A DNA stretch of 64,000 nt from Streptomyces sp. col6 (GTDB lineage Bacteria; Actinomycetota; Actinomycetes; Streptomycetales; Streptomycetaceae). Each line of letters opens with the position of its first letter. Within the stretch, counting starts at the first letter, position 1. The DNA lies in contig NZ_RDBL01000013.1 of assembly GCF_008042035.1 (NCBI RefSeq), positions 1,306,962 to 1,370,961 on the forward strand, written 5' to 3'. Below the pieces are notes generated by a model that was not told the origin of the DNA, did no database searches, and saw only the letters and a program-made list of their open reading frames with translations. Both the position numbers and the translations under genes were made by a program. Positions 1-64,000 of the stretch are shown here, in pieces.

Positions 1-1
1 C

Positions 2-814
2 CCGCGCCCTGCACCGGACGAGACCGCCTGGCCGCCTCCCGAAACCCCCCTGCGCGGCCCCCGCCGGTACCGGCCCGTGGCCGCCGGTGTCTGCGTGGTC
101 CTCGGGCTCGGGCTGATCGGCGGGGCCGCCGCCGGCAGCTGGCTGGCCGAAGGCCCGGACGACGACCCCGCCGCCCGCAGCGCGTACACCATGGGCCGGG
201 AGGCCTGGCACAGCGTCCCCGTGGACACCCTCTTCCCCCGCACCCTGAAGGGCGACGGAGCCGGGCCCGGCGGCGCCGACCGGGTCTGGACGAGGCTCGC
301 CGTCGCCCCGGACAGCGGCTGCTCCACCGCACTCGACCCGCTGCTGACCAAGACGCTGCGCACGGTCGGCTGCGCCCATGTGCTGCGGGCCACGTACACG
401 GACGCCACGGCCAGCAGCGTCACCACCGTCGGACTGGTCTTCACCGAGGCCGACACCGAGGCGATGCGCGCCCTGAGCACCCGGTTCACCGACGAGCACC
501 TGGACCGGCGCACCGACCTGCTGCCCCGCGCCTACCCGGTGAAGGACAGCCCCGCGGCCGCGTTCCGCGACCGGCAGCGCGCCAGCTGGTCCATCCACGT
601 GCTGACCGAGATCCCCGTCGTCTCCTTCGCCGTGTCCGGATTCGCCGACGGACGTGCCGCCACCCCGCCCCGGCCCGCCGCACAGGCCATGGCCTCGGGC
701 GGGACGACCGCCGCCGCGCAGGCCGGGCTCGGCCACGAGGCCAAGGGCGTGGCCGACCGGGTCGAGCGCGCCCTGCGCACCCATGTCGCCGACCTCACGG
801 AGCAGCCCGGATGA
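2..814 (+). CDS. Membrane-anchored protein of unknown function, 5' end outside the window
   Basis: The reading frame is open from the window edge, so the true start lies upstream; the GTG at 77 sits just before the membrane segment and would leave no cytoplasmic part. A Pro/Arg-rich stretch precedes one hydrophobic helix (Gly/Ala/Leu/Val-rich, codons near 77-140), followed by about 200 extracytoplasmic residues ending in an Ala-rich tail. The stop overlaps the mycosin start (ATGA), so the two are translationally coupled. That coupling suggests a role around type VII secretion, which is inference from context only. I recognise no catalytic motif. Confidence 0.75.
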   Translation, partial: PRPAPDETAWPPPETPLRGPRRYRPVAAGVCVVLGLGLIGGAAAGSWLAEGPDDDPAARSAYTMGREAWHSVPVDTLFPRTLKGDGAGPGGADRVWTRLAVAPDSGCSTALDPLLTKTLRTVGCAHVLRATYTDATASSVTTVGLVFTEADTEAMRALSTRFTDEHLDRRTDLLPRAYPVKDSPAAAFRDRQRASWSIHVLTEIPVVSFAVSGFADGRAATPPRPAAQAMASGGTTAAAQAGLGHEAKGVADRVERALRTHVADLTEQPG

Positions 815-2040
815 TCCGCCACCGCGTCCCCGGGCCCCTGCGGAGGTTCGTGGGTCCGCGACGGTCCGCCCGGCGGACCCTCGGCACGCTCTGCGCGGCC
901 ACCGCCCTCGTCCTGCTCCCCGCGACCCCGGCGGGGGCCGACACCATCCGGGCCCAGCAGTGGGGGCTGGACGCCCTGCACACCGACCGGGCCTGGGAGG
1001 CCACCCGGGGCAAGGGCGTCACCGTCGCCGTCGTGGACACCGGGGTCGACGGCAGCCTGCCCGACCTCGCGGGCCAGGTCCTGCCCGGCAAGGACCTGAT
1101 CGGCTTCGGCGCGGAGCGCGGCGACAAGGCATGGGCCCGGCACGGCACCGCCATGGCCGGGATCATCGCGGGCCGGGGCCACGGCAGCGGACGCGCCGAC
1201 GGCGTCCTCGGCATCGCGCCCGAGGCGAGGATCCTCCCGGTCCGCGTCATCCTCGAAGCGAGCGACCCGGCCCGCGCCGAGGCCCGCAGGACCCGGGGCA
1301 CCGCGCTCGCCGACGGCATCCGCTGGGCCGCCGACCACGGCGCCGACGTCATCAACCTCTCCCTGGGCGACGACAGCGAGTCCGCACACCCCGAGCCGGG
1401 CGAGGACGCCGCCGTCCAGTACGCCCTGAAGAAGGGAGCCGTCGTCGTCGCCTCGGCCGGCAACGGCGGCGAGAAGGGCGACCACATCTCGTATCCCGCC
1501 GCCTACCCCGGGGTCATCGCCGCCGCGGCCGTCGACCGGTACGGCACGCACGCCTCGTTCTCCACGCGCCGCTGGTACGCCACCGTGAGCGCCCCCGGCG
1601 ACGACATCGTCGTACCGGCGCCCGACCGCAAGTACTACGTGGAGTGGGGCACCTCCGCCGCCGCCGCGTTCGTCTCCGGCGCGGTGGCCCTCGTCAGGTC
1701 CGCGCACCCCGGGCTCTCGCCCGCGCAGATCAAGAAGCTCCTCACCGACACCGCGCGCGACGCCCCCGCCTCCGGCCGCGACGACGCGCGCGGCTACGGG
1801 ATCGTCGATCCCGCGGCGGCCATCGAGGCGGGCGGCCGGGTGCGCCCCGCCGAGGTGCGCGGCGAATCCGCCCCCGCCGGTTACCGCAAGCGGTACTTCG
1901 GCCCCGGGCCCACGCCCGAGCCGGAGGACGGCGGCCCGGCCGGATGGCTCGCCCCGGCGGCCGGCGGCCTCGGTGTGCTCCTGCTCGCGGCAGGCGTCCT
2001 GCTCCGGCGCGGCCGCGCGTTCTCCGCCCGGCGCCGTTGA
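811..2040 (+). CDS. mycP: Mycosin-type S8 serine protease (type VII secretion associated)
   Basis: 409-residue subtilisin-like protease. A signal peptide covers roughly residues 20-44. The catalytic triad is visible: Asp76 in VVDTGVDG, His111 in HGTAMAG and Ser282 in GTSAAAAF. A C-terminal Ala/Gly/Leu-rich membrane helix is followed by a basic tail (RRGRAFSARRR). Signal peptide, S8 domain and C-terminal anchor is the MycP architecture; mycosins cleave substrates or stabilise ESX secretion complexes on the outer face of the membrane. The start overlaps the preceding stop by 4 nt. The other ESX components, if present, lie left of the window. Confidence 0.9.
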   Translation: MIRHRVPGPLRRFVGPRRSARRTLGTLCAATALVLLPATPAGADTIRAQQWGLDALHTDRAWEATRGKGVTVAVVDTGVDGSLPDLAGQVLPGKDLIGFGAERGDKAWARHGTAMAGIIAGRGHGSGRADGVLGIAPEARILPVRVILEASDPARAEARRTRGTALADGIRWAADHGADVINLSLGDDSESAHPEPGEDAAVQYALKKGAVVVASAGNGGEKGDHISYPAAYPGVIAAAAVDRYGTHASFSTRRWYATVSAPGDDIVVPAPDRKYYVEWGTSAAAAFVSGAVALVRSAHPGLSPAQIKKLLTDTARDAPASGRDDARGYGIVDPAAAIEAGGRVRPAEVRGESAPAGYRKRYFGPGPTPEPEDGGPAGWLAPAAGGLGVLLLAAGVLLRRGRAFSARRR

Positions 2041-2050
2041 GCGCGCGGAC

Positions 2051-2953
2051 TCACCGCGCGCTCAGCACCTTCACCGCCGCCTTCGCCGCCGACTCGACGA
2101 GCTCGATGCCACTCTCCTTGGACGCCTGGCCGCCGGACAGCACCGCCACCAGATAGGTGTGGCCGTCCGCCGTCACCCGCCCGATGCTGTTGACGTTCCA
2201 CAGCCCGGTGGCGGTACGCGGCATCCAGCCGTTCTTCAGCGCCCAGGCGTCGCCCGCCGCCGAGACGCCCCACTGCTGGTCGGCCTCCACCCGGGCCATC
2301 AGCCCACGTATGTACGCCCGCGACGTCTCGCTGAGGGCCGCGTCCGTCTCCGTACCGAACACCGCCCCCAGCAGCGTCAGCTGGTCGGCCGCCGTGGTGC
2401 TCGTCAGCCCCCAGGCGTGCGACGCGGTCGTCGCGGTGAGCCCCAGCCGTGCGTTCGCCGCGTCCAGTCCCGCCGCCCCGCCGGCCGCCGCCAGCAGCGC
2501 GGTCGCGGAGTCGTTGTCGCTCCTCTCGATCATCGCGGCAGCCCGGGTGCGCTCGGCGGCGGTCAGCGTGCGCCCCTCGTCCTGGGCCCGCAGCAGCAGC
2601 GCCGCCAGGATGTCCACCTTGACGATGCTCGCCGTCGCGTACGTCGCGTCCGCGCCCCCGTACACCGCACGCGTACCGCTGCCGCTGTCCAGCACCGCGA
2701 CCGAGAGCGCCGCCGCCGACGTCTCGCCCACCAGCGGCTCGACGGCCGCCTCCAGCTCCGCGTCCAGATCCACCGACGGCTCCTCGCTCGCTTCCGGGGG
2801 CGGTGACGCCGACGATACGGAGGCGACCGCGGCCGGCGCCCGGTCCGGCGCACGGCCGATGACGTACGCGCCCCCGGCGGCCGAGACGGCCAGCACGGCG
2901 GCGGCCGTCAGGGATACGGGCAGGGCGCGACGGCGTACGCGGTGTCGGGGCAT
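2051..2953 (-). CDS. Beta-lactamase-like (class A/PBP fold) secreted serine hydrolase
   Basis: 300 residues if it starts at ATG 2953, which puts the basic signal peptide (MPRHRVRRRALPVS then a hydrophobic core) at the N-terminus; upstream in-frame codons encode Arg-rich junk. The class A serine-hydrolase motifs are present: Ser109-x-x-Lys112 (SIVK), Ser145-Asp-Asn147 (SDN) and a KNG in place of KTG. I see no clear Glu166-type omega loop, so this may be a PBP-like carboxypeptidase or unknown hydrolase and not a resistance enzyme. It is convergent with the mycosin gene, 10 nt apart, and divergent from the SseB-family gene. Confidence 0.85.
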   Translation of the reverse strand: MPRHRVRRRALPVSLTAAAVLAVSAAGGAYVIGRAPDRAPAAVASVSSASPPPEASEEPSVDLDAELEAAVEPLVGETSAAALSVAVLDSGSGTRAVYGGADATYATASIVKVDILAALLLRAQDEGRTLTAAERTRAAAMIERSDNDSATALLAAAGGAAGLDAANARLGLTATTASHAWGLTSTTAADQLTLLGAVFGTETDAALSETSRAYIRGLMARVEADQQWGVSAAGDAWALKNGWMPRTATGLWNVNSIGRVTADGHTYLVAVLSGGQASKESGIELVESAAKAAVKVLSAR

Positions 2954-3039
2954 GGCCCGGACGCTAGGAACCGCGGCTGAGAACCGGCTGGGTCCGACCT
3001 GTCGGCCTGATGAGAATGCCCAGGCACTACGCTCGCCCC

Positions 3040-3768
3040 GTGGAGCAGAAGAACATTCCGGACCCCGGTTACTCCGACGACGACGGCACCGCCGACCCCG
3101 CCCTGGCCACGGCCCTCGCCGCCTGGGCCGAGGACCGCACCGCCGTCGCACCGGTGCTCGAAGCCCTGAAGGGCGCCCGGCTCCTGGTCCCCGTCGTCGC
3201 CGTACTCGGCGAGGTCGAGGAGGACGAGCGGGGGCTGCGCCGGGAGAAGACGAGCGACATGGCCGTGCCCACGCTCCAGGCCGGTGGCCGCCGCGCCCTG
3301 CCCGCCTTCACCTCCACCGCGTCGCTGGCCCGCTGGGACCCGCAGGCCCGCCCCGTCGCCGTACCCCTGCACCAGGCGCTCCGGGCCGCCGCGCACGAGA
3401 AGGCGGACACGGTGGTGCTCGACCTCGCCGGACCGGTGGCCTTCGAGCTGACCGGGTCCGCCCTGCGCGCCCTCGCCGAGGGCCGCACCAGCGCGGACCC
3501 GCTGGACGACCCCGCCGTCACCGCCGCCGTACGCGAAGCCGTCGCCGCCGAGCCCGCCGTGCTCCGCGCCCACCTCGGCCCCGGCAGCGCCGACGGCACC
3601 CTCGCCCTGGTCCTCGCGGCCGGCGCGGACCCCGCTCGGGCGGCGGGACGCGTGGCCCGCGCGCTGGCCGCCGACGAGGTGCTGCGGGCCCGGCTGGTCC
3701 GGGGCCTGGACCTCGCGCTGCTCCCGGCCGGCGCGCACACACCGGGTGAGCCCCTGTTCACGCGCTGA
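3040..3768 (+). CDS. SseB-family protein
   Basis: 242 residues from GTG 3040 (protein begins MEQKNIPDPGYSDDD); an ATG at 3010 would add ten residues but lies next to the divergent promoter. The N-terminal ~120 residues match the SseB fold as I know it (LLVPVVAVLGE, then LPAFTSTASLARW and AVPLHQALRAA). The C-terminal half is an Ala-rich alpha/beta region. SseB-family proteins are cytosolic and their biochemical role in actinomycetes is not established. No Shine-Dalgarno is evident before either start, so a near-leaderless transcript is possible. Confidence 0.8.
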   Translation: MEQKNIPDPGYSDDDGTADPALATALAAWAEDRTAVAPVLEALKGARLLVPVVAVLGEVEEDERGLRREKTSDMAVPTLQAGGRRALPAFTSTASLARWDPQARPVAVPLHQALRAAAHEKADTVVLDLAGPVAFELTGSALRALAEGRTSADPLDDPAVTAAVREAVAAEPAVLRAHLGPGSADGTLALVLAAGADPARAAGRVARALAADEVLRARLVRGLDLALLPAGAHTPGEPLFTR

Positions 3769-3851
3769 TCACCCCTTCGGCTCAACGTGCGCGAAAGCGT
3801 GAGCAGCCGGAGAATTGCGAAGAAAAGGGACGATCTTCGCGAGGTGGTTGT

Positions 3852-4559
3852 ATGCAGGCGCGGACAGCCGTGTCGGAGTTCCTCGGCACCCTGCTGCTGG
3901 TTTTCTTCGCCGTGGGAGCGGCGGTGCTGTGCGTCGATTACATCGGAACCCTGGGCATCGCCCTGGCCTTCGGTTTCGTGCTCCTCGCGCTCGCCTACGC
4001 CCTCGGCCCGATCTCCGGCTGCCACATCAATCCGGCGGTCACGCTCGGCATGCTGGCCGCGCGGCGGATCGACGTGCGCACGGCGGTGACGTACTGGATC
4101 GCACAGTTCCTCGGCGGCATCGCCGGTGCGGCGCTGCTGTTCCTGCTGGCCAAGCAGGTGCCGGGGCTGAAGACGAGCGGAAAGTTCGGCAGCAATGGCT
4201 ACGGCGACCGCTCGGACGTGCACATCAACCTCGGCGGCGCGTTCCTGGCCGAGGTGGTGCTCACCTTCCTGCTGGTCTTCGTGGTCCTCGCGGTGACCCA
4301 CAAGGTGGCGGTCGTCGGCTTCGACGGCCTGCCCATCGGTATCTCCCTCGCGGTGATCCACCTGGTCGGCATCCCGCTCACCGGCACCTCGGTCAACCCG
4401 GCCCGGAGCCTCGGCCCGGCCCTGTTCGCCGGCGGCGCCGCCCTCTCCCAGCTGTGGCTGTTCATCGTGGCCCCGCTGATCGGCGGCATCCTCGCGGCGC
4501 TCGCCCACCGGCTGACCCACCCCTCGATGCGCGGCGGGGAGACGACCGCGGAGGTCTGA
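3852..4559 (+). CDS. aqpZ: Aquaporin (MIP family), AqpZ-like water channel
   Basis: 235-residue six-helix channel protein. Both half-helix signatures are present: Asn60-Pro-Ala in HINPAV and Asn182-Pro-Ala in SVNPARS. The likely selectivity filter reads Phe40, His170, Thr179 and Arg185, equivalent to Phe43/His174/Thr183/Arg189 of E. coli AqpZ, which is known to select water over glycerol. The gene is monocistronic, followed immediately by a strong hairpin terminator. Water selectivity is inferred from these four residues. Confidence 0.9.
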   Translation: MQARTAVSEFLGTLLLVFFAVGAAVLCVDYIGTLGIALAFGFVLLALAYALGPISGCHINPAVTLGMLAARRIDVRTAVTYWIAQFLGGIAGAALLFLLAKQVPGLKTSGKFGSNGYGDRSDVHINLGGAFLAEVVLTFLLVFVVLAVTHKVAVVGFDGLPIGISLAVIHLVGIPLTGTSVNPARSLGPALFAGGAALSQLWLFIVAPLIGGILAALAHRLTHPSMRGGETTAEV

Positions 4560-4577
4560 CCCGTACTCGCGAAGCGA

Positions 4578-4610
4578 CGAGCCCCCGCCGGAAGCACCGG
4601 CGGGGGCTCG
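4578..4610. terminator. Hairpin terminator between aquaporin and DUF1844 genes
   Basis: Perfect 14-bp inverted repeat (arms 4578-4591 and 4597-4610, loop AAGCA). It lies between convergent genes and can serve both strands; there is no long U-tract, as is usual for Streptomyces. Confidence 0.8.
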
Positions 4611-4643
4611 TTCACGTACGTACGGACGGAAGGGGCGGACGTC

Positions 4644-5006
4644 TCAGCCGAAGACCGGGCCGGTGTACTTCTCGCCCGGACCCTGGCCCGGCTCGTCCGG
4701 GACGAGCGAGGCCTCGCGGAAGGCGAGCTGGAGGGACTTCAGGCCGTCGCGCAGCGGGGCGGCGTGGAAGGAGCTGATCTCCGTGGTGCTCGCGTCCAGC
4801 AGGCCGGCCAGCGCGTGGACCAGCTTGCGGGCCTCGTCGAGGTCCTTGTGCGCGTCGCCGTCCTCGGTCAGGCCGAGCTTCACGGCGGCGGCGCTCATCA
4901 GGTTGACGGCGACCGTCACGATGACCTCGACGGCGGGCACCTCCGCGATGTCGCGGGCCATCTCGTCGAAGCCGGGGGAATCACTGCTGGGGGTCGCGTC
5001 ACTCAT
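4644..5006 (-). CDS. DUF1844 domain protein
   Basis: 120 residues starting at ATG 5006 (MSDATPSS). The core (MARDIAEVPAVEVIVTVAVN, then MSAAAVKLGL and DLDEARKLVHALAGLL) matches the small helical DUF1844 family found next to infC in actinobacteria. It is predicted cytosolic with an amphipathic helical core and an acidic disordered N-terminus. It is divergent from the infC operon, whose promoter lies about 70 nt beyond its start. Function unknown; the conserved position next to translation genes is suggestive only. Confidence 0.85.
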   Translation of the reverse strand: MSDATPSSDSPGFDEMARDIAEVPAVEVIVTVAVNLMSAAAVKLGLTEDGDAHKDLDEARKLVHALAGLLDASTTEISSFHAAPLRDGLKSLQLAFREASLVPDEPGQGPGEKYTGPVFG

Positions 5007-5392
5007 GCGCCTTACGATAGGCCCACGGCGCCGGCCCGCCGCCCGCGGGAGCGGCCGCACGGGCCGGTTGGTGCCCGCCCCGCCGAGCTGCTAACCTTGT
5101 GTAACGACCGGCTGGGCAGCTATGTGCCCGGCCCACAAGTGGAGGCTCCGCTCTCCCACCTAGCCGTCCCCAGGACGGCGGGTCACCGGTCAGGTGGTCC
5201 CCATCGTTCCGTACGGACGATGGAACCACCCGATGCGCCCCGCGGTTCACCGTGGCGGTGTTCCGGTTTGCCAGGAGCCCCGCCTGTGTCCCGTCCGGGG
5301 CATTTTTGTTGCTCCGACGCGGTTGGTCTGTCTGAAACAGACGTTACGTGGCTGTCCGCCAGGCGGTCGCGTGGTGCTACCGAGGAGGATCC
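5007..5392 (+). promoter_or_regulatory. infC operon promoter and structured leader RNA
   Basis: No protein gene fits here. A plausible promoter is TTGGTG (5068-5073), 18-nt spacer, TAACCT (5092-5097), giving a leader of about 290 nt. The leader holds a long hairpin at 5193-5230 (outer GGTGG/CCACC, inner CCATCGT/ACGATGG) and a terminator-like hairpin at 5277-5301 with a T-run. Leaders before infC-rpmI-rplT are known to sense free L20 in Bacillus (transcription) and E. coli (translation); whether this one does is inference. Confidence 0.6.
5277..5307 (+). terminator. Terminator-like attenuator in the infC leader
   Basis: GCCCCG (5277-5282) pairs with CGGGGC (5296-5301), followed by ATTTTT (5302-5307). 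A T-run is rare in this GC-rich genome. GGCGG at 5254-5258 could pair with CCGCC at 5280-5284 and exclude the terminator stem, giving a possible antiterminator. Confidence 0.6.
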
Positions 5393-6055
5393 ATCAGCGC
5401 CGAGCCCCGCATCAACGACCGGATTCGCGTGCCCGAGGTGCGACTTGTCGGTCCCAGCGGCGAGCAGGTCGGGATTGTGCCGCTTGCCAAGGCCCTGGAA
5501 CTCGCACAGGAGTACGACCTCGACCTGGTCGAGGTGGCGGCTACCGCCCGTCCGCCCGTGTGCAAGCTCATGGACTACGGGAAGTTCAAGTACGAGTCGG
5601 CCATGAAGGCCCGTGAGGCGCGCAAGAACCAGGCGCACACGGTCATCAAGGAGATGAAGCTCCGGCCGAAGATCGACCCGCACGACTATGACACCAAGAA
5701 GGGTCACGTCGTCCGGTTCCTCAAGCAGGGCGACAAGGTCAAGATCACGATCATGTTCCGTGGTCGTGAGCAGTCCCGCCCCGAGCTGGGCTTCCGACTG
5801 CTCCAGCGTCTCGCTTCGGACGTCGAGGAACTCGGCTTCATCGAGTCCAACCCGAAGCAGGACGGCCGGAACATGATCATGGTTCTGGGCCCGCACAAGA
5901 AGAAGACCGAAGCCATGGCCGAGGCCCGCGAGGCCCAGGCCGCCCGCAAGGCGGAGCGCCAGGGGAACAACACCCCCGACGCCGCGCCCGAGGGTCAGGC
6001 GCCCGAGGCTCCGGCCGAGGCGGCGCCCGAGGCCGAGACACCTTCCGAGGCGTGA
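5393..6055 (+). CDS. infC: Translation initiation factor IF-3 (probable AUC start)
   Basis: 220-residue IF-3: N-domain ([16 protein letters not shown] ... [10 protein letters not shown]), linker, C-domain ([28 protein letters not shown]) and a Pro/Ala/Glu-rich C-terminal extension typical of actinobacteria. IF-3 binds the 30S subunit and discriminates against non-AUG starts. A strong Shine-Dalgarno GAGGAGG (5382-5388) stands 4 nt before the in-frame ATC at 5393, just before the conserved Ser-Ala-Glu-Pro-Arg-Ile; the upstream in-frame GTG at 5348 has no such site. An AUC start would allow autoregulation, as with E. coli infC (AUU). Heads infC-rpmI-rplT. Confidence 0.93.
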
Positions 6056-6060
6056 CCGCG

Positions 6061-6083
6061 GGGGGTGCCATCCAGGCACCCCC
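6061..6083 (+). other. Intercistronic hairpin infC-rpmI
   Basis: Nine-base-pair perfect hairpin (arms 6061-6069 and 6075-6083, loop ATCCA) 6 nt after the infC stop and before rpmI. It could be a partial terminator, a processing site or part of an L20-responsive structure. Confidence 0.5.
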
Positions 6084-6175
6084 GGGTCCCCGCGGAACCC
6101 CCATCAAGATCTGACGCCCCTGTAGTCCGGTGCCCGCACCGAGAGGGGCGCCACTGACGAGGAGAGAACGGCGCG

Positions 6176-6370
6176 ATGCCGAAGAACAAGACGCACAGCG
6201 GTGCCAGCAAGCGCTTCAAGATCACCGGCTCCGGCAAGGTGCTCCGCGAGAGGGCCGGCAAGCGCCACCTGCTCGAGCACAAGTCGTCCAAGAAGACCCG
6301 CTCGCTGACCGGCACGGTCGTCGTGGCTCCGGCCGACGCCAAGAAGATCAAGAAGCTTCTCGGCAAGTGA
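6176..6370 (+). CDS. rpmI: 50S ribosomal protein L35
   Basis: 64 residues, the usual length. The sequence begins [20 protein letters not shown] and ends KKIKKLLGK, with the family's Lys/Arg-rich core ([17 protein letters not shown]). Shine-Dalgarno GAGGAGAG lies just upstream. It is the middle gene of infC-rpmI-rplT, with hairpins on both sides, so its stoichiometry relative to IF-3 and L20 may be set post-transcriptionally. Confidence 0.97.
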
Positions 6371-6377
6371 GGCCGTC

Positions 6378-6398
6378 GTCCCCGGATTCACCGGGGAC
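6378..6398 (+). other. Intercistronic hairpin rpmI-rplT
   Basis: Eight-base-pair perfect hairpin (GTCCCCGG at 6378-6385, loop ATTCA, CCGGGGAC at 6391-6398) in the rpmI-rplT gap. Same size and loop class as the infC-rpmI hairpin. Confidence 0.45.
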
Positions 6399-6477
6399 GC
6401 GCCCTCGATCCGACCGGGACCAATTCGTTTCCGGGCCGTGTGAGTACGACCACGGCCCCGCTACAAGGAGTTAACAA

Positions 6478-6861
6478 GTGGCACGCGTCAAGCGGGCAGT
6501 CAACGCCCACAAGAAGCGCCGGGCGATCCTCGAGCAGGCCAGCGGTTACCGCGGTCAGCGTTCGCGCCTGTACCGCAAGGCCAAGGAGCAGGTCACCCAC
6601 TCCCTGGTCTACAACTACAACGACCGCAAGAAGCGCAAGGGCGACTTCCGTCAGCTGTGGATCCAGCGCATCAACGCCGCTGCCCGCCAGAACGGCATGA
6701 CGTACAACCGCCTCATCCAGGGTCTGAAGGCCGCCAACGTCGAGGTGGACCGCAAGATCCTGGCCGAGCTCGCGGTCAACGACGCCAACGCGTTCGCCGC
6801 CCTCGTCGAGGTCGCCCAGAAGGCCCTCCCGAGCGACGTCAACGCCCCGAAGGCCGCCTGA
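6478..6861 (+). CDS. rplT: 50S ribosomal protein L20
   Basis: 127 residues from GTG 6478 with Shine-Dalgarno AAGGAG about 8 nt upstream. The sequence is the canonical L20: [20 protein letters not shown], then [20 protein letters not shown] and a C-terminal globular domain with [22 protein letters not shown]20 binds 23S rRNA early in 50S assembly and is the known repressor of this operon in several bacteria, which fits the structured leader upstream. Confidence 0.97.
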
Positions 6862-6975
6862 CCCAGGCCGCACTTCTTGGCTCTCGAGCCGGACCCGCAG
6901 GCGCTCGCCGTCTGCGGGTCCGGTGCGTTGTACCACCAGGACCTTTTTCGTAACGCAGAGAGGCTCGCCGCCGAC

Positions 6976-7818
6976 ATGGGCACCCCCGAACTGATCTCCC
7001 CGCGATCGCCGCGGGTCGCCGCCGCCCGGCGGCTGGCCAGGCGCAACTTCCGCGGCAAGGAGCGCAGGTTCATCGCCGAGGGGCCGCAGGCCGTGCGGGA
7101 GGCCGCCGAGCACCGGGGCGCCGACGGCGAACCGACCCTCGTCGAACTCTTCGCCACCGTCGAGGCCGCCGAGCGCTACGCCGCCATCATCGACGCCGCC
7201 CACGAGGCGGGCGCCCGCGTCCACCTCGCCGACAGTGATGTCCTGGCCGACGTCTCGCAGACCGTCACCCCGCAGGGCCTCATCGGCGTCTGCCGCTTCC
7301 TCGACTCGCCCTTCGACGGGATCCTCGCGGCCCGGCCCCGGCTGGTCGCCGTCCTGGCCCACGTCCGCGATCCCGGGAACGCCGGCACGGTGCTGCGCTG
7401 CGCCGACGCGGCGGGTGCCGACGCGGTCGTCCTGACCGACGCCTCCGTCGACCTGTACAACCCCAAGTCGGTGCGCGCCTCGGTCGGTTCGCTCTTCCAT
7501 CTGCCGGTCGCCGTGGGCGTCCCCGTCGAGCAGGCCGTACGCGGACTGCGCGGGGCGGGGGTGCGCATCCTGGCCGCCGACGGCGCGGGCAGCGACGACC
7601 TCGACGACGAACTCGACGCCGGCACGATGGGCGGGCCCACCGCCTGGATCTTCGGCAACGAGGCCTGGGGGCTGCCCGAGGAGACCCGCGCCCTGGCCGA
7701 CGCCGTGGTGCGGGTGCCGATCCACGGCAAGGCGGAGAGCCTCAACCTCGCCACCGCCGCCGCGGTCTGCCTCTACGCCTCCGCGCGCGCCCAGCGTCCG
7801 CGCCGCACCACCGGCTGA
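6976..7818 (+). CDS. TrmH/SpoU-family RNA 2'-O-methyltransferase
   Basis: 280 residues from ATG 6976 (MGTPELISPRSPRVAAARRL); upstream in-frame codons are unlikely to be coding. An N-terminal substrate-binding domain (residues ~10-110) precedes a SPOUT domain whose knot motifs are visible: VRDPGNAGTVLRCADAAGAD, FGNEAWGLP and IHGKAESLNLATAAAV. It should use SAM to methylate a ribose 2'-OH in rRNA or tRNA; the target is not readable from sequence. Its position after rplT is usual for actinomycetes and points to rRNA or tRNA maturation. Confidence 0.9.
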   Translation: MGTPELISPRSPRVAAARRLARRNFRGKERRFIAEGPQAVREAAEHRGADGEPTLVELFATVEAAERYAAIIDAAHEAGARVHLADSDVLADVSQTVTPQGLIGVCRFLDSPFDGILAARPRLVAVLAHVRDPGNAGTVLRCADAAGADAVVLTDASVDLYNPKSVRASVGSLFHLPVAVGVPVEQAVRGLRGAGVRILAADGAGSDDLDDELDAGTMGGPTAWIFGNEAWGLPEETRALADAVVRVPIHGKAESLNLATAAAVCLYASARAQRPRRTTG

Positions 7819-7942
7819 GCGCCTCCGGGCGCCCCTGCTTCGACGGAGAGCCGCCACAGGGTGTCGCTCCGTCACCGACGACTAGTAGGGTGACGCACTC
7901 GGGGGTGGCCCACTGCACCGGTTCGAGAGGTGGGGTACGGGA

Positions 7943-10376
<2,434 letters not shown>

Positions 10377-10377
<1 letters not shown>

Positions 10378-12887
10378 TGCGCGTCCCGCTTTCCTGGCTG
10401 CGGGAATACGTCGACCTGCCGGCCACCGAGACCGGCCGTGACGTGCAGGCCAAGCTCGTCGCCGTCGGCCTGGAGGTCGAGACGGTCGAGCGGACCGGCG
10501 CCGGCCTCACCGGCCCGCTCGTCGTCGGACAGGTGCTGACCATCGAGGAGCTGGAGGGCTTCAAGAAGCCGATCCGCTTCTGCACGGTGGACGTCGGCAC
10601 CGCCAACGGCACCGGCGAGCCGCAGGAGATCGTCTGCGGCGCCCGTAACTTCGCCGTCGGCGACAAGGTCGTCGTGGTCCTGCCCGGCGCCGTGCTGCCC
10701 GGCGACTTCGCCATCGCCGCCCGCAAGACGTACGGCAAGACCTCGCACGGCATGATCTGCTCCGCCGACGAGCTCGGCATGGGCGACGACGGAACCCACG
10801 GCATCATCGTGCTCCCGCCGGAGTACGAGGTCGGCACCGACGCCATCGAGCTGCTCGAACTGGTCGACGAGGTCCTGGACATCGCCGTCACGCCCGACCG
10901 CGGCTACTGCCTGTCGATGCGCGGCGTCGCCCGCGAGACCGCCATCGCCTACGGCCTGCCGCTGCGCGACCCGGCCCTCCTGGACGTGCCCGCGCCCAAC
11001 GCGTACGGCTACCCGGTCAAGGTCTCCGACCCGATCGGCTGCTCCCGCTTCACCGCGCGCACCGTCGTCGGGCTCCAGCCCGAGGCCCGCACCCCGATCT
11101 GGATGCAGCGCCGGCTGCAGAAGGCCGGCATGCGGCCGATCTCGCTCGCCGTCGACGTCACCAACTACGTGATGCTCGAACTCGGCCAGCCGCTGCACGC
11201 CTACGACCGGACCCGCATCGACGGACCGATCGGGGTCCGCCGCGCCGAGCAGGGCGAGAAGCTCACCACGCTCGACGGCGCGGTCCGCGTCCTGGACTCC
11301 GGCGACCTCGTCATCACCGACAACCGCGGCCCCATCGGCCTCGCGGGCGTCATGGGCGGGGCCGACACGGAGATCGCCGACGCGGCCGAGGGCGCGCACA
11401 CCGCCGAGGTCGTCATCGAGGCCGCGCACTTCGACGCGATCTCGATCGCCCGTACCGCGCGCCGCCACAAGCTGCCCTCCGAGGCGTCCAAGCGCTTCGA
11501 GCGCGGCGTCGACCCGCAGGCCGCCGCCGCTGCCGCGCAGCGCACCGTCGACCTGCTGGTCCTCCTGGCCGGCGGCACCGCCGAGGCGGGCGTCACCGAG
11601 GTCACCGCCCCGTCCGCGCCCCGCACCATCACGATGCCGGCCGACCACCCCGACAAGGTCGCCGGTGTCGCCTACGGCCGCGAGACCGTCGTACGCCGCC
11701 TCCAGGAGGTCGGCTGCGACGTCTACGGGCAGGACGAGCTCCTGGTCACCACGCCGTCCTGGCGTCCCGACCTCACCGAGCCGAACGACCTGGCCGAAGA
11801 GGTCATCCGCCTGGAGGGCTACGAGAACCTGCCCTCCACGCTCCCGACGCCGCCCTCCGGCCGCGGCCTCACCGACCGCCAGCGGCTGCACCGCCGCGTC
11901 GGCCGGGCGCTCGCGGGCGCGGGCTACGTCGAGGCGCTGAACTACCCGTTCGTCGGCGAGGCGGTCCTCGACCAGCTCGGCCTGGAGGCGGACGACGCCC
12001 GCCGCCGCACGGTCAAGCTGGTCAACCCGCTCTCCGACGAGGAGCCGTCGCTGCGCACCACGCTGCTGCCGGGCCTCCTCGGCGCGCTGCGGCGCAACGA
12101 CGGCCGCGGCAGCCACGACCTCGCGCTCTTCGAGACCGGCCTCGTCTTCAGGCCCACCGGCGACGAGACCAAGCCCGTCCGGCTCCCGGTCGACCGGCGC
12201 CCCTCGGAGCAGGACATCGCCTCGCTCGACGCCGCGCTGCCGCGCCAGCCGCGCCGCGCCGCCGTCGTCCTCGCGGGCGCCCGCGAGCAGGCCGGCTGGT
12301 GGGGCAAGGGCCGCCCCGCCGACTGGGCGGACTCCGTCGAGGCGGCGCGTGCCATCGCCCGCGAGGCGGGCGTCGAGGTGACGGTGAGGGCCGACCAGCA
12401 CGCTCCGTGGCACCCGGGCCGCTGCGCCGCGCTGTTCGTGACGGTCGACGGCGAGGAGACCCTGTTCGGGCATGCCGGTGAGCTGCACCCGCGTGTCATC
12501 AAGGAGCTCCACCTGCCCGAGCGCACCTGCGCCATGGAGGTCGAGCTCGACGTCCTGGAGCAGGCCGTCGACGGCGCCCTGCGGGCTCCGCGGATCTCCG
12601 CCTTCCCAGTGGCCACCCAGGACGTTGCCCTGGTCGTGGACCAGGACGTGCCCGCCGCCGACGTGGAGCGGGCGCTGCGCGAGGGCGCGGGCGAACTCCT
12701 GGAGTCGCTGCGGCTGTTCGACGTCTTCACGGGCGAGCAGATCGGCGGGGGCAGCAAGTCCCTGGCGTACGCGCTGCGCTTCCGCGCCGCCGACCGCACC
12801 CTGACGGTCGACGAGGCGAGCGCCGCCCGTGACGCGGCGGTGGCCCTGGCCGCCGAGCGTACGGGCGCGGTACTGCGCGGGGCGTAG
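10377..12887 (+). CDS. pheT: Phenylalanine--tRNA ligase beta subunit
   Basis: 836 residues. Domain order: N-terminal helix-loop ([14 protein letters not shown]), tRNA-binding EMAP-like domain (~45-155, with [10 protein letters not shown]), B3/B4 editing domain (~215-390, with [19 protein letters not shown]), B5 domain (~410-485), catalytic-like core, and C-terminal FDX-ACB anticodon-binding domain ([21 protein letters not shown]). Forms the tetramer with PheS and hydrolyses mischarged Tyr-tRNA-Phe. Coupled to pheS and followed by a strong terminator. Confidence 0.97.
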
Positions 12888-12902
12888 ACACCCCGCACAC
12901 GA

Positions 12903-12939
12903 AGGAGGGGCGCATCCGGCCACCGGATGCGCCCCTCCT
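12903..12939 (+). terminator. pheST terminator
   Basis: Perfect 17-bp inverted repeat (arms 12903-12919 and 12923-12939, 3-nt loop) 16 nt after the pheT stop. One of the strongest hairpins in the window. Confidence 0.85.
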
Positions 12940-13125
12940 GTGCACTCGCCCGTCCGCCCCCGCCGTGGAGTGTCGGGCAGGCCGGCGGGGTGGACTGCGC
13001 GGATGCGGGCCGCCCTGCTGTACGAGGGGGAGCAGACGGCCCGTCCGCGCCCTGCGAGGGGAATCATTCAAGCGAGCCCGCAGCCACTCCGGCAGGGTGC
13101 GCGGCGGGACGGTTCGGGCATTCCG

Positions 13126-13142
13126 TTCACACCCCGTGTGAA
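13126..13142. promoter_or_regulatory. Palindromic operator candidate before the NsdA-like gene
   Basis: TTCACAC-CCC-GTGTGAA, a perfect 7-bp palindrome with 3-bp centre, located 54-70 nt before ATG 13196. Spacing suits a dimeric HTH regulator; which one is unknown. Confidence 0.5.
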
Positions 13143-13195
13143 TCGTGCTCCACTGGGGCGACACGTCCAGGCGTGCCGAACCACCGGAGGGGGAC

Positions 13196-14545
13196 ATGGG
13201 GCCCAAGGAGCCCAACACCGCGCTGGAGGCCCTGATCGAGGAGGCGGGCGTCTCCCGGGCCGGACTGGCCGCCCATGTGAACCGGGCCGGCCGCGCGCGC
13301 GGTCTCGGACTGCGTTACGAACACACCGCCGTCGCGCGCTGGCTGAAAGGCCAGCGCCCGCGCGGCCAGGTGCCCGACCTGATCTGCGAGGTCCTCGGGA
13401 ACCGCCTGCACAGGGGCGTGTCGCTGGACGACATCGGCATGGCGGTCCCCGACGGCCACGCCCCCGTGCAGGGCTCCTCGCTGACCGGTTTCGTCGAACG
13501 GACCACCGCTGTCTGGCGCTCCGACGCCCAGCAGCGCCCGCATGTCGTCACCTCCCCGGCCGTCACCGGGACCGGAGCGGTGATGCCCGTATGGGAGTGG
13601 GAGAACCCGCCGGAGGACGCCGATGTGTCGCGGACCGGGCCGGCCGGGGTCGGCGCGGCCGACATAGCAACGCTGCGGGCCGCCCGTGACCACTACGAAC
13701 TGATGTACCGCAGGGCGGGCGGGATCGCGACACGTCCGCGCGTCGTCGGCTTCCTCAACGCCGGTGCGGCCCCCCTGCTGCGTGGCGGCTACAGCGATAC
13801 GACGGGCCGTCAACTGCACCGCGCCACGGGCGCCCTGGTGGCCGTGGCGGGCATCTGCGCCTACGACTCCGACGCGCACGGCCTCGCCCAGCGCTACTTC
13901 CACCAGGCGCTGCGGCTGGCCAAGGCGAGCGGGGACCGGGGCCTCGGCGGCTATGTGATCGCGCTGCTGGTCAATCAGTCGCTGTTCCTCGCCGAGTACC
14001 GCCAGTCCGTCGCCTTCGCGGAGGCGGCCCTGCGCGCGGCGGGGTGCGCGATCTCCCCCGCCCTCGCCGCCGACCTCCACGCGATGCAGGCCAAGGCGTA
14101 CGCGCGGCTCGGCGACCGGGCGAGCGCGCTGACGTGCATCGGCCGCGCCGAGTCGGAGGCCGCCCGCATCCGGCCGGGCCGGGAACCGGACGAGACGGGC
14201 TATGTCCAGCCCGGACTGGTCGATGTGCAGGTGGCGGAGGCGCTGCTGAGCCTCGGCGACCTGGCGGCGGCCCGGGAACACGCGCTGGCGGCGGTCCGCA
14301 CGCCCGCGCACGACCGGGGCCGGGTCCACCGCCTCGCCATGCTCACCATGATCGAACTGCGCCGGGGCGAGGCGGACCGGGCGGCGGCCACGGCCACCGA
14401 GATGGCCGACCGGGTCCGGGGCATGGAGTCGCAGCGTCTGCGCGACCGGCTGCGGGCGGTCCGCGCGGACCTGGTCGCCAGTGGGAGCGCCGACGCGGAG
14501 CGGGCCGCCGAACGTGTGGAGGGGGCACTGCGCGTACCGCTCTGA
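13196..14545 (+). CDS. NsdA-like TPR regulatory protein
   Basis: 449 residues from ATG 13196, chosen because GGAGGGGG lies directly upstream. The N-terminal ~80 residues resemble an XRE-like helix-turn-helix (LIEEAGVSRAGLAAHVN ... YEHTAVARWLKGQRPRG). The remainder is helical and TPR-like (ALRLAKASGDRGLGGYVIA, ALLSLGDLAAAREHALAAV). This layout matches NsdA-type Streptomyces regulators that repress sporulation and antibiotic production. I rely on family memory for that; the specific role here is unproven. A palindrome sits in the promoter region. Confidence 0.8.
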   Translation: MGPKEPNTALEALIEEAGVSRAGLAAHVNRAGRARGLGLRYEHTAVARWLKGQRPRGQVPDLICEVLGNRLHRGVSLDDIGMAVPDGHAPVQGSSLTGFVERTTAVWRSDAQQRPHVVTSPAVTGTGAVMPVWEWENPPEDADVSRTGPAGVGAADIATLRAARDHYELMYRRAGGIATRPRVVGFLNAGAAPLLRGGYSDTTGRQLHRATGALVAVAGICAYDSDAHGLAQRYFHQALRLAKASGDRGLGGYVIALLVNQSLFLAEYRQSVAFAEAALRAAGCAISPALAADLHAMQAKAYARLGDRASALTCIGRAESEAARIRPGREPDETGYVQPGLVDVQVAEALLSLGDLAAAREHALAAVRTPAHDRGRVHRLAMLTMIELRRGEADRAAATATEMADRVRGMESQRLRDRLRAVRADLVASGSADAERAAERVEGALRVPL

Positions 14546-14595
14546 GCGGAAGTCTGCTGCGATACGGCCACCGACGAACAGAAGGTGGCAGAAAC

Positions 14596-15126
14596 ATGCA
14601 GTGGACGAACCTGAACGAACAACCCGTGTACGAGAACCCTTGGTTCCGGGTCAACCTGGCCGATGTCGAGCTCCCTGACGGCAGCCGGCTCGACCACTTC
14701 GTGATCCGGCTGCGTCCGGTGGCGGCGGCCACCGTCGTCAACGAGGCGAATGAGGTGCTGCTGCTGTGGCGGCACCGTTTCATCACCGACAGCTGGGGCT
14801 GGGAGCTGGCGGCGGGCGTGGTGGAGGACGGCGAGTCACCGGCGGAGGCGGCGGCCCGGGAGATGGAGGAGGAGACCGGCTGGCGCCCCGGACCGCTCCA
14901 CCCGCTGCTGACCGCGGAACCGGCCAACGGCCTCATCGACGCCCGGCACCACTTGTTCTGGGGCGAGGAGGCGGAGTGGACCGGCGAGCCGTGCGACGCC
15001 TTCGAGTCCTCGCGCCGCGAGTGGGTCCCCCTGAAGCTGGTCCCGGACCTGATAGCCGCCGGCGAGATCCCGGCAGCGGGCATGGCTGCCGGGCTGATGA
15101 TGCTGCACCACTTACGCCTGGGCTGA
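14596..15126 (+). CDS. Nudix hydrolase with a TTA codon
   Basis: 176 residues from ATG 14596. The Nudix box is intact: Gly followed by five residues, Glu, then REMEEETGW, in GVVEDGESPAEAAAREMEEE. The N-terminal part (NPWFRVNLADVELPDGSRL) and the length resemble ADP-ribose/nucleoside-diphosphate-sugar pyrophosphatases, but the substrate is not determined. Codon 173, near the C-terminus, is TTA (15112-15114), the only in-frame TTA I found in the window; in Streptomyces it is read by bldA tRNA, so full translation may be development-dependent. Follows the NsdA-like regulator by 50 nt on the same strand. Confidence 0.88.
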   Translation: MQWTNLNEQPVYENPWFRVNLADVELPDGSRLDHFVIRLRPVAAATVVNEANEVLLLWRHRFITDSWGWELAAGVVEDGESPAEAAAREMEEETGWRPGPLHPLLTAEPANGLIDARHHLFWGEEAEWTGEPCDAFESSRREWVPLKLVPDLIAAGEIPAAGMAAGLMMLHHLRLG

Positions 15127-15135
15127 GCCGTTCCC

Positions 15136-15169
15136 GTACGCGCGAGGACGGCGTGGTCCTCGCGCGTAC
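15136..15169. terminator. Bidirectional terminator, Nudix / HBD genes
   Basis: Perfect 14-bp inverted repeat (arms 15136-15149 and 15156-15169, 6-nt loop) between two convergent genes. Confidence 0.8.
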
Positions 15170-15209
15170 GAGCGCGTACGAACGTGTCCGAACGGGACAG
15201 GGAGGGGTC

Positions 15210-16070
15210 TCAGGCGTACGGGTAGAAGCCCGATCCCGTCTTGCGGCCGAGGCGGCCCGCGTCGACCATGCGCTGGAGCAGCGGGGGAGCGGCGTACAGC
15301 GGCTCCTTGTACTCGGCGTACATCGAGTCGGCGACCGAGGCGACGGTGTCCAGACCGATCAGGTCCGCGAGCTTGAGCGGGCCCATCGGGTGGGCGCAGC
15401 CCATCTCCATGCCGTTGTCGATGTCCTCGCGGCTGGCGATGCCCGACTCGAACATCCGGATCGCCGAGAGCAGGTACGGGATCAGCAGGGCGTTGACGAC
15501 GAAGCCGGAGCGGTCCTGGGCGCGGATCGGGTGCTTGTCCAGGACGTCCTGGACCACGGCCTCGGAGCGCTTGATGGTCTCGTCCGACGTGGTCAGCGCG
15601 GGGATCAGCTCGACGAGCTTCTGCACCGGCGCCGGGTTGAAGAAGTGGATGCCGATGACCTGATCCGGGCGGGAGGTCGCGACGGCCAGCTTCACCAGCG
15701 GGATCGAGGAGGTGTTGGAGGCGAGGATCGCGTCCGGGCGGGTCACCACCTGGTCGAGGACCTGGAAGATCTCGGTCTTGACCTGCTCGTTCTCCACGAC
15801 GGCCTCGATGACGAGGTCACGGTCGGCGAACTCGCCGAGGTCCGTGGTGAAGCTCAGCCGCCCCAGGGTCTCGTCGCGCTCCTCCGCCGTGATCTTGCCG
15901 CGCTCGGCGGCCTTGGTCAGGGAGTTGTGGAGCCGGGTGCGCCCTATCTCCAGCGCCTCACCGGTCGTCTCGGCCACCTTGACGTCGAGGCCGCTGCGCG
16001 CGCACACCTCCGCGATGCCGGCGCCCATCTGGCCGCAGCCCACCACTCCGACGCGTGCAATGTCGGCCAT
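15210..16070 (-). CDS. 3-hydroxybutyryl-CoA dehydrogenase
   Basis: 286 residues starting at ATG 16070 (MADIARVGVVGCGQMGAGIA); a GTG 12 nt upstream preceded by ACGAG is an alternative. The N-terminal Rossmann domain has GxGxxG (GCGQMGAG); the central segment has the substrate and catalytic signatures IGIHFFNPAPVQKLVELIP and DRSGFVVNALLIPYL; the C-terminal helical domain has KLADLIGLDTV. It interconverts acetoacetyl-CoA and 3-hydroxybutyryl-CoA with NAD(P). It is monocistronic, so a part in butyrate, PHB or ethylmalonyl-CoA metabolism cannot be settled here. Confidence 0.9.
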   Translation of the reverse strand: MADIARVGVVGCGQMGAGIAEVCARSGLDVKVAETTGEALEIGRTRLHNSLTKAAERGKITAEERDETLGRLSFTTDLGEFADRDLVIEAVVENEQVKTEIFQVLDQVVTRPDAILASNTSSIPLVKLAVATSRPDQVIGIHFFNPAPVQKLVELIPALTTSDETIKRSEAVVQDVLDKHPIRAQDRSGFVVNALLIPYLLSAIRMFESGIASREDIDNGMEMGCAHPMGPLKLADLIGLDTVASVADSMYAEYKEPLYAAPPLLQRMVDAGRLGRKTGSGFYPYA

Positions 16071-16268
16071 AGAGTCCGTCACCTCGTGCCTTTCGCTGTT
16101 CCCGTTCGGCGGCTTCCGTCTGGTTCCGGGCCCCACCACGACTCCCCGACGTTACTCCGCGCCTTACCAGGGATAGCAGGCCGGGGCGTGCATGCTCGGC
16201 TCCGGACACCCTTGGTGCCCGGATTGCCAGGATTTGTTCGAGTGCGGAGAGAGAGCGGGTGCGACGCG

Positions 16269-17537
16269 ATGCGAGGAATGCCACGAAGAGGATTCGTGAC
16301 CGGGGCGGTGGCCGGCGCGGTGGGCGCGGCGACGGTGGCCGGTGACGCGGTCGCGCGGCCCCGGGGGACGCGGGCGCTGCCCGGTCCGGCCGCCGGGCGC
16401 GATGTGGTGCGGCGCGAGCTGCGCGGGATGTGGGTCGCGACCGTGGCCAACACCGACTGGCCGTCGAGGCCGGGGCTGTCGGCCGCCGCGCAGCGGGCCG
16501 AGCTGACCGCCCATCTCGACGGTGCTGTGGAGCGGAAGCTCAACGCGGTCATCCTCCAGGTCCGCCCGACCGCCGACGCGCTGTGGCCCTCGCCGTACGA
16601 GCCGTGGGCCGAGTACCTGACCGGGACGCAGGGCAAGGACCCCGGCTGGGACCCGCTGGGCACCGCCGTCCGGGAGGCGCACGACCGGGGTCTGGAGCTG
16701 CACGCCTGGTTCAACCCGTACCGGGTCGCGAACCACACCGACACCGCACGGCTGACCGCCTCCCACCCGGCGCGCCGCAACCCCGGCTGGGTGCTGCCGT
16801 ACGGCGGGAAGCTCTACTACAACCCGGGCCTGCCCGAGGTCCGCGCCTTCGTCCAGGACGCGATGCTCGACGCGGTCCGCCGCTACGACATCGACGCCGT
16901 GCACTGGGACGACTACTTCTATCCGTACCCGGTGGCCGGCCAGACCTTCGCGGACGGCGCCGCTTACGAGAAGTACGGCGCCGGCTTCCCCGACCGGGCC
17001 GCCTGGCGCCGCGACAACACGGACCGGCTGGTGCGCGAGACCGCCGAACGCATCAAGGCGCTGAAGCCCGGCGTCCGGTTCGGCATCAGCCCCTTCGGTG
17101 TCTGGCGCAACGCCGGCACCGACCCGGCGGGCTCACGGACCCGGGCGGGGGTGCAGACGTACGACGACCTGTACGCGGACACCCGCGGCTGGATCCGGAA
17201 GGGCTGGCTGGACTACATCTGCCCGCAGCTGTACTGGCACATCGGCAACGAGGCGGCCGACTACGCCGCCCTCGTGCCCTGGTGGTCCGACACCGTACGC
17301 GGCACGGGCGTCGACCTGTTCATCGGCGAGGCCCTGTACAAGTGCGGCGACCCCGCCCAGCCCGCCGCCTGGCAGGACCCGGCGGAGCTGTCCCGCCACA
17401 TCGGCCTCGCGGCCGGGCACGACCAGGTCCGCGGCCACGCGTACTTCTCGGCGAAGAGCGTGGCCGCAGACCGGATCGGCGCGATGGACCGGCTGGTCGC
17501 CGACCACTACCGGACCCGCGCGAGGCCGCCGCGCTGA
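16269..17537 (+). CDS. Secreted GHL10/DUF187 glycoside hydrolase-like protein (Tat signal)
   Basis: 422 residues. The N-terminus has a twin-arginine signal (RRGFVTG) and an Ala/Gly/Val hydrophobic core, so export folded is likely. The mature domain matches the glycosyl-hydrolase-like 10 family: LRGMWVATVANTDWPS, LNAVILQVRPTADALWPS, LHAWFNPYRVAN, HWDDYFYPYP, FGISPFGVWRN and ICPQLYWHIG. These form a TIM barrel. Related proteins act on or near peptidoglycan and polysaccharide, but substrate is unknown. Start ATG 16269 is preferred over ATG 16278; neither has a strong Shine-Dalgarno. Confidence 0.87.
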   Translation: MRGMPRRGFVTGAVAGAVGAATVAGDAVARPRGTRALPGPAAGRDVVRRELRGMWVATVANTDWPSRPGLSAAAQRAELTAHLDGAVERKLNAVILQVRPTADALWPSPYEPWAEYLTGTQGKDPGWDPLGTAVREAHDRGLELHAWFNPYRVANHTDTARLTASHPARRNPGWVLPYGGKLYYNPGLPEVRAFVQDAMLDAVRRYDIDAVHWDDYFYPYPVAGQTFADGAAYEKYGAGFPDRAAWRRDNTDRLVRETAERIKALKPGVRFGISPFGVWRNAGTDPAGSRTRAGVQTYDDLYADTRGWIRKGWLDYICPQLYWHIGNEAADYAALVPWWSDTVRGTGVDLFIGEALYKCGDPAQPAAWQDPAELSRHIGLAAGHDQVRGHAYFSAKSVAADRIGAMDRLVADHYRTRARPPR

Positions 17538-17559
17538 CGGTCACGCGGTGCGCGGCCGG

Positions 17560-17775
17560 TTACGTGATGTCCGCGTCCCGGCCCGCCGCGCAGCCCGTGT
17601 GCCGGACGACGGTGTCGGGGCCCGGTGCGAGCAGATGTTCATGTCCGTCGTCGAAACGGACGCGGTACGGGGGAGAGCCCCCGTCCCCGAGCACTTCGAC
17701 GATCTCCGCGACCCGGTCGTGCCGCCCCACGGTCCTGCCGTGCGTCAGCAGCTGGTCGCCCTTGTGTGCCTCCAT
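17560..17775 (-). CDS. DUF1918 small protein
   Basis: 71 residues with start ATG 17775 and a strong GAGGAGG 7-9 nt upstream. The sequence MEAHKGDQLLTHGRTVGRHDR followed by a VRFDDGHEHLLAPGPD segment matches the DUF1918 family, a small beta-barrel-like (SH3-like) domain common in actinobacteria. Function unknown. It stands downstream of the EamA exporter gene on the same strand, 48 nt apart, so they may be co-transcribed. Confidence 0.85.
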   Translation of the reverse strand: MEAHKGDQLLTHGRTVGRHDRVAEIVEVLGDGGSPPYRVRFDDGHEHLLAPGPDTVVRHTGCAAGRDADIT

Positions 17776-17822
17776 CGGGAGTGACCTCCTCGCGGGTGGC
17801 GTGTTGCGGTGCTGCCGCCAGT

Positions 17823-18767
17823 CTATGACCGGGGGCGGGCCGCGCGCTGGGTGAGCGCGATGCAGACCAGGACCGCGACTGCGGCCACCGGGGCCGCCGC
17901 GGCGACCTCCTCGCCGAGCAGGAAGAACGACCAGAACAGGGTCAGCAGCGGCTGGGCCAGCTGGAGCTGGCTGGCCCGCGCCACCCCGATCTCGGCCATG
18001 CCCCGGTACCAGACGTACAGGCCGAGGAACGTGGAGACGGCCGCCACCCAGACCAGCCCGACGACCCCGTGCACGCTCGGCCGCACCGGCTCGTGCGCCA
18101 GCGCCACGGCCGCCCAGGCCAGATTGAGAGGCAGCGTGAGGACCAGCGCCCAGCCGGTCACCTGCCACCCGGGCATCACCTGCGCCAGCCTGCCGCCCTC
18201 GGTGTATCCCGCGGCGCACACCAGCAGGGCCCCGAGCAGGTAGAGATCGCCGGCCGACAGCGCCCCGCCGCTCTGCGCCACGGTGAAGACGGCCACCACG
18301 GCCGCCCCGGCCACCGCCGCCGCCCAGAAGGAGCGCGGTGGACGCGTCCCCGTCCGCAGCGAGGAGAAGACCGCCGTGGTCAGCGGGAGCAGCCCCACGA
18401 CCACCGCGGCGTGCGAGGTCGTCGACGTCCGCAGCGCCAGCGTCGTCAGCAGCGGGAAGCCGACCACCACACCGCCCGCCACGACGGCGATCCCCGCCCA
18501 GTGCTCGCGGCCCGGCACTCGCACCCGGCCCACGAGCAGCAGGGCGCCGGCGAGTGCCGCAGCCAGCAGGCTGCGCAGCGCCACCAGCGACCAGGGGCCG
18601 AAGCTCTCCAGGCCCCACACGGTGGAGGGGAAGGTCAGCGAGAACGTCACCACACCCAGCAGGGCGAGCAGCGTCCCCCGACGGGCCGGGGCGGAAGGGA
18701 CCGGGCGGCCCTCGACGGGCGCGACCGCTATCGTCGTCGTGGAAGTAGCGCTATCCTCTGCTCTCAT
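17823..18767 (-). CDS. EamA/DMT-family exporter
   Basis: 314 residues with about ten hydrophobic helices in two EamA repeats (first around LALLGVVTFSLTFPSTVWGL, second from YLLGALLVCAAGYTEGGRLA). Such proteins export metabolites or amino acids across the cytoplasmic membrane; substrate not identifiable. Its start codon overlaps by 2 bp that of the divergent MocR regulator, so the two promoters are interleaved. The classic arrangement of regulator and divergent transporter suggests that the MocR protein controls it. Confidence 0.9.
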   Translation of the reverse strand: MRAEDSATSTTTIAVAPVEGRPVPSAPARRGTLLALLGVVTFSLTFPSTVWGLESFGPWSLVALRSLLAAALAGALLLVGRVRVPGREHWAGIAVVAGGVVVGFPLLTTLALRTSTTSHAAVVVGLLPLTTAVFSSLRTGTRPPRSFWAAAVAGAAVVAVFTVAQSGGALSAGDLYLLGALLVCAAGYTEGGRLAQVMPGWQVTGWALVLTLPLNLAWAAVALAHEPVRPSVHGVVGLVWVAAVSTFLGLYVWYRGMAEIGVARASQLQLAQPLLTLFWSFFLLGEEVAAAAPVAAVAVLVCIALTQRAARPRS

Positions 18768-18778
18768 GCAAGAGCGTA
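18752..18778. promoter_or_regulatory. Interleaved divergent promoters of the EamA exporter and MocR genes
   Basis: The tetranucleotide CATG (18765-18768) contains both start codons. For the plus gene TATCCT (18752-18757) ends 8 nt before ATG 18766; for the minus gene TACGCT (complement of 18773-18778) ends 5 nt before its ATG at 18767. Both transcripts should therefore be leaderless, and each -10 lies within or beside the other gene's coding sequence. Confidence 0.55.
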
Positions 18779-20247
18779 GCAGTGTGGGGGAGTTGACCGC
18801 AGCGCTGCGGGAGGAAGTGAACCGCTACTCTCCTGGTGAGAAGCTGCCGTCCAGCCGGGCTCTCGTCGAACGCTTCCGGGCCGGCCCCGTCACCGTGTCG
18901 CGGGCCGTCGCCCAGCTCGCCGCCGAAGGACTGGTCGTCACCCGCCCCGGCTCCGGTGCCTACCGCGCCCGGCCTCCCTCCCAGGCGGCGCCCCCGGCCG
19001 GTGACACCTCCTGGCAGGAGGTCTCGCTCAGCGGAGACGGCTCCCCGGAGGCGGTACCCCGCAGCGTCGACGTGTCCGGCCTCCTGGCCAGCCTCGCCGC
19101 CCCGCCCACCGGCGTCATCGAGCTCAACGGCGGCTATCTGCACGCCTCGCTCCAGCCCGAACGGGCCCTCGCCGCCGCCCTGGCCCGCGCCGGCCGCCGC
19201 CCCGGGGCCTGGAGCCGGCCGCCCCTCGACGGGCTCACCGAACTGCGTGCCTGGTTCGCCCGCGGCATCGGCCCCGCGCACGGCGCCGCCGACGTGCTGA
19301 TCACCGCCGGCGGACAAGGCGCCCTGGCCACCGCGCTGCGGGCACTCGCCCCGCCCGGCGCGCCCGTCCTCGTCGAGTCGCCCACCTACCCGGGCATGCT
19401 GGCGGCCGCCCGCGCGGCCGGGCTGCGCCCCGTGCCCGTCCCCGTGGACTCCGACGGCGTCCGCCCCGACCTGCTCGCCGCCGCCTTCCACGCCACCGGG
19501 GCCCGCGTCTTCGTCTGCCAGCCGCTCTTCCAGAACCCGACCGGCACCGTCCTGTCCGAGGCCCGGCGCCCCGAGGTCGTCCGGATCGCCCGGGAGGCCG
19601 GCGCCTTCGTCGTCGAGGACGACTTCGCCCGCCTCCTCGCCCACGACGACGCGGGACCGCTGCCCCGGCCGCTCGCCGCCGACGACCCCGACGGAGTCGT
19701 CGTCCACACCCGCTCGCTCACCAAGGCCGCCTCGCCCAGCCTGCGCGTGGGCGCGCTCGCCGCCCGGGGTCCGGCCCTGGAACGGCTGCGGGGCATCCAG
19801 ATCGTCGACAGCTTCTTCGTACCCAGGCCCCTCCAGGAGGCCGCGCTCGAACTGGTCGGCTCGCCCGCCTGGGGCCGGCACCTGCGTGCCGTGTCCGCCG
19901 AACTCGGGGCCCGGCGCACCGCCACGGCGACGGCCCTGCGCGAGGCCCTGCCCGGCATCGGGCTGCCGTACCTACCGGCGGGCGGCGGCTACCTCTGGCT
20001 GCGCCTGCCCGGGGCCGAGGCCGGTACGGACGAGTCCGCCATGGTCCAGGCGGCGCTGCGCGCGGGGGTGGCCGTCGCGCCGGGGAGGCCCTACTTCTGC
20101 GCCGAGCCCCCCGCGCCGCACATCCGGCTGAGCTTCGTCTCCGCCGCCGGACCGGCCGAACTCGCGGAGGGTGTGCACCGGCTGCGTACGGCGTGGGAGG
20201 GCACACCGGCGACGGAGCCGCCCGCCGGCCTGCCTACTCCGGCGTAG
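18766..20247 (+). CDS. MocR-type transcriptional regulator (GntR HTH + aminotransferase fold)
   Basis: 493 residues. GntR winged helix at residues ~1-70 (LREEVNRYSPGEKLPSSRAL, VTVSRAVAQLAAEGLV). A fold-type I aminotransferase domain covers ~110-485, with the PLP-binding lysine near Lys320 in RSLTKAASPSLRVGA. MocR proteins bind PLP or PLP-amino acid adducts and usually regulate a neighbouring gene; here the divergent EamA exporter is the obvious candidate. The start codon overlaps that of the exporter; no Shine-Dalgarno exists because the other gene's start occupies the space. Confidence 0.9.
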   Translation: MQERSSVGELTAALREEVNRYSPGEKLPSSRALVERFRAGPVTVSRAVAQLAAEGLVVTRPGSGAYRARPPSQAAPPAGDTSWQEVSLSGDGSPEAVPRSVDVSGLLASLAAPPTGVIELNGGYLHASLQPERALAAALARAGRRPGAWSRPPLDGLTELRAWFARGIGPAHGAADVLITAGGQGALATALRALAPPGAPVLVESPTYPGMLAAARAAGLRPVPVPVDSDGVRPDLLAAAFHATGARVFVCQPLFQNPTGTVLSEARRPEVVRIAREAGAFVVEDDFARLLAHDDAGPLPRPLAADDPDGVVVHTRSLTKAASPSLRVGALAARGPALERLRGIQIVDSFFVPRPLQEAALELVGSPAWGRHLRAVSAELGARRTATATALREALPGIGLPYLPAGGGYLWLRLPGAEAGTDESAMVQAALRAGVAVAPGRPYFCAEPPAPHIRLSFVSAAGPAELAEGVHRLRTAWEGTPATEPPAGLPTPA

Positions 20248-20301
20248 GAGTGCGCGAAAGACCTCTTGACCCGCGTCGCGATCCGCCCCACGATCGCGCC
20301 C

Positions 20302-20862
20302 ATGAGTGTTCGGGTCACGCTCGTCGCCGCCGCGCGCGGCTCCGCCCTGCTCGCCGAGCGTTTCGACGACGACCGGCCGCTCGACGAGGCCGGCTGGCAC
20401 GCCGTCTCGTTCGCCGCCCCGGCCCTGGTGCCCCTGGGCGCCGCCGAACTGCGCTACTGCTCACCGACCCCGCGCAGCCGTGCCACCGGCGACGCGCTCG
20501 GCTTCCACCCGCTGGTCCAGCCGGCCCTGCGCGACTGCGACATGGGCCGCTGGCGGGGTCATACCCTCGCCGAGGTCACCGCCCGCGAACCGGCGGCCGT
20601 GGACGCCTGGCTGGCGGACCCGCGCTCCGCGCCGCACGGCGGTGAACCGCTGCTCGCCTTCATCTCCCGGATAGGCGGCTGGCTGGACACCCGCCCCGCC
20701 TGCGACGGCGCGATCGTCGCCGTCGCCGAGCCCGCCGTCGTCCGGGCCGCCCTCGTCTACGCGCTGAAGGCCCCGCCGTCCTCGTACTGGAACGTCGACG
20801 TCAGCCCGCTCGCCGCCGTCACCCTCACCGGCCTGCCACGCCGCTGGAGCCTGCGCCTGTAG
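20302..20862 (+). CDS. Histidine-phosphatase-fold protein lacking catalytic histidines
   Basis: 186 residues. The fold is recognisable from DCDMGRWRGHTLAEV and the overall phosphoglycerate-mutase-like pattern, but the signature L-x-RHG is replaced by LVAAARGSALL, and the second catalytic His (usually in THGG) is replaced in VAVAEPAVVRAALVY. Both phosphoryl-transfer histidines are thus absent. It is most likely a pseudophosphatase with a binding or regulatory role. It follows the MocR gene by 54 nt and its 3' end overlaps the convergent MMPL gene by about 38 nt. Confidence 0.75.
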   Translation: MSVRVTLVAAARGSALLAERFDDDRPLDEAGWHAVSFAAPALVPLGAAELRYCSPTPRSRATGDALGFHPLVQPALRDCDMGRWRGHTLAEVTAREPAAVDAWLADPRSAPHGGEPLLAFISRIGGWLDTRPACDGAIVAVAEPAVVRAALVYALKAPPSSYWNVDVSPLAAVTLTGLPRRWSLRL

Positions 20863-23080
20863 CCGGGGGCGGCCCGGACGGTGCCTCGCCCTCGGTGTCG
20901 ATGTGCGGCAGCGCCCGGTCCAGCCACCGGGGCGCCCACCACGCCGCGCGGCCGAGCAGCGTCATCACCGCGGGGACCAGGAGCAGCCGTACGACGGTGG
21001 CGTCGATGAGCACGCTGACCGCGAGCCCGAGGCCGAGCATCTTGACCACGATGTCGTCGCTGAGGATGAACGCCGCGAAGACGCTGACCATGATGAGCGC
21101 GGCGCAGGTGATGACCCGGGCCGTGATCTCCAGACCGTGGGCGACGGCGCCCCTGCTGTCCCGGGTGCGCAGCCATGCCTCGTGCACCCGGGAGATCAGG
21201 AAGACCTCGTAGTCCATGCTCAGCCCGAAGACGATGGCGAACATCATCATCGGCACATAGCTCTCGATGGGCACCGTCCCGGAGACACCCAGCGAGGGAC
21301 CGCCCCAGCCCCACTGGAAGACGGCCACCACCACCCCGTACGAGGCGGCGATCGAGAGCAGGTTGAGGACGGCGGCCTTCACCGCGACCAGCACACCGCG
21401 GAAGACGATCAGGATGATGAGGAAGGCGAGGCCCACCACGACGGCGATGATCTCGGGCAGCCGGGCGGCGATGATCGCCAGGAAGTCCTCCTGGGCGGCG
21501 GTCGTCCCGGTCACATAGCCGGTGGCCTTCGTGCCCGACACGCCCTCGGGCAGCACGTCGTCCTTGAGGCGCTTGAACAGGTCCGTCGTCCCCGCGTCCT
21601 GCGGGGCGTCCTTCGACACGGCGGTCCCGACGAGCAGCGCGTCGTCGCCCGTCGGCTGCAGCGCGCTGACGCTCGCCGCGCCGGGCACGTCCGTGAGCGC
21701 CTTCTGCAGGTCGGACGCGAGCGCCGAGCGGTCCGAGTCCGGCACCGACCGCTGGTCGACGACCAGGGTGAAGGGCCCGTTGGCGCCGGGTCCGAAGGCG
21801 GTGGAGATCAGGTCGAACGCGCGCCGGTCGGTGAAGCTCGTCGGATCGGCCCCGTCGTCGATGTGCCCGAGCCTGATGGAGAACAGCGGGACCGCGAGGA
21901 CACCCACCACGACCACCCCGGCGAGCAGGAACCACCACGGTCGCCGTTCCACCCGCCGGGCGTAGCGGTGCCAGCCGCCCTGCTGCTCCACGCCGGCCCC
22001 GGCCCCTCCCTCGGCGACCGGCGGCCGGACGCGGAAGCGGTCGATCCGCCGGCCGACGAGCCCCAGCAGGGCGGGCACCAGGGTGAGCGCGCCGAGGACC
22101 GCGGTGACCACGGTCACCGCGGCGGCGGCCCCCAGCTTGCCGATGAAGGACACCCGCGAGACGTAGAGCCCGGCGAGCGCGACGACGACCGTGCAGCCGG
22201 ACACCAGCACGGCGCGCCCGCTGGTGGCCACCGCCCGGCCGGCCGCCCGTACGGGGTCGTCGCCGTCCATGACGAGCTGGCGGTGGCGGGTGATCAGGAA
22301 GAGCGCGTAGTCGATGCCGACGCCGAGCCCGATCATGGTGGCCAGCGTGGGCGAGACGCTGGCGAAGGTGGTGAGCGCGGCCAGCAGCCCCAGGCAGCTC
22401 ACCCCCACGATCACCGCGATCAGCGCGGTGACCAGCGGCAGGCCCGCGGCGATGACGCTCCCGAAGCCGATGAGCAGGACGATCACCGCGACCGCGAAGC
22501 CGATGGCCTCGCTGGTGAAGTCCTTGGTCTCGGGCCGGGCGAGCTCGCCCAGCGGACCCCCGTACTCCACCTGTACCCCGGCGCTGCGCAGCGGCTTCAC
22601 CGCCGTGTCGACCTGGTCGAGGTAGGAGTCGTCCAGCGAGGTCGGGTTCACGTCGAACCGTACGGTGATGTACGCCGTCTTCCCGTCCTTCGACAGCGAG
22701 GTGGACGTGGCGGAGGACGACGAGGGCAGGGGGTTCTGGGCGGACAGGACGTGCGGCAGCTTCTCCAGGTTCCCCACCACCTGGTCGACCTGGCCGCTCA
22801 CATCGGTCAGCGGCTTCTGCGCGTCGTGCAGGACCACCTGGGCACCGGTGCCGCCCGCCGCCGGGTCGTGCGCCCGCAGCAGGTCGGCACCGGTGCTGGA
22901 CTGCGTACCCGACAGATCGAAGTCGTCGGAGTACGTGCCTCCGAAGGCGCTCTGCAGGACGTGCAGCCCGCCCAGCGCCAGCAGCCACAGGACGAGGACC
23001 ACCACGCAGTGGCGGGCGCACCACTCACCGAGCCGCAGCAGCCGTCCGCGCCGCTGTGCCCTTGCCGTATACGTACTCAC
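20825..23080 (-). CDS. MMPL/RND-type membrane transporter
   Basis: 751 residues with two repeats, each a lone helix, a large periplasm-facing loop and a bundle of five or six helices. The first bundle begins near FTSEAIGFAVAVIVLLIGFG, with the characteristic MIGLGVGIDYALFLI; the second begins near FLAIIAARLPEIIAVVVGLA, with FAIVFGLSMDYEVFLISR. These GxGxDY motifs carry the proton-relay aspartates. Actinobacterial MMPL proteins export lipids, glycolipids or drugs using proton motive force; substrate unknown. No adjacent lipid synthesis genes were found. Confidence 0.9.
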   Translation of the reverse strand: MSTYTARAQRRGRLLRLGEWCARHCVVVLVLWLLALGGLHVLQSAFGGTYSDDFDLSGTQSSTGADLLRAHDPAAGGTGAQVVLHDAQKPLTDVSGQVDQVVGNLEKLPHVLSAQNPLPSSSSATSTSLSKDGKTAYITVRFDVNPTSLDDSYLDQVDTAVKPLRSAGVQVEYGGPLGELARPETKDFTSEAIGFAVAVIVLLIGFGSVIAAGLPLVTALIAVIVGVSCLGLLAALTTFASVSPTLATMIGLGVGIDYALFLITRHRQLVMDGDDPVRAAGRAVATSGRAVLVSGCTVVVALAGLYVSRVSFIGKLGAAAAVTVVTAVLGALTLVPALLGLVGRRIDRFRVRPPVAEGGAGAGVEQQGGWHRYARRVERRPWWFLLAGVVVVGVLAVPLFSIRLGHIDDGADPTSFTDRRAFDLISTAFGPGANGPFTLVVDQRSVPDSDRSALASDLQKALTDVPGAASVSALQPTGDDALLVGTAVSKDAPQDAGTTDLFKRLKDDVLPEGVSGTKATGYVTGTTAAQEDFLAIIAARLPEIIAVVVGLAFLIILIVFRGVLVAVKAAVLNLLSIAASYGVVVAVFQWGWGGPSLGVSGTVPIESYVPMMMFAIVFGLSMDYEVFLISRVHEAWLRTRDSRGAVAHGLEITARVITCAALIMVSVFAAFILSDDIVVKMLGLGLAVSVLIDATVVRLLLVPAVMTLLGRAAWWAPRWLDRALPHIDTEGEAPSGPPPATGAGSSGVAGR

Positions 23081-23158
23081 GTCGCGAACGTAGAGGCCGG
23101 TACGGAGGGCGGGCGGTGCGACACGTTCGGCCGAGGCCGCGGTTCCACCGCTCGGAGG

Positions 23159-23932
23159 TCACCCCTCCTGCGCGGTGCCCTCCTCGGGCTTGGACGCCCC
23201 CTGTCCGGCGGTGAGGATCGAGAGCGCCTCGGCGATGGCCTGTTCGGCGGCGGCCTTGTCGATGCCGAGTCCGCTGAGCACGCCGGAGCCGTCCTCGTGC
23301 TCCAGCAGGGCGAGCAGGATGTGCTCGGTGCCGATGTAGTTGTGCCCCATCCGCAGGGCCTCGCGGAAGGTGAGCTCCAGCACCTTGCGCGCGCCGGCGT
23401 CGTACGGGATCAGCTCGGGGATCTCGCCGTCGGTGGCCGGAGGCAGCGCCGCGCCGGCCGCCTGCCGGACGGTGTCCAGGGCCACTCCCTGTGCCTTGAT
23501 GAACGCCGCCGCCAGCCCCTCGGGCTCGCCGATCAGGCCGAGGACCAGGTGGTCCGGGCCGATCTCGGCGTTGCCGGCCGCCCGTGCCTCGTTCTGGGCC
23601 GCCATCACCACGTTCTTGGCGCGCTGGGTGAAGCGGCCGAACCCCTGGCTCGGGTCGAGGTCGGTGCCCTCGCCGGGGGCCTTGGCGACGAACCGCTTCT
23701 GGGCGGCCTGCCGGGTGACGCCCATGCTCCTGCCGATGTCGGTCCAGGAAGCGCCGGAGCGGCGCGCCTGGTCGACGAAGTGGCCGATCAGGTGGTCGGC
23801 GACGTCGCCGAGGTGGTCGGCGGCGATGACGGCGTCCTGGAGCTGTTCGAGGGCGTCGGAGTGGACCTTCTTGATGGCGTCGATCAGGTCGTCGAGGCGG
23901 ACGGGGTGCGTCGGAACTACGGGTTGCGTCAT
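23159..23932 (-). CDS. HTH and ClpN-repeat protein, probable autoregulator
   Basis: 257 residues. Residues ~61-82 (ASWTDIGRSMGVTRQAAQKR) read as a helix-turn-helix. Residues ~100-245 are two Clp N-terminal repeats (FTQRAKNVVMAAQNEA ... IGPDHLVLGLIGE; then FREALRMGHNYIGTEHILLALL), the substrate/adaptor domain of ClpA/ClpC. No AAA+ ATPase domain is present. Its own promoter carries two perfect TGTCAAC-N5-GTTGACA palindromes, so it may be a DNA-binding autoregulator that couples to ClpP proteolysis. The fold assignment is solid; the regulatory role is inference. Confidence 0.85.
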   Translation of the reverse strand: MTQPVVPTHPVRLDDLIDAIKKVHSDALEQLQDAVIAADHLGDVADHLIGHFVDQARRSGASWTDIGRSMGVTRQAAQKRFVAKAPGEGTDLDPSQGFGRFTQRAKNVVMAAQNEARAAGNAEIGPDHLVLGLIGEPEGLAAAFIKAQGVALDTVRQAAGAALPPATDGEIPELIPYDAGARKVLELTFREALRMGHNYIGTEHILLALLEHEDGSGVLSGLGIDKAAAEQAIAEALSILTAGQGASKPEEGTAQEG

Positions 23933-23933
23933 G

Positions 23934-23952
23934 TGTCAACCGTAAGTTGACA
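23934..23952. promoter_or_regulatory. Perfect palindromic operator 1, HTH-ClpN promoter
   Basis: TGTCAAC-CGTAA-GTTGACA. It covers the -10 box and transcription start region, ending 1 nt before the ATG. Confidence 0.7.
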
Positions 23953-23967
23953 GTGGCGAGGTGTCAA
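23939..23967 (-). promoter_or_regulatory. HTH-ClpN gene promoter, leaderless
   Basis: On the minus strand TTGACA (complement of 23962-23967), spacer of exactly 17 nt, TACGGT (complement of 23939-23944), then 6 nt to the ATG at 23932. A near-consensus housekeeping promoter giving a leaderless mRNA; both operators overlap it. Confidence 0.7.
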
Positions 23968-23980
23968 CTATCGGTTGACA
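23962..23980. promoter_or_regulatory. Perfect palindromic operator 2, HTH-ClpN promoter
   Basis: TGTCAAC-TATCG-GTTGACA, same arms as operator 1 with a different spacer, centres 28 bp apart. It contains the -35 box. Identical arms with divergent spacers argue for selection on protein binding. Confidence 0.7.
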
Positions 23981-24008
23981 GTTCGAGGGGTGTGCGCCCG
24001 GATAACGA

Positions 24009-24047
24009 GAACGCGCCGCCCGACGGGATACGTCGGGCGGCGCGTTC
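24009..24047. terminator. Cyclophilin gene terminator
   Basis: Perfect 17-bp stem (arms 24009-24025 and 24031-24047, loop GGATA) 33 nt after the cyclophilin stop on the minus strand. Confidence 0.8.
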
Positions 24048-24080
24048 GGTCAGCCGTGGGCTGCGTGCCGGGGTCCGGGG

Positions 24081-24578
24081 TCAGAGGATCCCGGAGTCGG
24101 CGATGGTGACCTTCGCCTTGGTGCGGCCGCTCTGCGAGCCGAGGGACTCGATCCGCTTGACCAGGACCATGCTGTCCTCGTCGGCGACCTCGCCGAAGAC
24201 GACGTGCTTGCCGTCCAGCCAGGACGTCACGATGGTCGTGATGAAGAACTGCGAACCGTTCGAGTTCGGGCCGGCGTTGGCCATGGAGAGCAGGCCGGGC
24301 TTGGTGTGCGCCAGCTTGAAGTTCTCGTCGGCGAACTTCTCGCCGTAGATGCTCTTGCCGCCGGTGCCGTCACCGCGCGTGAAGTCGCCGCCCTGGAGCA
24401 TGAACGCCGGGATGACCCGGTGGAAGGAGGAGCCCTTGTAGCCGTAGCCGTTCTGGCCGGTCGCCAGCTGGCGGAAGTTCTCGGCGGTCTTGGGAACGAT
24501 GTCGTCGAACAGATTGAACACGATCCGCCCGGCGGGCTCGTCGTTGATGGTGATGTCGAAGAAAACCTGGCTCGTCAT
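24081..24578 (-). CDS. Cyclophilin-type peptidyl-prolyl cis-trans isomerase
   Basis: 165 residues, single-domain cytosolic cyclophilin without signal peptide. Active-site and cyclosporin-binding signatures are present: [18 protein letters not shown] (Arg and Phe of the catalytic site), NGSQFFITT and [12 protein letters not shown] (Trp and His). Catalyses prolyl bond isomerisation in folding. Length and sequence fit the small Streptomyces cytosolic cyclophilin (CypA/PpiA type). Monocistronic with its own terminator. Confidence 0.95.
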
Positions 24579-24624
24579 GGATCCATCCTGACATCTCCCC
24601 GGACCGTCCCGGAAACCCGGCCCG

Positions 24625-25143
24625 TCACACGCCGGTGCTTCCGTCGATCCGCTCGCGGAGCAGATCGGCGTGACCGCTGTGGCGGGCGTACTCGCCGATC
24701 ATGTGGTGATGGATCCAGCGGAGGTTCACCTCGCCGCCCATGAAGGGCGCCGAATCCTCCAGCGACCGCCCGGCGCACACCGCGCGGGACACCGCGACCT
24801 CCTCCTGCCAGACCGCGAGGGCCCCGGCGAACGTGGTCTCGGCAGGGAGGTCGAACCCCCCGCTGTGGACCCCCGGACCGGCCGGCGGGCCGTACAGCGG
24901 CGGAACGTCCTCACCGGTCAGAATCCGGCGGAACCAGTTCCGCTCGACCTCGGCGAGGTGCTGGACGAGCCCCAGCAGCGTCAGCGACGACGGCGGTACG
25001 GAGGCGCTGCGCGCCTGCTCGTCGGTGAGGCCTTCGCACTTCAGGGCGACGGTGGCCCGGTAGAAGTCGAGCCAGCTCTCCAGGCCGGTGCGCTCGTCGG
25101 CGTCGAGCGGCGGCATCGGGCGTTCGGTGGGTTCCATGGTCAC
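24625..25143 (-). CDS. DinB-family protein (DUF664)
   Basis: 172 residues from GTG 25143, or 170 from ATG 25137. The DinB four-helix bundle and its metal-ligand histidines are seen: [18 protein letters not shown] (first His) and [20 protein letters not shown] (second and third His). DinB-fold enzymes include thiol transferases and detoxification enzymes; DUF664 members in Streptomyces are uncharacterised. An 18-bp palindrome (TGTCAG-N6-CTGACA, 25150-25167) lies just upstream and may be operator or terminator. Confidence 0.88.
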
Positions 25144-25176
25144 CGATGCTGTCAGGCACCACTGACACCAGCGCGG

Positions 25177-25968
25177 TCACGGCCTCCGGCGGGGCTTGCC
25201 GCGCTTGGCGGCAGCGCCGCGTGCGCCCTTGGGACTCTTGGCGCCCTTCGCTCCGCCGGAGCCGCCCGCGCCGCCGCGGGAGCCCTTCGCCGCCCCGGTA
25301 CCGGAAGGACGCTTCGGCTTGTCCTTCGCCTTCGCCCGGTCGGCGGGCGCCGCCCCCGCACGGCCGCGCGAGCTGTTCACGGTCCGCCCGCGCACGATGC
25401 CGATGAAGTCCTCCACCCGGTCGGTGGTCTTCTCCTGCGGCCACGACAGCGCGACGCGCGATTCGGGCGCGTCCGTCAGCGGCCGGTACGTCAGGTCCTT
25501 GCGGTGGTGCAGCCGGGCCAGCGACTGCGGGACGACGAGGACGCCCACCCCCGCCGCCACCAGCTCGATCGCGTCCGCCGTGGTCGCCGGACGCTCGACG
25601 GCCGGGCGGCCGGGCAGCCGCTCCCAGGCCAGGGCGTCGTCCAGCGGGTGCAACACGATCTCGTCGGCCAGCTCGGCGACGGACAGCTCCTCGACCGCCG
25701 CGATGAGGTGGTCCTTCGGGATCACGACGACGGTCGTCTCCGTGTACAGGGGGATCGCGCTGAGATCCGTGCCCTCCACCGGCAGCCGGAGGAACCCCGC
25801 GTCGGCCTCACCGGCGCGCAGCAGGTCCTGGGCCCCGGTCGCGGGCACCTGGACGAGGGTCAGGGGGATGCCGGGCAGGCGCTCGTTCCAGATCCGCACC
25901 CATTTGGTGGGGGTCACTCCGGGGACGTACGCCAGCCGGAACGAAGGGGTTTCTTCCGGGCCTGTCAC
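25177..25968 (-). CDS. LysR-type effector domain without HTH, with Lys/Arg/Ala/Gly-rich tail
   Basis: 263 residues. Residues ~8-205 form a periplasmic-binding-like LysR effector domain (FRLAYVPGVTPTKWVRIW ... LLRAGEADAGFLRLP ... ATTADAIELVAAGVGVLVVPQSLARLHHR). The N-terminal winged helix expected in LysR regulators is missing. Instead the last ~60 residues are highly basic and low complexity (AKAKDKPKRPSGTGAAKGS ... RGKPRRRP). It may sense a ligand and bind nucleic acid through the tail. It is divergent from the DUF5997 gene, a pairing I recall as recurrent in actinobacteria but cannot check. Confidence 0.8.
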   Translation of the reverse strand: MTGPEETPSFRLAYVPGVTPTKWVRIWNERLPGIPLTLVQVPATGAQDLLRAGEADAGFLRLPVEGTDLSAIPLYTETTVVVIPKDHLIAAVEELSVAELADEIVLHPLDDALAWERLPGRPAVERPATTADAIELVAAGVGVLVVPQSLARLHHRKDLTYRPLTDAPESRVALSWPQEKTTDRVEDFIGIVRGRTVNSSRGRAGAAPADRAKAKDKPKRPSGTGAAKGSRGGAGGSGGAKGAKSPKGARGAAAKRGKPRRRP

Positions 25969-26026
25969 CCCGCCAGGTTACCGGCCGTGGTCGAGGACGC
26001 CGCACGCGCTGGATACCCTTGACCCC

Positions 26027-26431
26027 ATGAAGTCCCACCAGACCACCCAGACCATGAAGCCCGCGACCGCGGCGAAGAAGCTGGGTGTGTACCTCGACGC
26101 CACCCCCGCCGAATTCCAGGACGGTGTCGTCTCGCGCGCCGAGCTGGCGGCCCTCCAGGCCGATCCGCCCCAGTGGCTGCGCGACCTGCGGAACAACGGC
26201 CCGCACCCCCGCCCCGTGGTCGCCTCCAAGCTGGGCGTCTCCATCGCGGGCCTCGCCCGCGGCGGGGTCACCGAGCCGCTGACCACCGAGCAGATCGACG
26301 CGCTGAAGCAGGACAACCCCGAGTGGCTGCAGAAGGAGCGCGCCACCCAGGCCGATGTCCGCAAGGAGAACATCCGCATCAAGGAGCGGAACGCCGAGCG
26401 CGAGGCGAAGGCGCGGGACGAGCGCGCCTGA
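26027..26431 (+). CDS. DUF5997 family protein
   Basis: 134 residues from ATG 26027. Contains KLGVYLDATPAEFQDGVVSR, then QWLRDLRNNGPHPRPVVASK and a highly charged C-terminal helix (RKENIRIKERNAEREAKARD). Small, cytosolic, probably helical; no catalytic motif recognised. TACCCT (26014-26019) ends 7 nt before ATG, consistent with a leaderless transcript. It is divergent from the LysR-like protein and shares a bidirectional terminator with the FG-GAP gene. Confidence 0.82.
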   Translation: MKSHQTTQTMKPATAAKKLGVYLDATPAEFQDGVVSRAELAALQADPPQWLRDLRNNGPHPRPVVASKLGVSIAGLARGGVTEPLTTEQIDALKQDNPEWLQKERATQADVRKENIRIKERNAEREAKARDERA

Positions 26432-26446
26432 CGCCGGGGAGAAACG

Positions 26447-26484
26447 TGTGGGGGCCCGTTCCGCAGCGGCGGAACGGGCCCCCA
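26447..26484. terminator. Bidirectional terminator, DUF5997 / FG-GAP genes
   Basis: Perfect 17-bp stem (arms 26447-26463 and 26468-26484, loop AGCG) between convergent genes. Confidence 0.85.
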
Positions 26485-26493
26485 CGGCTTTGC

Positions 26494-27990
26494 TCAGTAG
26501 CCGGAGAGCCCGGGCCCGTTGTCCCCGGCCACGTTCGAGCCGAACCGGGCCTTCTTCACGAGGGTGCCCAGGTCGACCGGGTTGAAGGCGAGAGAGCCGG
26601 TCGTCGTCAGCCCCGTCGAGGTGCCGCGCAGCGACCAGACCGCGCCGCCGTCCGCGACCTTCTCCAGGTCCTCGTCAGGGGCCCCGGCCGTCAGATCCGC
26701 CTTGCCGTCCTTGTTCACGTCCAGCAGCCGCACCGAAGCGCCGAAGTGGTCACCCTTCTCCGCCACGCCCGGCACACCGGCCGTGTCCTGGTGGAAGGAC
26801 TTGGCGCCGGTGCCGCTCAGCCCGCCGGGCCCGCCCTTCAGCAGGACCACCGCGCCCGCGCCCGCCTCGGACTCCAGGGCCTCGAACGGCACGCCCACCG
26901 CGAGGTCGTCGTACCCGTCGCCGTTGACGTCCCCCGCGCTGAGGCGGGCACCGAACTGGTCGCCCTTCTCGCCGACACCCGGCACGCCCGCGGTGTCCTG
27001 GGTGATCACCTTGGTCCGGGTGGTGCTCACACCGGACGCGGAGCCGTAGTAGATCTCGACGGTGCCCGGGTCCGTGGGAAAGTCCTCGTATATGCCGTTC
27101 GGCACCACCCGGACGGCGAGGTCGTCCTTGCCGTCCTTGTCGAAGTCGCCGACCGTCGGGGACGAGCCGGAGGGCAGCCGGGTGGAGGTCGTCGACAGGC
27201 CCTGGGGGGTGCCCAGCCACAGGCTCCCTCCCTCGGTGTGCTCCTCGTAGCTGAAGAACGTGCACAGGTCGTCGATGCCGTCGCCATTGAAGTCACCCAC
27301 GGCGGGGTTGCTCATGAAGTTGTCCGACGTGAACATGGTGATGCGCTGCTCGCGGACCGGCTCGCCCGCCCGGTTGAACGGCCCGTACAGCACGCTCCGC
27401 TGTTCGAGGTCCCCGTCCCCCCAGCCGTGCGCCATCATCAGGTCCGTGTTGCCGTCCCCGTCGAAGTCGCCGGCGATGACGTTGTTCCCGATGTCATTGC
27501 TCGCGGGGCCCGGAATGCGTACCGCGCCCTGGCCCGAGAGACCGCCGGTCCGGCCCCACAGGATGATGACGGAGCCGAAGTTGTTCATCTCCGGGACCGT
27601 TTCGTTGGTGTACAGCGCGAGGTCCGTCAGACCGTCGTGGTCGAGGTCGGCGGGGACCATCCGGAAGCCGAAGCCGTGGCCTTCACCGACCTCGCCCGGC
27701 ACCCCCGGCGTGCTCTGGTCGATGGTCGTCGTGCGAGCGGTGCTCAGACCCTGGGCGGAGCCGTAGGCCACGGTGATGTACCCGGCGTAGGGCTGTCCGC
27801 CGACCGGAGCGGTGGAGGCGGCGACGACGACGTCCTGATACCCGTCCCCGTTGAAGTCCTCCCGCACGGTGGTGGTTGCCGTTCCCCCGGCCGTACCCGC
27901 GTGCGCGCCCCCCGGCGCTGCGACGGCCACGCCGCCGGTCAGCGCCGTGGCGGCACAGGCGGCCACGGTCAGCATGGTGCGAATGCCCAC
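26494..27990 (-). CDS. Secreted FG-GAP (integrin alpha-like) repeat protein
   Basis: 498 residues with a Sec signal peptide at ~1-31 (MGIRTMLTVAACAATALTGG, Ala-x-Ala cleavage). Seven FG-GAP/VCBS repeats each carry a Ca-binding loop of the type D-x-N/D-x-D-G (DFNGDGYQD, DLDHDGLTD, DFDGDGNTD, DFNGDGIDD, DFDKDGKDD, DVNGDGYDD, DVNKDGKAD), so a seven-bladed beta-propeller is predicted. No enzymatic domain is attached. Such proteins are extracellular in Streptomyces with unknown partners. It lies downstream of the GAPDH gene in the reverse direction, separated by about 175 nt. Confidence 0.9.
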   Translation of the reverse strand: MGIRTMLTVAACAATALTGGVAVAAPGGAHAGTAGGTATTTVREDFNGDGYQDVVVAASTAPVGGQPYAGYITVAYGSAQGLSTARTTTIDQSTPGVPGEVGEGHGFGFRMVPADLDHDGLTDLALYTNETVPEMNNFGSVIILWGRTGGLSGQGAVRIPGPASNDIGNNVIAGDFDGDGNTDLMMAHGWGDGDLEQRSVLYGPFNRAGEPVREQRITMFTSDNFMSNPAVGDFNGDGIDDLCTFFSYEEHTEGGSLWLGTPQGLSTTSTRLPSGSSPTVGDFDKDGKDDLAVRVVPNGIYEDFPTDPGTVEIYYGSASGVSTTRTKVITQDTAGVPGVGEKGDQFGARLSAGDVNGDGYDDLAVGVPFEALESEAGAGAVVLLKGGPGGLSGTGAKSFHQDTAGVPGVAEKGDHFGASVRLLDVNKDGKADLTAGAPDEDLEKVADGGAVWSLRGTSTGLTTTGSLAFNPVDLGTLVKKARFGSNVAGDNGPGLSGY

Positions 27991-28128
27991 AAAATTCTCC
28001 TTGGTCGCGTACGTGGAGCCAATGGCGTACGAGGTGTGAGGGCTCGCATAGGAGACACGCGCGACGGGGAGAAGGTTGCACGGCGAACGGAAGGTGAACT
28101 CGGCTGCCGGGAAAGGCAGTCGGGGCGG

Positions 28129-28155
28129 GCGGGGGCGGTCCGTGGCCGCCCCCGC
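28129..28155 (-). terminator. GAPDH gene terminator
   Basis: Perfect 10-bp GC stem (GCGGGGGCGG at 28129-28138, CCGCCCCCGC at 28146-28155, 7-nt loop) just after the GAPDH stop on the minus strand. Confidence 0.65.
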
Positions 28156-28164
28156 GCCCCGCTG

Positions 28165-29163
28165 CTAGCGGCCGGCCAGCAGGGTCAGGGTGTCGATCAC
28201 CCGGTTGGAGAAGCCCCACTCGTTGTCGTACCAGGCGGACACCTTGATGTGGCGGCCGTCGACCCGGGTGAGCTCCGAATCGAAGATGGACGACGCCGGG
28301 TTGCCGGTGATGTCGGCCGACACCAGCGGGTCCTCGGAGTATTCGAGTACGCCCGCGAGCGGGCCCTCGGCCGCCGCCCGGTACGCCTCCAGCACCTGAT
28401 CGCGCGTCACATCCCGGGCCACGGTGGTGTTCAGCTCGACGATCGAGCCCACCGGCACCGGTACGCGGATGGAGTCGCCCGACAGCTTGCCCTCCAGCCG
28501 GGGCAGCACGAGCCCGATCGCCTTGGCGGCGCCGGTCGTGGTCGGCACGATGTTGACGCCGGCGGCGCGGGCCCGGCGGGCGTCGCGGTGCGGGCCGTCC
28601 TGGAGGTTCTGCTCCTGCGTGTAGGCGTGCACGGTCGTCATGAAGCCGTGCTCGATGCCCGCGAGGTCGTCGAGCACCGAGGCCAGCGGCGCGAGCGCGT
28701 TGGTGGTGCAGGAGGCGTTCGAGACGATCGTGTGCAGCTCGGGGTCGTACGCGTCGCTGTTGACCCCGTACGCGAGCGTCACGTCCGCGCCGTCCGACGG
28801 CGCGGCGACCAGCACCCGCTTCGCACCGGCGTCCAGGTGGGCGCGGGCGGCCTTCGCCGAGGTGAAGCGGCCGGTCGCCTCCACGGCGATGTCGACACCC
28901 AGCTCCGCCCAGGGCAGCTGCGCGGGATCCCGTTCGGCGAGCACCTTGATGCGGCGGCCGTCGACGACGAGGGTGTCCCCGTCCACGGTCACCGGGCGGC
29001 CCAGCCGGCCCGCCGTGGTGTCGAACGCCAGCAGCCGGGCGAGGGTGGCCGGCTCCGAGAGGTCGTTGACGGCGACCAGGTCGAGGTCGCTGTCGCGTTC
29101 GAGCAGCGCGCGCAGCACGTTGCGTCCGATGCGGCCGAATCCGTTGATGGCGATGCGAGTCAT
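28165..29163 (-). CDS. gap: Type I glyceraldehyde-3-phosphate dehydrogenase
   Basis: 332 residues from ATG 29163 (MTRIAINGFGRIGRNVLRAL) with AGAAGGG upstream. The Rossmann motif GFGRIG, the active-site Cys in SNASCTTNALAP and the catalytic His in MTTVHAYTQEQ are all present, as is the C-terminal WYDNEWGFSNRV. It oxidises glyceraldehyde-3-phosphate to 1,3-bisphosphoglycerate with NAD. It lies alone, away from pgk-tpi, so it is probably a secondary GAPDH paralogue. The GlxA-like regulator gene is 118 nt upstream on the same strand and could control it. Confidence 0.95.
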   Translation of the reverse strand: MTRIAINGFGRIGRNVLRALLERDSDLDLVAVNDLSEPATLARLLAFDTTAGRLGRPVTVDGDTLVVDGRRIKVLAERDPAQLPWAELGVDIAVEATGRFTSAKAARAHLDAGAKRVLVAAPSDGADVTLAYGVNSDAYDPELHTIVSNASCTTNALAPLASVLDDLAGIEHGFMTTVHAYTQEQNLQDGPHRDARRARAAGVNIVPTTTGAAKAIGLVLPRLEGKLSGDSIRVPVPVGSIVELNTTVARDVTRDQVLEAYRAAAEGPLAGVLEYSEDPLVSADITGNPASSIFDSELTRVDGRHIKVSAWYDNEWGFSNRVIDTLTLLAGR

Positions 29164-29281
29164 GTGAGATGTCCCTTCTCTCTTCGCCCTCCACGATCGC
29201 GCGCGCCGCAGGTCCGGGACAGCGGCGCGATCGCCACGGTCCGCAAGGATCCCGCCATCCCCGCCAAGGACCGGATCCGCC

Positions 29282-30250
29282 CTATTCGCCACGAGTGAAG
29301 GTGCGCCGGTACTCGCTCGGGGTGGTGCCGAGGATGCGCTGGAAGTGCAGCCGAAGATTCGCGCCGGTGCCCAGTCCCACATCGGCGGCGATCTGCTCGA
29401 CGGCCCGCTCCGAGCGCTCCAGGAGCTCGCGCGCCAGGTCGATCCGGGCCCGCATCACCCACTGCATGGGGGTGTAGCCGGTGTCCTCGGCGAACCGCCG
29501 CGAGAATGTACGGGGGGACACCGCCGCGTGCCGGGCGAGCGCGTCCAGGGTGAGCGGTTCGCCGAGGCGGTGCAGCGCCCACTCGCGGGTGGCCGCGAAC
29601 CGCTCGCCCAGCGGCTCGGGCACGCTGCGCGGCACGTACTGCGCCTGGCCCCCGCTGCGGTACGGGGCCGCGACCAGCCGCCGGGCCGCGTAGTTGGACG
29701 CGGCAACGCCGAGGTCGCCGCGCAGGACGTGCAGGCACAGGTCGATCCCGGAGGCGGCGCCGGCTGAGGTGAGGACGCTGCCCTCGTCGACGAACAGCAC
29801 GTTCTCGTCCACCCGGACCAGCGGGTACTTCGCCGCGAGCGCCCGCGTGTAGTGCCAGTGCGTCGTGGCCCGCCGGCCGTCGAGCAGCCCGGTCGCGGCG
29901 AGCGCGAACGCCCCGGTGGAGATGGCGGCGAGCCGCGCCCCCCGCCCGTGCGCGGCGACCAGCGCCTCGATCACCGCCCGGGGCGGGTCCTCCCGGTCCG
30001 GCTGCCGGTATCCGGGCACGAAGACGATGTCCGCCCAGGCGAGCGCGTCGAGCCCGTGGGTGACGTGGTACGCGAGCCCGTCACCGCCGGTCACCAGCCC
30101 CGGCGCCGCGCCGCACACCCGTACCTCGTACGGCATGCTCGCCCGGGTCGTGAACACCTGCGCCGGGATCCCGACGTCGAGCGGCTTCGCACCGTCCAGC
30201 ACGAGGACGGCGACGCGGTGCAGACGGGCGGCGGGGGAGGGCGCTGACAT
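29282..30250 (-). CDS. GlxA-family AraC regulator with DJ-1/PfpI domain
   Basis: 322 residues from ATG 30250 (MSAPSPAARLHRVAVLVLDG). The N-terminal DJ-1/PfpI domain spans ~10-190; at the nucleophile elbow, where many relatives have Cys, it reads AISTGAFALAATGLLDGRRA, so Ser replaces Cys and a non-catalytic sensor is likely. The C-terminal AraC double HTH spans ~215-320 (LTLDALARHAAVSPRTFSRR, IAADVGLGTGANLRLHFQRI). It is upstream of and co-directional with gap. Ligand unknown. Confidence 0.9.
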   Translation of the reverse strand: MSAPSPAARLHRVAVLVLDGAKPLDVGIPAQVFTTRASMPYEVRVCGAAPGLVTGGDGLAYHVTHGLDALAWADIVFVPGYRQPDREDPPRAVIEALVAAHGRGARLAAISTGAFALAATGLLDGRRATTHWHYTRALAAKYPLVRVDENVLFVDEGSVLTSAGAASGIDLCLHVLRGDLGVAASNYAARRLVAAPYRSGGQAQYVPRSVPEPLGERFAATREWALHRLGEPLTLDALARHAAVSPRTFSRRFAEDTGYTPMQWVMRARIDLARELLERSERAVEQIAADVGLGTGANLRLHFQRILGTTPSEYRRTFTRGE

Positions 30251-30276
30251 GGGCGCGAGCGTACGTGGGCGGGCGC

Positions 30277-33390
<3,114 letters not shown>

Positions 33391-33394
<4 letters not shown>

Positions 33395-34293
33395 CGACGG
33401 CGCGGAAGCACACCGCACTCCCGAAGGCGCAGATCCTCATCGAGGCACTGCCCTGGCTGACCCGGCACAACGGCAGGACCGTCGTCATCAAGTTCGGCGG
33501 CAACGCCATGATCGACGAGGAGCTGAAGGCCGCCTTCGCCCAGGACGTCGTGTTCCTGCGGCACGCAGGCCTCAAGCCCGTCGTCGTGCACGGCGGCGGT
33601 CCGCAGATCAGCGCCCAGCTCGACAAGCAGGGCCTGGTCAGCGAGTTCAAGGCCGGGCTGCGCGTCACCACGCCCGAGGCGATGGACGTCGTCCGCATGG
33701 TGCTCGCCGGCCAGGTCCAGCGCGAGCTGGTCGGCCTGCTCAACCAGCACGGGCCGCTCGCCGTCGGCATGACCGGCGAGGACGCCCACACCATCACCGC
33801 CGTACAGCACCGGCCCACCATCGACGGCGAAGCGGTCGACATCGGCCGGGTCGGGGAGATCACCGCCATCGACACCGGCGCCATCCAGGCCCTGCTGGAC
33901 GACGGCCGCATCCCGGTCATCTCCTCCATCGCCCGCTCCGCCGACGACAACCACGTCTACAACGTCAACGCCGACACCGCGGCCGCCGCGCTCGCCGCCG
34001 CGCTGAACGCCGAGACGCTGATGGTCCTCACGGACGTGGAGGGGCTGTACGAGGACTGGCCCAACAGCGACGACGTGATCAGCCGGCTCACCGCCACCGA
34101 GCTGGAGAAGCTGCTGCCCGAGCTGTCCAGCGGCATGGTGCCCAAGATGCAGGGCTGCCTGCACGCCGTACGCAACGGCGTCGAGACGGCCCGTGTCATC
34201 GACGGCCGGGTTCAGCACTCGATCCTGCTGGAGATCTTCACCGACGAGGGAATCGGCACGATGGTCGTGCCCGACGCACAGGGGGAGTCATGA
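33391..34293 (+). CDS. argB: Acetylglutamate kinase
   Basis: 300 residues, start ATG 33391 overlapping the argJ stop (ATGA). Amino-acid kinase fold with [10 protein letters not shown] (phosphate-binding), [11 protein letters not shown] (substrate), [16 protein letters not shown] and [10 protein letters not shown]-terminal extension ([20 protein letters not shown]) like that of arginine-feedback-inhibited hexameric enzymes, so allosteric control by arginine is likely. Catalyses ATP-dependent phosphorylation of N-acetylglutamate, second pathway step. Confidence 0.97.
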
Positions 34294-35486
34294 GCAACGC
34301 CGAGCTTTCGCAGCGGTGGCAGCACGCGCTGATGGACAACTACGGCACCCCGAAGCTGTCCCTCGTGCGCGGCGAGGGCGCCCGCGTGTGGGACGCGGAC
34401 GGCACCGAGTACCTCGACTTCGTCGGCGGCATCGCGGTCAACGCCCTGGGCCACGCCCACCCCGCCGTCGTCGAGGCGGTCACCGCCCAGATCTCCACCC
34501 TCGGGCACGTCTCCAACCTCTTCATTGCCGAACCGCCCGTCGCGCTCGCCGAACGGCTCCTGGCGCTCTTCGGCCGCACCGGCAAGGTCTACTTCTGCAA
34601 CTCGGGCGCCGAGGCCAACGAGGCCGCCTTCAAGATCGGCCGGCTGACCGGGCGCACCCACATGGTCGCCACCGACGGCGGCTTCCACGGCCGGACCATG
34701 GGCGCCCTCGCGCTCACCGGCCAGCCCAAGAAGCGCGAGGCGTTCACCCCGCTGCCCGGCGACGTCACGCACGTCCCGTACGGCGACGTGGAGGCGCTGC
34801 GGGCAGCCGTGACCACCGACACCGCGCTCGTGATCATCGAGCCGGTCCAGGGCGAGAACGGCGTCGTCGTCCCGCCCAGGGGCTATCTGGAGGCCGCCCG
34901 GGAGATCACCCGCGCCACCGGCGCCCTGCTCGTGCTCGACGAGGTCCAGACCGGCATCGGCCGCTGCGGTACGTGGTTCGAGCACCAGGCCCATCAGGGC
35001 GTGGAGCCGGACGTCGTCACCCTCGCCAAGGGTCTCGGCGGCGGCCTCCCGATCGGCGCCGCGGTCGCGTTCGGCGCCGCGGCCGACCTGCTCGCCCCCG
35101 GCCAGCACGGCACGACGTTCGGCGGCAATCCGGTCGCCTGCGCCGCCGGCCTCGCGGTCCTGGACACGCTGGCCGCCGACGGCGCGCTCGACCAGGTGAA
35201 GCGGCTCGGCGAGCGCATCCGGGAGGGCGTGGAGGGGCTGGGCCACCCCCTGGTCTCCCATGTCCGGGGCTCCGGGCTGCTGCTCGGTATCGTGCTCACC
35301 GAGCCCCGCGCACCCCAGGTGCAGCAGGCGGCTCAGGGGGCCGGCCTCCTGGTGAACGCGCCCGCGCCCGATGTGGTGCGGCTGATGCCGCCACTGACCA
35401 TCGGTGACGCGGAGGTGGACGCGTTCCTCCGGGCGCTGCCGGGCGCCCTCGACGCGGCATACGGGGAAGGACCTTCCGGGGAATGA
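34290..35486 (+). CDS. argD: Acetylornithine aminotransferase
   Basis: 398 residues, start ATG 34290 overlapping the argB stop. Class III PLP aminotransferase: [66 protein letters not shown] and the PLP lysine in [14 protein letters not shown]. Converts N-acetylglutamate semialdehyde to N-acetylornithine using glutamate; homologues may also serve lysine synthesis. Fourth gene of the operon. Confidence 0.97.
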
Positions 35487-35496
35487 GGCGACGACG

Positions 35497-36033
35497 ATGA
35501 CCGAGGCGCAGGAAACCGAGTCCGGGGGGCCGTCGGTGCCGCAGACCCGCACGGCGCGCCATCGCCGGATCGTGGACATCCTCAACCGGCAGCCGGTGCG
35601 CTCGCAGAGCCAGCTGGCCAAGCTCCTCAGCGACGACGGGCTGAGCGTCACCCAGGCGACGCTCTCCCGCGACCTGGACGAGCTGGGCGCGGTGAAGATC
35701 CGCAACACCGGGGGCGAGCTGATCTACGCGGTGCCGAGCGAGGGCGGGTTCCGCACCCCGCAGGCGCCGCTGGGCGGTTCCGCCAAGGAGGAGCGGATGC
35801 GCCGGCTCTCCGCCGAACTGCTCATCTCGGCGGAGGCGTCGGCCAACCTGGTGGTGCTGCGTACGCCGCCGGGCGCCGCGCAGTTCCTCGCCTCGGCCAT
35901 CGACCAGGCCGAACTGCACGACATCCTCGGCACCATCGCGGGTGACGACACGCTCATGCTGATCAGCCGTGACCCGGCCGGCGGGCAGGCGCTCGCCGAC
36001 CACCTGCTGCGGCTCGCGCAGAACGAGCGCTAG
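35497..36033 (+). CDS. argR: Arginine repressor
   Basis: 178 residues from ATG 35497, 10 nt after argD. The N-terminal winged helix ([40 protein letters not shown]) contains the canonical SR-DL recognition element. The C-terminal oligomerisation/arginine-binding domain has [20 protein letters not shown] and [13 protein letters not shown] hexamer with L-arginine binds ARG boxes such as those seen at the argC and argH promoters, so the operon is autoregulated. Its 3' end overlaps the convergent L,D-transpeptidase gene by 4 nt. Confidence 0.96.
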
Positions 36034-36737
36034 TAGTTGGTGATCGCGGTCGCGCCGGCGACGGTGCCGATCGCGATGTGGGGGCTGCGGGCCGGGTCGG
36101 CCCAAGCCAGGATGCGGTCCATCGCGTCCGCCGGTACGGAGACGCAACCGGCGGTCGCGCCGGACCCGTTGACGTGCAGGAAGATCCCGGCGCCCCGGCC
36201 GCGTACCGGCTTGTCGTAGTTGAAGCCGATGACGAGCGCGCGGGCGTACTGCGTGGGGTACGCGGTGATCTGCTCGGACTCCGAGGCCCGGCAGTCCGAG
36301 GGCAGCGGCTCCACCCAGCGGTTGTAGTCGCGCGCCTCGTTGTCCTCGCACCACCAGGACGCGGCGGTGGCCCGCCGGTAGGAGAAGCGCGTGCCGGCGG
36401 GCGCGGCCTTGACCCCGAAGGCGTACGGCAGGTCGTAGAGGCCGGTCGGCGTCGTGTACGTGCTCTGCTTGCGGGTGCTGCCCTCGGTGAGCCCCTTCGA
36501 GCCGAACCGCGCGGCGGCGGTTCCCGCGGGGGTCCACTTCCCGTCGCGCAGGTCCCACCAGGTGAGCGTGCCGGTGGTGGACGAGGTGGCGTCCGCCATG
36601 GCGGTGATGAGCTGGGTGCCGCCGCCCGTGTCGGCGAGCCGCACCGGCAGCGGGGCGGTGGCCAGCGGCGGCCGACCCGCCCCGACCACGGTGCCCAGGG
36701 CGAGCAGGACGGCGGCGGTTGTCGCAAGTCTTCGCAT
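36030..36737 (-). CDS. Secreted L,D-transpeptidase family (YkuD-like) protein
   Basis: 235 residues with signal peptide ~1-25 ([20 protein letters not shown]). The catalytic Cys sits in [14 protein letters not shown] with an upstream His in FLHVNGSG, the YkuD pattern H-x-n-(S/T/A)-x-G-C. Preceding segment [19 protein letters not shown] is typical of YkuD-domain proteins. Family enzymes crosslink peptidoglycan (3-3 bonds) or attach proteins; this variant lacks LysM or Ig domains. Convergent with argR with a 4-nt overlap of stops. Confidence 0.87.
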
Positions 36738-36799
36738 GCCACGGACTCTAGGCCGCCCGACGCCCCGTCACCCGGAAATTCGTTCGGCGGGTGCGCCGT

Positions 36800-38976
<2,177 letters not shown>

Positions 38977-39043
38977 CCGGCCGCGCATCGCGGGCTACGT
39001 TGATGGGTAGGCGCGTGTCCTGCCCGACGACGAGGAGCCCGCG

Positions 39044-40015
39044 ATGCCGTTCGCCCGACTGACCGCAGCGACCACCCCCACCGCCCACATCGGGCTCGGC
39101 CTCGCCGCCGTCGGCAGGCCGGGCTACATCAACCTCCACCGGGACCGCGACCTGCCCGCCGACCGCTCGCCGGAGGCCCTGCGCGACCGTACGCACGAAC
39201 TCCTCGACGCCGCCTACGCGCAGGGCGTCCGCTACGTCGACACGGCACGCTCCTACGGGCGCGCCGAGGAGTTCCTCGGCGAGTGGCTGACGGCGCACCC
39301 GGAGGCGGACGACGTCGTCGTCGGCAGCAAATGGGGCTACACCTACACCGCCGACTGGAGCCTCGACGCCGAGGCGCACGAGGTGAAGGACCACTCCCTC
39401 GCCGCGTTCGAACGCCAGCGCGCCGAGTCCGCCGCGCTCCTCGGCGACCGGCTCGACCTCTACCAGATCCACTCGGTGACCCCGGACAGTCCGGCGCTCA
39501 CGGACAAGGAACTGCACGCCCGCCTCGCCGAGCTGGCCGCGCAGGGCGTCAGCGTCGGCATCTCCACCAGCGGGCCCGGCCAGGCCGAAGCGATCCTCGC
39601 CGCCCTCGCCGTCACGGCCGATGGCGCGCCCCTCTTCCGTACGGTCCAGGCCACCTACAACGCGCTGGAGACCTCGGCCGGGCCGGCGCTCGCCGAGGCG
39701 CACGCAGCCGGGCTCACCGTCATCGTCAAGGAGGGCATGGCCAACGGCCGGCTCGCGGGGGACCAGGCACCCGCCGTGGTGCGGGAGATCGCCGAGGAGG
39801 AAGGGCTCGGGAGCGACGCGGTCGCCCTGGCCCTGGTGCTCCACCAGCCGTGGGCCGGTGTCGTGCTCTCCGGCGCGGCCACCGTCGGCCAGCTCGCCGG
39901 CAACCTCCACGCGGCCGTCCCCGTCTTCGACGAGGAACGGCGGGCCCGGCTCGACGCCCTGGTCGAGGAACCGGAGGCCTACTGGCGCCACCGCGCGTCG
40001 CTGCCCTGGAGCTGA
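39044..40015 (+). CDS. Aldo/keto reductase
   Basis: 323 residues, TIM-barrel AKR. The catalytic tetrad is recognisable: Asp and Tyr in YVDTARSYGRAEEFLGEWL, Lys in VVGSKWGYTYT, His in LYQIHSVTP. C-terminal NADPH-binding loop near VVLSGAATVGQLAGNLHAAV. Substrate not predictable. The ECF41 sigma gene starts 87 nt downstream on the same strand; ECF41 factors are known to be paired with an oxidoreductase, carboxymuconolactone decarboxylase or epimerase gene, so this may be the partner. Confidence 0.92.
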   Translation: MPFARLTAATTPTAHIGLGLAAVGRPGYINLHRDRDLPADRSPEALRDRTHELLDAAYAQGVRYVDTARSYGRAEEFLGEWLTAHPEADDVVVGSKWGYTYTADWSLDAEAHEVKDHSLAAFERQRAESAALLGDRLDLYQIHSVTPDSPALTDKELHARLAELAAQGVSVGISTSGPGQAEAILAALAVTADGAPLFRTVQATYNALETSAGPALAEAHAAGLTVIVKEGMANGRLAGDQAPAVVREIAEEEGLGSDAVALALVLHQPWAGVVLSGAATVGQLAGNLHAAVPVFDEERRARLDALVEEPEAYWRHRASLPWS

Positions 40016-40040
40016 GCCAGGACCCGGCCCCGCGCCGGCC

Positions 40041-40067
40041 CGTCACATCGGAGCCCTTCGGTACGTC
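40041..40067 (+). promoter_or_regulatory. ECF41-type autoregulatory promoter
   Basis: CGTCACA (40041-40047), exactly 16 nt, CGTC (40064-40067). This matches the ECF41 target promoter I know (TGTCACA -35, CGTC -10) in all but the first base, just before the ECF41 gene itself. Confidence 0.65.
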
Positions 40068-40102
40068 AGGGTGGTGACGGCATCCGACGCGGGAGGGCGA
40101 AG

Positions 40103-40978
40103 TTGAGCGACCACGAGTACCTGGCGGCACGCTTCGAGGAGAACCGGAACCATCTGGAGGCGGTGGCGTTCCGCATGCTGGGCTCGTCCGCCGAGGCGCA
40201 GGACGCGGTCCAGGAGGCGTGGATCAGGCTCGGCCGCAGCGACAGTGCCGGCATCGCCAACCTCGGCGGCTGGCTGACGACCGTCGTCGGACGCGTCTGC
40301 CTGGACATGCTGCGCTCCCGCCGCTCCCGGCGCGAGGAACCCCTGGAGGCCGGGCCGGGGGCTCCGGAGCCGCCCCGTACCGGGCCGGCCGGTGACCCGG
40401 AGCAGCAGGCCCTCGTCGCCGACTCCGTCGGCCTGGCACTGCTCGTGGTGCTCGAAACGCTCGACCCGGCCGAGCGCCTGGCGTTCGTGCTGCACGACAT
40501 GTTCGCCGTGCCGTTCGACGAGATCGCCCGGATCGTCGACCGCACCCCGGCCGCCGCCCGGCAGCTCGCCAGCCGGGCTCGCCGCCGGGTGCGGGGCGCC
40601 GCCCCCGTGGCCGATCCGGGCGCGGCCCGCCGCCGCGAGGTCGTCGAGGCCTTCCTGGCCGCCGCCCGCGGCGGTGACTTCGAGGCGCTGCTGACCGTGC
40701 TCGACCCGGACGTGGTGGTCCGCTCGGGCGATGCCGGGGCGCCCGCGCCCGTGCGGGGCGCCGCGAATGTGGCCCGGCAGGCGATCATGTTCGCGCGGTT
40801 CGCCACCGCGGGGCGGTCCGCCCTGCTCGACGGCCGTCCGGCGGTCGTCTCCTCGGCCACCGGGGTGTCCTTCTCGGTCATGCGGTTCACCGTCGAGAAC
40901 GGGCGCATCGTCGAGATGTACGCGATCAGCGACCCGGCGCGGCTGCCCGGCCTGGACCTCGTCCTGCTCGACGACTGA
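40103..40978 (+). CDS. ECF41-type sigma factor with C-terminal SnoaL-like domain (SigJ-like)
   Basis: 291 residues from TTG 40103 with GGGAGG at 40091-40096. Sigma region 2 spans ~8-75 (FRMLGSSAEAQDAVQEAWIR, GWLTTVVGRVCLDMLRSRRS), region 4 ~125-175 (FDEIARIVDRTPAAARQLASRARR). A C-terminal SnoaL-like domain covers ~180-291; ECF41 factors use it instead of an anti-sigma factor to tune activity. The DGGGK and NPDKL-type motifs are altered here (VVVRSGDAGAP and ISDPARLP). A matching promoter lies directly upstream. Confidence 0.88.
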   Translation: MSDHEYLAARFEENRNHLEAVAFRMLGSSAEAQDAVQEAWIRLGRSDSAGIANLGGWLTTVVGRVCLDMLRSRRSRREEPLEAGPGAPEPPRTGPAGDPEQQALVADSVGLALLVVLETLDPAERLAFVLHDMFAVPFDEIARIVDRTPAAARQLASRARRRVRGAAPVADPGAARRREVVEAFLAAARGGDFEALLTVLDPDVVVRSGDAGAPAPVRGAANVARQAIMFARFATAGRSALLDGRPAVVSSATGVSFSVMRFTVENGRIVEMYAISDPARLPGLDLVLLDD

Positions 40979-41029
40979 CCCGCCGCCGGACCGGCCGGGG
41001 CCACTCCGGAGGCCGAGAACGACACGAGA

Positions 41030-41063
41030 AACCCAGGTGAGACGCATATGTCTCACCTGGGTT
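41030..41063. promoter_or_regulatory. Perfect 34-bp operator of the TetR-MFS operon
   Basis: AACCCAGGTGAGAC (41030-41043), centre GCATAT, GTCTCACCTGGGTT (41050-41063), 14-bp perfect arms. It ends 11 nt before the tetR-type start and abuts TAGTGT (41063-41068), a possible -10 for a leaderless transcript. The likely ligand is the TetR-family protein encoded next. Confidence 0.8.
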
Positions 41064-41074
41064 AGTGTTGTCTC

Positions 41075-41626
41075 ATGAGTCTTGATCGTGAGCAGGTGCT
41101 GCGGAGTGCCGCGGCCCTGCTGACCCGTAAATCCACCGCCACCATGGACGAGGTCGCGCGGGCGGCCGGGATCGGCCGTGCCACCCTGCACCGGCACTTC
41201 GCCGGCCGGGACGCCCTGGTCAGGGCGCTGGAGGAGCTGGGCATCCAGGAGTTCGAGGCGGCGCTCGACGCCGCGGCGATGGACGAGGGCCCGAGCGAGG
41301 AGGCCCTGCGCCGGTTCGTCCACGCCGTCGAGCCGAGCGCCGGACTGCTCTCCTTCCTCGTGACCGAGAACCAGCTCTGGGAGGACGGCGACCAGAACGC
41401 CGGCTGGGACCGGCTGGACGCCCGCGTCGCCGCCTTCTTCCGGCGCGGCCAGGAACGCGGCGAGTTCCGCATCGACCTGACCCCGGCCTGGCTGACCGAG
41501 GCCCTGTACGGGCTCATCGGCAGCGGGGCCTGGGCCGTTCAGGCGGGCCGGGTGGCCGCGCGGGACTTCCCGTACATGATCGTCGAGTTGCTGCTCGGCG
41601 GCGCACGCCGGAGCGTGGAGCAATGA
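41075..41626 (+). CDS. TetR-family transcriptional regulator
   Basis: 183 residues from ATG 41075. HTH at ~5-45: VLRSAAALLTRKSTATMDEVA, RAAGIGRATLHRHFAGRDAL with the LHRHF-type recognition helix. C-terminal ligand domain (~60-183) is helical with no close signature. It is four bases overlapped with the MFS exporter gene (ATGA), so the pair forms an autoregulated efflux operon under the upstream palindrome; the inducer is presumably an exporter substrate. Confidence 0.93.
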   Translation: MSLDREQVLRSAAALLTRKSTATMDEVARAAGIGRATLHRHFAGRDALVRALEELGIQEFEAALDAAAMDEGPSEEALRRFVHAVEPSAGLLSFLVTENQLWEDGDQNAGWDRLDARVAAFFRRGQERGEFRIDLTPAWLTEALYGLIGSGAWAVQAGRVAARDFPYMIVELLLGGARRSVEQ

Positions 41627-43167
41627 GCAGCGTCGAAGAGCAGCCGGAGCCCGCCGTCGAGCCGTACCGCCCCGGTCGGTGGATCGCGCTGGCCGTCCTC
41701 GTCCTCGCGGTGCTGCTGGTGGCCGTCGACGCCACCGTGCTGGGCCTGGCGACGCCGTTCCTCAGCGAGGACCTGGAGCCGACGGGCACCCAGCTGCTCT
41801 GGATCGGTGACGTCTACTCCTTCGTCATCGCCGGGCTCCTGGTCTCCATGGGCAGCCTCGGCGACCGCATCGGCCGCAAGAAGCTGCTGCTGTGCGGTGC
41901 CACCGCCTTCGGCGCCGTCTCGGTGCTCAACGCCTACGCGCACACGCCCGAGATGATGATCGTGGCGCGGGCCCTGCTCGGTGTCGCCGGCGCCACCCTG
42001 ATGCCGTCCACCCTCGCCCTGATCCGCAACCTCTTCCACGACCCCCGCGAGCGCAGCCTCGCCATCGGCATCTGGGGCGCGATGGCCTCGGCCGGCGCGG
42101 CCGTCGGGCCCGTCGTCGGCGGGTTCCTTCTGGAGCACTTCTGGTGGGGCTCGGTCTTCCTGATCAACCTGCCCGTGATGGCGGTGCTCGTGGTGGTCGG
42201 CATCAAGATGATCCCCGAGTCGAAGAACCCGGCGCCCGGCCCCTGGGACCTGCCGAGCGTGGGCCTCTCGCTGGTCGGCATGATCGGGGTCGTCTACGCC
42301 ATCAAGGAGATGGCCGCCCATGGCGTGAGCTGGACCCCGGCCCTGGTGGGCGTCGCCGGTCTGCTGGCGCTGGTCTGGTTCGTACGCCGTCAGTTCCGGC
42401 TCCCCGCACCCCTGCTCGACATGCGGCTCTTCCACCACCGGGGCTTCTCCGGCGCGGTCCTGGCCGACCTGCTGACCATCCTCGGCCTGTCCGGCCTGGT
42501 CTTCTTCCTCTCCCAGTTCCTCCAACTGGTCCAGGGGCGCGGACCGCTGGAGGCGGGGCTCGCCGAACTGCCCGCCGCGATCGGCGCGGTCACCGCGGGT
42601 CTGCTGGCCGGCACGGTCGCCCGGCGCTTCACCGTACGGACGGTGGTGTCCGGCGGGCTCGGCGCGATCGGCGTGGCGCTGGCCGCGGTCGCAGCCGTCC
42701 ACCGGGACACGTCCTACCCGCTGATCGGCGCCCTGCTCCTGATCGTGGGCGTGGGCGCGGGCTTCGCGTTCACCGTGACCTCGGACGTGATCCTCTCCAG
42801 CGTCCCCAAGGAGCACGCCGGCTCCGCGTCCGCGGTCTCCGAGACGGCGTACGAGCTGGGCGCCGCCCTCGGTATCGCGCTGCTCGGCTCCATCGTGACC
42901 GGGGCCTACAAGAGCTTCCAGGCCCCGCCCGGCACCCCGCCGGCCGTCTCGGACGCCGCACACGAATCGCTCGGCGGCGCCGTCGAGTCCTCGCACCTGC
43001 TGCCACCGCACGAGGCCCATGAACTGGTCTCCTCGGCGCAGGACGCGTTCGTCGACGGGCTGCACCTCGCCTCGGTCGTCGGAGCCGTGGTCCTGCTGGC
43101 GACGGCGGCCGCCGCCTGGTTCCTGCTGCGCGGGCAGGAGCTGGAGGAGGGCATCATCCACGAGTAG
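41623..43167 (+). CDS. MFS efflux transporter, DHA2 (14-TMS) family
   Basis: 514 residues with about 14 hydrophobic helices. Motif C-like VDATVLGLATPFLSEDL in TM1, motif A GSLGDRIGRKKLLL between TM2 and TM3, and GAAVGPVVGGFLLEHFWW in TM5 are diagnostic of QacA/SmvA/LfrA-type drug:H+ antiporters. A hydrophilic insertion (FQAPPGTPPAVSDAAHESLG) lies before the last helix. Cotranslated with the TetR regulator and followed by a strong terminator. Substrate unknown; quaternary compounds or dyes are typical for the family. Confidence 0.93.
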   Translation: MSSVEEQPEPAVEPYRPGRWIALAVLVLAVLLVAVDATVLGLATPFLSEDLEPTGTQLLWIGDVYSFVIAGLLVSMGSLGDRIGRKKLLLCGATAFGAVSVLNAYAHTPEMMIVARALLGVAGATLMPSTLALIRNLFHDPRERSLAIGIWGAMASAGAAVGPVVGGFLLEHFWWGSVFLINLPVMAVLVVVGIKMIPESKNPAPGPWDLPSVGLSLVGMIGVVYAIKEMAAHGVSWTPALVGVAGLLALVWFVRRQFRLPAPLLDMRLFHHRGFSGAVLADLLTILGLSGLVFFLSQFLQLVQGRGPLEAGLAELPAAIGAVTAGLLAGTVARRFTVRTVVSGGLGAIGVALAAVAAVHRDTSYPLIGALLLIVGVGAGFAFTVTSDVILSSVPKEHAGSASAVSETAYELGAALGIALLGSIVTGAYKSFQAPPGTPPAVSDAAHESLGGAVESSHLLPPHEAHELVSSAQDAFVDGLHLASVVGAVVLLATAAAAWFLLRGQELEEGIIHE

Positions 43168-43185
43168 CGCCGCCCGGACACACGC

Positions 43186-43219
43186 GAAAGGGCCCGCCCC
43201 GGCCGGGGCGGGCCCTTTC
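43186..43219. terminator. Bidirectional terminator, MFS / acyltransferase genes
   Basis: Perfect 15-bp stem (arms 43186-43200 and 43205-43219, loop GGCC) between convergent genes. Confidence 0.85.
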
Positions 43220-43234
43220 GCATACGTCAGCGGA

Positions 43235-43906
43235 TCAGGCCGCCTTCGCCTTCGTCGCGTACATGTCGACGTACTCCTGGCCGGACAGCCGCATCACCTC
43301 GGCCATCACGGAGTCGGTCACCGCCCGCAGCACATAGCGGTCGCGGTCCATGCCCTCGTAGCGCGAGAACTCCATCGGCTCACCGAAGCGCACCGTGACC
43401 TTGCCCGGCCGGGGCAGCCCCGAGCCGCCCGGCTGGAGCTTGTCCGTGCCGATCATCGCGAACGGCACCACCGGCGCGCCCGTCATCAGCGTCAGCCGTG
43501 CGATGCCCGTACGGCCCCGGTACAGCCGGCCGTCGGGGGAGCGGGTGCCCTCCGGGTAGATCGCGAAGGCCTTGCCCTCCTCCAGCACCCGCCGGCCCGT
43601 CATCAGCGCCGCGACACCGCCGCGCCCGCCGTCCCGGTCCACCGGGATCATGCCCACACCGGTGAAGAACCAGGCCATCAGCCGTCCCTTGAGGCCCTTG
43701 CCCGTCACGTACTCGTCCTTGCCGATGAAGAACACCGGACGGTCGCAGCAGATCGGCATGATCATCGAGTCGATGAACGTCAGATGGTTGCCCGCCAGGA
43801 TCACCGGCCCGGTGCCCGGGATGTTCTCGATGCCCTCCATCCGGGGACGGAACATCAGGCGCAGGATCGGTCCGAGCACTGCCTTGATGAGTGCGAGACG
43901 GGACAA
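43235..43906 (-). CDS. 1-acyl-sn-glycerol-3-phosphate acyltransferase (PlsC-like)
   Basis: 223 residues from TTG 43906, chosen because GGAGGA (complement of 43911-43916) lies 4-5 nt upstream; in-frame ATGs at 43963 and 44038 lack a Shine-Dalgarno. Motif I NHLTFIDS (H-x4-D), motif III FAIYPEGTRSPDG and motif IV APVVPFAMIGTDKL are intact. N-terminal amphipathic/hydrophobic helix (LALIKAVLGPILRLMF) should place it at the membrane inner face. It acylates lysophosphatidate or a related acceptor in phospholipid synthesis. Confidence 0.9.
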   Translation of the reverse strand: MSRLALIKAVLGPILRLMFRPRMEGIENIPGTGPVILAGNHLTFIDSMIMPICCDRPVFFIGKDEYVTGKGLKGRLMAWFFTGVGMIPVDRDGGRGGVAALMTGRRVLEEGKAFAIYPEGTRSPDGRLYRGRTGIARLTLMTGAPVVPFAMIGTDKLQPGGSGLPRPGKVTVRFGEPMEFSRYEGMDRDRYVLRAVTDSVMAEVMRLSGQEYVDMYATKAKAA

Positions 43907-44142
43907 CGCTTCCTCCGGTGTAGTGGCCGGGCCCGGCCGAGGCGACGGATTGTGAAGGTCCATGCAGGTGAGGACGATACTCGCGGGTACTCGCTGATCG
44001 CACATCGGGTTCACGCATCGGATACAGCGTGTTGACATGTGTTCGCGCCATGTTCGCCCAGGTGCCGCCTCCGGGGACCGCCGTCCTGCCTACGCTCGAC
44101 CCTCGCTCGACAGGTGCCGTACATCACATGCGAGGAGCATTC

Positions 44143-45303
44143 ATGACAGAGCGTGCGCAGGCCGCACCGGGACGACGGACCGTCATCGGGGCGGGGGCGG
44201 CCGTCCTCTCCACCGCCGCCCTGGGCGTCACCACAACGGCGCAGGCGGCCGACCGCAACGGCGGACACGGCGGCGGCCACCGCCTCGACCTGCCGGTCCC
44301 CACGGTCATCGGCCACCGGGGCACCAGCGGCTACCGTCCCGAACACACCCTGGGCTCCTACCAGCTCGCCCTGGACATGGGCGCGCACATCATCGAGCAG
44401 GACCTCGTCCCGACCCGCGACGGCCACCTCGTCTGCCGCCACGAGAACGACATCACCGCCACCACCGACGTCTCCGCGCACCCCGAGTTCGCGAACCGCA
44501 GGACGACCAAGAGCGTCGACGGCGTGTCCCTCACCGGCTGGTTCACCGAGGACTTCAAGCTGGCCGAGCTGAAGACCCTGCGCGCCAAGGAGCGCATTCC
44601 GGCCAACCGCCAGAAGAACACCCTCTACGACGGCCGCTGGGAGGTCCCCACCTTCGAGGAGGTCCTGCGTTGGGCCGACCGCGAGGGCCGCCGCCGCGGA
44701 AAGCCCGTCTGGCTGTACGTCGAGACCAAGCACCCCACCTACTTCCGGGGCCTCGGCCTCGGCCTGGAGGAGCCGCTCGCCAAGCTGCTGCGCCGCTACG
44801 GCCGGCACCGCGGGCAGTCCCCGGTGATCCTCCAGTCCTTCGAACCGGGCAGCGTCCAGCGCCTGGCGAAGCTCGTCGCCACCCCGCGCATCGTCCTGCT
44901 CTCCGGCACCGGCACCCGCCCCTGGGACTTCGAGGTGTCCGGCGACCCGCGCACCACGGACGACCTGGTGAAACCGGCCGGCCTGAAGTGGATGAGCTCC
45001 TTCGCCCAGGGCATCGGCCCCACCCTGGACCTGATCATCCCCAAGGACGCCGCGGGCCGGCTCACCGAGCCCACCACGCTGGTACGCGACGCCCACGCGC
45101 AGGGCCTGATCCTGCACCCGTACACGATGCGCAACGAGAACACCTTCCTGCCCGCCGACTTCCGGCGCGGCACCGACCCCAACGCGTACGGCGACGCATT
45201 CGGCGCCTTCGCCACGTACTTCGCGACCGGGATCGACGGCATCTTCTCTGACAACCCGGACACCGCCCTGCTCGCGGCGGCGGACTTCGCGAACAAGAGG
45301 TAG
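44143..45303 (+). CDS. Secreted glycerophosphodiester phosphodiesterase (Tat signal)
   Basis: 386 residues from ATG 44143 with GAGGAG 5-6 nt upstream. Twin-arginine signal (GRRTVIGAGAAVLSTAALGV), then the GDPD barrel: VIGHRGTSGYRPEHTLGSY (catalytic His), IIEQDLVPTRDGHLVCRHEN (metal Glu and Asp, second His), LYVETKHPTYF, and the C-terminal GIDGIFSDNPDTA. Hydrolyses glycerophosphodiesters to glycerol-3-phosphate and alcohol outside the cell, probably for phosphate or lipid scavenging. No PHO box was identified. Confidence 0.93.
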   Translation: MTERAQAAPGRRTVIGAGAAVLSTAALGVTTTAQAADRNGGHGGGHRLDLPVPTVIGHRGTSGYRPEHTLGSYQLALDMGAHIIEQDLVPTRDGHLVCRHENDITATTDVSAHPEFANRRTTKSVDGVSLTGWFTEDFKLAELKTLRAKERIPANRQKNTLYDGRWEVPTFEEVLRWADREGRRRGKPVWLYVETKHPTYFRGLGLGLEEPLAKLLRRYGRHRGQSPVILQSFEPGSVQRLAKLVATPRIVLLSGTGTRPWDFEVSGDPRTTDDLVKPAGLKWMSSFAQGIGPTLDLIIPKDAAGRLTEPTTLVRDAHAQGLILHPYTMRNENTFLPADFRRGTDPNAYGDAFGAFATYFATGIDGIFSDNPDTALLAAADFANKR

Positions 45304-45349
45304 GACGGCGGCCCCGACTCCCCGTCAGCACCCCGCTCCCGTCACATCG

Positions 45350-45379
45350 CAGGGGAGTTGGGTATGTCACAGGGGAGTT
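45350..45379 (+). repeat. Direct repeat CAGGGGAGTT x2, 20-bp period
   Basis: CAGGGGAGTT at 45350-45359 and 45370-45379, with GTCACA at 45341-45346 and 45366-45371. Two helical turns apart, upstream of an acetyltransferase gene; could be a tandem activator or repressor site. Confidence 0.45.
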
Positions 45380-45507
45380 TGGTCCTCATCCGTTCCCGTT
45401 GCCTTGGATGTCTGCGCAGAATGCTCGCGGCGGAGGTTGTCGCTCCTGAACCGTGGGAAAGGAGCAGGGGACAACCGGCGGATCAGGTGAGCGGGAGGCA
45501 TGCGCAC

Positions 45508-46014
45508 ATGGGCATGAGCGTGATCATCTCGGCGGCGGACGCGCAGGACGCCGAAGAGATACTGAAGCTGCAGTACCTCTGTTTCCAGAGCGAGGCGGAG
45601 CTGTACGGCAATTACCGCATCGACCCGCTCGTCCAGACCCTCGACTCGTTGCGCGCCGAGATCGGGGAGAACCTGGTGTACGTGGCGCGGCTCGGCGACC
45701 AGGTGGTCGGCTCGGTGCGCGGCTCGACCGACGAGGACGGCACGGGGCAGATCGGGAGGCTCTGCGTCCACCCGCGCCTCCGCGGCCACGGCCTCGGCGC
45801 CCGGCTGCTGCGGGCGGCGGAGGCGGGCCTCGCCGACGAGCGCGCCGCCACCCGCTTCCGGCTGCACACCGGCCACCGCAGCGAGGCCAACCTGAGGCTC
45901 TATCAGCGCGCGGGCTACGCCGCCGTGGGCAACGCCACCGGCAGCGACGGGGTCATGATGATCCTGCTGGAGAAGGAGGCCCCGGCCACGACCGCGTACG
46001 TGGCCAGCGCCTAG
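45508..46014 (+). CDS. GNAT-family N-acetyltransferase
   Basis: 168 residues from ATG 45508 with GGAGG 9 nt upstream (ATG 45514 also possible). Acetyl-CoA binding motif A is VHPRLRGHGLGARLLRAAE (R-x-x-G-x-G/A pattern), motif B ANLRLYQRAGY. Core strands at VVGSVRGSTDEDG and FRLHTGHRSE. Substrate unknown. Stands alone between the phosphodiesterase gene and convergent membrane-protein genes. Confidence 0.9.
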   Translation: MGMSVIISAADAQDAEEILKLQYLCFQSEAELYGNYRIDPLVQTLDSLRAEIGENLVYVARLGDQVVGSVRGSTDEDGTGQIGRLCVHPRLRGHGLGARLLRAAEAGLADERAATRFRLHTGHRSEANLRLYQRAGYAAVGNATGSDGVMMILLEKEAPATTAYVASA

Positions 46015-46038
46015 CCGTACGCGTGCCGCGCCCCGCCG

Positions 46039-46476
46039 TTACGCGGTACGGGCGCGGCGCAGCCACATCATCCCGGTGACCGGCAGGATCACGGGGATGA
46101 ACAGGTAGTCCCGGCCGCAGTACGACCACACCGTCGAGTCGGCGAACGCGGACGGCTCCACCAGCGTCCACGTCCCCACGACCAGCACGCCGACCAGCTC
46201 GGCGGCGCAGCACACCAGCGCGGTCCGGCGCGCCCGTTCGCCGCCGCGCACCAGCGAGTACGTGATGAACCCGTAGACGAGCGCGGCGACCGCCGACAGC
46301 ACATAGGCCAGGGGCGCGCGGCCGAAGTCCAGGATCATCTGGACGATCGAGCGGGACGCCGCCGCCACGGTGAACACGCCGTAGAACCAGACCAGGACGC
46401 GGCCGGGACCGGTGCCGAGGTCGAAGGGCCGCTTCTCGCCGCCGGCCGTCGCCTGCGTGGTGTCGGTGTCGGTCAC
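46039..46476 (-). CDS. Integral membrane protein of unknown function
   Basis: 145 residues from GTG 46476, 2 nt after the stop of the preceding gene, with GGGGAAG as Shine-Dalgarno. Four hydrophobic helices: VLVWFYGVFTVAAASRSIV, YVLSAVAALVYGFITYSLV, LVCCAAELVGVLVVGTWTLV and YLFIPVILPVTGMMWL. Conserved aromatic/Cys motif STVWSYCGRDY before the last helix. No family recognised. Forms a tight two-gene operon with the 119-residue membrane protein upstream, so a heteromeric complex is possible. Confidence 0.8.
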   Translation of the reverse strand: MTDTDTTQATAGGEKRPFDLGTGPGRVLVWFYGVFTVAAASRSIVQMILDFGRAPLAYVLSAVAALVYGFITYSLVRGGERARRTALVCCAAELVGVLVVGTWTLVEPSAFADSTVWSYCGRDYLFIPVILPVTGMMWLRRARTA

Positions 46477-46478
46477 GG

Positions 46479-46838
46479 TCAGCTTCCCCAGATGTCGTAG
46501 AGCCGTACTTCGAGGACGGCCAGGACGACCGCGCCCGCGGCCACCGTCACCGAACCCCAGCGGGTCCGCTCGCTCAGCGACAGGAACCCCGCCGCCGGCA
46601 CGGCGAGGAACGCCCCGGCCAGATAGGCGATGAAGATGGTCATGCCCTGCTCGGGCCGCTCGCCGCGGGCCAGCTGCACGATCCCCACGACCAGCTGCGC
46701 CAGGGCCAGCAGCGAGACGACGGCCATGCCGATGAAGTGCCAGTCCTTGGTGGGCTGGTCCCGGTAGGCGGCGTATCCGCACCAGGCGGCGAGGGCGAGG
46801 GCGGCCGCGGCGACCGCGACCGTCAGGGCGTCGAGCAT
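46479..46838 (-). CDS. Small integral membrane protein of unknown function
   Basis: 119 residues, four predicted helices (LTVAVAAAALALAAWCGYAA, FIGMAVVSLLALAQLVVGIV, FIAYLAGAFLAVPAAGFLSL, SVTVAAGAVVLAVLEVRLY). No domain recognised. First gene of a pair with the 145-residue membrane protein, separated by 2 nt. Confidence 0.78.
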   Translation of the reverse strand: MLDALTVAVAAAALALAAWCGYAAYRDQPTKDWHFIGMAVVSLLALAQLVVGIVQLARGERPEQGMTIFIAYLAGAFLAVPAAGFLSLSERTRWGSVTVAAGAVVLAVLEVRLYDIWGS

Positions 46839-47118
46839 GAGCCGAGGGTATTACGGGGCGCCCCGCCCGCCGCCTGCGCCCCCGCGCCCCGGACGGCCGT
46901 CAGGAGCGGGCGGTCGTGGCCTTGACCACAGCGCGCACCGGCCCCGGCCGCCGCGGAGACAGTCGTACGGGCCGGATGGCGGCCGCATCGGTGCAGGTCA
47001 GAGCGGTGTGGCCGGAACGCGTCGGCCGATACGCGGCGCAGGCGCCGCACCATCCACCGCTGTCCGCTATCCGGACAATCGGTCCGGCCGCAAGCTCACG
47101 TCTGTTTTACTTGTGCCC
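46839..47118 (+). other. Non-coding region before the metNIQ leader ORF
   Basis: No protein gene supported. Holds the divergent start of the membrane-protein pair and, at its right end, TTTTAC (47105-47110), about 8 nt before the small ORF's ATG, a possible -10 for the metNIQ leader transcript. GTCCG/CGGAC repeats lie near 47060-47090. Confidence 0.5.
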
Positions 47119-47205
47119 ATGACCACGACGAGCAGCCGCACCCTTGCGACCGAGGCGATCACGACGCCCGGTGCTCGTTGTATGTGTCGAATGCGCGCCT
47201 TCTGA
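47119..47205 (+). CDS. 28-residue leader peptide candidate with Cys/Met codon cluster (uORF before metNIQ)
   Basis: ATG 47119 to TGA 47205, encoding MTTTSSRTLATEAITTPGAR followed by CMCRMRAF. Four of the last eight codons are Cys or Met (TGT ATG TGT CGA ATG), an extreme cluster in a 28-codon ORF. The TTTTAC-like -10 ends only 8 nt upstream, so the message is probably leaderless and this ORF is its first. The sulfur amino-acid transporter genes metNIQ follow 225 nt later. A ribosome stalling on Cys or Met codons could control them; this is inference. Confidence 0.6.
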   Translation: MTTTSSRTLATEAITTPGARCMCRMRAF

Positions 47206-47429
47206 GGGCCCACGACCGAGCCTCGCGCCCCGAAGCGAGAACCCTCCCCCTGGCTTGTCCGCACCCGGCGGAACGAGCCCGCACGGGCCCCGGCCGGCGG
47301 TGACCGCCGCGCCCGGCCGCCCCGGGAGACCGCTCGGAAACGTCCGATCGAAACGTCCGGATCACCCCCGGACGCATGCCCCGTGCCCGGCGGACACCGC
47401 GCCGCGCACTCGACAGTGACGGAAATCCT
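47206..47429 (+). promoter_or_regulatory. Structured metNIQ leader RNA
   Basis: 225 nt between the small ORF and metN. It contains GC-rich hairpins, one being GGCGG/CCGCC near 47300 inside a larger CCGG/CCGG pairing, and one of 7 bp at 47354-47360/47368-47374 (CGTCCGG/CCGGACG), 56 nt before the metN start. I found no SAM-I riboswitch core. Confidence 0.5.
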
Positions 47430-48479
47430 GTGATCACCACGACGGGCCTCACGAAGGTCTACCAGTCGCGCGACCGCGAGGTCACCGCCCTGGACGGCGT
47501 CGACCTGCACGTCCGCGAGGGCGAGGTGTACGGCGTCATCGGCCGCAGCGGCGCCGGCAAGTCCTCGCTGATCCGCTGCGTCAACCTCCTGGAACGCCCC
47601 ACCTCGGGCACCGTGACCGTGGCCGGCCAGGACCTCACCGCCCTCGCGGGCCGGGGCCGCCGGGCCGGCAAGGAGCTGCGCGAGGCGCGCAGCCGTATCG
47701 GCATGGTCTTCCAGCACTTCAACCTGCTGGCCTCCCGCACCGTGCAGCGCAACGTCGAACTCCCGCTGGAGATCCTCGGCGTCACCGGCCGCGAGCGCTC
47801 CCGCAAGGCCCTCGAACTCCTCGACCTGGTCGGCCTCGCCGACAAGGCCAAGGCCTACCCCGGTCAGCTCTCCGGCGGCCAGAAGCAGCGCGTCGGCATC
47901 GCCCGCGCCCTCGCCGGCGACCCCAAGGTGCTCCTCTCCGACGAGGCGACGTCCGCCCTGGACCCCGAGACCACCCGCTCCATCCTCCAGCTCCTGCGCG
48001 ACCTCAACCAGCAGCTCGGCCTCACCATCCTGCTCATTACGCACGAGATGGACGTCGTCAAGACGATCTGCGATTCCGCCGCGCTGATGCGGGGCGGCCG
48101 GATCGTCGAGTCCGGCACCGTCGGCGAACTCCTCGCCACCCCCGGCTCCGAGCTGGCCCACGAGCTGTTCCCCGTCGGCGGCACCGCCTCCGCGCCGGAC
48201 CGCACCGTCGTCGACGTCACCTTCCACGGCGAGGCCGCCGCCCGCCCGGTGATCTCGCAGCTCTCCCGCACGTACAACATCGACATCTCGATCCTGGGCG
48301 CCGCGATGGACACCGTCGGCGGCCGGCAGATCGGCCGTATGCGCATCGAACTGCCCGGCCGGTTCGAGGAGAACGTCGTGCCGATCGGCTTCCTGCGCGA
48401 GCAGGGCCTCCAGGCCGAGCTCGTCGATGCCGAGCCCGCCCCCGTACCCGCACAGCTCACCAAGGAGGTGGCGAAGTGA
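47430..48479 (+). CDS. metN: Methionine ABC transporter ATP-binding protein
   Basis: 349 residues from GTG 47430 (MITTTGLTKVYQSR); an ATG at 47376 would add 18 unlikely residues. Walker A GRSGAGKSSL, Q-loop VFQHFN, signature LSGGQKQRVGIARAL, Walker B VLLSDEATSALD, H-loop LLITHEMD. A C-terminal NIL regulatory domain (~265-349) is present, which binds methionine and inhibits transport in the E. coli homologue. First structural gene of metNIQ, overlapping metI by 4 nt. Confidence 0.95.
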   Translation: MITTTGLTKVYQSRDREVTALDGVDLHVREGEVYGVIGRSGAGKSSLIRCVNLLERPTSGTVTVAGQDLTALAGRGRRAGKELREARSRIGMVFQHFNLLASRTVQRNVELPLEILGVTGRERSRKALELLDLVGLADKAKAYPGQLSGGQKQRVGIARALAGDPKVLLSDEATSALDPETTRSILQLLRDLNQQLGLTILLITHEMDVVKTICDSAALMRGGRIVESGTVGELLATPGSELAHELFPVGGTASAPDRTVVDVTFHGEAAARPVISQLSRTYNIDISILGAAMDTVGGRQIGRMRIELPGRFEENVVPIGFLREQGLQAELVDAEPAPVPAQLTKEVAK

Positions 48480-49144
48480 CCTGGTCCGAAATGCAGCCGC
48501 TGCTGACGCAGGGCACCGTCGACACCCTCTACATGGTGCTGTGGTCCGCCCTCGTCACCGTCCTGGCCGGACTGCCGCTCGGCGTCCTCCTCGTCCTCAC
48601 CGACAAGGGCGGCCTGCTCCAGAACACCCCGGTGAACAAGGCCGTCGGCGTGATCGTGAACATCGGCCGCTCGCTGCCCTTCATCATCCTGCTGATCGCC
48701 CTGATCCCCTTCACCACCTGGGTCGTCGGCACCTTCATCGGCCCCACCGCGATGATCGTTCCGCTCGCCGTCGGCGCCATCCCGTTCTTCGCCCGGCTCG
48801 TCGAGACGGCGGTGCGCGAGGTCGACCACGGGCTCGTCGAGGCCGTCCAGTCCATGGGCGGATCCATCCCGACGATCGTCCGCAAGGTCCTGCTCCCGCA
48901 GGCCCTGCCGTCCCTGGTCTCCGGCATCACCACCACCGTCATCGTGCTCATCGGCTACTCCGCGATGGCCGGCGCGGTCGGCGGCGAAGGACTCGGCTCC
49001 AAGGCCGTCACCTACGGATTCCAGCGCTTCGACAACCGCTTCATGCTCATCACCGTCGCGCTGCTGATCGTCATCGTGACCCTCGTCCAGCTGATCGGCG
49101 ACCTCGCCGTACGCCTGCTGGCCCGCCGGGGCCGCACCTCCTGA
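48476..49144 (+). CDS. metI: Methionine ABC transporter permease
   Basis: 222 residues from GTG 48476, overlapping the metN stop (GTGA). Five or more helices; the ABC coupling motif is EAVQSMGGSIPTIVRKVLLP, and SLPFIILLIALIPFT in a core helix is typical of MetI. Homodimer embedded in the membrane, energised by MetN. Confidence 0.95.
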   Translation: MTWSEMQPLLTQGTVDTLYMVLWSALVTVLAGLPLGVLLVLTDKGGLLQNTPVNKAVGVIVNIGRSLPFIILLIALIPFTTWVVGTFIGPTAMIVPLAVGAIPFFARLVETAVREVDHGLVEAVQSMGGSIPTIVRKVLLPQALPSLVSGITTTVIVLIGYSAMAGAVGGEGLGSKAVTYGFQRFDNRFMLITVALLIVIVTLVQLIGDLAVRLLARRGRTS

Positions 49145-49215
49145 CTTCACCTCCCCCCAAGCCCGCACTCCTTGTCCGGGCGCACCACCATCACCACCTG
49201 AAAGAGGCACTTTTC

Positions 49216-50076
49216 GTGCGTAACACCATCAAGATCACCGCCGCGGCCGCCGCGACCACCGCCCTCGCCCTCGGCCTCACCGCCTGCGGCACCGACTCCG
49301 ACCCGGCCTCCAAGAGCGTCGGTACGGCCGACAGCTCCAAGGCCCTCGTCGTCGCCGCGTCCCCGACGCCGCACGCCGACATCCTCGGCTTCGTCAAGAA
49401 GAACCTCGCCGACAAGGCCGGCCTCAAGCTGGAGGTCAAGGAGTTCACGGACTACGTCCTGCCGAACACAGCCACCGAGACCGGCCAGGTCGACGCCAAC
49501 TTCTTCCAGCACCAGCCCTACCTGGACGACTTCAACAAGAAGAACGACACCCACCTGGTCTCCGTCGGCACCGTCCACCTGGAACCCCTGGGCCTCTACT
49601 CCAAGAAGGTCAAGGGCCTCGACGGCATCAAGTCCGGCCAGACCATCGCCGTCCCCAACGACACCACCAACGAGGGCCGGGCGCTCCAGCTGCTCGCCCA
49701 GAACGACCTCATCACCCTCAAGGACGGCGTCGGCACCAGCGCCAAGCTGAGCGACATCACCGACAAGAAGGGCCTGAAGTTCAAGGAGCTTGAGGCCGCC
49801 ACGGTCCCGCGCGCCCTGAACGACGTGGACGCCGCCGTCATCAACGGCAACTACGCCATCGAGGCCGAGCTCAAGCCCGCGAAGGACGCCCTCGTCCTGG
49901 AGAAGGCCGACGGCAACCCGTACGCCAACATCATCGCCGTGAAGAAGGGCAACGAGAAGGACCCCCGCGTCCAGAAGCTCGTGAAGCTCCTCCACTCCGA
50001 CGAGGTCAAGAAGTTCATCGAGGACACCTACCAGGGCTCGGTCGTCCCGGCCTTCGGTGACGCCGCCAAGTCCTGA
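49216..50076 (+). CDS. metQ: Methionine-binding lipoprotein (NlpA/MetQ family)
   Basis: 286 residues from GTG 49216 with AAAGAGG upstream. Lipoprotein signal with lipobox LTACG (Cys-anchored). Binding domain: VVAASPTPHADILGFVKKNL, VDANFFQHQPYLDDFNKKN, VAVPND-type IAVPNDTTNEGRAL and VINGNYAIEAEL. Delivers L-methionine (or D-methionine) to MetNI from the cell surface. Last gene of metNIQ; a terminator follows. Confidence 0.95.
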   Translation: MRNTIKITAAAAATTALALGLTACGTDSDPASKSVGTADSSKALVVAASPTPHADILGFVKKNLADKAGLKLEVKEFTDYVLPNTATETGQVDANFFQHQPYLDDFNKKNDTHLVSVGTVHLEPLGLYSKKVKGLDGIKSGQTIAVPNDTTNEGRALQLLAQNDLITLKDGVGTSAKLSDITDKKGLKFKELEAATVPRALNDVDAAVINGNYAIEAELKPAKDALVLEKADGNPYANIIAVKKGNEKDPRVQKLVKLLHSDEVKKFIEDTYQGSVVPAFGDAAKS

Positions 50077-50099
50077 CCCGTACGCGGCACTTGCCCGAC

Positions 50100-50135
50100 G
50101 AGCCCCGCACACCCCGCCCGGGGGGTGCGGGGCTC
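50100..50135 (+). terminator. metNIQ terminator
   Basis: GAGCCCCGCAC (50100-50110) pairs with GTGCGGGGCTC (50125-50135), with a further CCCC/GGGG extension at the loop. 23 nt after the metQ stop. Confidence 0.75.
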
Positions 50136-50217
50136 CGCCGTACGGACCCGGCCATGCGCGCGGCCCCGGTGATGCTGCATGCTGTGCATTTACACGGTCT
50201 TCGGCATGGAGCTGCGC

Positions 50218-50856
50218 ATGACTTCCACCTTCCCGGACATCTCCATCAGCACGGACCGGCTGGTGCTGCGCCCATTCGACATGGCGGACATCCCCGCGTA
50301 CATCGAGATGATGAACGACGAACTCGTCACCGCCTGGACCGGCGCACCCCACCCCTACACCCAGGTCGACGCCGAACGCTGGGTGCGCAGAATCGCTCCC
50401 GCACACCGCACCAAGGGCGACGGGATCGCCCTGGCCGTCACCGAGTTCCTCACGCAGCGCCTAGTCGGCTCCGTACGGCTGCGCAACACCGACTGGCACA
50501 CCCTCTCCACCGAGGCCGCCTACATCACCGCCCCCTGGGCGCGCGGCGAGGGATACGCCACCGAGTCCGTGCTCGCCGTCGCTCAGTGGCTCTTCCGCGA
50601 CCAGGGCTTCGAACGCATCGAACTGCGCACTGCCGCCGACAACACGGCGTCCCAGCAGGTCGCCCAGAAGCTCGGCTGCATCAGCGAGGGCGTCCTGCGC
50701 AACGCCCGCATAGCGCGTTCACAGACGGAGGACGGAGGATGGACCGACATCCGCACCGACCTCATCGTCTGGGGCCTGCTCCCGGAGGACCTCGAAGGGG
50801 TCGCCGAACAGCTCGCCGACGCCGGCGGGTACGGCACCTACAACGACTGGAACTGA
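50218..50856 (+). CDS. GNAT-family N-acetyltransferase (RimJ/RimL-like)
   Basis: 212 residues from ATG 50218; in-frame ATGs at 50179 and 50206 are alternatives. Opens with ISTDRLVLRPFDMADIPAYI as in ribosomal-protein acetyltransferases; acetyl-CoA site APWARGEGYATESVLAVAQW and motif B ASQQVAQKLGC. Substrate unknown; C-terminal extension GVAEQLADAGGYGTYNDWN. Stands 110 nt upstream of cobL, probably its own unit. Confidence 0.88.
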   Translation: MTSTFPDISISTDRLVLRPFDMADIPAYIEMMNDELVTAWTGAPHPYTQVDAERWVRRIAPAHRTKGDGIALAVTEFLTQRLVGSVRLRNTDWHTLSTEAAYITAPWARGEGYATESVLAVAQWLFRDQGFERIELRTAADNTASQQVAQKLGCISEGVLRNARIARSQTEDGGWTDIRTDLIVWGLLPEDLEGVAEQLADAGGYGTYNDWN

Positions 50857-50964
50857 CCGCGCCGGGGCCCCGGCGCCCCCTCGGCGGGGACCCGGTAACC
50901 TCACCCTGCCTGCCTCCGGGCACCCCCGCCCCGCCTGCGACGACTCCAGGAGAATGACACCAAG

Positions 50965-52191
50965 ATGGCCGACCGGGTCACAGTGATCGGCTGGGACGGC
51001 TCACCCCTGACCAGAGCGGCCACCGCCGCGCTCTCGGCCGCCACCCTGGTCGCCGGCGCCGCCCACCACCTCGCGCTGCCGGAAGTGCCCCGCGACGCCG
51101 AACGCATCCGCCTCGGCTCGGTCGACCTCGCCGCCCGCCGCATCGCCGGCCACCGCGGCAGCGCCGTCGTCCTCGCCGACGGCGACCCCGGCTACTTCGG
51201 CGTCGTCCGCACCCTGCGCGCCCCGGAACACGGCCTTGAGGTCGAGGTGGTCCCGGCGGTCTCCTCCGTCGCCACCGCCTTCGCCCGCGCCGGCATGCCG
51301 TGGGAGGACGCCCTGACGGTCGTCGCCCACCCCCGCACCCTGCGCCGCGCCGTGAACGTCTGCCGCGCCCACCACAAGGTCGCCGTCCTCACCTCGCCCG
51401 GCGCCGGACCCGCCGAACTGGCCCTGCTCCTCGAAGGCGTCCACCGCACCTTCGTCATCTGCGAGGAACTGGGCACCGACCGCGAACAGGTCACCGTCGT
51501 CACCTCCGACACAGCCGCCGACCACGTCTGGCGCGACCCCAACGTCGTCATCGTCATCGGCGGCGGCCCCGAGCGGCAGGAAGGTGCCTGGATCGCCGGA
51601 CGCCGGCCTTCCGGCGTACGCGGCTGGGCCCTGCCCGCCGAGGACCGCCCCGAGCCCGGCACCCGCCCGGCGGGGGAGAGCGGCGAGGGCGAGGGCCCTG
51701 TCCTGCGCGCCGCCCAGCTCGCCCACCTCGGCCCCCGCACCGGCGACCTCGTCTGGGACATCGGCTCCGGCGGCGGCGCCCTCGCCGTGGAGGCGGCCGG
51801 CTTCGGCGCGGCGGTCCTCGCCGTGGACTGCGACCCCGACGCCTGCGCCCGCACCACGGCCGCCGCCCGTGCCTCCGGCGTCCAGCTCCAGGTCGTCGAG
51901 GGCCGGGCCCCGCACGTACTGGAACGGCTGCCCGAGCCCGACGTCGTACGCATCGGAGGCGGCGGCGTCCCCGTCGTCACCGCCGTCGCCGACCGCAGGC
52001 CGGAGCGGATCGTCACGCACGCCTCCACGCGCGACGAGGCCGAGGCACTGGGTGCCGCACTGGCCGGAAACGGCTACACGGTCGCCTGCTCGCTCCTCCA
52101 GTCCGTCGAACTCGACACGACCGCCTGGTCGGAGCGCGAACGCACGGTCGTCTTTCTGCTTTCCGCACTGCGTTCGGACCTTGCCCCCTGA
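50965..52191 (+). CDS. cobL: Precorrin-6Y C5,15-methyltransferase (decarboxylating), CbiE-CbiT fusion
   Basis: 408 residues. N-half (~1-205) is a tetrapyrrole methylase (CbiE): VTVIGWDGSPL, LADGDPGYFGV, VPAVSSVATAFARAG. C-half (~230-400) is CbiT: LVWDIGSGGGALAVEAAGFG SAM-binding motif. It methylates C5 and C15 of precorrin-6B and decarboxylates the C12 acetate to precorrin-8 in aerobic B12 synthesis. Other corrin-ring genes are outside the window; no cobalamin riboswitch found upstream. Confidence 0.93.
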   Translation: MADRVTVIGWDGSPLTRAATAALSAATLVAGAAHHLALPEVPRDAERIRLGSVDLAARRIAGHRGSAVVLADGDPGYFGVVRTLRAPEHGLEVEVVPAVSSVATAFARAGMPWEDALTVVAHPRTLRRAVNVCRAHHKVAVLTSPGAGPAELALLLEGVHRTFVICEELGTDREQVTVVTSDTAADHVWRDPNVVIVIGGGPERQEGAWIAGRRPSGVRGWALPAEDRPEPGTRPAGESGEGEGPVLRAAQLAHLGPRTGDLVWDIGSGGGALAVEAAGFGAAVLAVDCDPDACARTTAAARASGVQLQVVEGRAPHVLERLPEPDVVRIGGGGVPVVTAVADRRPERIVTHASTRDEAEALGAALAGNGYTVACSLLQSVELDTTAWSERERTVVFLLSALRSDLAP

Positions 52192-52522
52192 CCCGTCGGC
52201 AACCGGTGCGAGGTAGGCTGGCCGATCGTCGCACCGCTCCAGGACGTTCGTCGCTTCGTTCGTCAATGTCCGGAAAAGGGGACCGTTTTGGTCCTCGTTG
52301 TGGTACGGCAGCACCCTGGGACGCGCAACGTGGCGCAGTCCACAGCGGGCCGTGGCGAAATGACCTGCCGCGGCGGCGAACGACCGCGAGAATGCAGGAT
52401 GTCCGCGACCGATTCGTGCCGCGCGGCGCGCCCGCTCGTTCCACTGGACGAGCACCGCGTGCCGTGTCCGGGCGTCCCGGGCGCAGGGCCGAAGGAGCAC
52501 TGACGATGGGCGAGGGGAACGC
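52192..52522 (+). other. cobL-cobT intergenic region
   Basis: No convincing gene. A short hairpin GGACC/GGTCC lies near 52280-52295. Two candidate ORFs (52266-52526 and 52288-52503) have weak codon bias and no recognisable product. At the right end ATG 52506 opens a six-codon ORF (MGEGNA) after GAAGGAG; its TGA overlaps the start of the bluB-cobT gene, so translation may be coupled. No cobalamin riboswitch motif was recognised. Confidence 0.45.
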
Positions 52523-55500
52523 ATGAGTGACACCGGCCGGATCCCGGGCGAGGGACTGCCGGAGAACGCGGGCATGGTGGAGCAGCCGGGCGTCCCCGCG
52601 CCGGACTCCTACACCTACCTCGAACCCTCCGCGCATACGACCGAGGACGACGACCTCCTGCTGATGCCGAGCGCCCAGGGCGCCTGGGGCGAACCCCAGC
52701 AGGCCCAGGGCACCGGCCACTTCCCGGACGCCGCAGCCGCGCAAAGCGCGTACCAGCCGCAGTTCCAGGCCCAGCCGGCGGACCCGGCGCACGCGCAGGG
52801 CCCCGTCCAGCTCCAGGAGCAGGCCCCGGCGTACGCGATGCACCAGGCCGCCCCCGTGCAGGACCCCGCGACCGGCCCCGGCGCGCACGAGTCCGGAGGC
52901 CGTGACTCCGGCTCCGTCGACCTCGGCGCCGTACGCATTCCCTCGCCCGCCCCGCAGCCCCCCGTGCGCCGCCCGCTGCACCGCGGCCCGGCCTCGCCCG
53001 AGCCGTCCTACGGCGGTACGTCGGGCGTCGGCGTGGTCCGCTCCCTGGCCGACCGGGGTCCCGCCGGCGCACCCCAGGCGCAGGCCCAGGCCCCCGCGCC
53101 GGCCGCCCGCCACGCGGGACCGGCGACCGTCGAACCCGAGTACTTCGAGCCGCAGTACACCGAGCAGCCCCCGCTCCCGGGCCCCCAGCTCGGCGAGATC
53201 CCGCCGCAGAACGCGTGGCCGGCCCAGGCGCCGGCGGAGGCAGCAGAAACGGTCGCTCCGGAGGCGGTGGCGGCCGAGGCCGCCGCCGTGGACCCCGCCC
53301 AGGCGGCCCCGGTGGCCGAGGCGCCCGCCGAGCCCGCGCGGGCGGAGACCGAGCCGGTCGCGGTCGAGCCGGAGGCCGTGCCCGAGGCGCCCGTGCCGGG
53401 GCCGGTCGCGACGGAGGAAGCACCTGCCGAGGCGGCCGTCGCTCCGCAGGCCGTGGTGGCGCCCGAGGCCGTGTCCGCTCCGGAGGCCGTACCGGCTCCG
53501 GAGGCGCAGGTCGCGGAGGCGGCGGCACCCGCGGAGGCGGTCGCCGCCCCGGAGTCCGTCCCGGCGCCCGAGGCCGTGCCCGACGTGGTGCCCGCGCCCG
53601 AGGCCGTACCGGTTCCGGAAGCCCCGGTTGCCGACGCGACGGCGCCCGAGGTGGCGGCGGAAGCCGCACCGGCCGCCGAGGCCCCCGCTGCCGAGCCGGT
53701 CGTCGCACCGGTCGTGGAGCCCGCGCCGATGGCCGTGCCCGAGCCCGCCCAGGTCGCGGAGCCCGTCCAGTTCACGGAGCCGGACCCGATCGCAGAGCCC
53801 GAGCCCGTGGCCGAGCCCGCCCCGGTTGCCGAGCCGGAGGCCGCTGCCGCGGTGCAGCCCGAGCCGGAGGCCGTGCTCGCACCGGTCGCGGAGCCCGAGC
53901 CCGCCCCGGTGGCCGCGCCCGAACCCGTTGCCGCGGCGGACCTGGCACCGGCCCCGGAGCCCGCCCCCGTGACCGCGCAGGAAGCCGCGCCCCTGCCGGA
54001 GGCAGACGCCCCCGGCGTCGCCCCGCTCCCGGCGCCCGAGCAGTCGATACAGCCCGAGGCGACCGCCCCGGAGCCCGAGTCCGGTCCCGAGGTCATCGAG
54101 ACCCCGGACCTGAGCGACGAGGCGGAGCCCGTACCGGCCGAGGCGTCCGACGAGGCGCCCACCGCGCCCCCCGCGCCCGGCTACGACGACGCCGAGCGGG
54201 AGGCGGTCCTGCGGGTCATGCGGGAGCGCCGCGACATCCGCAACGGCTTCCGCAGCGACCCCATCCCGCACGAGGTGCTGCTGCGCGTCCTGGAGGCCGC
54301 GCACACCGCGCCCAGCGTGGGGCACTCGCAGCCGTGGGACTTCGTCGTCATCCGGTCCGCGGAGACGCGCCGCTCGATGCACGAGCTGGCGCAGCAGCAG
54401 CGGGAGGCGTACGCCAAGTCGCTGCCGAAGGCCCGCGCCAAGCAGTTCAAGGAACTGAAGATCGAGGCGATCCTCGACACCCCGGTGAACATCGTCGTGA
54501 CCGCCGACCCGACGCGGGGCGGCCGCCACACGCTCGGCCGGCACACGCAGCCGCAGATGGCCCCGTACTCGTCGGCGCTCGCCGTGGAGAACCTGTGGCT
54601 GGCGGCGCGCGCCGAGGGCCTGGGCGTGGGCTGGGTGAGCTTCTTCGACGAGCGCGAGATGGTGCGCGCGCTGGGACTGCCGGAGCACCTGGAGGTCGTT
54701 GCGTACCTCTGTGTGGGGTACGTGGACGAGTTCCCCGAGGACCCGGAGCTGATGCAGGCGGGCTGGTCGAAGCGGCGCCCGCTGTCCTGGGTCGTCCACG
54801 AGGAGACGTACGGCCGTCGCGCCCTGCCCGGCGAGGCGCCGCACGACCTTCTCCAGGAGACCATCTCCAACATCCGCCCGCTGGACGCCAAGGCGCTCGG
54901 CGAGGCCTGGGAGCGCCAGAAGCGGATGACCAAGCCGGCCGGTGCGCTCGGCATGCTGGAGATCATCTCGGCGCAGCTCGCCGGGCTGTCCCGGATGTGC
55001 CCGCCGCCGATCCCCGAGCCCGCGGCCGTCGCGGTCTTCGCGGGTGACCACGGGGTGCACGCCCAGGGCGTCACGGCGTGGCCGCAGGAGGTCACCGGCC
55101 AGATGATCGCCAACATGCTCGGCGGCGGAGCGGTCTGCAACGCGTTCGCCTCGCAGGTGGGCGCCGAGGTCTGCGTGGTCGACGTGGGCGCGGTCGCGGA
55201 ACTGCCCCCGATGCCGGGCCTGCTGCCCCGGAAGGTTCGCGCGGGCACGGCGGACTTCACGACCGGCCCGGCCCTCACCCGCGAAGAGGTCCACGCGGCG
55301 ATCGAGGTCGGCATCGAGACCGCCCGCGATCTGGTCGCGGCGGGCAACAAGGGCCTGCTGACCGGCGAGATGGGCATCGCCAACACGACTGCGTCGGCCG
55401 CGCTGATCTGCGTGTACACGGGAATGGACCCGGCCGAGGTGACCGGCCGGGGCACGGGCATCAACGACGAGATGCACGCCCGCAAGATCGACGTGGTGCG

Positions 55501-55897
55501 CCGCGCCCTCGAACTGCACCAGCCGGACCCGGCCGACCCGATCGGCGTGCTCGCGGCCGTCGGCGGCCTGGAGCACGCGGCGATGGCCGGCTTCCTGCTG
55601 GGCGGCGCGTCGCTGCGTACGCCGGTGATCCTGGACGGCGTGAGCGCGGGCGCGGCCGCCCTGGTGGCCCGCGCGATCGCCCCGGAGGCCCTGGCCGCCT
55701 GCATCGCCGGGCACCGCAGCGCCGAGCCCGGCCACGTGGCGGCCCTCAACAAGCTGGGCCTGCGCCCCCTGGTCGACCTCGACCTCCGCCTCGGCGAGGG
55801 CACCGGCGCACTGCTGGCCCTCCCGATCGTGCAGAGCGCTGCGCGCGCGATGCACGAGGTGGCGACGTTCGACTCGGCGGGCGTGACGGAGAAGTAG
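52523..55897 (+). CDS. cobT: BluB-CobT fusion: DMB synthase and DMB phosphoribosyltransferase with disordered N-terminus
   Basis: 1124 residues. Residues ~1-550 are low complexity, Ala/Pro/Glu/Val-rich, with PEAVPAPEAV-like repeats and predicted disordered. ~554-770 is a BluB flavin-destructase domain: RRDIRNGFRSDPIPHEVL, APSVGHSQPWDFV and GLGVGWVSFFD. ~775-1124 is CobT: GVHAQGVTAWPQEVTGQM, GEMGIANTTASAAL, GRGTGINDEMHARK and the conserved Glu motif LGEGTGALLALPI. It would make 5,6-dimethylbenzimidazole from FMN and activate it to alpha-ribazole phosphate in one polypeptide. The role of the long N-terminus is unknown. Confidence 0.92.
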   Translation: MSDTGRIPGEGLPENAGMVEQPGVPAPDSYTYLEPSAHTTEDDDLLLMPSAQGAWGEPQQAQGTGHFPDAAAAQSAYQPQFQAQPADPAHAQGPVQLQEQAPAYAMHQAAPVQDPATGPGAHESGGRDSGSVDLGAVRIPSPAPQPPVRRPLHRGPASPEPSYGGTSGVGVVRSLADRGPAGAPQAQAQAPAPAARHAGPATVEPEYFEPQYTEQPPLPGPQLGEIPPQNAWPAQAPAEAAETVAPEAVAAEAAAVDPAQAAPVAEAPAEPARAETEPVAVEPEAVPEAPVPGPVATEEAPAEAAVAPQAVVAPEAVSAPEAVPAPEAQVAEAAAPAEAVAAPESVPAPEAVPDVVPAPEAVPVPEAPVADATAPEVAAEAAPAAEAPAAEPVVAPVVEPAPMAVPEPAQVAEPVQFTEPDPIAEPEPVAEPAPVAEPEAAAAVQPEPEAVLAPVAEPEPAPVAAPEPVAAADLAPAPEPAPVTAQEAAPLPEADAPGVAPLPAPEQSIQPEATAPEPESGPEVIETPDLSDEAEPVPAEASDEAPTAPPAPGYDDAEREAVLRVMRERRDIRNGFRSDPIPHEVLLRVLEAAHTAPSVGHSQPWDFVVIRSAETRRSMHELAQQQREAYAKSLPKARAKQFKELKIEAILDTPVNIVVTADPTRGGRHTLGRHTQPQMAPYSSALAVENLWLAARAEGLGVGWVSFFDEREMVRALGLPEHLEVVAYLCVGYVDEFPEDPELMQAGWSKRRPLSWVVHEETYGRRALPGEAPHDLLQETISNIRPLDAKALGEAWERQKRMTKPAGALGMLEIISAQLAGLSRMCPPPIPEPAAVAVFAGDHGVHAQGVTAWPQEVTGQMIANMLGGGAVCNAFASQVGAEVCVVDVGAVAELPPMPGLLPRKVRAGTADFTTGPALTREEVHAAIEVGIETARDLVAAGNKGLLTGEMGIANTTASAALICVYTGMDPAEVTGRGTGINDEMHARKIDVVRRALELHQPDPADPIGVLAAVGGLEHAAMAGFLLGGASLRTPVILDGVSAGAAALVARAIAPEALAACIAGHRSAEPGHVAALNKLGLRPLVDLDLRLGEGTGALLALPIVQSAARAMHEVATFDSAGVTEK

Positions 55898-55921
55898 CGG
55901 CACCGGTTTCGGGGGCGCTGC

Positions 55922-55997
55922 CCCCGGACCCCGCGCCTCAAACGCCGGTGAGGCTGAAGATCCAGCCCCGCCGGCGTTTGAGGCGCGGGGTCCGGGG
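55922..55997. repeat. Streptomyces-type intergenic inverted repeat
   Basis: Perfect 27-bp arms (55922-55948 and 55971-55997) with a 22-nt loop, flanked by partly complementary GGGGGCGCTGCC and GGCGGAGCCCC. The sequence GCGCCTCAAACGCCGG within the arms is, from memory, part of a repeat found in many Streptomyces intergenic regions. May also terminate cobT. Confidence 0.7.
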
Positions 55998-56188
55998 CGG
56001 AGCCCCGGTTTCGGGAAGGGGCGGGCAGGGGAACGGGCCCGCCGCAGGCGTCCCGGCCCGCACCCCGCCCACCAGGCACCGAACACCGTGGCCCCCGGGC
56101 CACCCCGTATCGTGAACCCCACGCACACACGCCGCTCCACCGCCGCAGCGGCCGCGCACCCCGCATCGCACGAGGAGCCCGCACCGCC

Positions 56189-57439
56189 ATGGCCGAGCAC
56201 GCCGATCGCCCCGCCTACCCCGTCGGACTGCGCCTGAGCGGGCGCCGCGTAGTCGTCGTCGGCGGCGGCCAGGTGGCGCAGCGCCGCCTCCCCGCCCTCA
56301 TCGCGGCCGGCGCCGACATCGTCCTCGTGTCCCCGTCAGCCACCCCGTCCGTCGAGGCGATGGCGGACGCCGGCGAGATCCGCTGGGAGCGCCGCCGGTA
56401 CGCCGACGGAGACCTCACCGACACCTGGTACGCGCTCATCGCGACCGACGACGACGCGGCCAACGAGGCCGCCTCCGCCGAGGCCGAACGCACCCGCACC
56501 TGGTGCGTCCGCAGCGACGACGCCGAGGCGGCCACCGCCTGGACCCCCGCCACCGGCCGCAGCGAGGGCGTGACCGTCGCCGTGCTCACCGCCGGTGCCC
56601 ACGGCCGCGACCCGCGCCACTCGGCGGCCGTCCGCGACGCGATCGTGGAGGGCCTGCGCGACGGCAGCATCGCCGCCCCGCACCACCGCACCCGGACCAC
56701 CGGCGTCTCCCTGGTCGGCGGCGGCCCCGGCGACCCGGACCTGATCACGGTCCGCGGCCGCCGCCTCCTCGCCGAGGCGGACGTCGTCATCGCCGACCGG
56801 CTCGGCCCCCGCGACCTGCTGGACGAGCTGCCGCCGCACGTCGAGGTGATCGACGCCGCGAAGATCCCGTACGGCCGCTACATGGCCCAGGAGGCCATCA
56901 ACAACGCGCTGATCGAGCACGCCAAGGCGGGCAAGGCGGTCGTCCGGCTCAAGGGCGGCGACCCGTTCGTCTTCGGCCGGGGCATGGAGGAGGCCCAGGC
57001 GCTCGCCGCCGAGGGCATCCCGTGCACCGTGGTGCCCGGCATCTCCAGCTCGATCTCGGTCCCCGGCGCGGCCGGCATCCCCGTCACCCACCGCGGTGTC
57101 GCCCATGAGTTCACCGTGGTCAGCGGGCACGTCGCCCCCGACGACGAGCGTTCGCTGGTCGACTGGGCGGCCCTCGCCCGGCTGCGCGGCACCCTGGTGC
57201 TCCTGATGGCCGTCGACAAGATCGGCGCCATCGCCCGCGCGCTCGTCGAGCACGGCAGGTCGCCCGAGACGCCGGTCGCCCTCGTCCAGGAGGGCACGAC
57301 GGCCGCCCAGCGCCGCGTCGACGCGACCCTCGCGACGGTGGCCGAGCGCGTGGCCGCCGAGGACGTCCGCCCGCCCGCCGTCATCGTCATCGGCGAGGTC
57401 GTCGAGGTCGGCACGGCCACCGCGCCGAGCGGCAAGTAA
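56189..57439 (+). CDS. cysG: Siroheme synthase-like SirC/SUMT fusion (uroporphyrin-III C-methyltransferase)
   Basis: 416 residues. N-terminal ~10-160 is a precorrin-2 dehydrogenase-like domain (RRVVVVGGGQVAQRRLPALI, NAD-binding GxGxxA/G). C-terminal ~175-410 is SUMT: VGGGPGDPDLITVRGRRLLA, IVRLKGGDPFVFGRGMEEA-type motif VVRLKGGDPFVFGRG, and PVTHRGVAHEFTVVSGH. It makes precorrin-2 from uroporphyrinogen III, feeding both B12 and siroheme. The ferrochelatase function of CysG is uncertain here. Lies downstream of cobT. Confidence 0.92.
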   Translation: MAEHADRPAYPVGLRLSGRRVVVVGGGQVAQRRLPALIAAGADIVLVSPSATPSVEAMADAGEIRWERRRYADGDLTDTWYALIATDDDAANEAASAEAERTRTWCVRSDDAEAATAWTPATGRSEGVTVAVLTAGAHGRDPRHSAAVRDAIVEGLRDGSIAAPHHRTRTTGVSLVGGGPGDPDLITVRGRRLLAEADVVIADRLGPRDLLDELPPHVEVIDAAKIPYGRYMAQEAINNALIEHAKAGKAVVRLKGGDPFVFGRGMEEAQALAAEGIPCTVVPGISSSISVPGAAGIPVTHRGVAHEFTVVSGHVAPDDERSLVDWAALARLRGTLVLLMAVDKIGAIARALVEHGRSPETPVALVQEGTTAAQRRVDATLATVAERVAAEDVRPPAVIVIGEVVEVGTATAPSGK

Positions 57440-57501
57440 CCCGTTCCGGTGGTCCCACGGGACCATCGGCACCCCACACCGGACAAGGCAGCAGCAGACC
57501 C

Positions 57502-58320
57502 GTGGCTGAACTCATCACCATCGACGACCCCGACGACCCGCGCCTGAGCGACTACCTCGGCCTCACCGACGTGGAACTCCGGCGCAGGAAGGAGCCCGCC
57601 GAGGGCCTCTTCATCGCCGAGGGGGAGAAGGTGATCCGGCGCGCCCGGCAGGCCGGGTACCAGATGCGCTCCATGCTGCTCTCGGCCAAGTGGATCGACC
57701 TGATGCGCGACGTCATCGACGAGGTTCCGGCCCCCGTGTACGCGGTCGCCCCGGACCTCGCCGAACGCGTCACCGGCTACCACGTGCACCGCGGCGCCCT
57801 CGCCTCCATGCAGCGCAAGCCCCTCCCTGCCGCCGGCGAACTGCTCCGCACGGCCCGCCGCGTGGCCGTCATGGAGGCGGTCAACGACCACACGAACATC
57901 GGGGCGATCTTCCGCAGCGCCGCCGCCCTCGGCATGGACGCCGTGCTGCTCTCCCCGGACTGCGCCGACCCGCTCTACCGGCGCTCCGTCAAGGTCTCGA
58001 TGGGCGCGGTCTTCTCCGTCCCGTACGCCCGCCTCGACACCTGGCCGGGGGGCCTGGAGACCGTACGCGGGGCCGGCTTCACGCTCCTGGCACTGACGCC
58101 CGCCGAGAAGGCCGTCAGCATCGAGGAGGCGGCGCCGCACCGGATGGACAGGGTGGCCCTGATGCTCGGTGCCGAGGGCGACGGGCTCTCCGCCCGCGCC
58201 CTCGCCGCCGCCGACCGGTGGGTGCGCATCCCCATGGCACACGGCGTGGACTCGCTGAACGTCGGCGCGGCGGCGGCAGTCGCCTTCTACGCGGTGGCCA
58301 CGGGCCGCCCGGAGAACTAG
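57502..58320 (+). CDS. TrmH/SpoU-family RNA methyltransferase (second paralogue)
   Basis: 272 residues, GTG start at 57502. N-terminal recognition domain ~1-110; SPOUT motifs NDHTNIGAIFRSAAALGMD, LMLGAEGDGLSARAL and IPMAHGVDSLNVGAAAAVAF are intact. Methylates ribose 2'-OH of an unknown RNA site. It differs strongly from the paralogue at 6976-7818. A hairpin follows its stop. Confidence 0.9.
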   Translation: MAELITIDDPDDPRLSDYLGLTDVELRRRKEPAEGLFIAEGEKVIRRARQAGYQMRSMLLSAKWIDLMRDVIDEVPAPVYAVAPDLAERVTGYHVHRGALASMQRKPLPAAGELLRTARRVAVMEAVNDHTNIGAIFRSAAALGMDAVLLSPDCADPLYRRSVKVSMGAVFSVPYARLDTWPGGLETVRGAGFTLLALTPAEKAVSIEEAAPHRMDRVALMLGAEGDGLSARALAAADRWVRIPMAHGVDSLNVGAAAAVAFYAVATGRPEN

Positions 58321-58332
58321 GGCCTGTCCGGC

Positions 58333-58358
58333 GGATCTTCGCAGGTCCGCGAAGATCC
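58333..58358. terminator. Terminator after SpoU gene
   Basis: Perfect 10-bp stem (GGATCTTCGC at 58333-58342, GCGAAGATCC at 58349-58358, loop AGGTCC) between convergent genes. Confidence 0.65.
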
Positions 58359-58442
58359 GAGGGTCAATACACCTAGCGCCTTCCGTTGGGATCAGGCCGC
58401 GCTCGCGGGCTCCGGCCGGGTCCGGACGAGAAGCCCTGGCCG

Positions 58443-59738
58443 CTACCGGTCGCCCTGTCCCTGGCTCTGTGACCGGCTGTGGCCGAGGTCGACGCCCAGC
58501 CCCTGGGCCGGGCCCTGGCAGCCCTGGGCCGCCGCGATCCCCAGCGCCACCAGCAGCGTCACCACCACGAAGACGACGAGCCGCTGCCGCAGCAGCCGGG
58601 GGTTGGCGGGGCGCCGGCCCGTCGACGTCGTCCGGGTCCCGGGCCGGGTGCCCGGCCTGCCGTTCGTCCCGTTGGTGCCCTGCGGCCGCCTGCCCGGCCG
58701 GGTCGCCCCGCGCGGCGGCTGCTGCACCGGGCGGCCGCCACCGGTGCGGGCCGGGGCGGGGCGTGCCGCCGACGGCCGGTTCTGCGGACGCGACCCCGGC
58801 GCGGGACCGGCCGCGCGGCGCGTCTGCTGTTCCGTGTACGGGCCGTCCAGCCGGCCGGTCGGCCGGTCCGCCTCCTGGGCCGAACGCTGGACGGGCGGCC
58901 GGCTCTCGTGCAGCCCCTGGGCCTCCCGCGCCGCGATCTCCTTGAGCCGCATCGACAGCTGGAGCGTGCTCGGCCGCTCCTCCGGGTCCTTCGCGAGGCA
59001 GGCGCTCACCAGGGGCGCCAGCGCGTCGTGCACATCGAACAGCTGGGGTTCCTCGTGCACCACCCGGTACAGCATGACCTCGGAACTGCCGTGCCCGAAG
59101 GGTGAGTCGGCCATCGCGGCGTACGCCAGCGTGGCCCCGAGCGAGAACACGTCCGTCGCGGGGGTCACCGCCGCGCCCCGCACCTGCTCGGGAGCGAGGA
59201 AACCGGGCGAGCCCACGGCCGTACCGACGTGCGTCAGCGTGGACGCGCCCGTCGACCAGGCGATCCCGAAGTCGATGATCCGGGGGCCCTTGGGGGAGAG
59301 GAGGATGTTCGACGGCTTCAGGTCCCGGTGGACCACCCCCGCCTCGTGCACCGCCACCAAGCCCTCGGAGAGCGCCGCCCCGATCGAGGCGACCTCGGCG
59401 GCCGACAGCGGGCCCTCCTCGGCCACCTTGTCGTGCAGGGACGGCCCCGGCACGTACTGCGTGGCGAACCAGGGGCGGTCCGCCTCCAGGTCGGCGGCGA
59501 CCAGCCGGGCCGTGCAGCCGCCACGGATCCGCCGGGCCGCGGACACCTCGCGCGCGAACCGCGAACGGAACTCCTGATCCTCCGCCAGGTCCGGGCGGAT
59601 CACCTTCAGTGCCACCCGCTGGCCGCGCCGGTCCGAACCCAGGTACACGACACCCATGCCGCCGGCCCCGAGCCGCCGGTGCAGCCTGAACGAGCCGACG
59701 ACACGCGGGTCCTCGCGCCGGAGCCGCATCATCGCCAT
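58443..59738 (-). CDS. Membrane Ser/Thr protein kinase
   Basis: 431 residues. Kinase domain at ~17-270 with LGAGGMGVVYLGSD (P-loop), VALKVIRPD (ATP Lys), VVHRDLKPSNILL (catalytic loop), IDFGIAWS (Mg-binding DFG), GSPGFLAPEQV. A Pro/Arg/Gly/Thr-rich linker (~275-385) leads to one helix (LLRQRLVVFVVVTLLVALGI) and a short external tail rich in Ser/Gln. No PASTA or sensor domain, so the signal input is unclear. Divergent from the 86-residue protein gene, with a 204-nt shared upstream region. Confidence 0.9.
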   Translation of the reverse strand: MAMMRLRREDPRVVGSFRLHRRLGAGGMGVVYLGSDRRGQRVALKVIRPDLAEDQEFRSRFAREVSAARRIRGGCTARLVAADLEADRPWFATQYVPGPSLHDKVAEEGPLSAAEVASIGAALSEGLVAVHEAGVVHRDLKPSNILLSPKGPRIIDFGIAWSTGASTLTHVGTAVGSPGFLAPEQVRGAAVTPATDVFSLGATLAYAAMADSPFGHGSSEVMLYRVVHEEPQLFDVHDALAPLVSACLAKDPEERPSTLQLSMRLKEIAAREAQGLHESRPPVQRSAQEADRPTGRLDGPYTEQQTRRAAGPAPGSRPQNRPSAARPAPARTGGGRPVQQPPRGATRPGRRPQGTNGTNGRPGTRPGTRTTSTGRRPANPRLLRQRLVVFVVVTLLVALGIAAAQGCQGPAQGLGVDLGHSRSQSQGQGDR

Positions 59739-59942
59739 GTCTGCCCATCCCCGCTGCCTGGTACGCCTGACGACGGACAGCTTACGTACCCGCCGCCCGG
59801 GGCGCTCAGAGGCCGCGCCCTCGCCGGAGATTCGATTGTCAGTGCCGGGTGGGAAACTTGAGGAGTGGTCAGGGGGTCGCGGATCCGGGCCCCCGGCCGG
59901 TGCGAGATCTCAAAGGTCCGTCGCAGAAGGGGGATTGGATCA

Positions 59943-60203
59943 ATGAAGGGCGATCGAGTCGAGATAGTCGTGGACGCCGGGGACAGCACCCGGACCTACG
60001 AGGTGGTGGCCTCCCGGGCCGGCCGCAGGGTGGAGACAGCGGTCCGCAGGGGAGTGGTCGAAGTGAGTGAAGTCACCCGGAACGGGTCCGTGGTGCGCAC
60101 GGCCCGGTTCATGTCGACCAGGGTGCTCGCCCTCGTCGAACAACCGGTACCCAGGGAGGACACCTCCGAGCGTCCCCTCGGGGAGGACCCCGGTTCCGCG
60201 TAG
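59943..60203 (+). CDS. Conserved 86-residue protein, unknown function
   Basis: Starts at ATG 59943 with AAGGGGGA about 8 nt upstream. Sequence MKGDRVEIVVDAGDSTRTYE followed by alternating hydrophobic/charged strands suggests a small beta-rich fold (VVASRAGRRVETAVRRGVVEV, TRNGSVVRTARFMSTRVLAL). Codon usage agrees with a real gene. Not recognised. Divergent from the kinase gene, so it might be functionally linked or a kinase substrate, which is speculation. Confidence 0.68.
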   Translation: MKGDRVEIVVDAGDSTRTYEVVASRAGRRVETAVRRGVVEVSEVTRNGSVVRTARFMSTRVLALVEQPVPREDTSERPLGEDPGSA

Positions 60204-60389
60204 CCCCGTCTCCACCCAGGGGAGTACGCCGACCGCGCACGGCTCATCCTCCGGGAGGCCCGGGATTCGGTACGCGGGCATGACGCCGCCCGCCCCCCGG
60301 ATCCCTAATGTTGAGGTCAAGCGGCGGGCGTTGCACTCGTCCCCCGAGGTCACACGCCCGCCGCCCCTCATCAGGTCAGGAGAGGAACC

Positions 60390-60581
60390 ATGGCTGACAC
60401 GGCAGCGCGGACGGTGGTCCGCACGCGGACACGCGGCTCGTACGCCGCGTCCGGCCGCCGCCACCCGCTGGTGGCGACCGCCATGGTCCTTCCCCTGGCG
60501 GCCCTGCTCGTCGTCGTCTTCGGCGGCTGGGAAGCAGTGGTCACACAGGCGTCGTCCGTGGGCGTGATGCTGGGGCGCTGA
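60390..60581 (+). CDS. 63-residue single-pass membrane protein
   Basis: Starts at ATG 60390 after a clear AGGAGAGG. Twenty-four basic/hydrophilic residues (MADTAARTVVRTRTRGSYAA ...) precede one helix (LVATAMVLPLAALLVVVFGG) and a short tail. No family recognised. Predicted orientation: N-terminus in, C-terminus out. Confidence 0.6.
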   Translation: MADTAARTVVRTRTRGSYAASGRRHPLVATAMVLPLAALLVVVFGGWEAVVTQASSVGVMLGR

Positions 60582-60884
60582 GCGGCGCCCCGGGTCCGGA
60601 AGAGCGGTCCGGACCGGGACATCCGGCCAACAACCCCGTGGGGACGGGGGTGCGGCGGACGGCAGCGTTTGTCCGGTCAGCTGGGGAGCTGACCGGACAT
60701 CGCGCTGTCCGGGGCCGGACGCACCGGTCGCACCGGTCGCCCCTTTGCCCCTTTGCCGCGCCCCGCCCCGCGCAGACCTGCCCGGCGGGCCCGGACCGCC
60801 CCCGAACGACCCTCCCGGCCGGGCGGCTACGCTCGGCGCGGGCGCCCAGGGACGGCGCCCGTATCCGTGCCGCCGGGGGAGACC
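60582..60884 (+). other. Intergenic region with 12-bp hairpin and short tandem repeats
   Basis: No gene supported in these ~300 nt. A perfect 12-bp hairpin (GTCCGGTCAGCT at 60671-60682, AGCTGACCGGAC at 60687-60698, loop GGGG) may terminate the 63-residue gene or serve as an operator. Tandem CACCGGTCG and CCCCTTTG repeats follow. Confidence 0.5.
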
Positions 60885-61844
60885 GTGACCGCCGTACTCG
60901 TTCGTGCCCTGGGGGACCTCGCCCATCGCGCGGCCCACGTGCCCGGTGACTGTTCCTGTCCGCCCCCGGTGGTGCTCGCCGACCGGGACGACGGCATCGT
61001 CGTCCGCCACGGCCCCGTCGTCGCGAAGGCGCACGCCGCCGGTACGGACACCGGCGACCTGGCCGCACGGCTGCGCCTGGCGTCGGGTCCGGGGCAGGCG
61101 GGCACCCTGCTGGCGCCCCTGTCCGCAGCACCCGGCACCCACCTCACCGAGCTGCACGGCCGTCCCGTCACCCTGTGGCCCCACGGCGAGCCCGTCGACC
61201 CCTCGGACCCGGACGCCGCGCCCTGGGAGGAGGCCGGGGCGCTGCTCGCACGGCTGCACCGCACCGAGGTCCGGGAACCGCTCCCCGCCATGCGCGGGCC
61301 CGTGAAGGCGGCGCTCGCCGTGGCCCGGATGCGCGCCGCGCGCCCCGGCGACCCGGCCGTCGCCCCCGTGCTCACCGCCTGGCGCGGGCTGCCGGCCTGG
61401 GCCCGGGGCGAAGCGGCGTCTCCGGAGCGCCGGGGGACGTACCTCTGCCACGGGGACCTGCACCTGGGCCAGCTCGTCCGCCACCCCGCACCGCACGGCC
61501 CCTGGCTGCTCATCGACGTGGACGACACCGGCCGCGGCGACCCCGCCTGGGACCTCGCCCGCCCCGCCGCCTGGTACGCGGCCGGGCTGCTGCCCCCGGA
61601 GGTCTGGCTCCGCTTCCTGGAGGCCTACCGGGCCGGCGGCGGGCCCGCCGTACGCGCCGAGGGCGACCCCTGGCCGGAGCTGGACGTGTCCGCCCGCGCA
61701 CTGACCGTGCAGACCGCGGCGCTGGCGTGGGCGAAGTCCGCGGCGGAGGGCCGCGCTCCGGATGAGGTGGAACAGGTGATGATCGACGCCTGTGCCCGAA
61801 TTGCCTCGCTCCCGCCCGAGTTGGCGGCCGAACACTCGTCGTAG
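60885..61844 (+). CDS. Aminoglycoside-phosphotransferase-fold protein (APH family)
   Basis: 319 residues from GTG 60885 with GGGGGA 4-5 nt upstream. The N-lobe (~1-90) is short. The catalytic loop reads YLCHGDLHLGQLV, so His-Gly-Asp is intact but the usual Asn five residues after the Asp is Gln. The second acidic motif is LIDVDDTGRGDPAWDLARPA. Related Streptomyces proteins phosphorylate small metabolites or sugars and are seldom resistance genes. Substrate unknown. Confidence 0.85.
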   Translation: MTAVLVRALGDLAHRAAHVPGDCSCPPPVVLADRDDGIVVRHGPVVAKAHAAGTDTGDLAARLRLASGPGQAGTLLAPLSAAPGTHLTELHGRPVTLWPHGEPVDPSDPDAAPWEEAGALLARLHRTEVREPLPAMRGPVKAALAVARMRAARPGDPAVAPVLTAWRGLPAWARGEAASPERRGTYLCHGDLHLGQLVRHPAPHGPWLLIDVDDTGRGDPAWDLARPAAWYAAGLLPPEVWLRFLEAYRAGGGPAVRAEGDPWPELDVSARALTVQTAALAWAKSAAEGRAPDEVEQVMIDACARIASLPPELAAEHSS

Positions 61845-61912
61845 GGTGAACCGACCGTCGGCGGGCATGCATTCCGGCGACGGCGAACCGACGGCGAGGA
61901 GTGAGCCCGAAC

Positions 61913-62173
61913 ATGCAGTGTCCCAAGTGCCACGCACAGATGCACACGTACAACCGCAACGGCATCCAGATCGAGCAGTGCAGCGGCTGCCGCGGGATAT
62001 TCCTGGACTACGGCGAGCTGGAGTCCCTGACCCGTATCGAGGCCCAGTGGACGCAGCAGGCCCCGCCGCCGGCCGGAGCCGGGGCCCGTCCCGCTCGTAC
62101 GCGTGCGAGCACGACGAAGCCCCGGTCGCCGAGACGACCGGGGCTTCGTGACAGTGCGCGATACTGGGATTGA
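61913..62173 (+). CDS. Zinc-ribbon (TFIIB-type) protein with apparently truncated C-terminus
   Basis: 86 residues from ATG 61913. One zinc ribbon: CPKCHAQMHTYNRNGIQIE followed by CSGCRGIFLDYGELESLTRI (four Cys ligands), the zf-TFIIB family. The C-terminal ~25 residues (RARTRASTTKPRSPRRPGLR ...) are read through the terminator at 62114-62149 and end 19 nt inside tRNA-Val. Family members I recall end with His/Gly-rich tails, so an in-frame loss or a frameshift is likely. Function unknown. Confidence 0.8.
   Translation: MQCPKCHAQMHTYNRNGIQIEQCSGCRGIFLDYGELESLTRIEAQWTQQAPPPAGAGARPARTRASTTKPRSPRRPGLRDSARYWD
62114..62149. terminator. Terminator of the tRNA array / zinc-ribbon gene
   Basis: Perfect 15-bp stem (arms 62114-62128 and 62135-62149, 6-nt loop) located 5 nt beyond the last tRNA on the minus strand and inside the annotated 3' end of the zinc-ribbon gene. 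Confidence 0.75.
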
Positions 62174-62226
62174 ACCAGTGACCTCTTCCGTGTCAGGGAA
62201 GCGCTCTCCCGCTGAGCTAATCGCGC
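62155..62226 (-). tRNA. tRNA-Val (GAC), copy 1
   Basis: 72-nt cloverleaf read on the minus strand, acceptor GCGCGAT/ATCGCGC, anticodon loop CTGACAC (anticodon GAC), T loop GTTCAATC. Discriminator A; CCA not encoded. Identical to copy 2. Confidence 0.96.
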
Positions 62227-62248
62227 AGGTGAACCTGCGTGTACTGCG

Positions 62249-62320
62249 TGCGCGATACTGGGATTGAACCAGTGACCTCTTCCGTGTCAGGGAAGCGCTC
62301 TCCCGCTGAGCTAATCGCGC
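62249..62320 (-). tRNA. tRNA-Val (GAC), copy 2
   Basis: 72 nt, identical in sequence to the copy at 62155-62226; 22 nt apart. Confidence 0.96.
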
Positions 62321-62357
62321 GGGTGATCCTTGCGGACCGACGATCCTTGCGGATCAG

Positions 62358-62429
62358 TGGACGATACTGGGATTGAACCAGTGACCTCTTCCGTGTCAGG
62401 GAAGCGCTCTCCCGCTGAGCTAATCGTCC
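62358..62429 (-). tRNA. tRNA-Val (GAC), copy 3 with altered acceptor stem
   Basis: 72 nt, same body and anticodon as the other two, but acceptor GGACGAT/ATCGTCC: two base pairs changed with compensation. A 17-bp-period duplication (GATCCTTGCGGA at 62325 and 62342) lies between copies 2 and 3. Confidence 0.95.
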
Positions 62430-62430
62430 A

Positions 62431-62504
62431 TGGAGGTGGAGACGGGATTTGAACCCGTGTAGACGGCTTTGCAGGCCGTTGCCTCGCCTCTCGGCCACTC
62501 CACC
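62431..62504 (-). tRNA. tRNA-Cys (GCA)
   Basis: 74 nt including encoded CCA; acceptor GGTGGAG/CTCCACC, discriminator T, anticodon loop CTGCAAA (GCA). Only tRNA in the array with an encoded CCA; separated by 1 nt from copy 3 of tRNA-Val. Confidence 0.95.
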
Positions 62505-62540
62505 AGGGGCGGGAGTCCGGGAAGACCCCCGCCTTCTGCG

Positions 62541-62613
62541 AGCGGACGACCAGGTTCGAACTGGCGACCTCAACCTTGGCAAGGTTGCGCTCTACCAACT
62601 GAGCTACGTCCGC
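62541..62613 (-). tRNA. tRNA-Gly (GCC)
   Basis: 73 nt, acceptor GCGGACG/CGTCCGC, discriminator T, anticodon loop TTGCCAA (GCC). First gene of the minus-strand array; promoter should lie above 62613. Confidence 0.96.
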
Positions 62614-62745
62614 TTGTCTTTCCCGGTCCGCTTGCGCGTCCCGGCGACGTGTTGAACTCTAGCGGATTCCGGGGCCAGCACAAAAACGCGTTTGCGCAGC
62701 GTGCTGAGGTGCGCCCGCCCCGGCGCAGGTCGCCGCGCGCCGTCC

Positions 62746-62751
62746 TAGACT
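62746..62751 (+). promoter_or_regulatory. pabB -10 box, leaderless
   Basis: TAGACT ends 7 nt before GTG 62759; transcription should begin at or next to the start codon. No Shine-Dalgarno is present. Confidence 0.55.
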
Positions 62752-62758
62752 CACAAAC

Positions 62759-63814
62759 GTGCACGACCTCGCTCCCATGGCCCGCTTCGGCGGCCTCGTC
62801 GTCTCCGGTCTGCGGGATGTGACCAGCGATCCCGCGGCCCTCGACTCGTCCGGCTTCTGGGCCGTCTGCGCCGGTTTCGAGGGCTCCCTGCTCTGCGCCC
62901 GCTTCGACACCGTGCGCCCCGACCCCGTGCCGGCCCCGGTCCCCGGCGCCTGGCGCGGCCCCGCCGCCGGCGACTGGACCTCCTCGCTCGACCGGGCCGC
63001 GTACACCGAAGGCGTACGGCGCATCCGTGCGTACATCGCGACCGGCGAGGTCTACCAGGCCAACCTCTGCCGCGTACTGACCGCACCACTGCCGGACGGG
63101 GACGCGGCGGACGTCGACGCCCTCACCGCGCTGCTGGCGCGCGGCAACCCTGCCCCGTACGCGGGAACGATCCGGCTCCCCGCGCACGGCGTCGGGATAG
63201 CCACCGCGTCCCCCGAACTCTTCCTGCGCAGGGACGGCCGCACGATCGAGTCCGGACCCATCAAGGGCACCGGCCGCACCGAGGCCGACCTGCTGGACAA
63301 GGACCACGCCGAGAACGTGATGATCGTCGACCTGGTCCGCAACGACCTGGGCCGGGTCTGCGCCACCGGATCGGTCACCGTCCCGGACCTGTGCGCGGTC
63401 GAGAAGCACCCCGGGCTCGTCCACCTCGTCTCCACGGTGCGCGGCCGCCTCGCCGAGGGCGCCGGCTGGCCGGAGATCCTCGCCGCCGCCTTCCCGCCCG
63501 GTTCGGTCACCGGCGCCCCCAAGTCCAGCGCGCTGCGGATCATCCGCGAACTGGAGACCGCCCCGCGCGGCCCGTACTGCGGCGGCATCGGCTGGGTGGA
63601 CGCCGACCGGGCCACCGCCTCGCTCGCCGTCGGCATCAGGACCTTCTGGACCGACCGCACCGGACCCGCCCCCCTCCTGCGCTTCGGCACCGGCGCAGGC
63701 ATCACCTGGGGCTCCGACCCGGAACGCGAATGGGACGAGACCGAGCTGAAGGCGTCCAGGCTGCTCGCTGTAGCGTCGGGCGCATACGAAGCAACCGGAA
63801 GGACCGCACCATGA
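62759..63814 (+). CDS. pabB: Aminodeoxychorismate synthase component I
   Basis: 351 residues from GTG 62759. Chorismate-binding fold: IATGEVYQANLCRVLT, IESGPIKGTGRTEAD with the Lys in PIKGT that marks PabB and not TrpE, ENVMIVDLVRNDLGRVC, and FPPGSVTGAPKSSALRII. It lacks the glutamine amidotransferase domain, so PabA (not in the window) or free ammonia supplies nitrogen. Produces 4-amino-4-deoxychorismate for folate. Its stop overlaps the start of pabC (ATGA). Confidence 0.93.
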   Translation: MHDLAPMARFGGLVVSGLRDVTSDPAALDSSGFWAVCAGFEGSLLCARFDTVRPDPVPAPVPGAWRGPAAGDWTSSLDRAAYTEGVRRIRAYIATGEVYQANLCRVLTAPLPDGDAADVDALTALLARGNPAPYAGTIRLPAHGVGIATASPELFLRRDGRTIESGPIKGTGRTEADLLDKDHAENVMIVDLVRNDLGRVCATGSVTVPDLCAVEKHPGLVHLVSTVRGRLAEGAGWPEILAAAFPPGSVTGAPKSSALRIIRELETAPRGPYCGGIGWVDADRATASLAVGIRTFWTDRTGPAPLLRFGTGAGITWGSDPEREWDETELKASRLLAVASGAYEATGRTAP

Positions 63815-64000
63815 GGATCTGGGTCAACGGCGAGCTGCGCCCCGCCGACGACGCCCGGGTGTCCGTGCTCGACCACGGCCTCACCGTCGGCGACGGCGTC
63901 TTCGAGACGCTCCGGGTCTCCCAGGGCCGCCCCTTCGCCCTCACCCGCCACCTCGACCGCCTGACCCGCTCCGCCCGGGGCCTCGGCCTCCCCGACCCCG
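63811..64000 (+). CDS. pabC: Aminodeoxychorismate lyase (PabC), 3' end outside the window
   Basis: Begins ATG 63811 overlapping the pabB stop and runs off the window (MRIWVNGELRPADDARVSVL, then DHGLTVGDGVFETLRV). This is the N-terminus of fold-type IV PLP enzymes; the pairing with pabB points to 4-amino-4-deoxychorismate lyase, releasing p-aminobenzoate, though branched-chain or D-amino-acid transaminases share this start. The catalytic Lys lies outside the window. Confidence 0.85.
   Translation, partial: MRIWVNGELRPADDARVSVLDHGLTVGDGVFETLRVSQGRPFALTRHLDRLTRSARGLGLPDP

Follow-up and report, generated by a model that had tools for sequence, protein, structure and literature searches.

Judged by its sequence, the 257-residue protein encoded by clpC2 on the minus strand of the Streptomyces sp. 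col6 DNA analysed here (64,000 nucleotides, hereafter the window) is an orthologue of the mycobacterial regulator ClpC2, and the two perfect palindromes in front of its gene are very probably the sites of its self-repression. The whole reading—a clpC2 gene of a Streptomyces-type actinomycete with two predicted autorepressor sites, each bound by a dimer through an N-terminal HTH and vacated when a ligand settles on the Clp_N domains—is put forward with high confidence. The locus is a new member of the ClpC2 system described in mycobacteria, and the HTH label is already in print; what is new is the evidence for the N-terminal HTH as the operator reader and the connection with proteins of the RheA and ClpX-zinc-finger types.

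A pattern scan of the window returned both TGTCAAC-N5-GTTGACA palindromes with all 14 arm bases matching, the proximal one, TGTCAACCGTAAGTTGACA, at 23934-23952 (centre 23943) and the distal one, TGTCAACTATCGGTTGACA, at 23962-23980 (centre 23971), 28 bp apart from centre to centre. Re-read on the minus strand, the distal operator covers a putative -35 element, TTGACA (23962-23967), and the proximal one a putative -10 element, TACGGT (23939-23944), both recognised by their consensus; the order is TTGACA (23967-23962), 17 nt, TACGGT (23944-23939), 6 nt and the ATG (23932-23930), the start codon lying 1 nt beyond the proximal palindrome. This is the arrangement that the initial annotation had given. 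Since only 6 nt separate the -10 from the ATG, the promoter would be leaderless, a clpC2 transcript starting at the A of the ATG being the natural reading of the layout. A generic promoter scan of the clpC2 upstream region found no sigma-70 site, because TACGGT makes a poor sigma-70 -10, and a terminator scan of the same region was likewise empty. Concerning the neighbourhood, the two adjacent genes scanned encode a cyclophilin-type protein (24081-24578, minus strand) and an MMPL-family protein, with no divergent hsp18 among these two. The MMPL-family gene (20825-23080) lies 78 nt after clpC2 on the same strand. A GC-rich inverted repeat at 24005-24050, between the cyclophilin-type gene and clpC2, looks terminator-like by eye and is absent from the terminator scan.

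The gene itself (23159-23932, minus strand, 257 codons plus stop) was identified from domain and structure matches. At an E-value of 0.001, Pfam assigned two Clp_N stretches and no other family, with no AAA+ ATPase, in agreement with the two ClpN repeats and missing ATPase of the initial annotation. The double Clp_N receptor domain, delimited by Pfam and PDB matches, spans codons 98-238 (23219-23641, minus strand); the best PDB matches are the C-terminal domains of ClpC2 (9p2p, 8ad9, 8b9o), and residues 1-72 match the ClpC2 N-terminal domain 8ada with an E-value of 1.3e-31. In its own genome the only full-length match is the gene itself, the next one being an 871-aa reading frame of ClpC type with 45% identity over residues 97-253. 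The HTH, WTDIGRSMGVTRQAAQKRF, would occupy codons 63-81 (23690-23746, minus strand) with a recognition helix at about 74-81; it had been proposed earlier and is well supported by conservation, the structural model and its likeness to RheA-type proteins, and none of the Pfam HTH models reaches the cut-off with the ClpC2 protein.

The conservation of the operator was followed in a set combining the best 80 of 547 confirmed relatives with 30 further loci, the window included; the 110 rows correspond to 109 distinct loci, L011 and L112 being the same gene, and the figures describe close relatives, as the loci were chosen as best relatives. Counting a site at a minimum of 11 of the 14 arm bases, at least one operator site was present in 109/109 distinct loci and at least two in 104/109; the motif is thus retained near the orthologues, where its absence would have spoken against the initial annotation. 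The last two sites are spaced by 28 bp in 71 rows and by 29 bp in 34. Between the last site and the start codon chosen by the script, the distance is 1 nt in 94 loci and 2 nt in 11, the site lying elsewhere in four of the 109. Positions 4-6 of the half-site are C, A and A in all 430 ClpC2 half-sites. Among Clp_N proteins that have the HTH and are more distantly related, 10 of 11 carry a GTCAA-type palindrome near the start, none being seen there in the eleventh (L121). It should be added that the stretch examined for a Clp_N-type protein of the own genome (L005), in which no such HTH is apparent by eye, contains no operator-type site.

In mycobacteria, autorepression, operator binding and release by cyclomarin have been demonstrated by others. 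As set out in the portion of Taylor et al. (2023; PMC10030653) considered here, ClpC2 acts as a repressor of clpC2, binds CGTCAAC-n5-GTTGACG located 1-2 nt before this gene (EMSA and reporter data) and is released from this operator by cyclomarin A; a second operator copy lies upstream, over the -35/-10, in many organisms, and the promoter is taken to be probably leaderless. The window operator fits the common form [CT]GTCAAC-N5-GTTGAC[GA] over the -35/-10, with the start codon 1-2 nt downstream. Mycobacterial ClpC2 (Rv2667 and its M. smegmatis orthologue) thus resembles the window gene in domain layout, i.e. two Clp_N repeats without an ATPase, in the sequence and place of the tandem operator and in the leaderless promoter, whereas the outermost operator base is C in mycobacteria and T in the window and at many further Streptomyces loci. 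The earlier idea of a DNA-binding, Clp-linked autoregulator consequently appears sound in substance, such a system having been published, and fails as a new architecture; the accompanying statement that no description of this architecture as a regulator was known is wrong, because the same paper describes the protein, the operator, the tandem layout and the autorepression in mycobacteria.

Transferred to the window, a ClpC2 dimer would bind each 19-bp palindrome through its N-terminal HTH, block the -35 and -10 elements and so keep expression low. A ligand entering the C-terminal Clp_N receptor—cyclomarin A in mycobacteria, possibly also unfolded protein—would make ClpC2 leave the operator and expression rise, the additional Clp_N domains then soaking up the ligand and shielding ClpC1. 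As to the ligand, F98 of the window protein stands at the cyclomarin-contact position F96 of ClpC2, whereas the cyclomarin-contact residue Phe172 of M. tuberculosis ClpC2 corresponds to Tyr177, so that the ligand of the window protein may be something other than cyclomarin. Among 48 aligned orthologues, 27 have Tyr and 21 have Phe at this position; a regular expression applied to the 110 rows gave 33 Phe and 32 Tyr, with 45 rows unmatched. The ClpC of the own genome has Phe at the place like residue 177. According to the part of a 2026 paper considered (PMC12913811), a cyclomarin induces ClpC2, and ecumicin and ilamycin analogues do not, which bears out the earlier work.

The present reading departs from the published one in the DNA reader. 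Taylor et al. (PMC10030653), in the sections covered, assign recognition to the C-terminal Clp domain, namely to a helix with R185 and R189, and leave dimerisation to the N-terminal domain, while the comparison made here suggests that the N-terminal HTH, and not the Clp_N arginines, reads the operator. The published assignment has experiments on its side: the R185A/R189A variant binds DNA less well, and cyclomarin sits next to the same helix and inhibits DNA binding. The equivalent residues of the window protein, R190 and R194, are kept in 48/48 and 47/48 orthologues, respectively. Against it stands that the R185 position is also kept in ClpC1, which according to the same source has little specificity for the clpC2 operator, and that the crystallised N-terminal domain, visible over residues 4-72 after proteolysis, does not include the recognition helix, its chain stopping at V72 directly before TRQAAQKRF. 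In M. smegmatis, the equivalent of R185A/R189A gave a 2.0-fold derepression and the dimer mutant R57A a 4.6-fold one (PMC10030653, in the part covered); the larger effect of R57A is accounted for by the loss of the dimer and says nothing about which domain reads the DNA. The same source reports that high-affinity binding requires the dimer, as supported by a C-terminal-domain variant. In the present alignment, D46 and R57 of the dimer interface do not vary among the 51 sequences. The effect of the arginine double mutant could be indirect or mark an added contact.

Several features of the N-terminal segment point to the HTH instead. In the 51 N-terminal sequences, 30 of the 40 invariant columns fall within residues 45-82, those at 75-82 being invariant throughout, and the full-length model (pLDDT 83, pTM 0.72) places helices at 44-58, 63-70 and 74-81; counting against the HTH claim, the model of the N-terminal domain alone is poor (pLDDT 65), and a fold search with it returned no match. 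The term HTH has no occurrence in Taylor et al. 2023. A 2026 paper (PMC13284704), in the portion considered, describes a relationship of the antitoxin RelI with ClpC2 "within an HTH domain region" and reports HTH domains of the RelI/ClpC2 type fused also to DUF3887 and DUF2812; RelI (Rv2664) is related to the ClpC2 N-terminal domain with the HTH segment included, and, unlike ClpC2, it neutralises the RelS toxin, with no evidence of DNA binding presented in that portion, a further point against the HTH claim.

The weightier argument comes from proteins that carry the same kind of HTH without any Clp_N and face near-identical operators, i.e. the RheA-type proteins, the ClpX-zinc-finger/HTH proteins and the short protein of L180; with these, the assignment of the operator to the Clp_N domains seems unlikely. 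Sixty-one loci were sampled for further HTH open reading frames, 13 of which yielded no HTH by regular expression and were excluded from the counts; a GTCA-type palindrome was found upstream in 20 of the remaining 48, compared with about 7% of random stretches from the same loci. Among the 41 lacking Clp_N, 14 have the palindrome and 27 do not; these 27, like the Clp_N protein L121, count against the HTH claim. Together with the places of TGTCA-N9-TGACA in the whole genome and the site-free L005, the Clp_N-less proteins on near-identical sites tie the operator type to the HTH; the operator would thus go with the HTH, although a comparison of this kind leaves the contact itself unproven.

One group among them combines the ClpX zinc-binding domain PF06689 (E-values between 1e-17 and 6e-16 for the four proteins scanned) with a ClpC2-type HTH (RQSAWERF). 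It was found at eight loci (L202; L203, 722-1087; L213; L254, 2501-2872; L255; L256; L257; L258), all eight genes having at their front a GTCAGG-N5-CCTGAC site with 6 or 7 of 7 arm matches; the site is a perfect TGTCAGG-N5-CCTGACA in 6/8, and at least two sites are present in 5/8, the nearer one of L255 overlapping the only start codon found by the script. The ClpX C4-type zinc finger protein (WP_327166968.1, at L254, and relatives) resembles ClpC2 in its HTH type, its unfoldase receptor domain and the upstream palindromes and differs from it in that the ClpX zinc-binding domain replaces Clp_N, the half-site is TGTCAGG and the protein is rare and scattered, with a putative function. By full-length match it occurs in 3/396 genomes of the phylum sample; it was also found in 2/251 of the family of G377 and 1/24 of the family of G382 (the same genomes again), in 3/295 of the own-genus sample and in two records of the plasmid collection, one gene being located on a Streptomyces plasmid. 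No paper on this protein was found in the open literature (subscription papers, preprints and supplements aside).

Another Clp_N-less protein, of 93 aa and without a Pfam match (L180), is preceded by TGTAAAG-N5-CTTGACA and TGTCAAG-N5-CTTTACA, 28 bp apart, with a GTG 1 nt behind, and L177 has a pair of sites similar to this tandem. The two loci, L180 (1042-1320, 1372-1836) and L177, come from two genomes and hold short HTH proteins with a divergent gene that looks similar by eye and has no Pfam match. An imperfect GGTCAAG-N5-GTTGACC was also noticed upstream of a MADHATH-type Streptomyces HTH protein in 6 of 12 loci (L124, L130, L133, L135, L214, L216). A strict one-residue code between recognition helix and operator finds no support, RQSAW going with GG and RQAAW of L187 with AG.

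Concerning the third type, RheA is reportedly, after Servant and colleagues in 2000, the repressor of hsp18 in Streptomyces, and we take it to have the operator TGTCATC-N5-GATGACA and a divergent hsp18. A search of the own genome with the N-terminal 98 residues of ClpC2 led to four places, i.e. ClpC2 itself, two proteins of contig C20 and another on C5; both C20 proteins are positioned head to head with Hsp20 genes, and the first matches the ClpC2 HTH with 41% identity over 37 residues. A Streptomyces plasmid encodes a relative that likewise stands opposite an Hsp20 gene and is recorded as HSP18 transcriptional regulator, and the C20 proteins and their relatives are here taken as RheA-type repressors. 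The two C20 proteins have no Pfam match, and NCBIfam gave nothing for one and an irrelevant match (E-value 0.012) for the other. A set of 13 RheA-type proteins matches ClpC2 at the profile level with an E-value of 2.5e-8; the match is short (37-48 residues), which counts against the HTH claim. In the own genome the two head-to-head Hsp20/RheA-type pairs lie within 5 kb (L116, 4812-9567), with an open reading frame between them that is presumably HtpG-like. Among the RheA-type relatives in 40 plasmid records, 25 are named 'type III effector protein', which looks like a misannotation, and five 'HSP18 transcriptional regulator'.

The RheA-type set holds 41 rows for 39 places (L136 repeats L116 and L153 repeats L132), drawn from the 30 best of the 107 genomes with a match and from a number of further loci. 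A TGTCATC-N5-GATGACA site with at least 12 of 14 bases is present at 39/39 places and perfect at 34; a divergent Hsp20 gene lies within 700 nt at 35/39, the exceptions being L139-L142. RheA, following the part of PMC11754652 considered, is like ClpC2 an autorepressor with a homologous HTH segment and a 7-5-7 palindrome with a TGTCA core, and differs from it by the absence of Clp_N, an HTH turn longer by one residue, the half-site TGTCATC and control of a divergent Hsp20 gene. Because the RheA-type site is only one base per half-site away, the clpC2 sites might serve a different repressor, such as the own genome's RheA-type proteins, clpC2 then belonging to an hsp18-type regulon. This is improbable, since the two half-sites are kept apart, position 6 being A throughout the ClpC2 half-sites; in the RheA rows no listed site fits TGTCAAC more closely than TGTCATC, one site in each of two rows scoring equally with both; and RheA-type genes occur in only 107 of the 199 sampled genomes of the genus. 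The window locus is not RheA-like, its half-site being TGTCAAC and the HTH alone being common to both.

In the 7.86 Mb of the genome, the search for the 19-bp motif that the initial annotation had proposed found the two exact copies in front of clpC2 and no third. The looser TGTCA-N9-TGACA has three matches, namely the two operators of clpC2 and a single site at a rheA/hsp18 pair, compared with one match when the pattern is reversed as a control; it misses a weaker site at the second rheA-type pair. With up to three mismatches, the genome contains 73 matches to the forward and 39 to the reversed pattern. Apart from the RheA-type site, five places have two mismatches, each within at least one stop-to-stop frame (141 to 533 codons, GC3 0.81 to 0.96), which suggests coding sequence; a wider ClpC2 regulon was accordingly set aside for the matches listed. 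In the window, up to three mismatches gave two matches, both with none, while shuffled sequences had a mean of 0.85 and reached two in 21 of 100 shuffles, a control that taken alone says little about chance; the exact pattern has 14 fixed bases, for which about 0.0002 occurrences per 64 kb would be expected at equal base use. That the palindromes are a product of chance or part of a terminator with no operator role, as the shuffles and the empty sigma-70 scan might allow, is hardly credible in view of their near-fixed place before the orthologues in all distinct loci and the equally empty terminator scan.

Beyond the ClpC2 system itself, the proteins compared may represent one small HTH reading TGTCAnn-N5-nnTGACA that was joined separately to the ClpC receptor, the ClpX receptor and the heat sensor RheA, each giving a self-repressor that would report the load of a protein-quality-control machine, with the last two half-site bases (AC, GG, TC, AG) changing from branch to branch in step with the recognition helix and with the DNA reading of ClpC2 residing in the HTH, not in Clp_N; we give this wider proposal an even chance. 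No paper treating both RheA and ClpC2 was found in the open literature, leaving aside subscription papers, preprints and supplements. In mycobacteria, ClpC2 protects ClpC1 against at least one antibiotic lead, cyclomarin, so which domain reads the DNA matters for how the ligand brings about release. The comparison, moreover, connects ClpC2 with RheA, a repressor with a temperature mechanism called obscure in the part of PMC11754652 considered, and points to a ClpX-domain counterpart of ClpC2.
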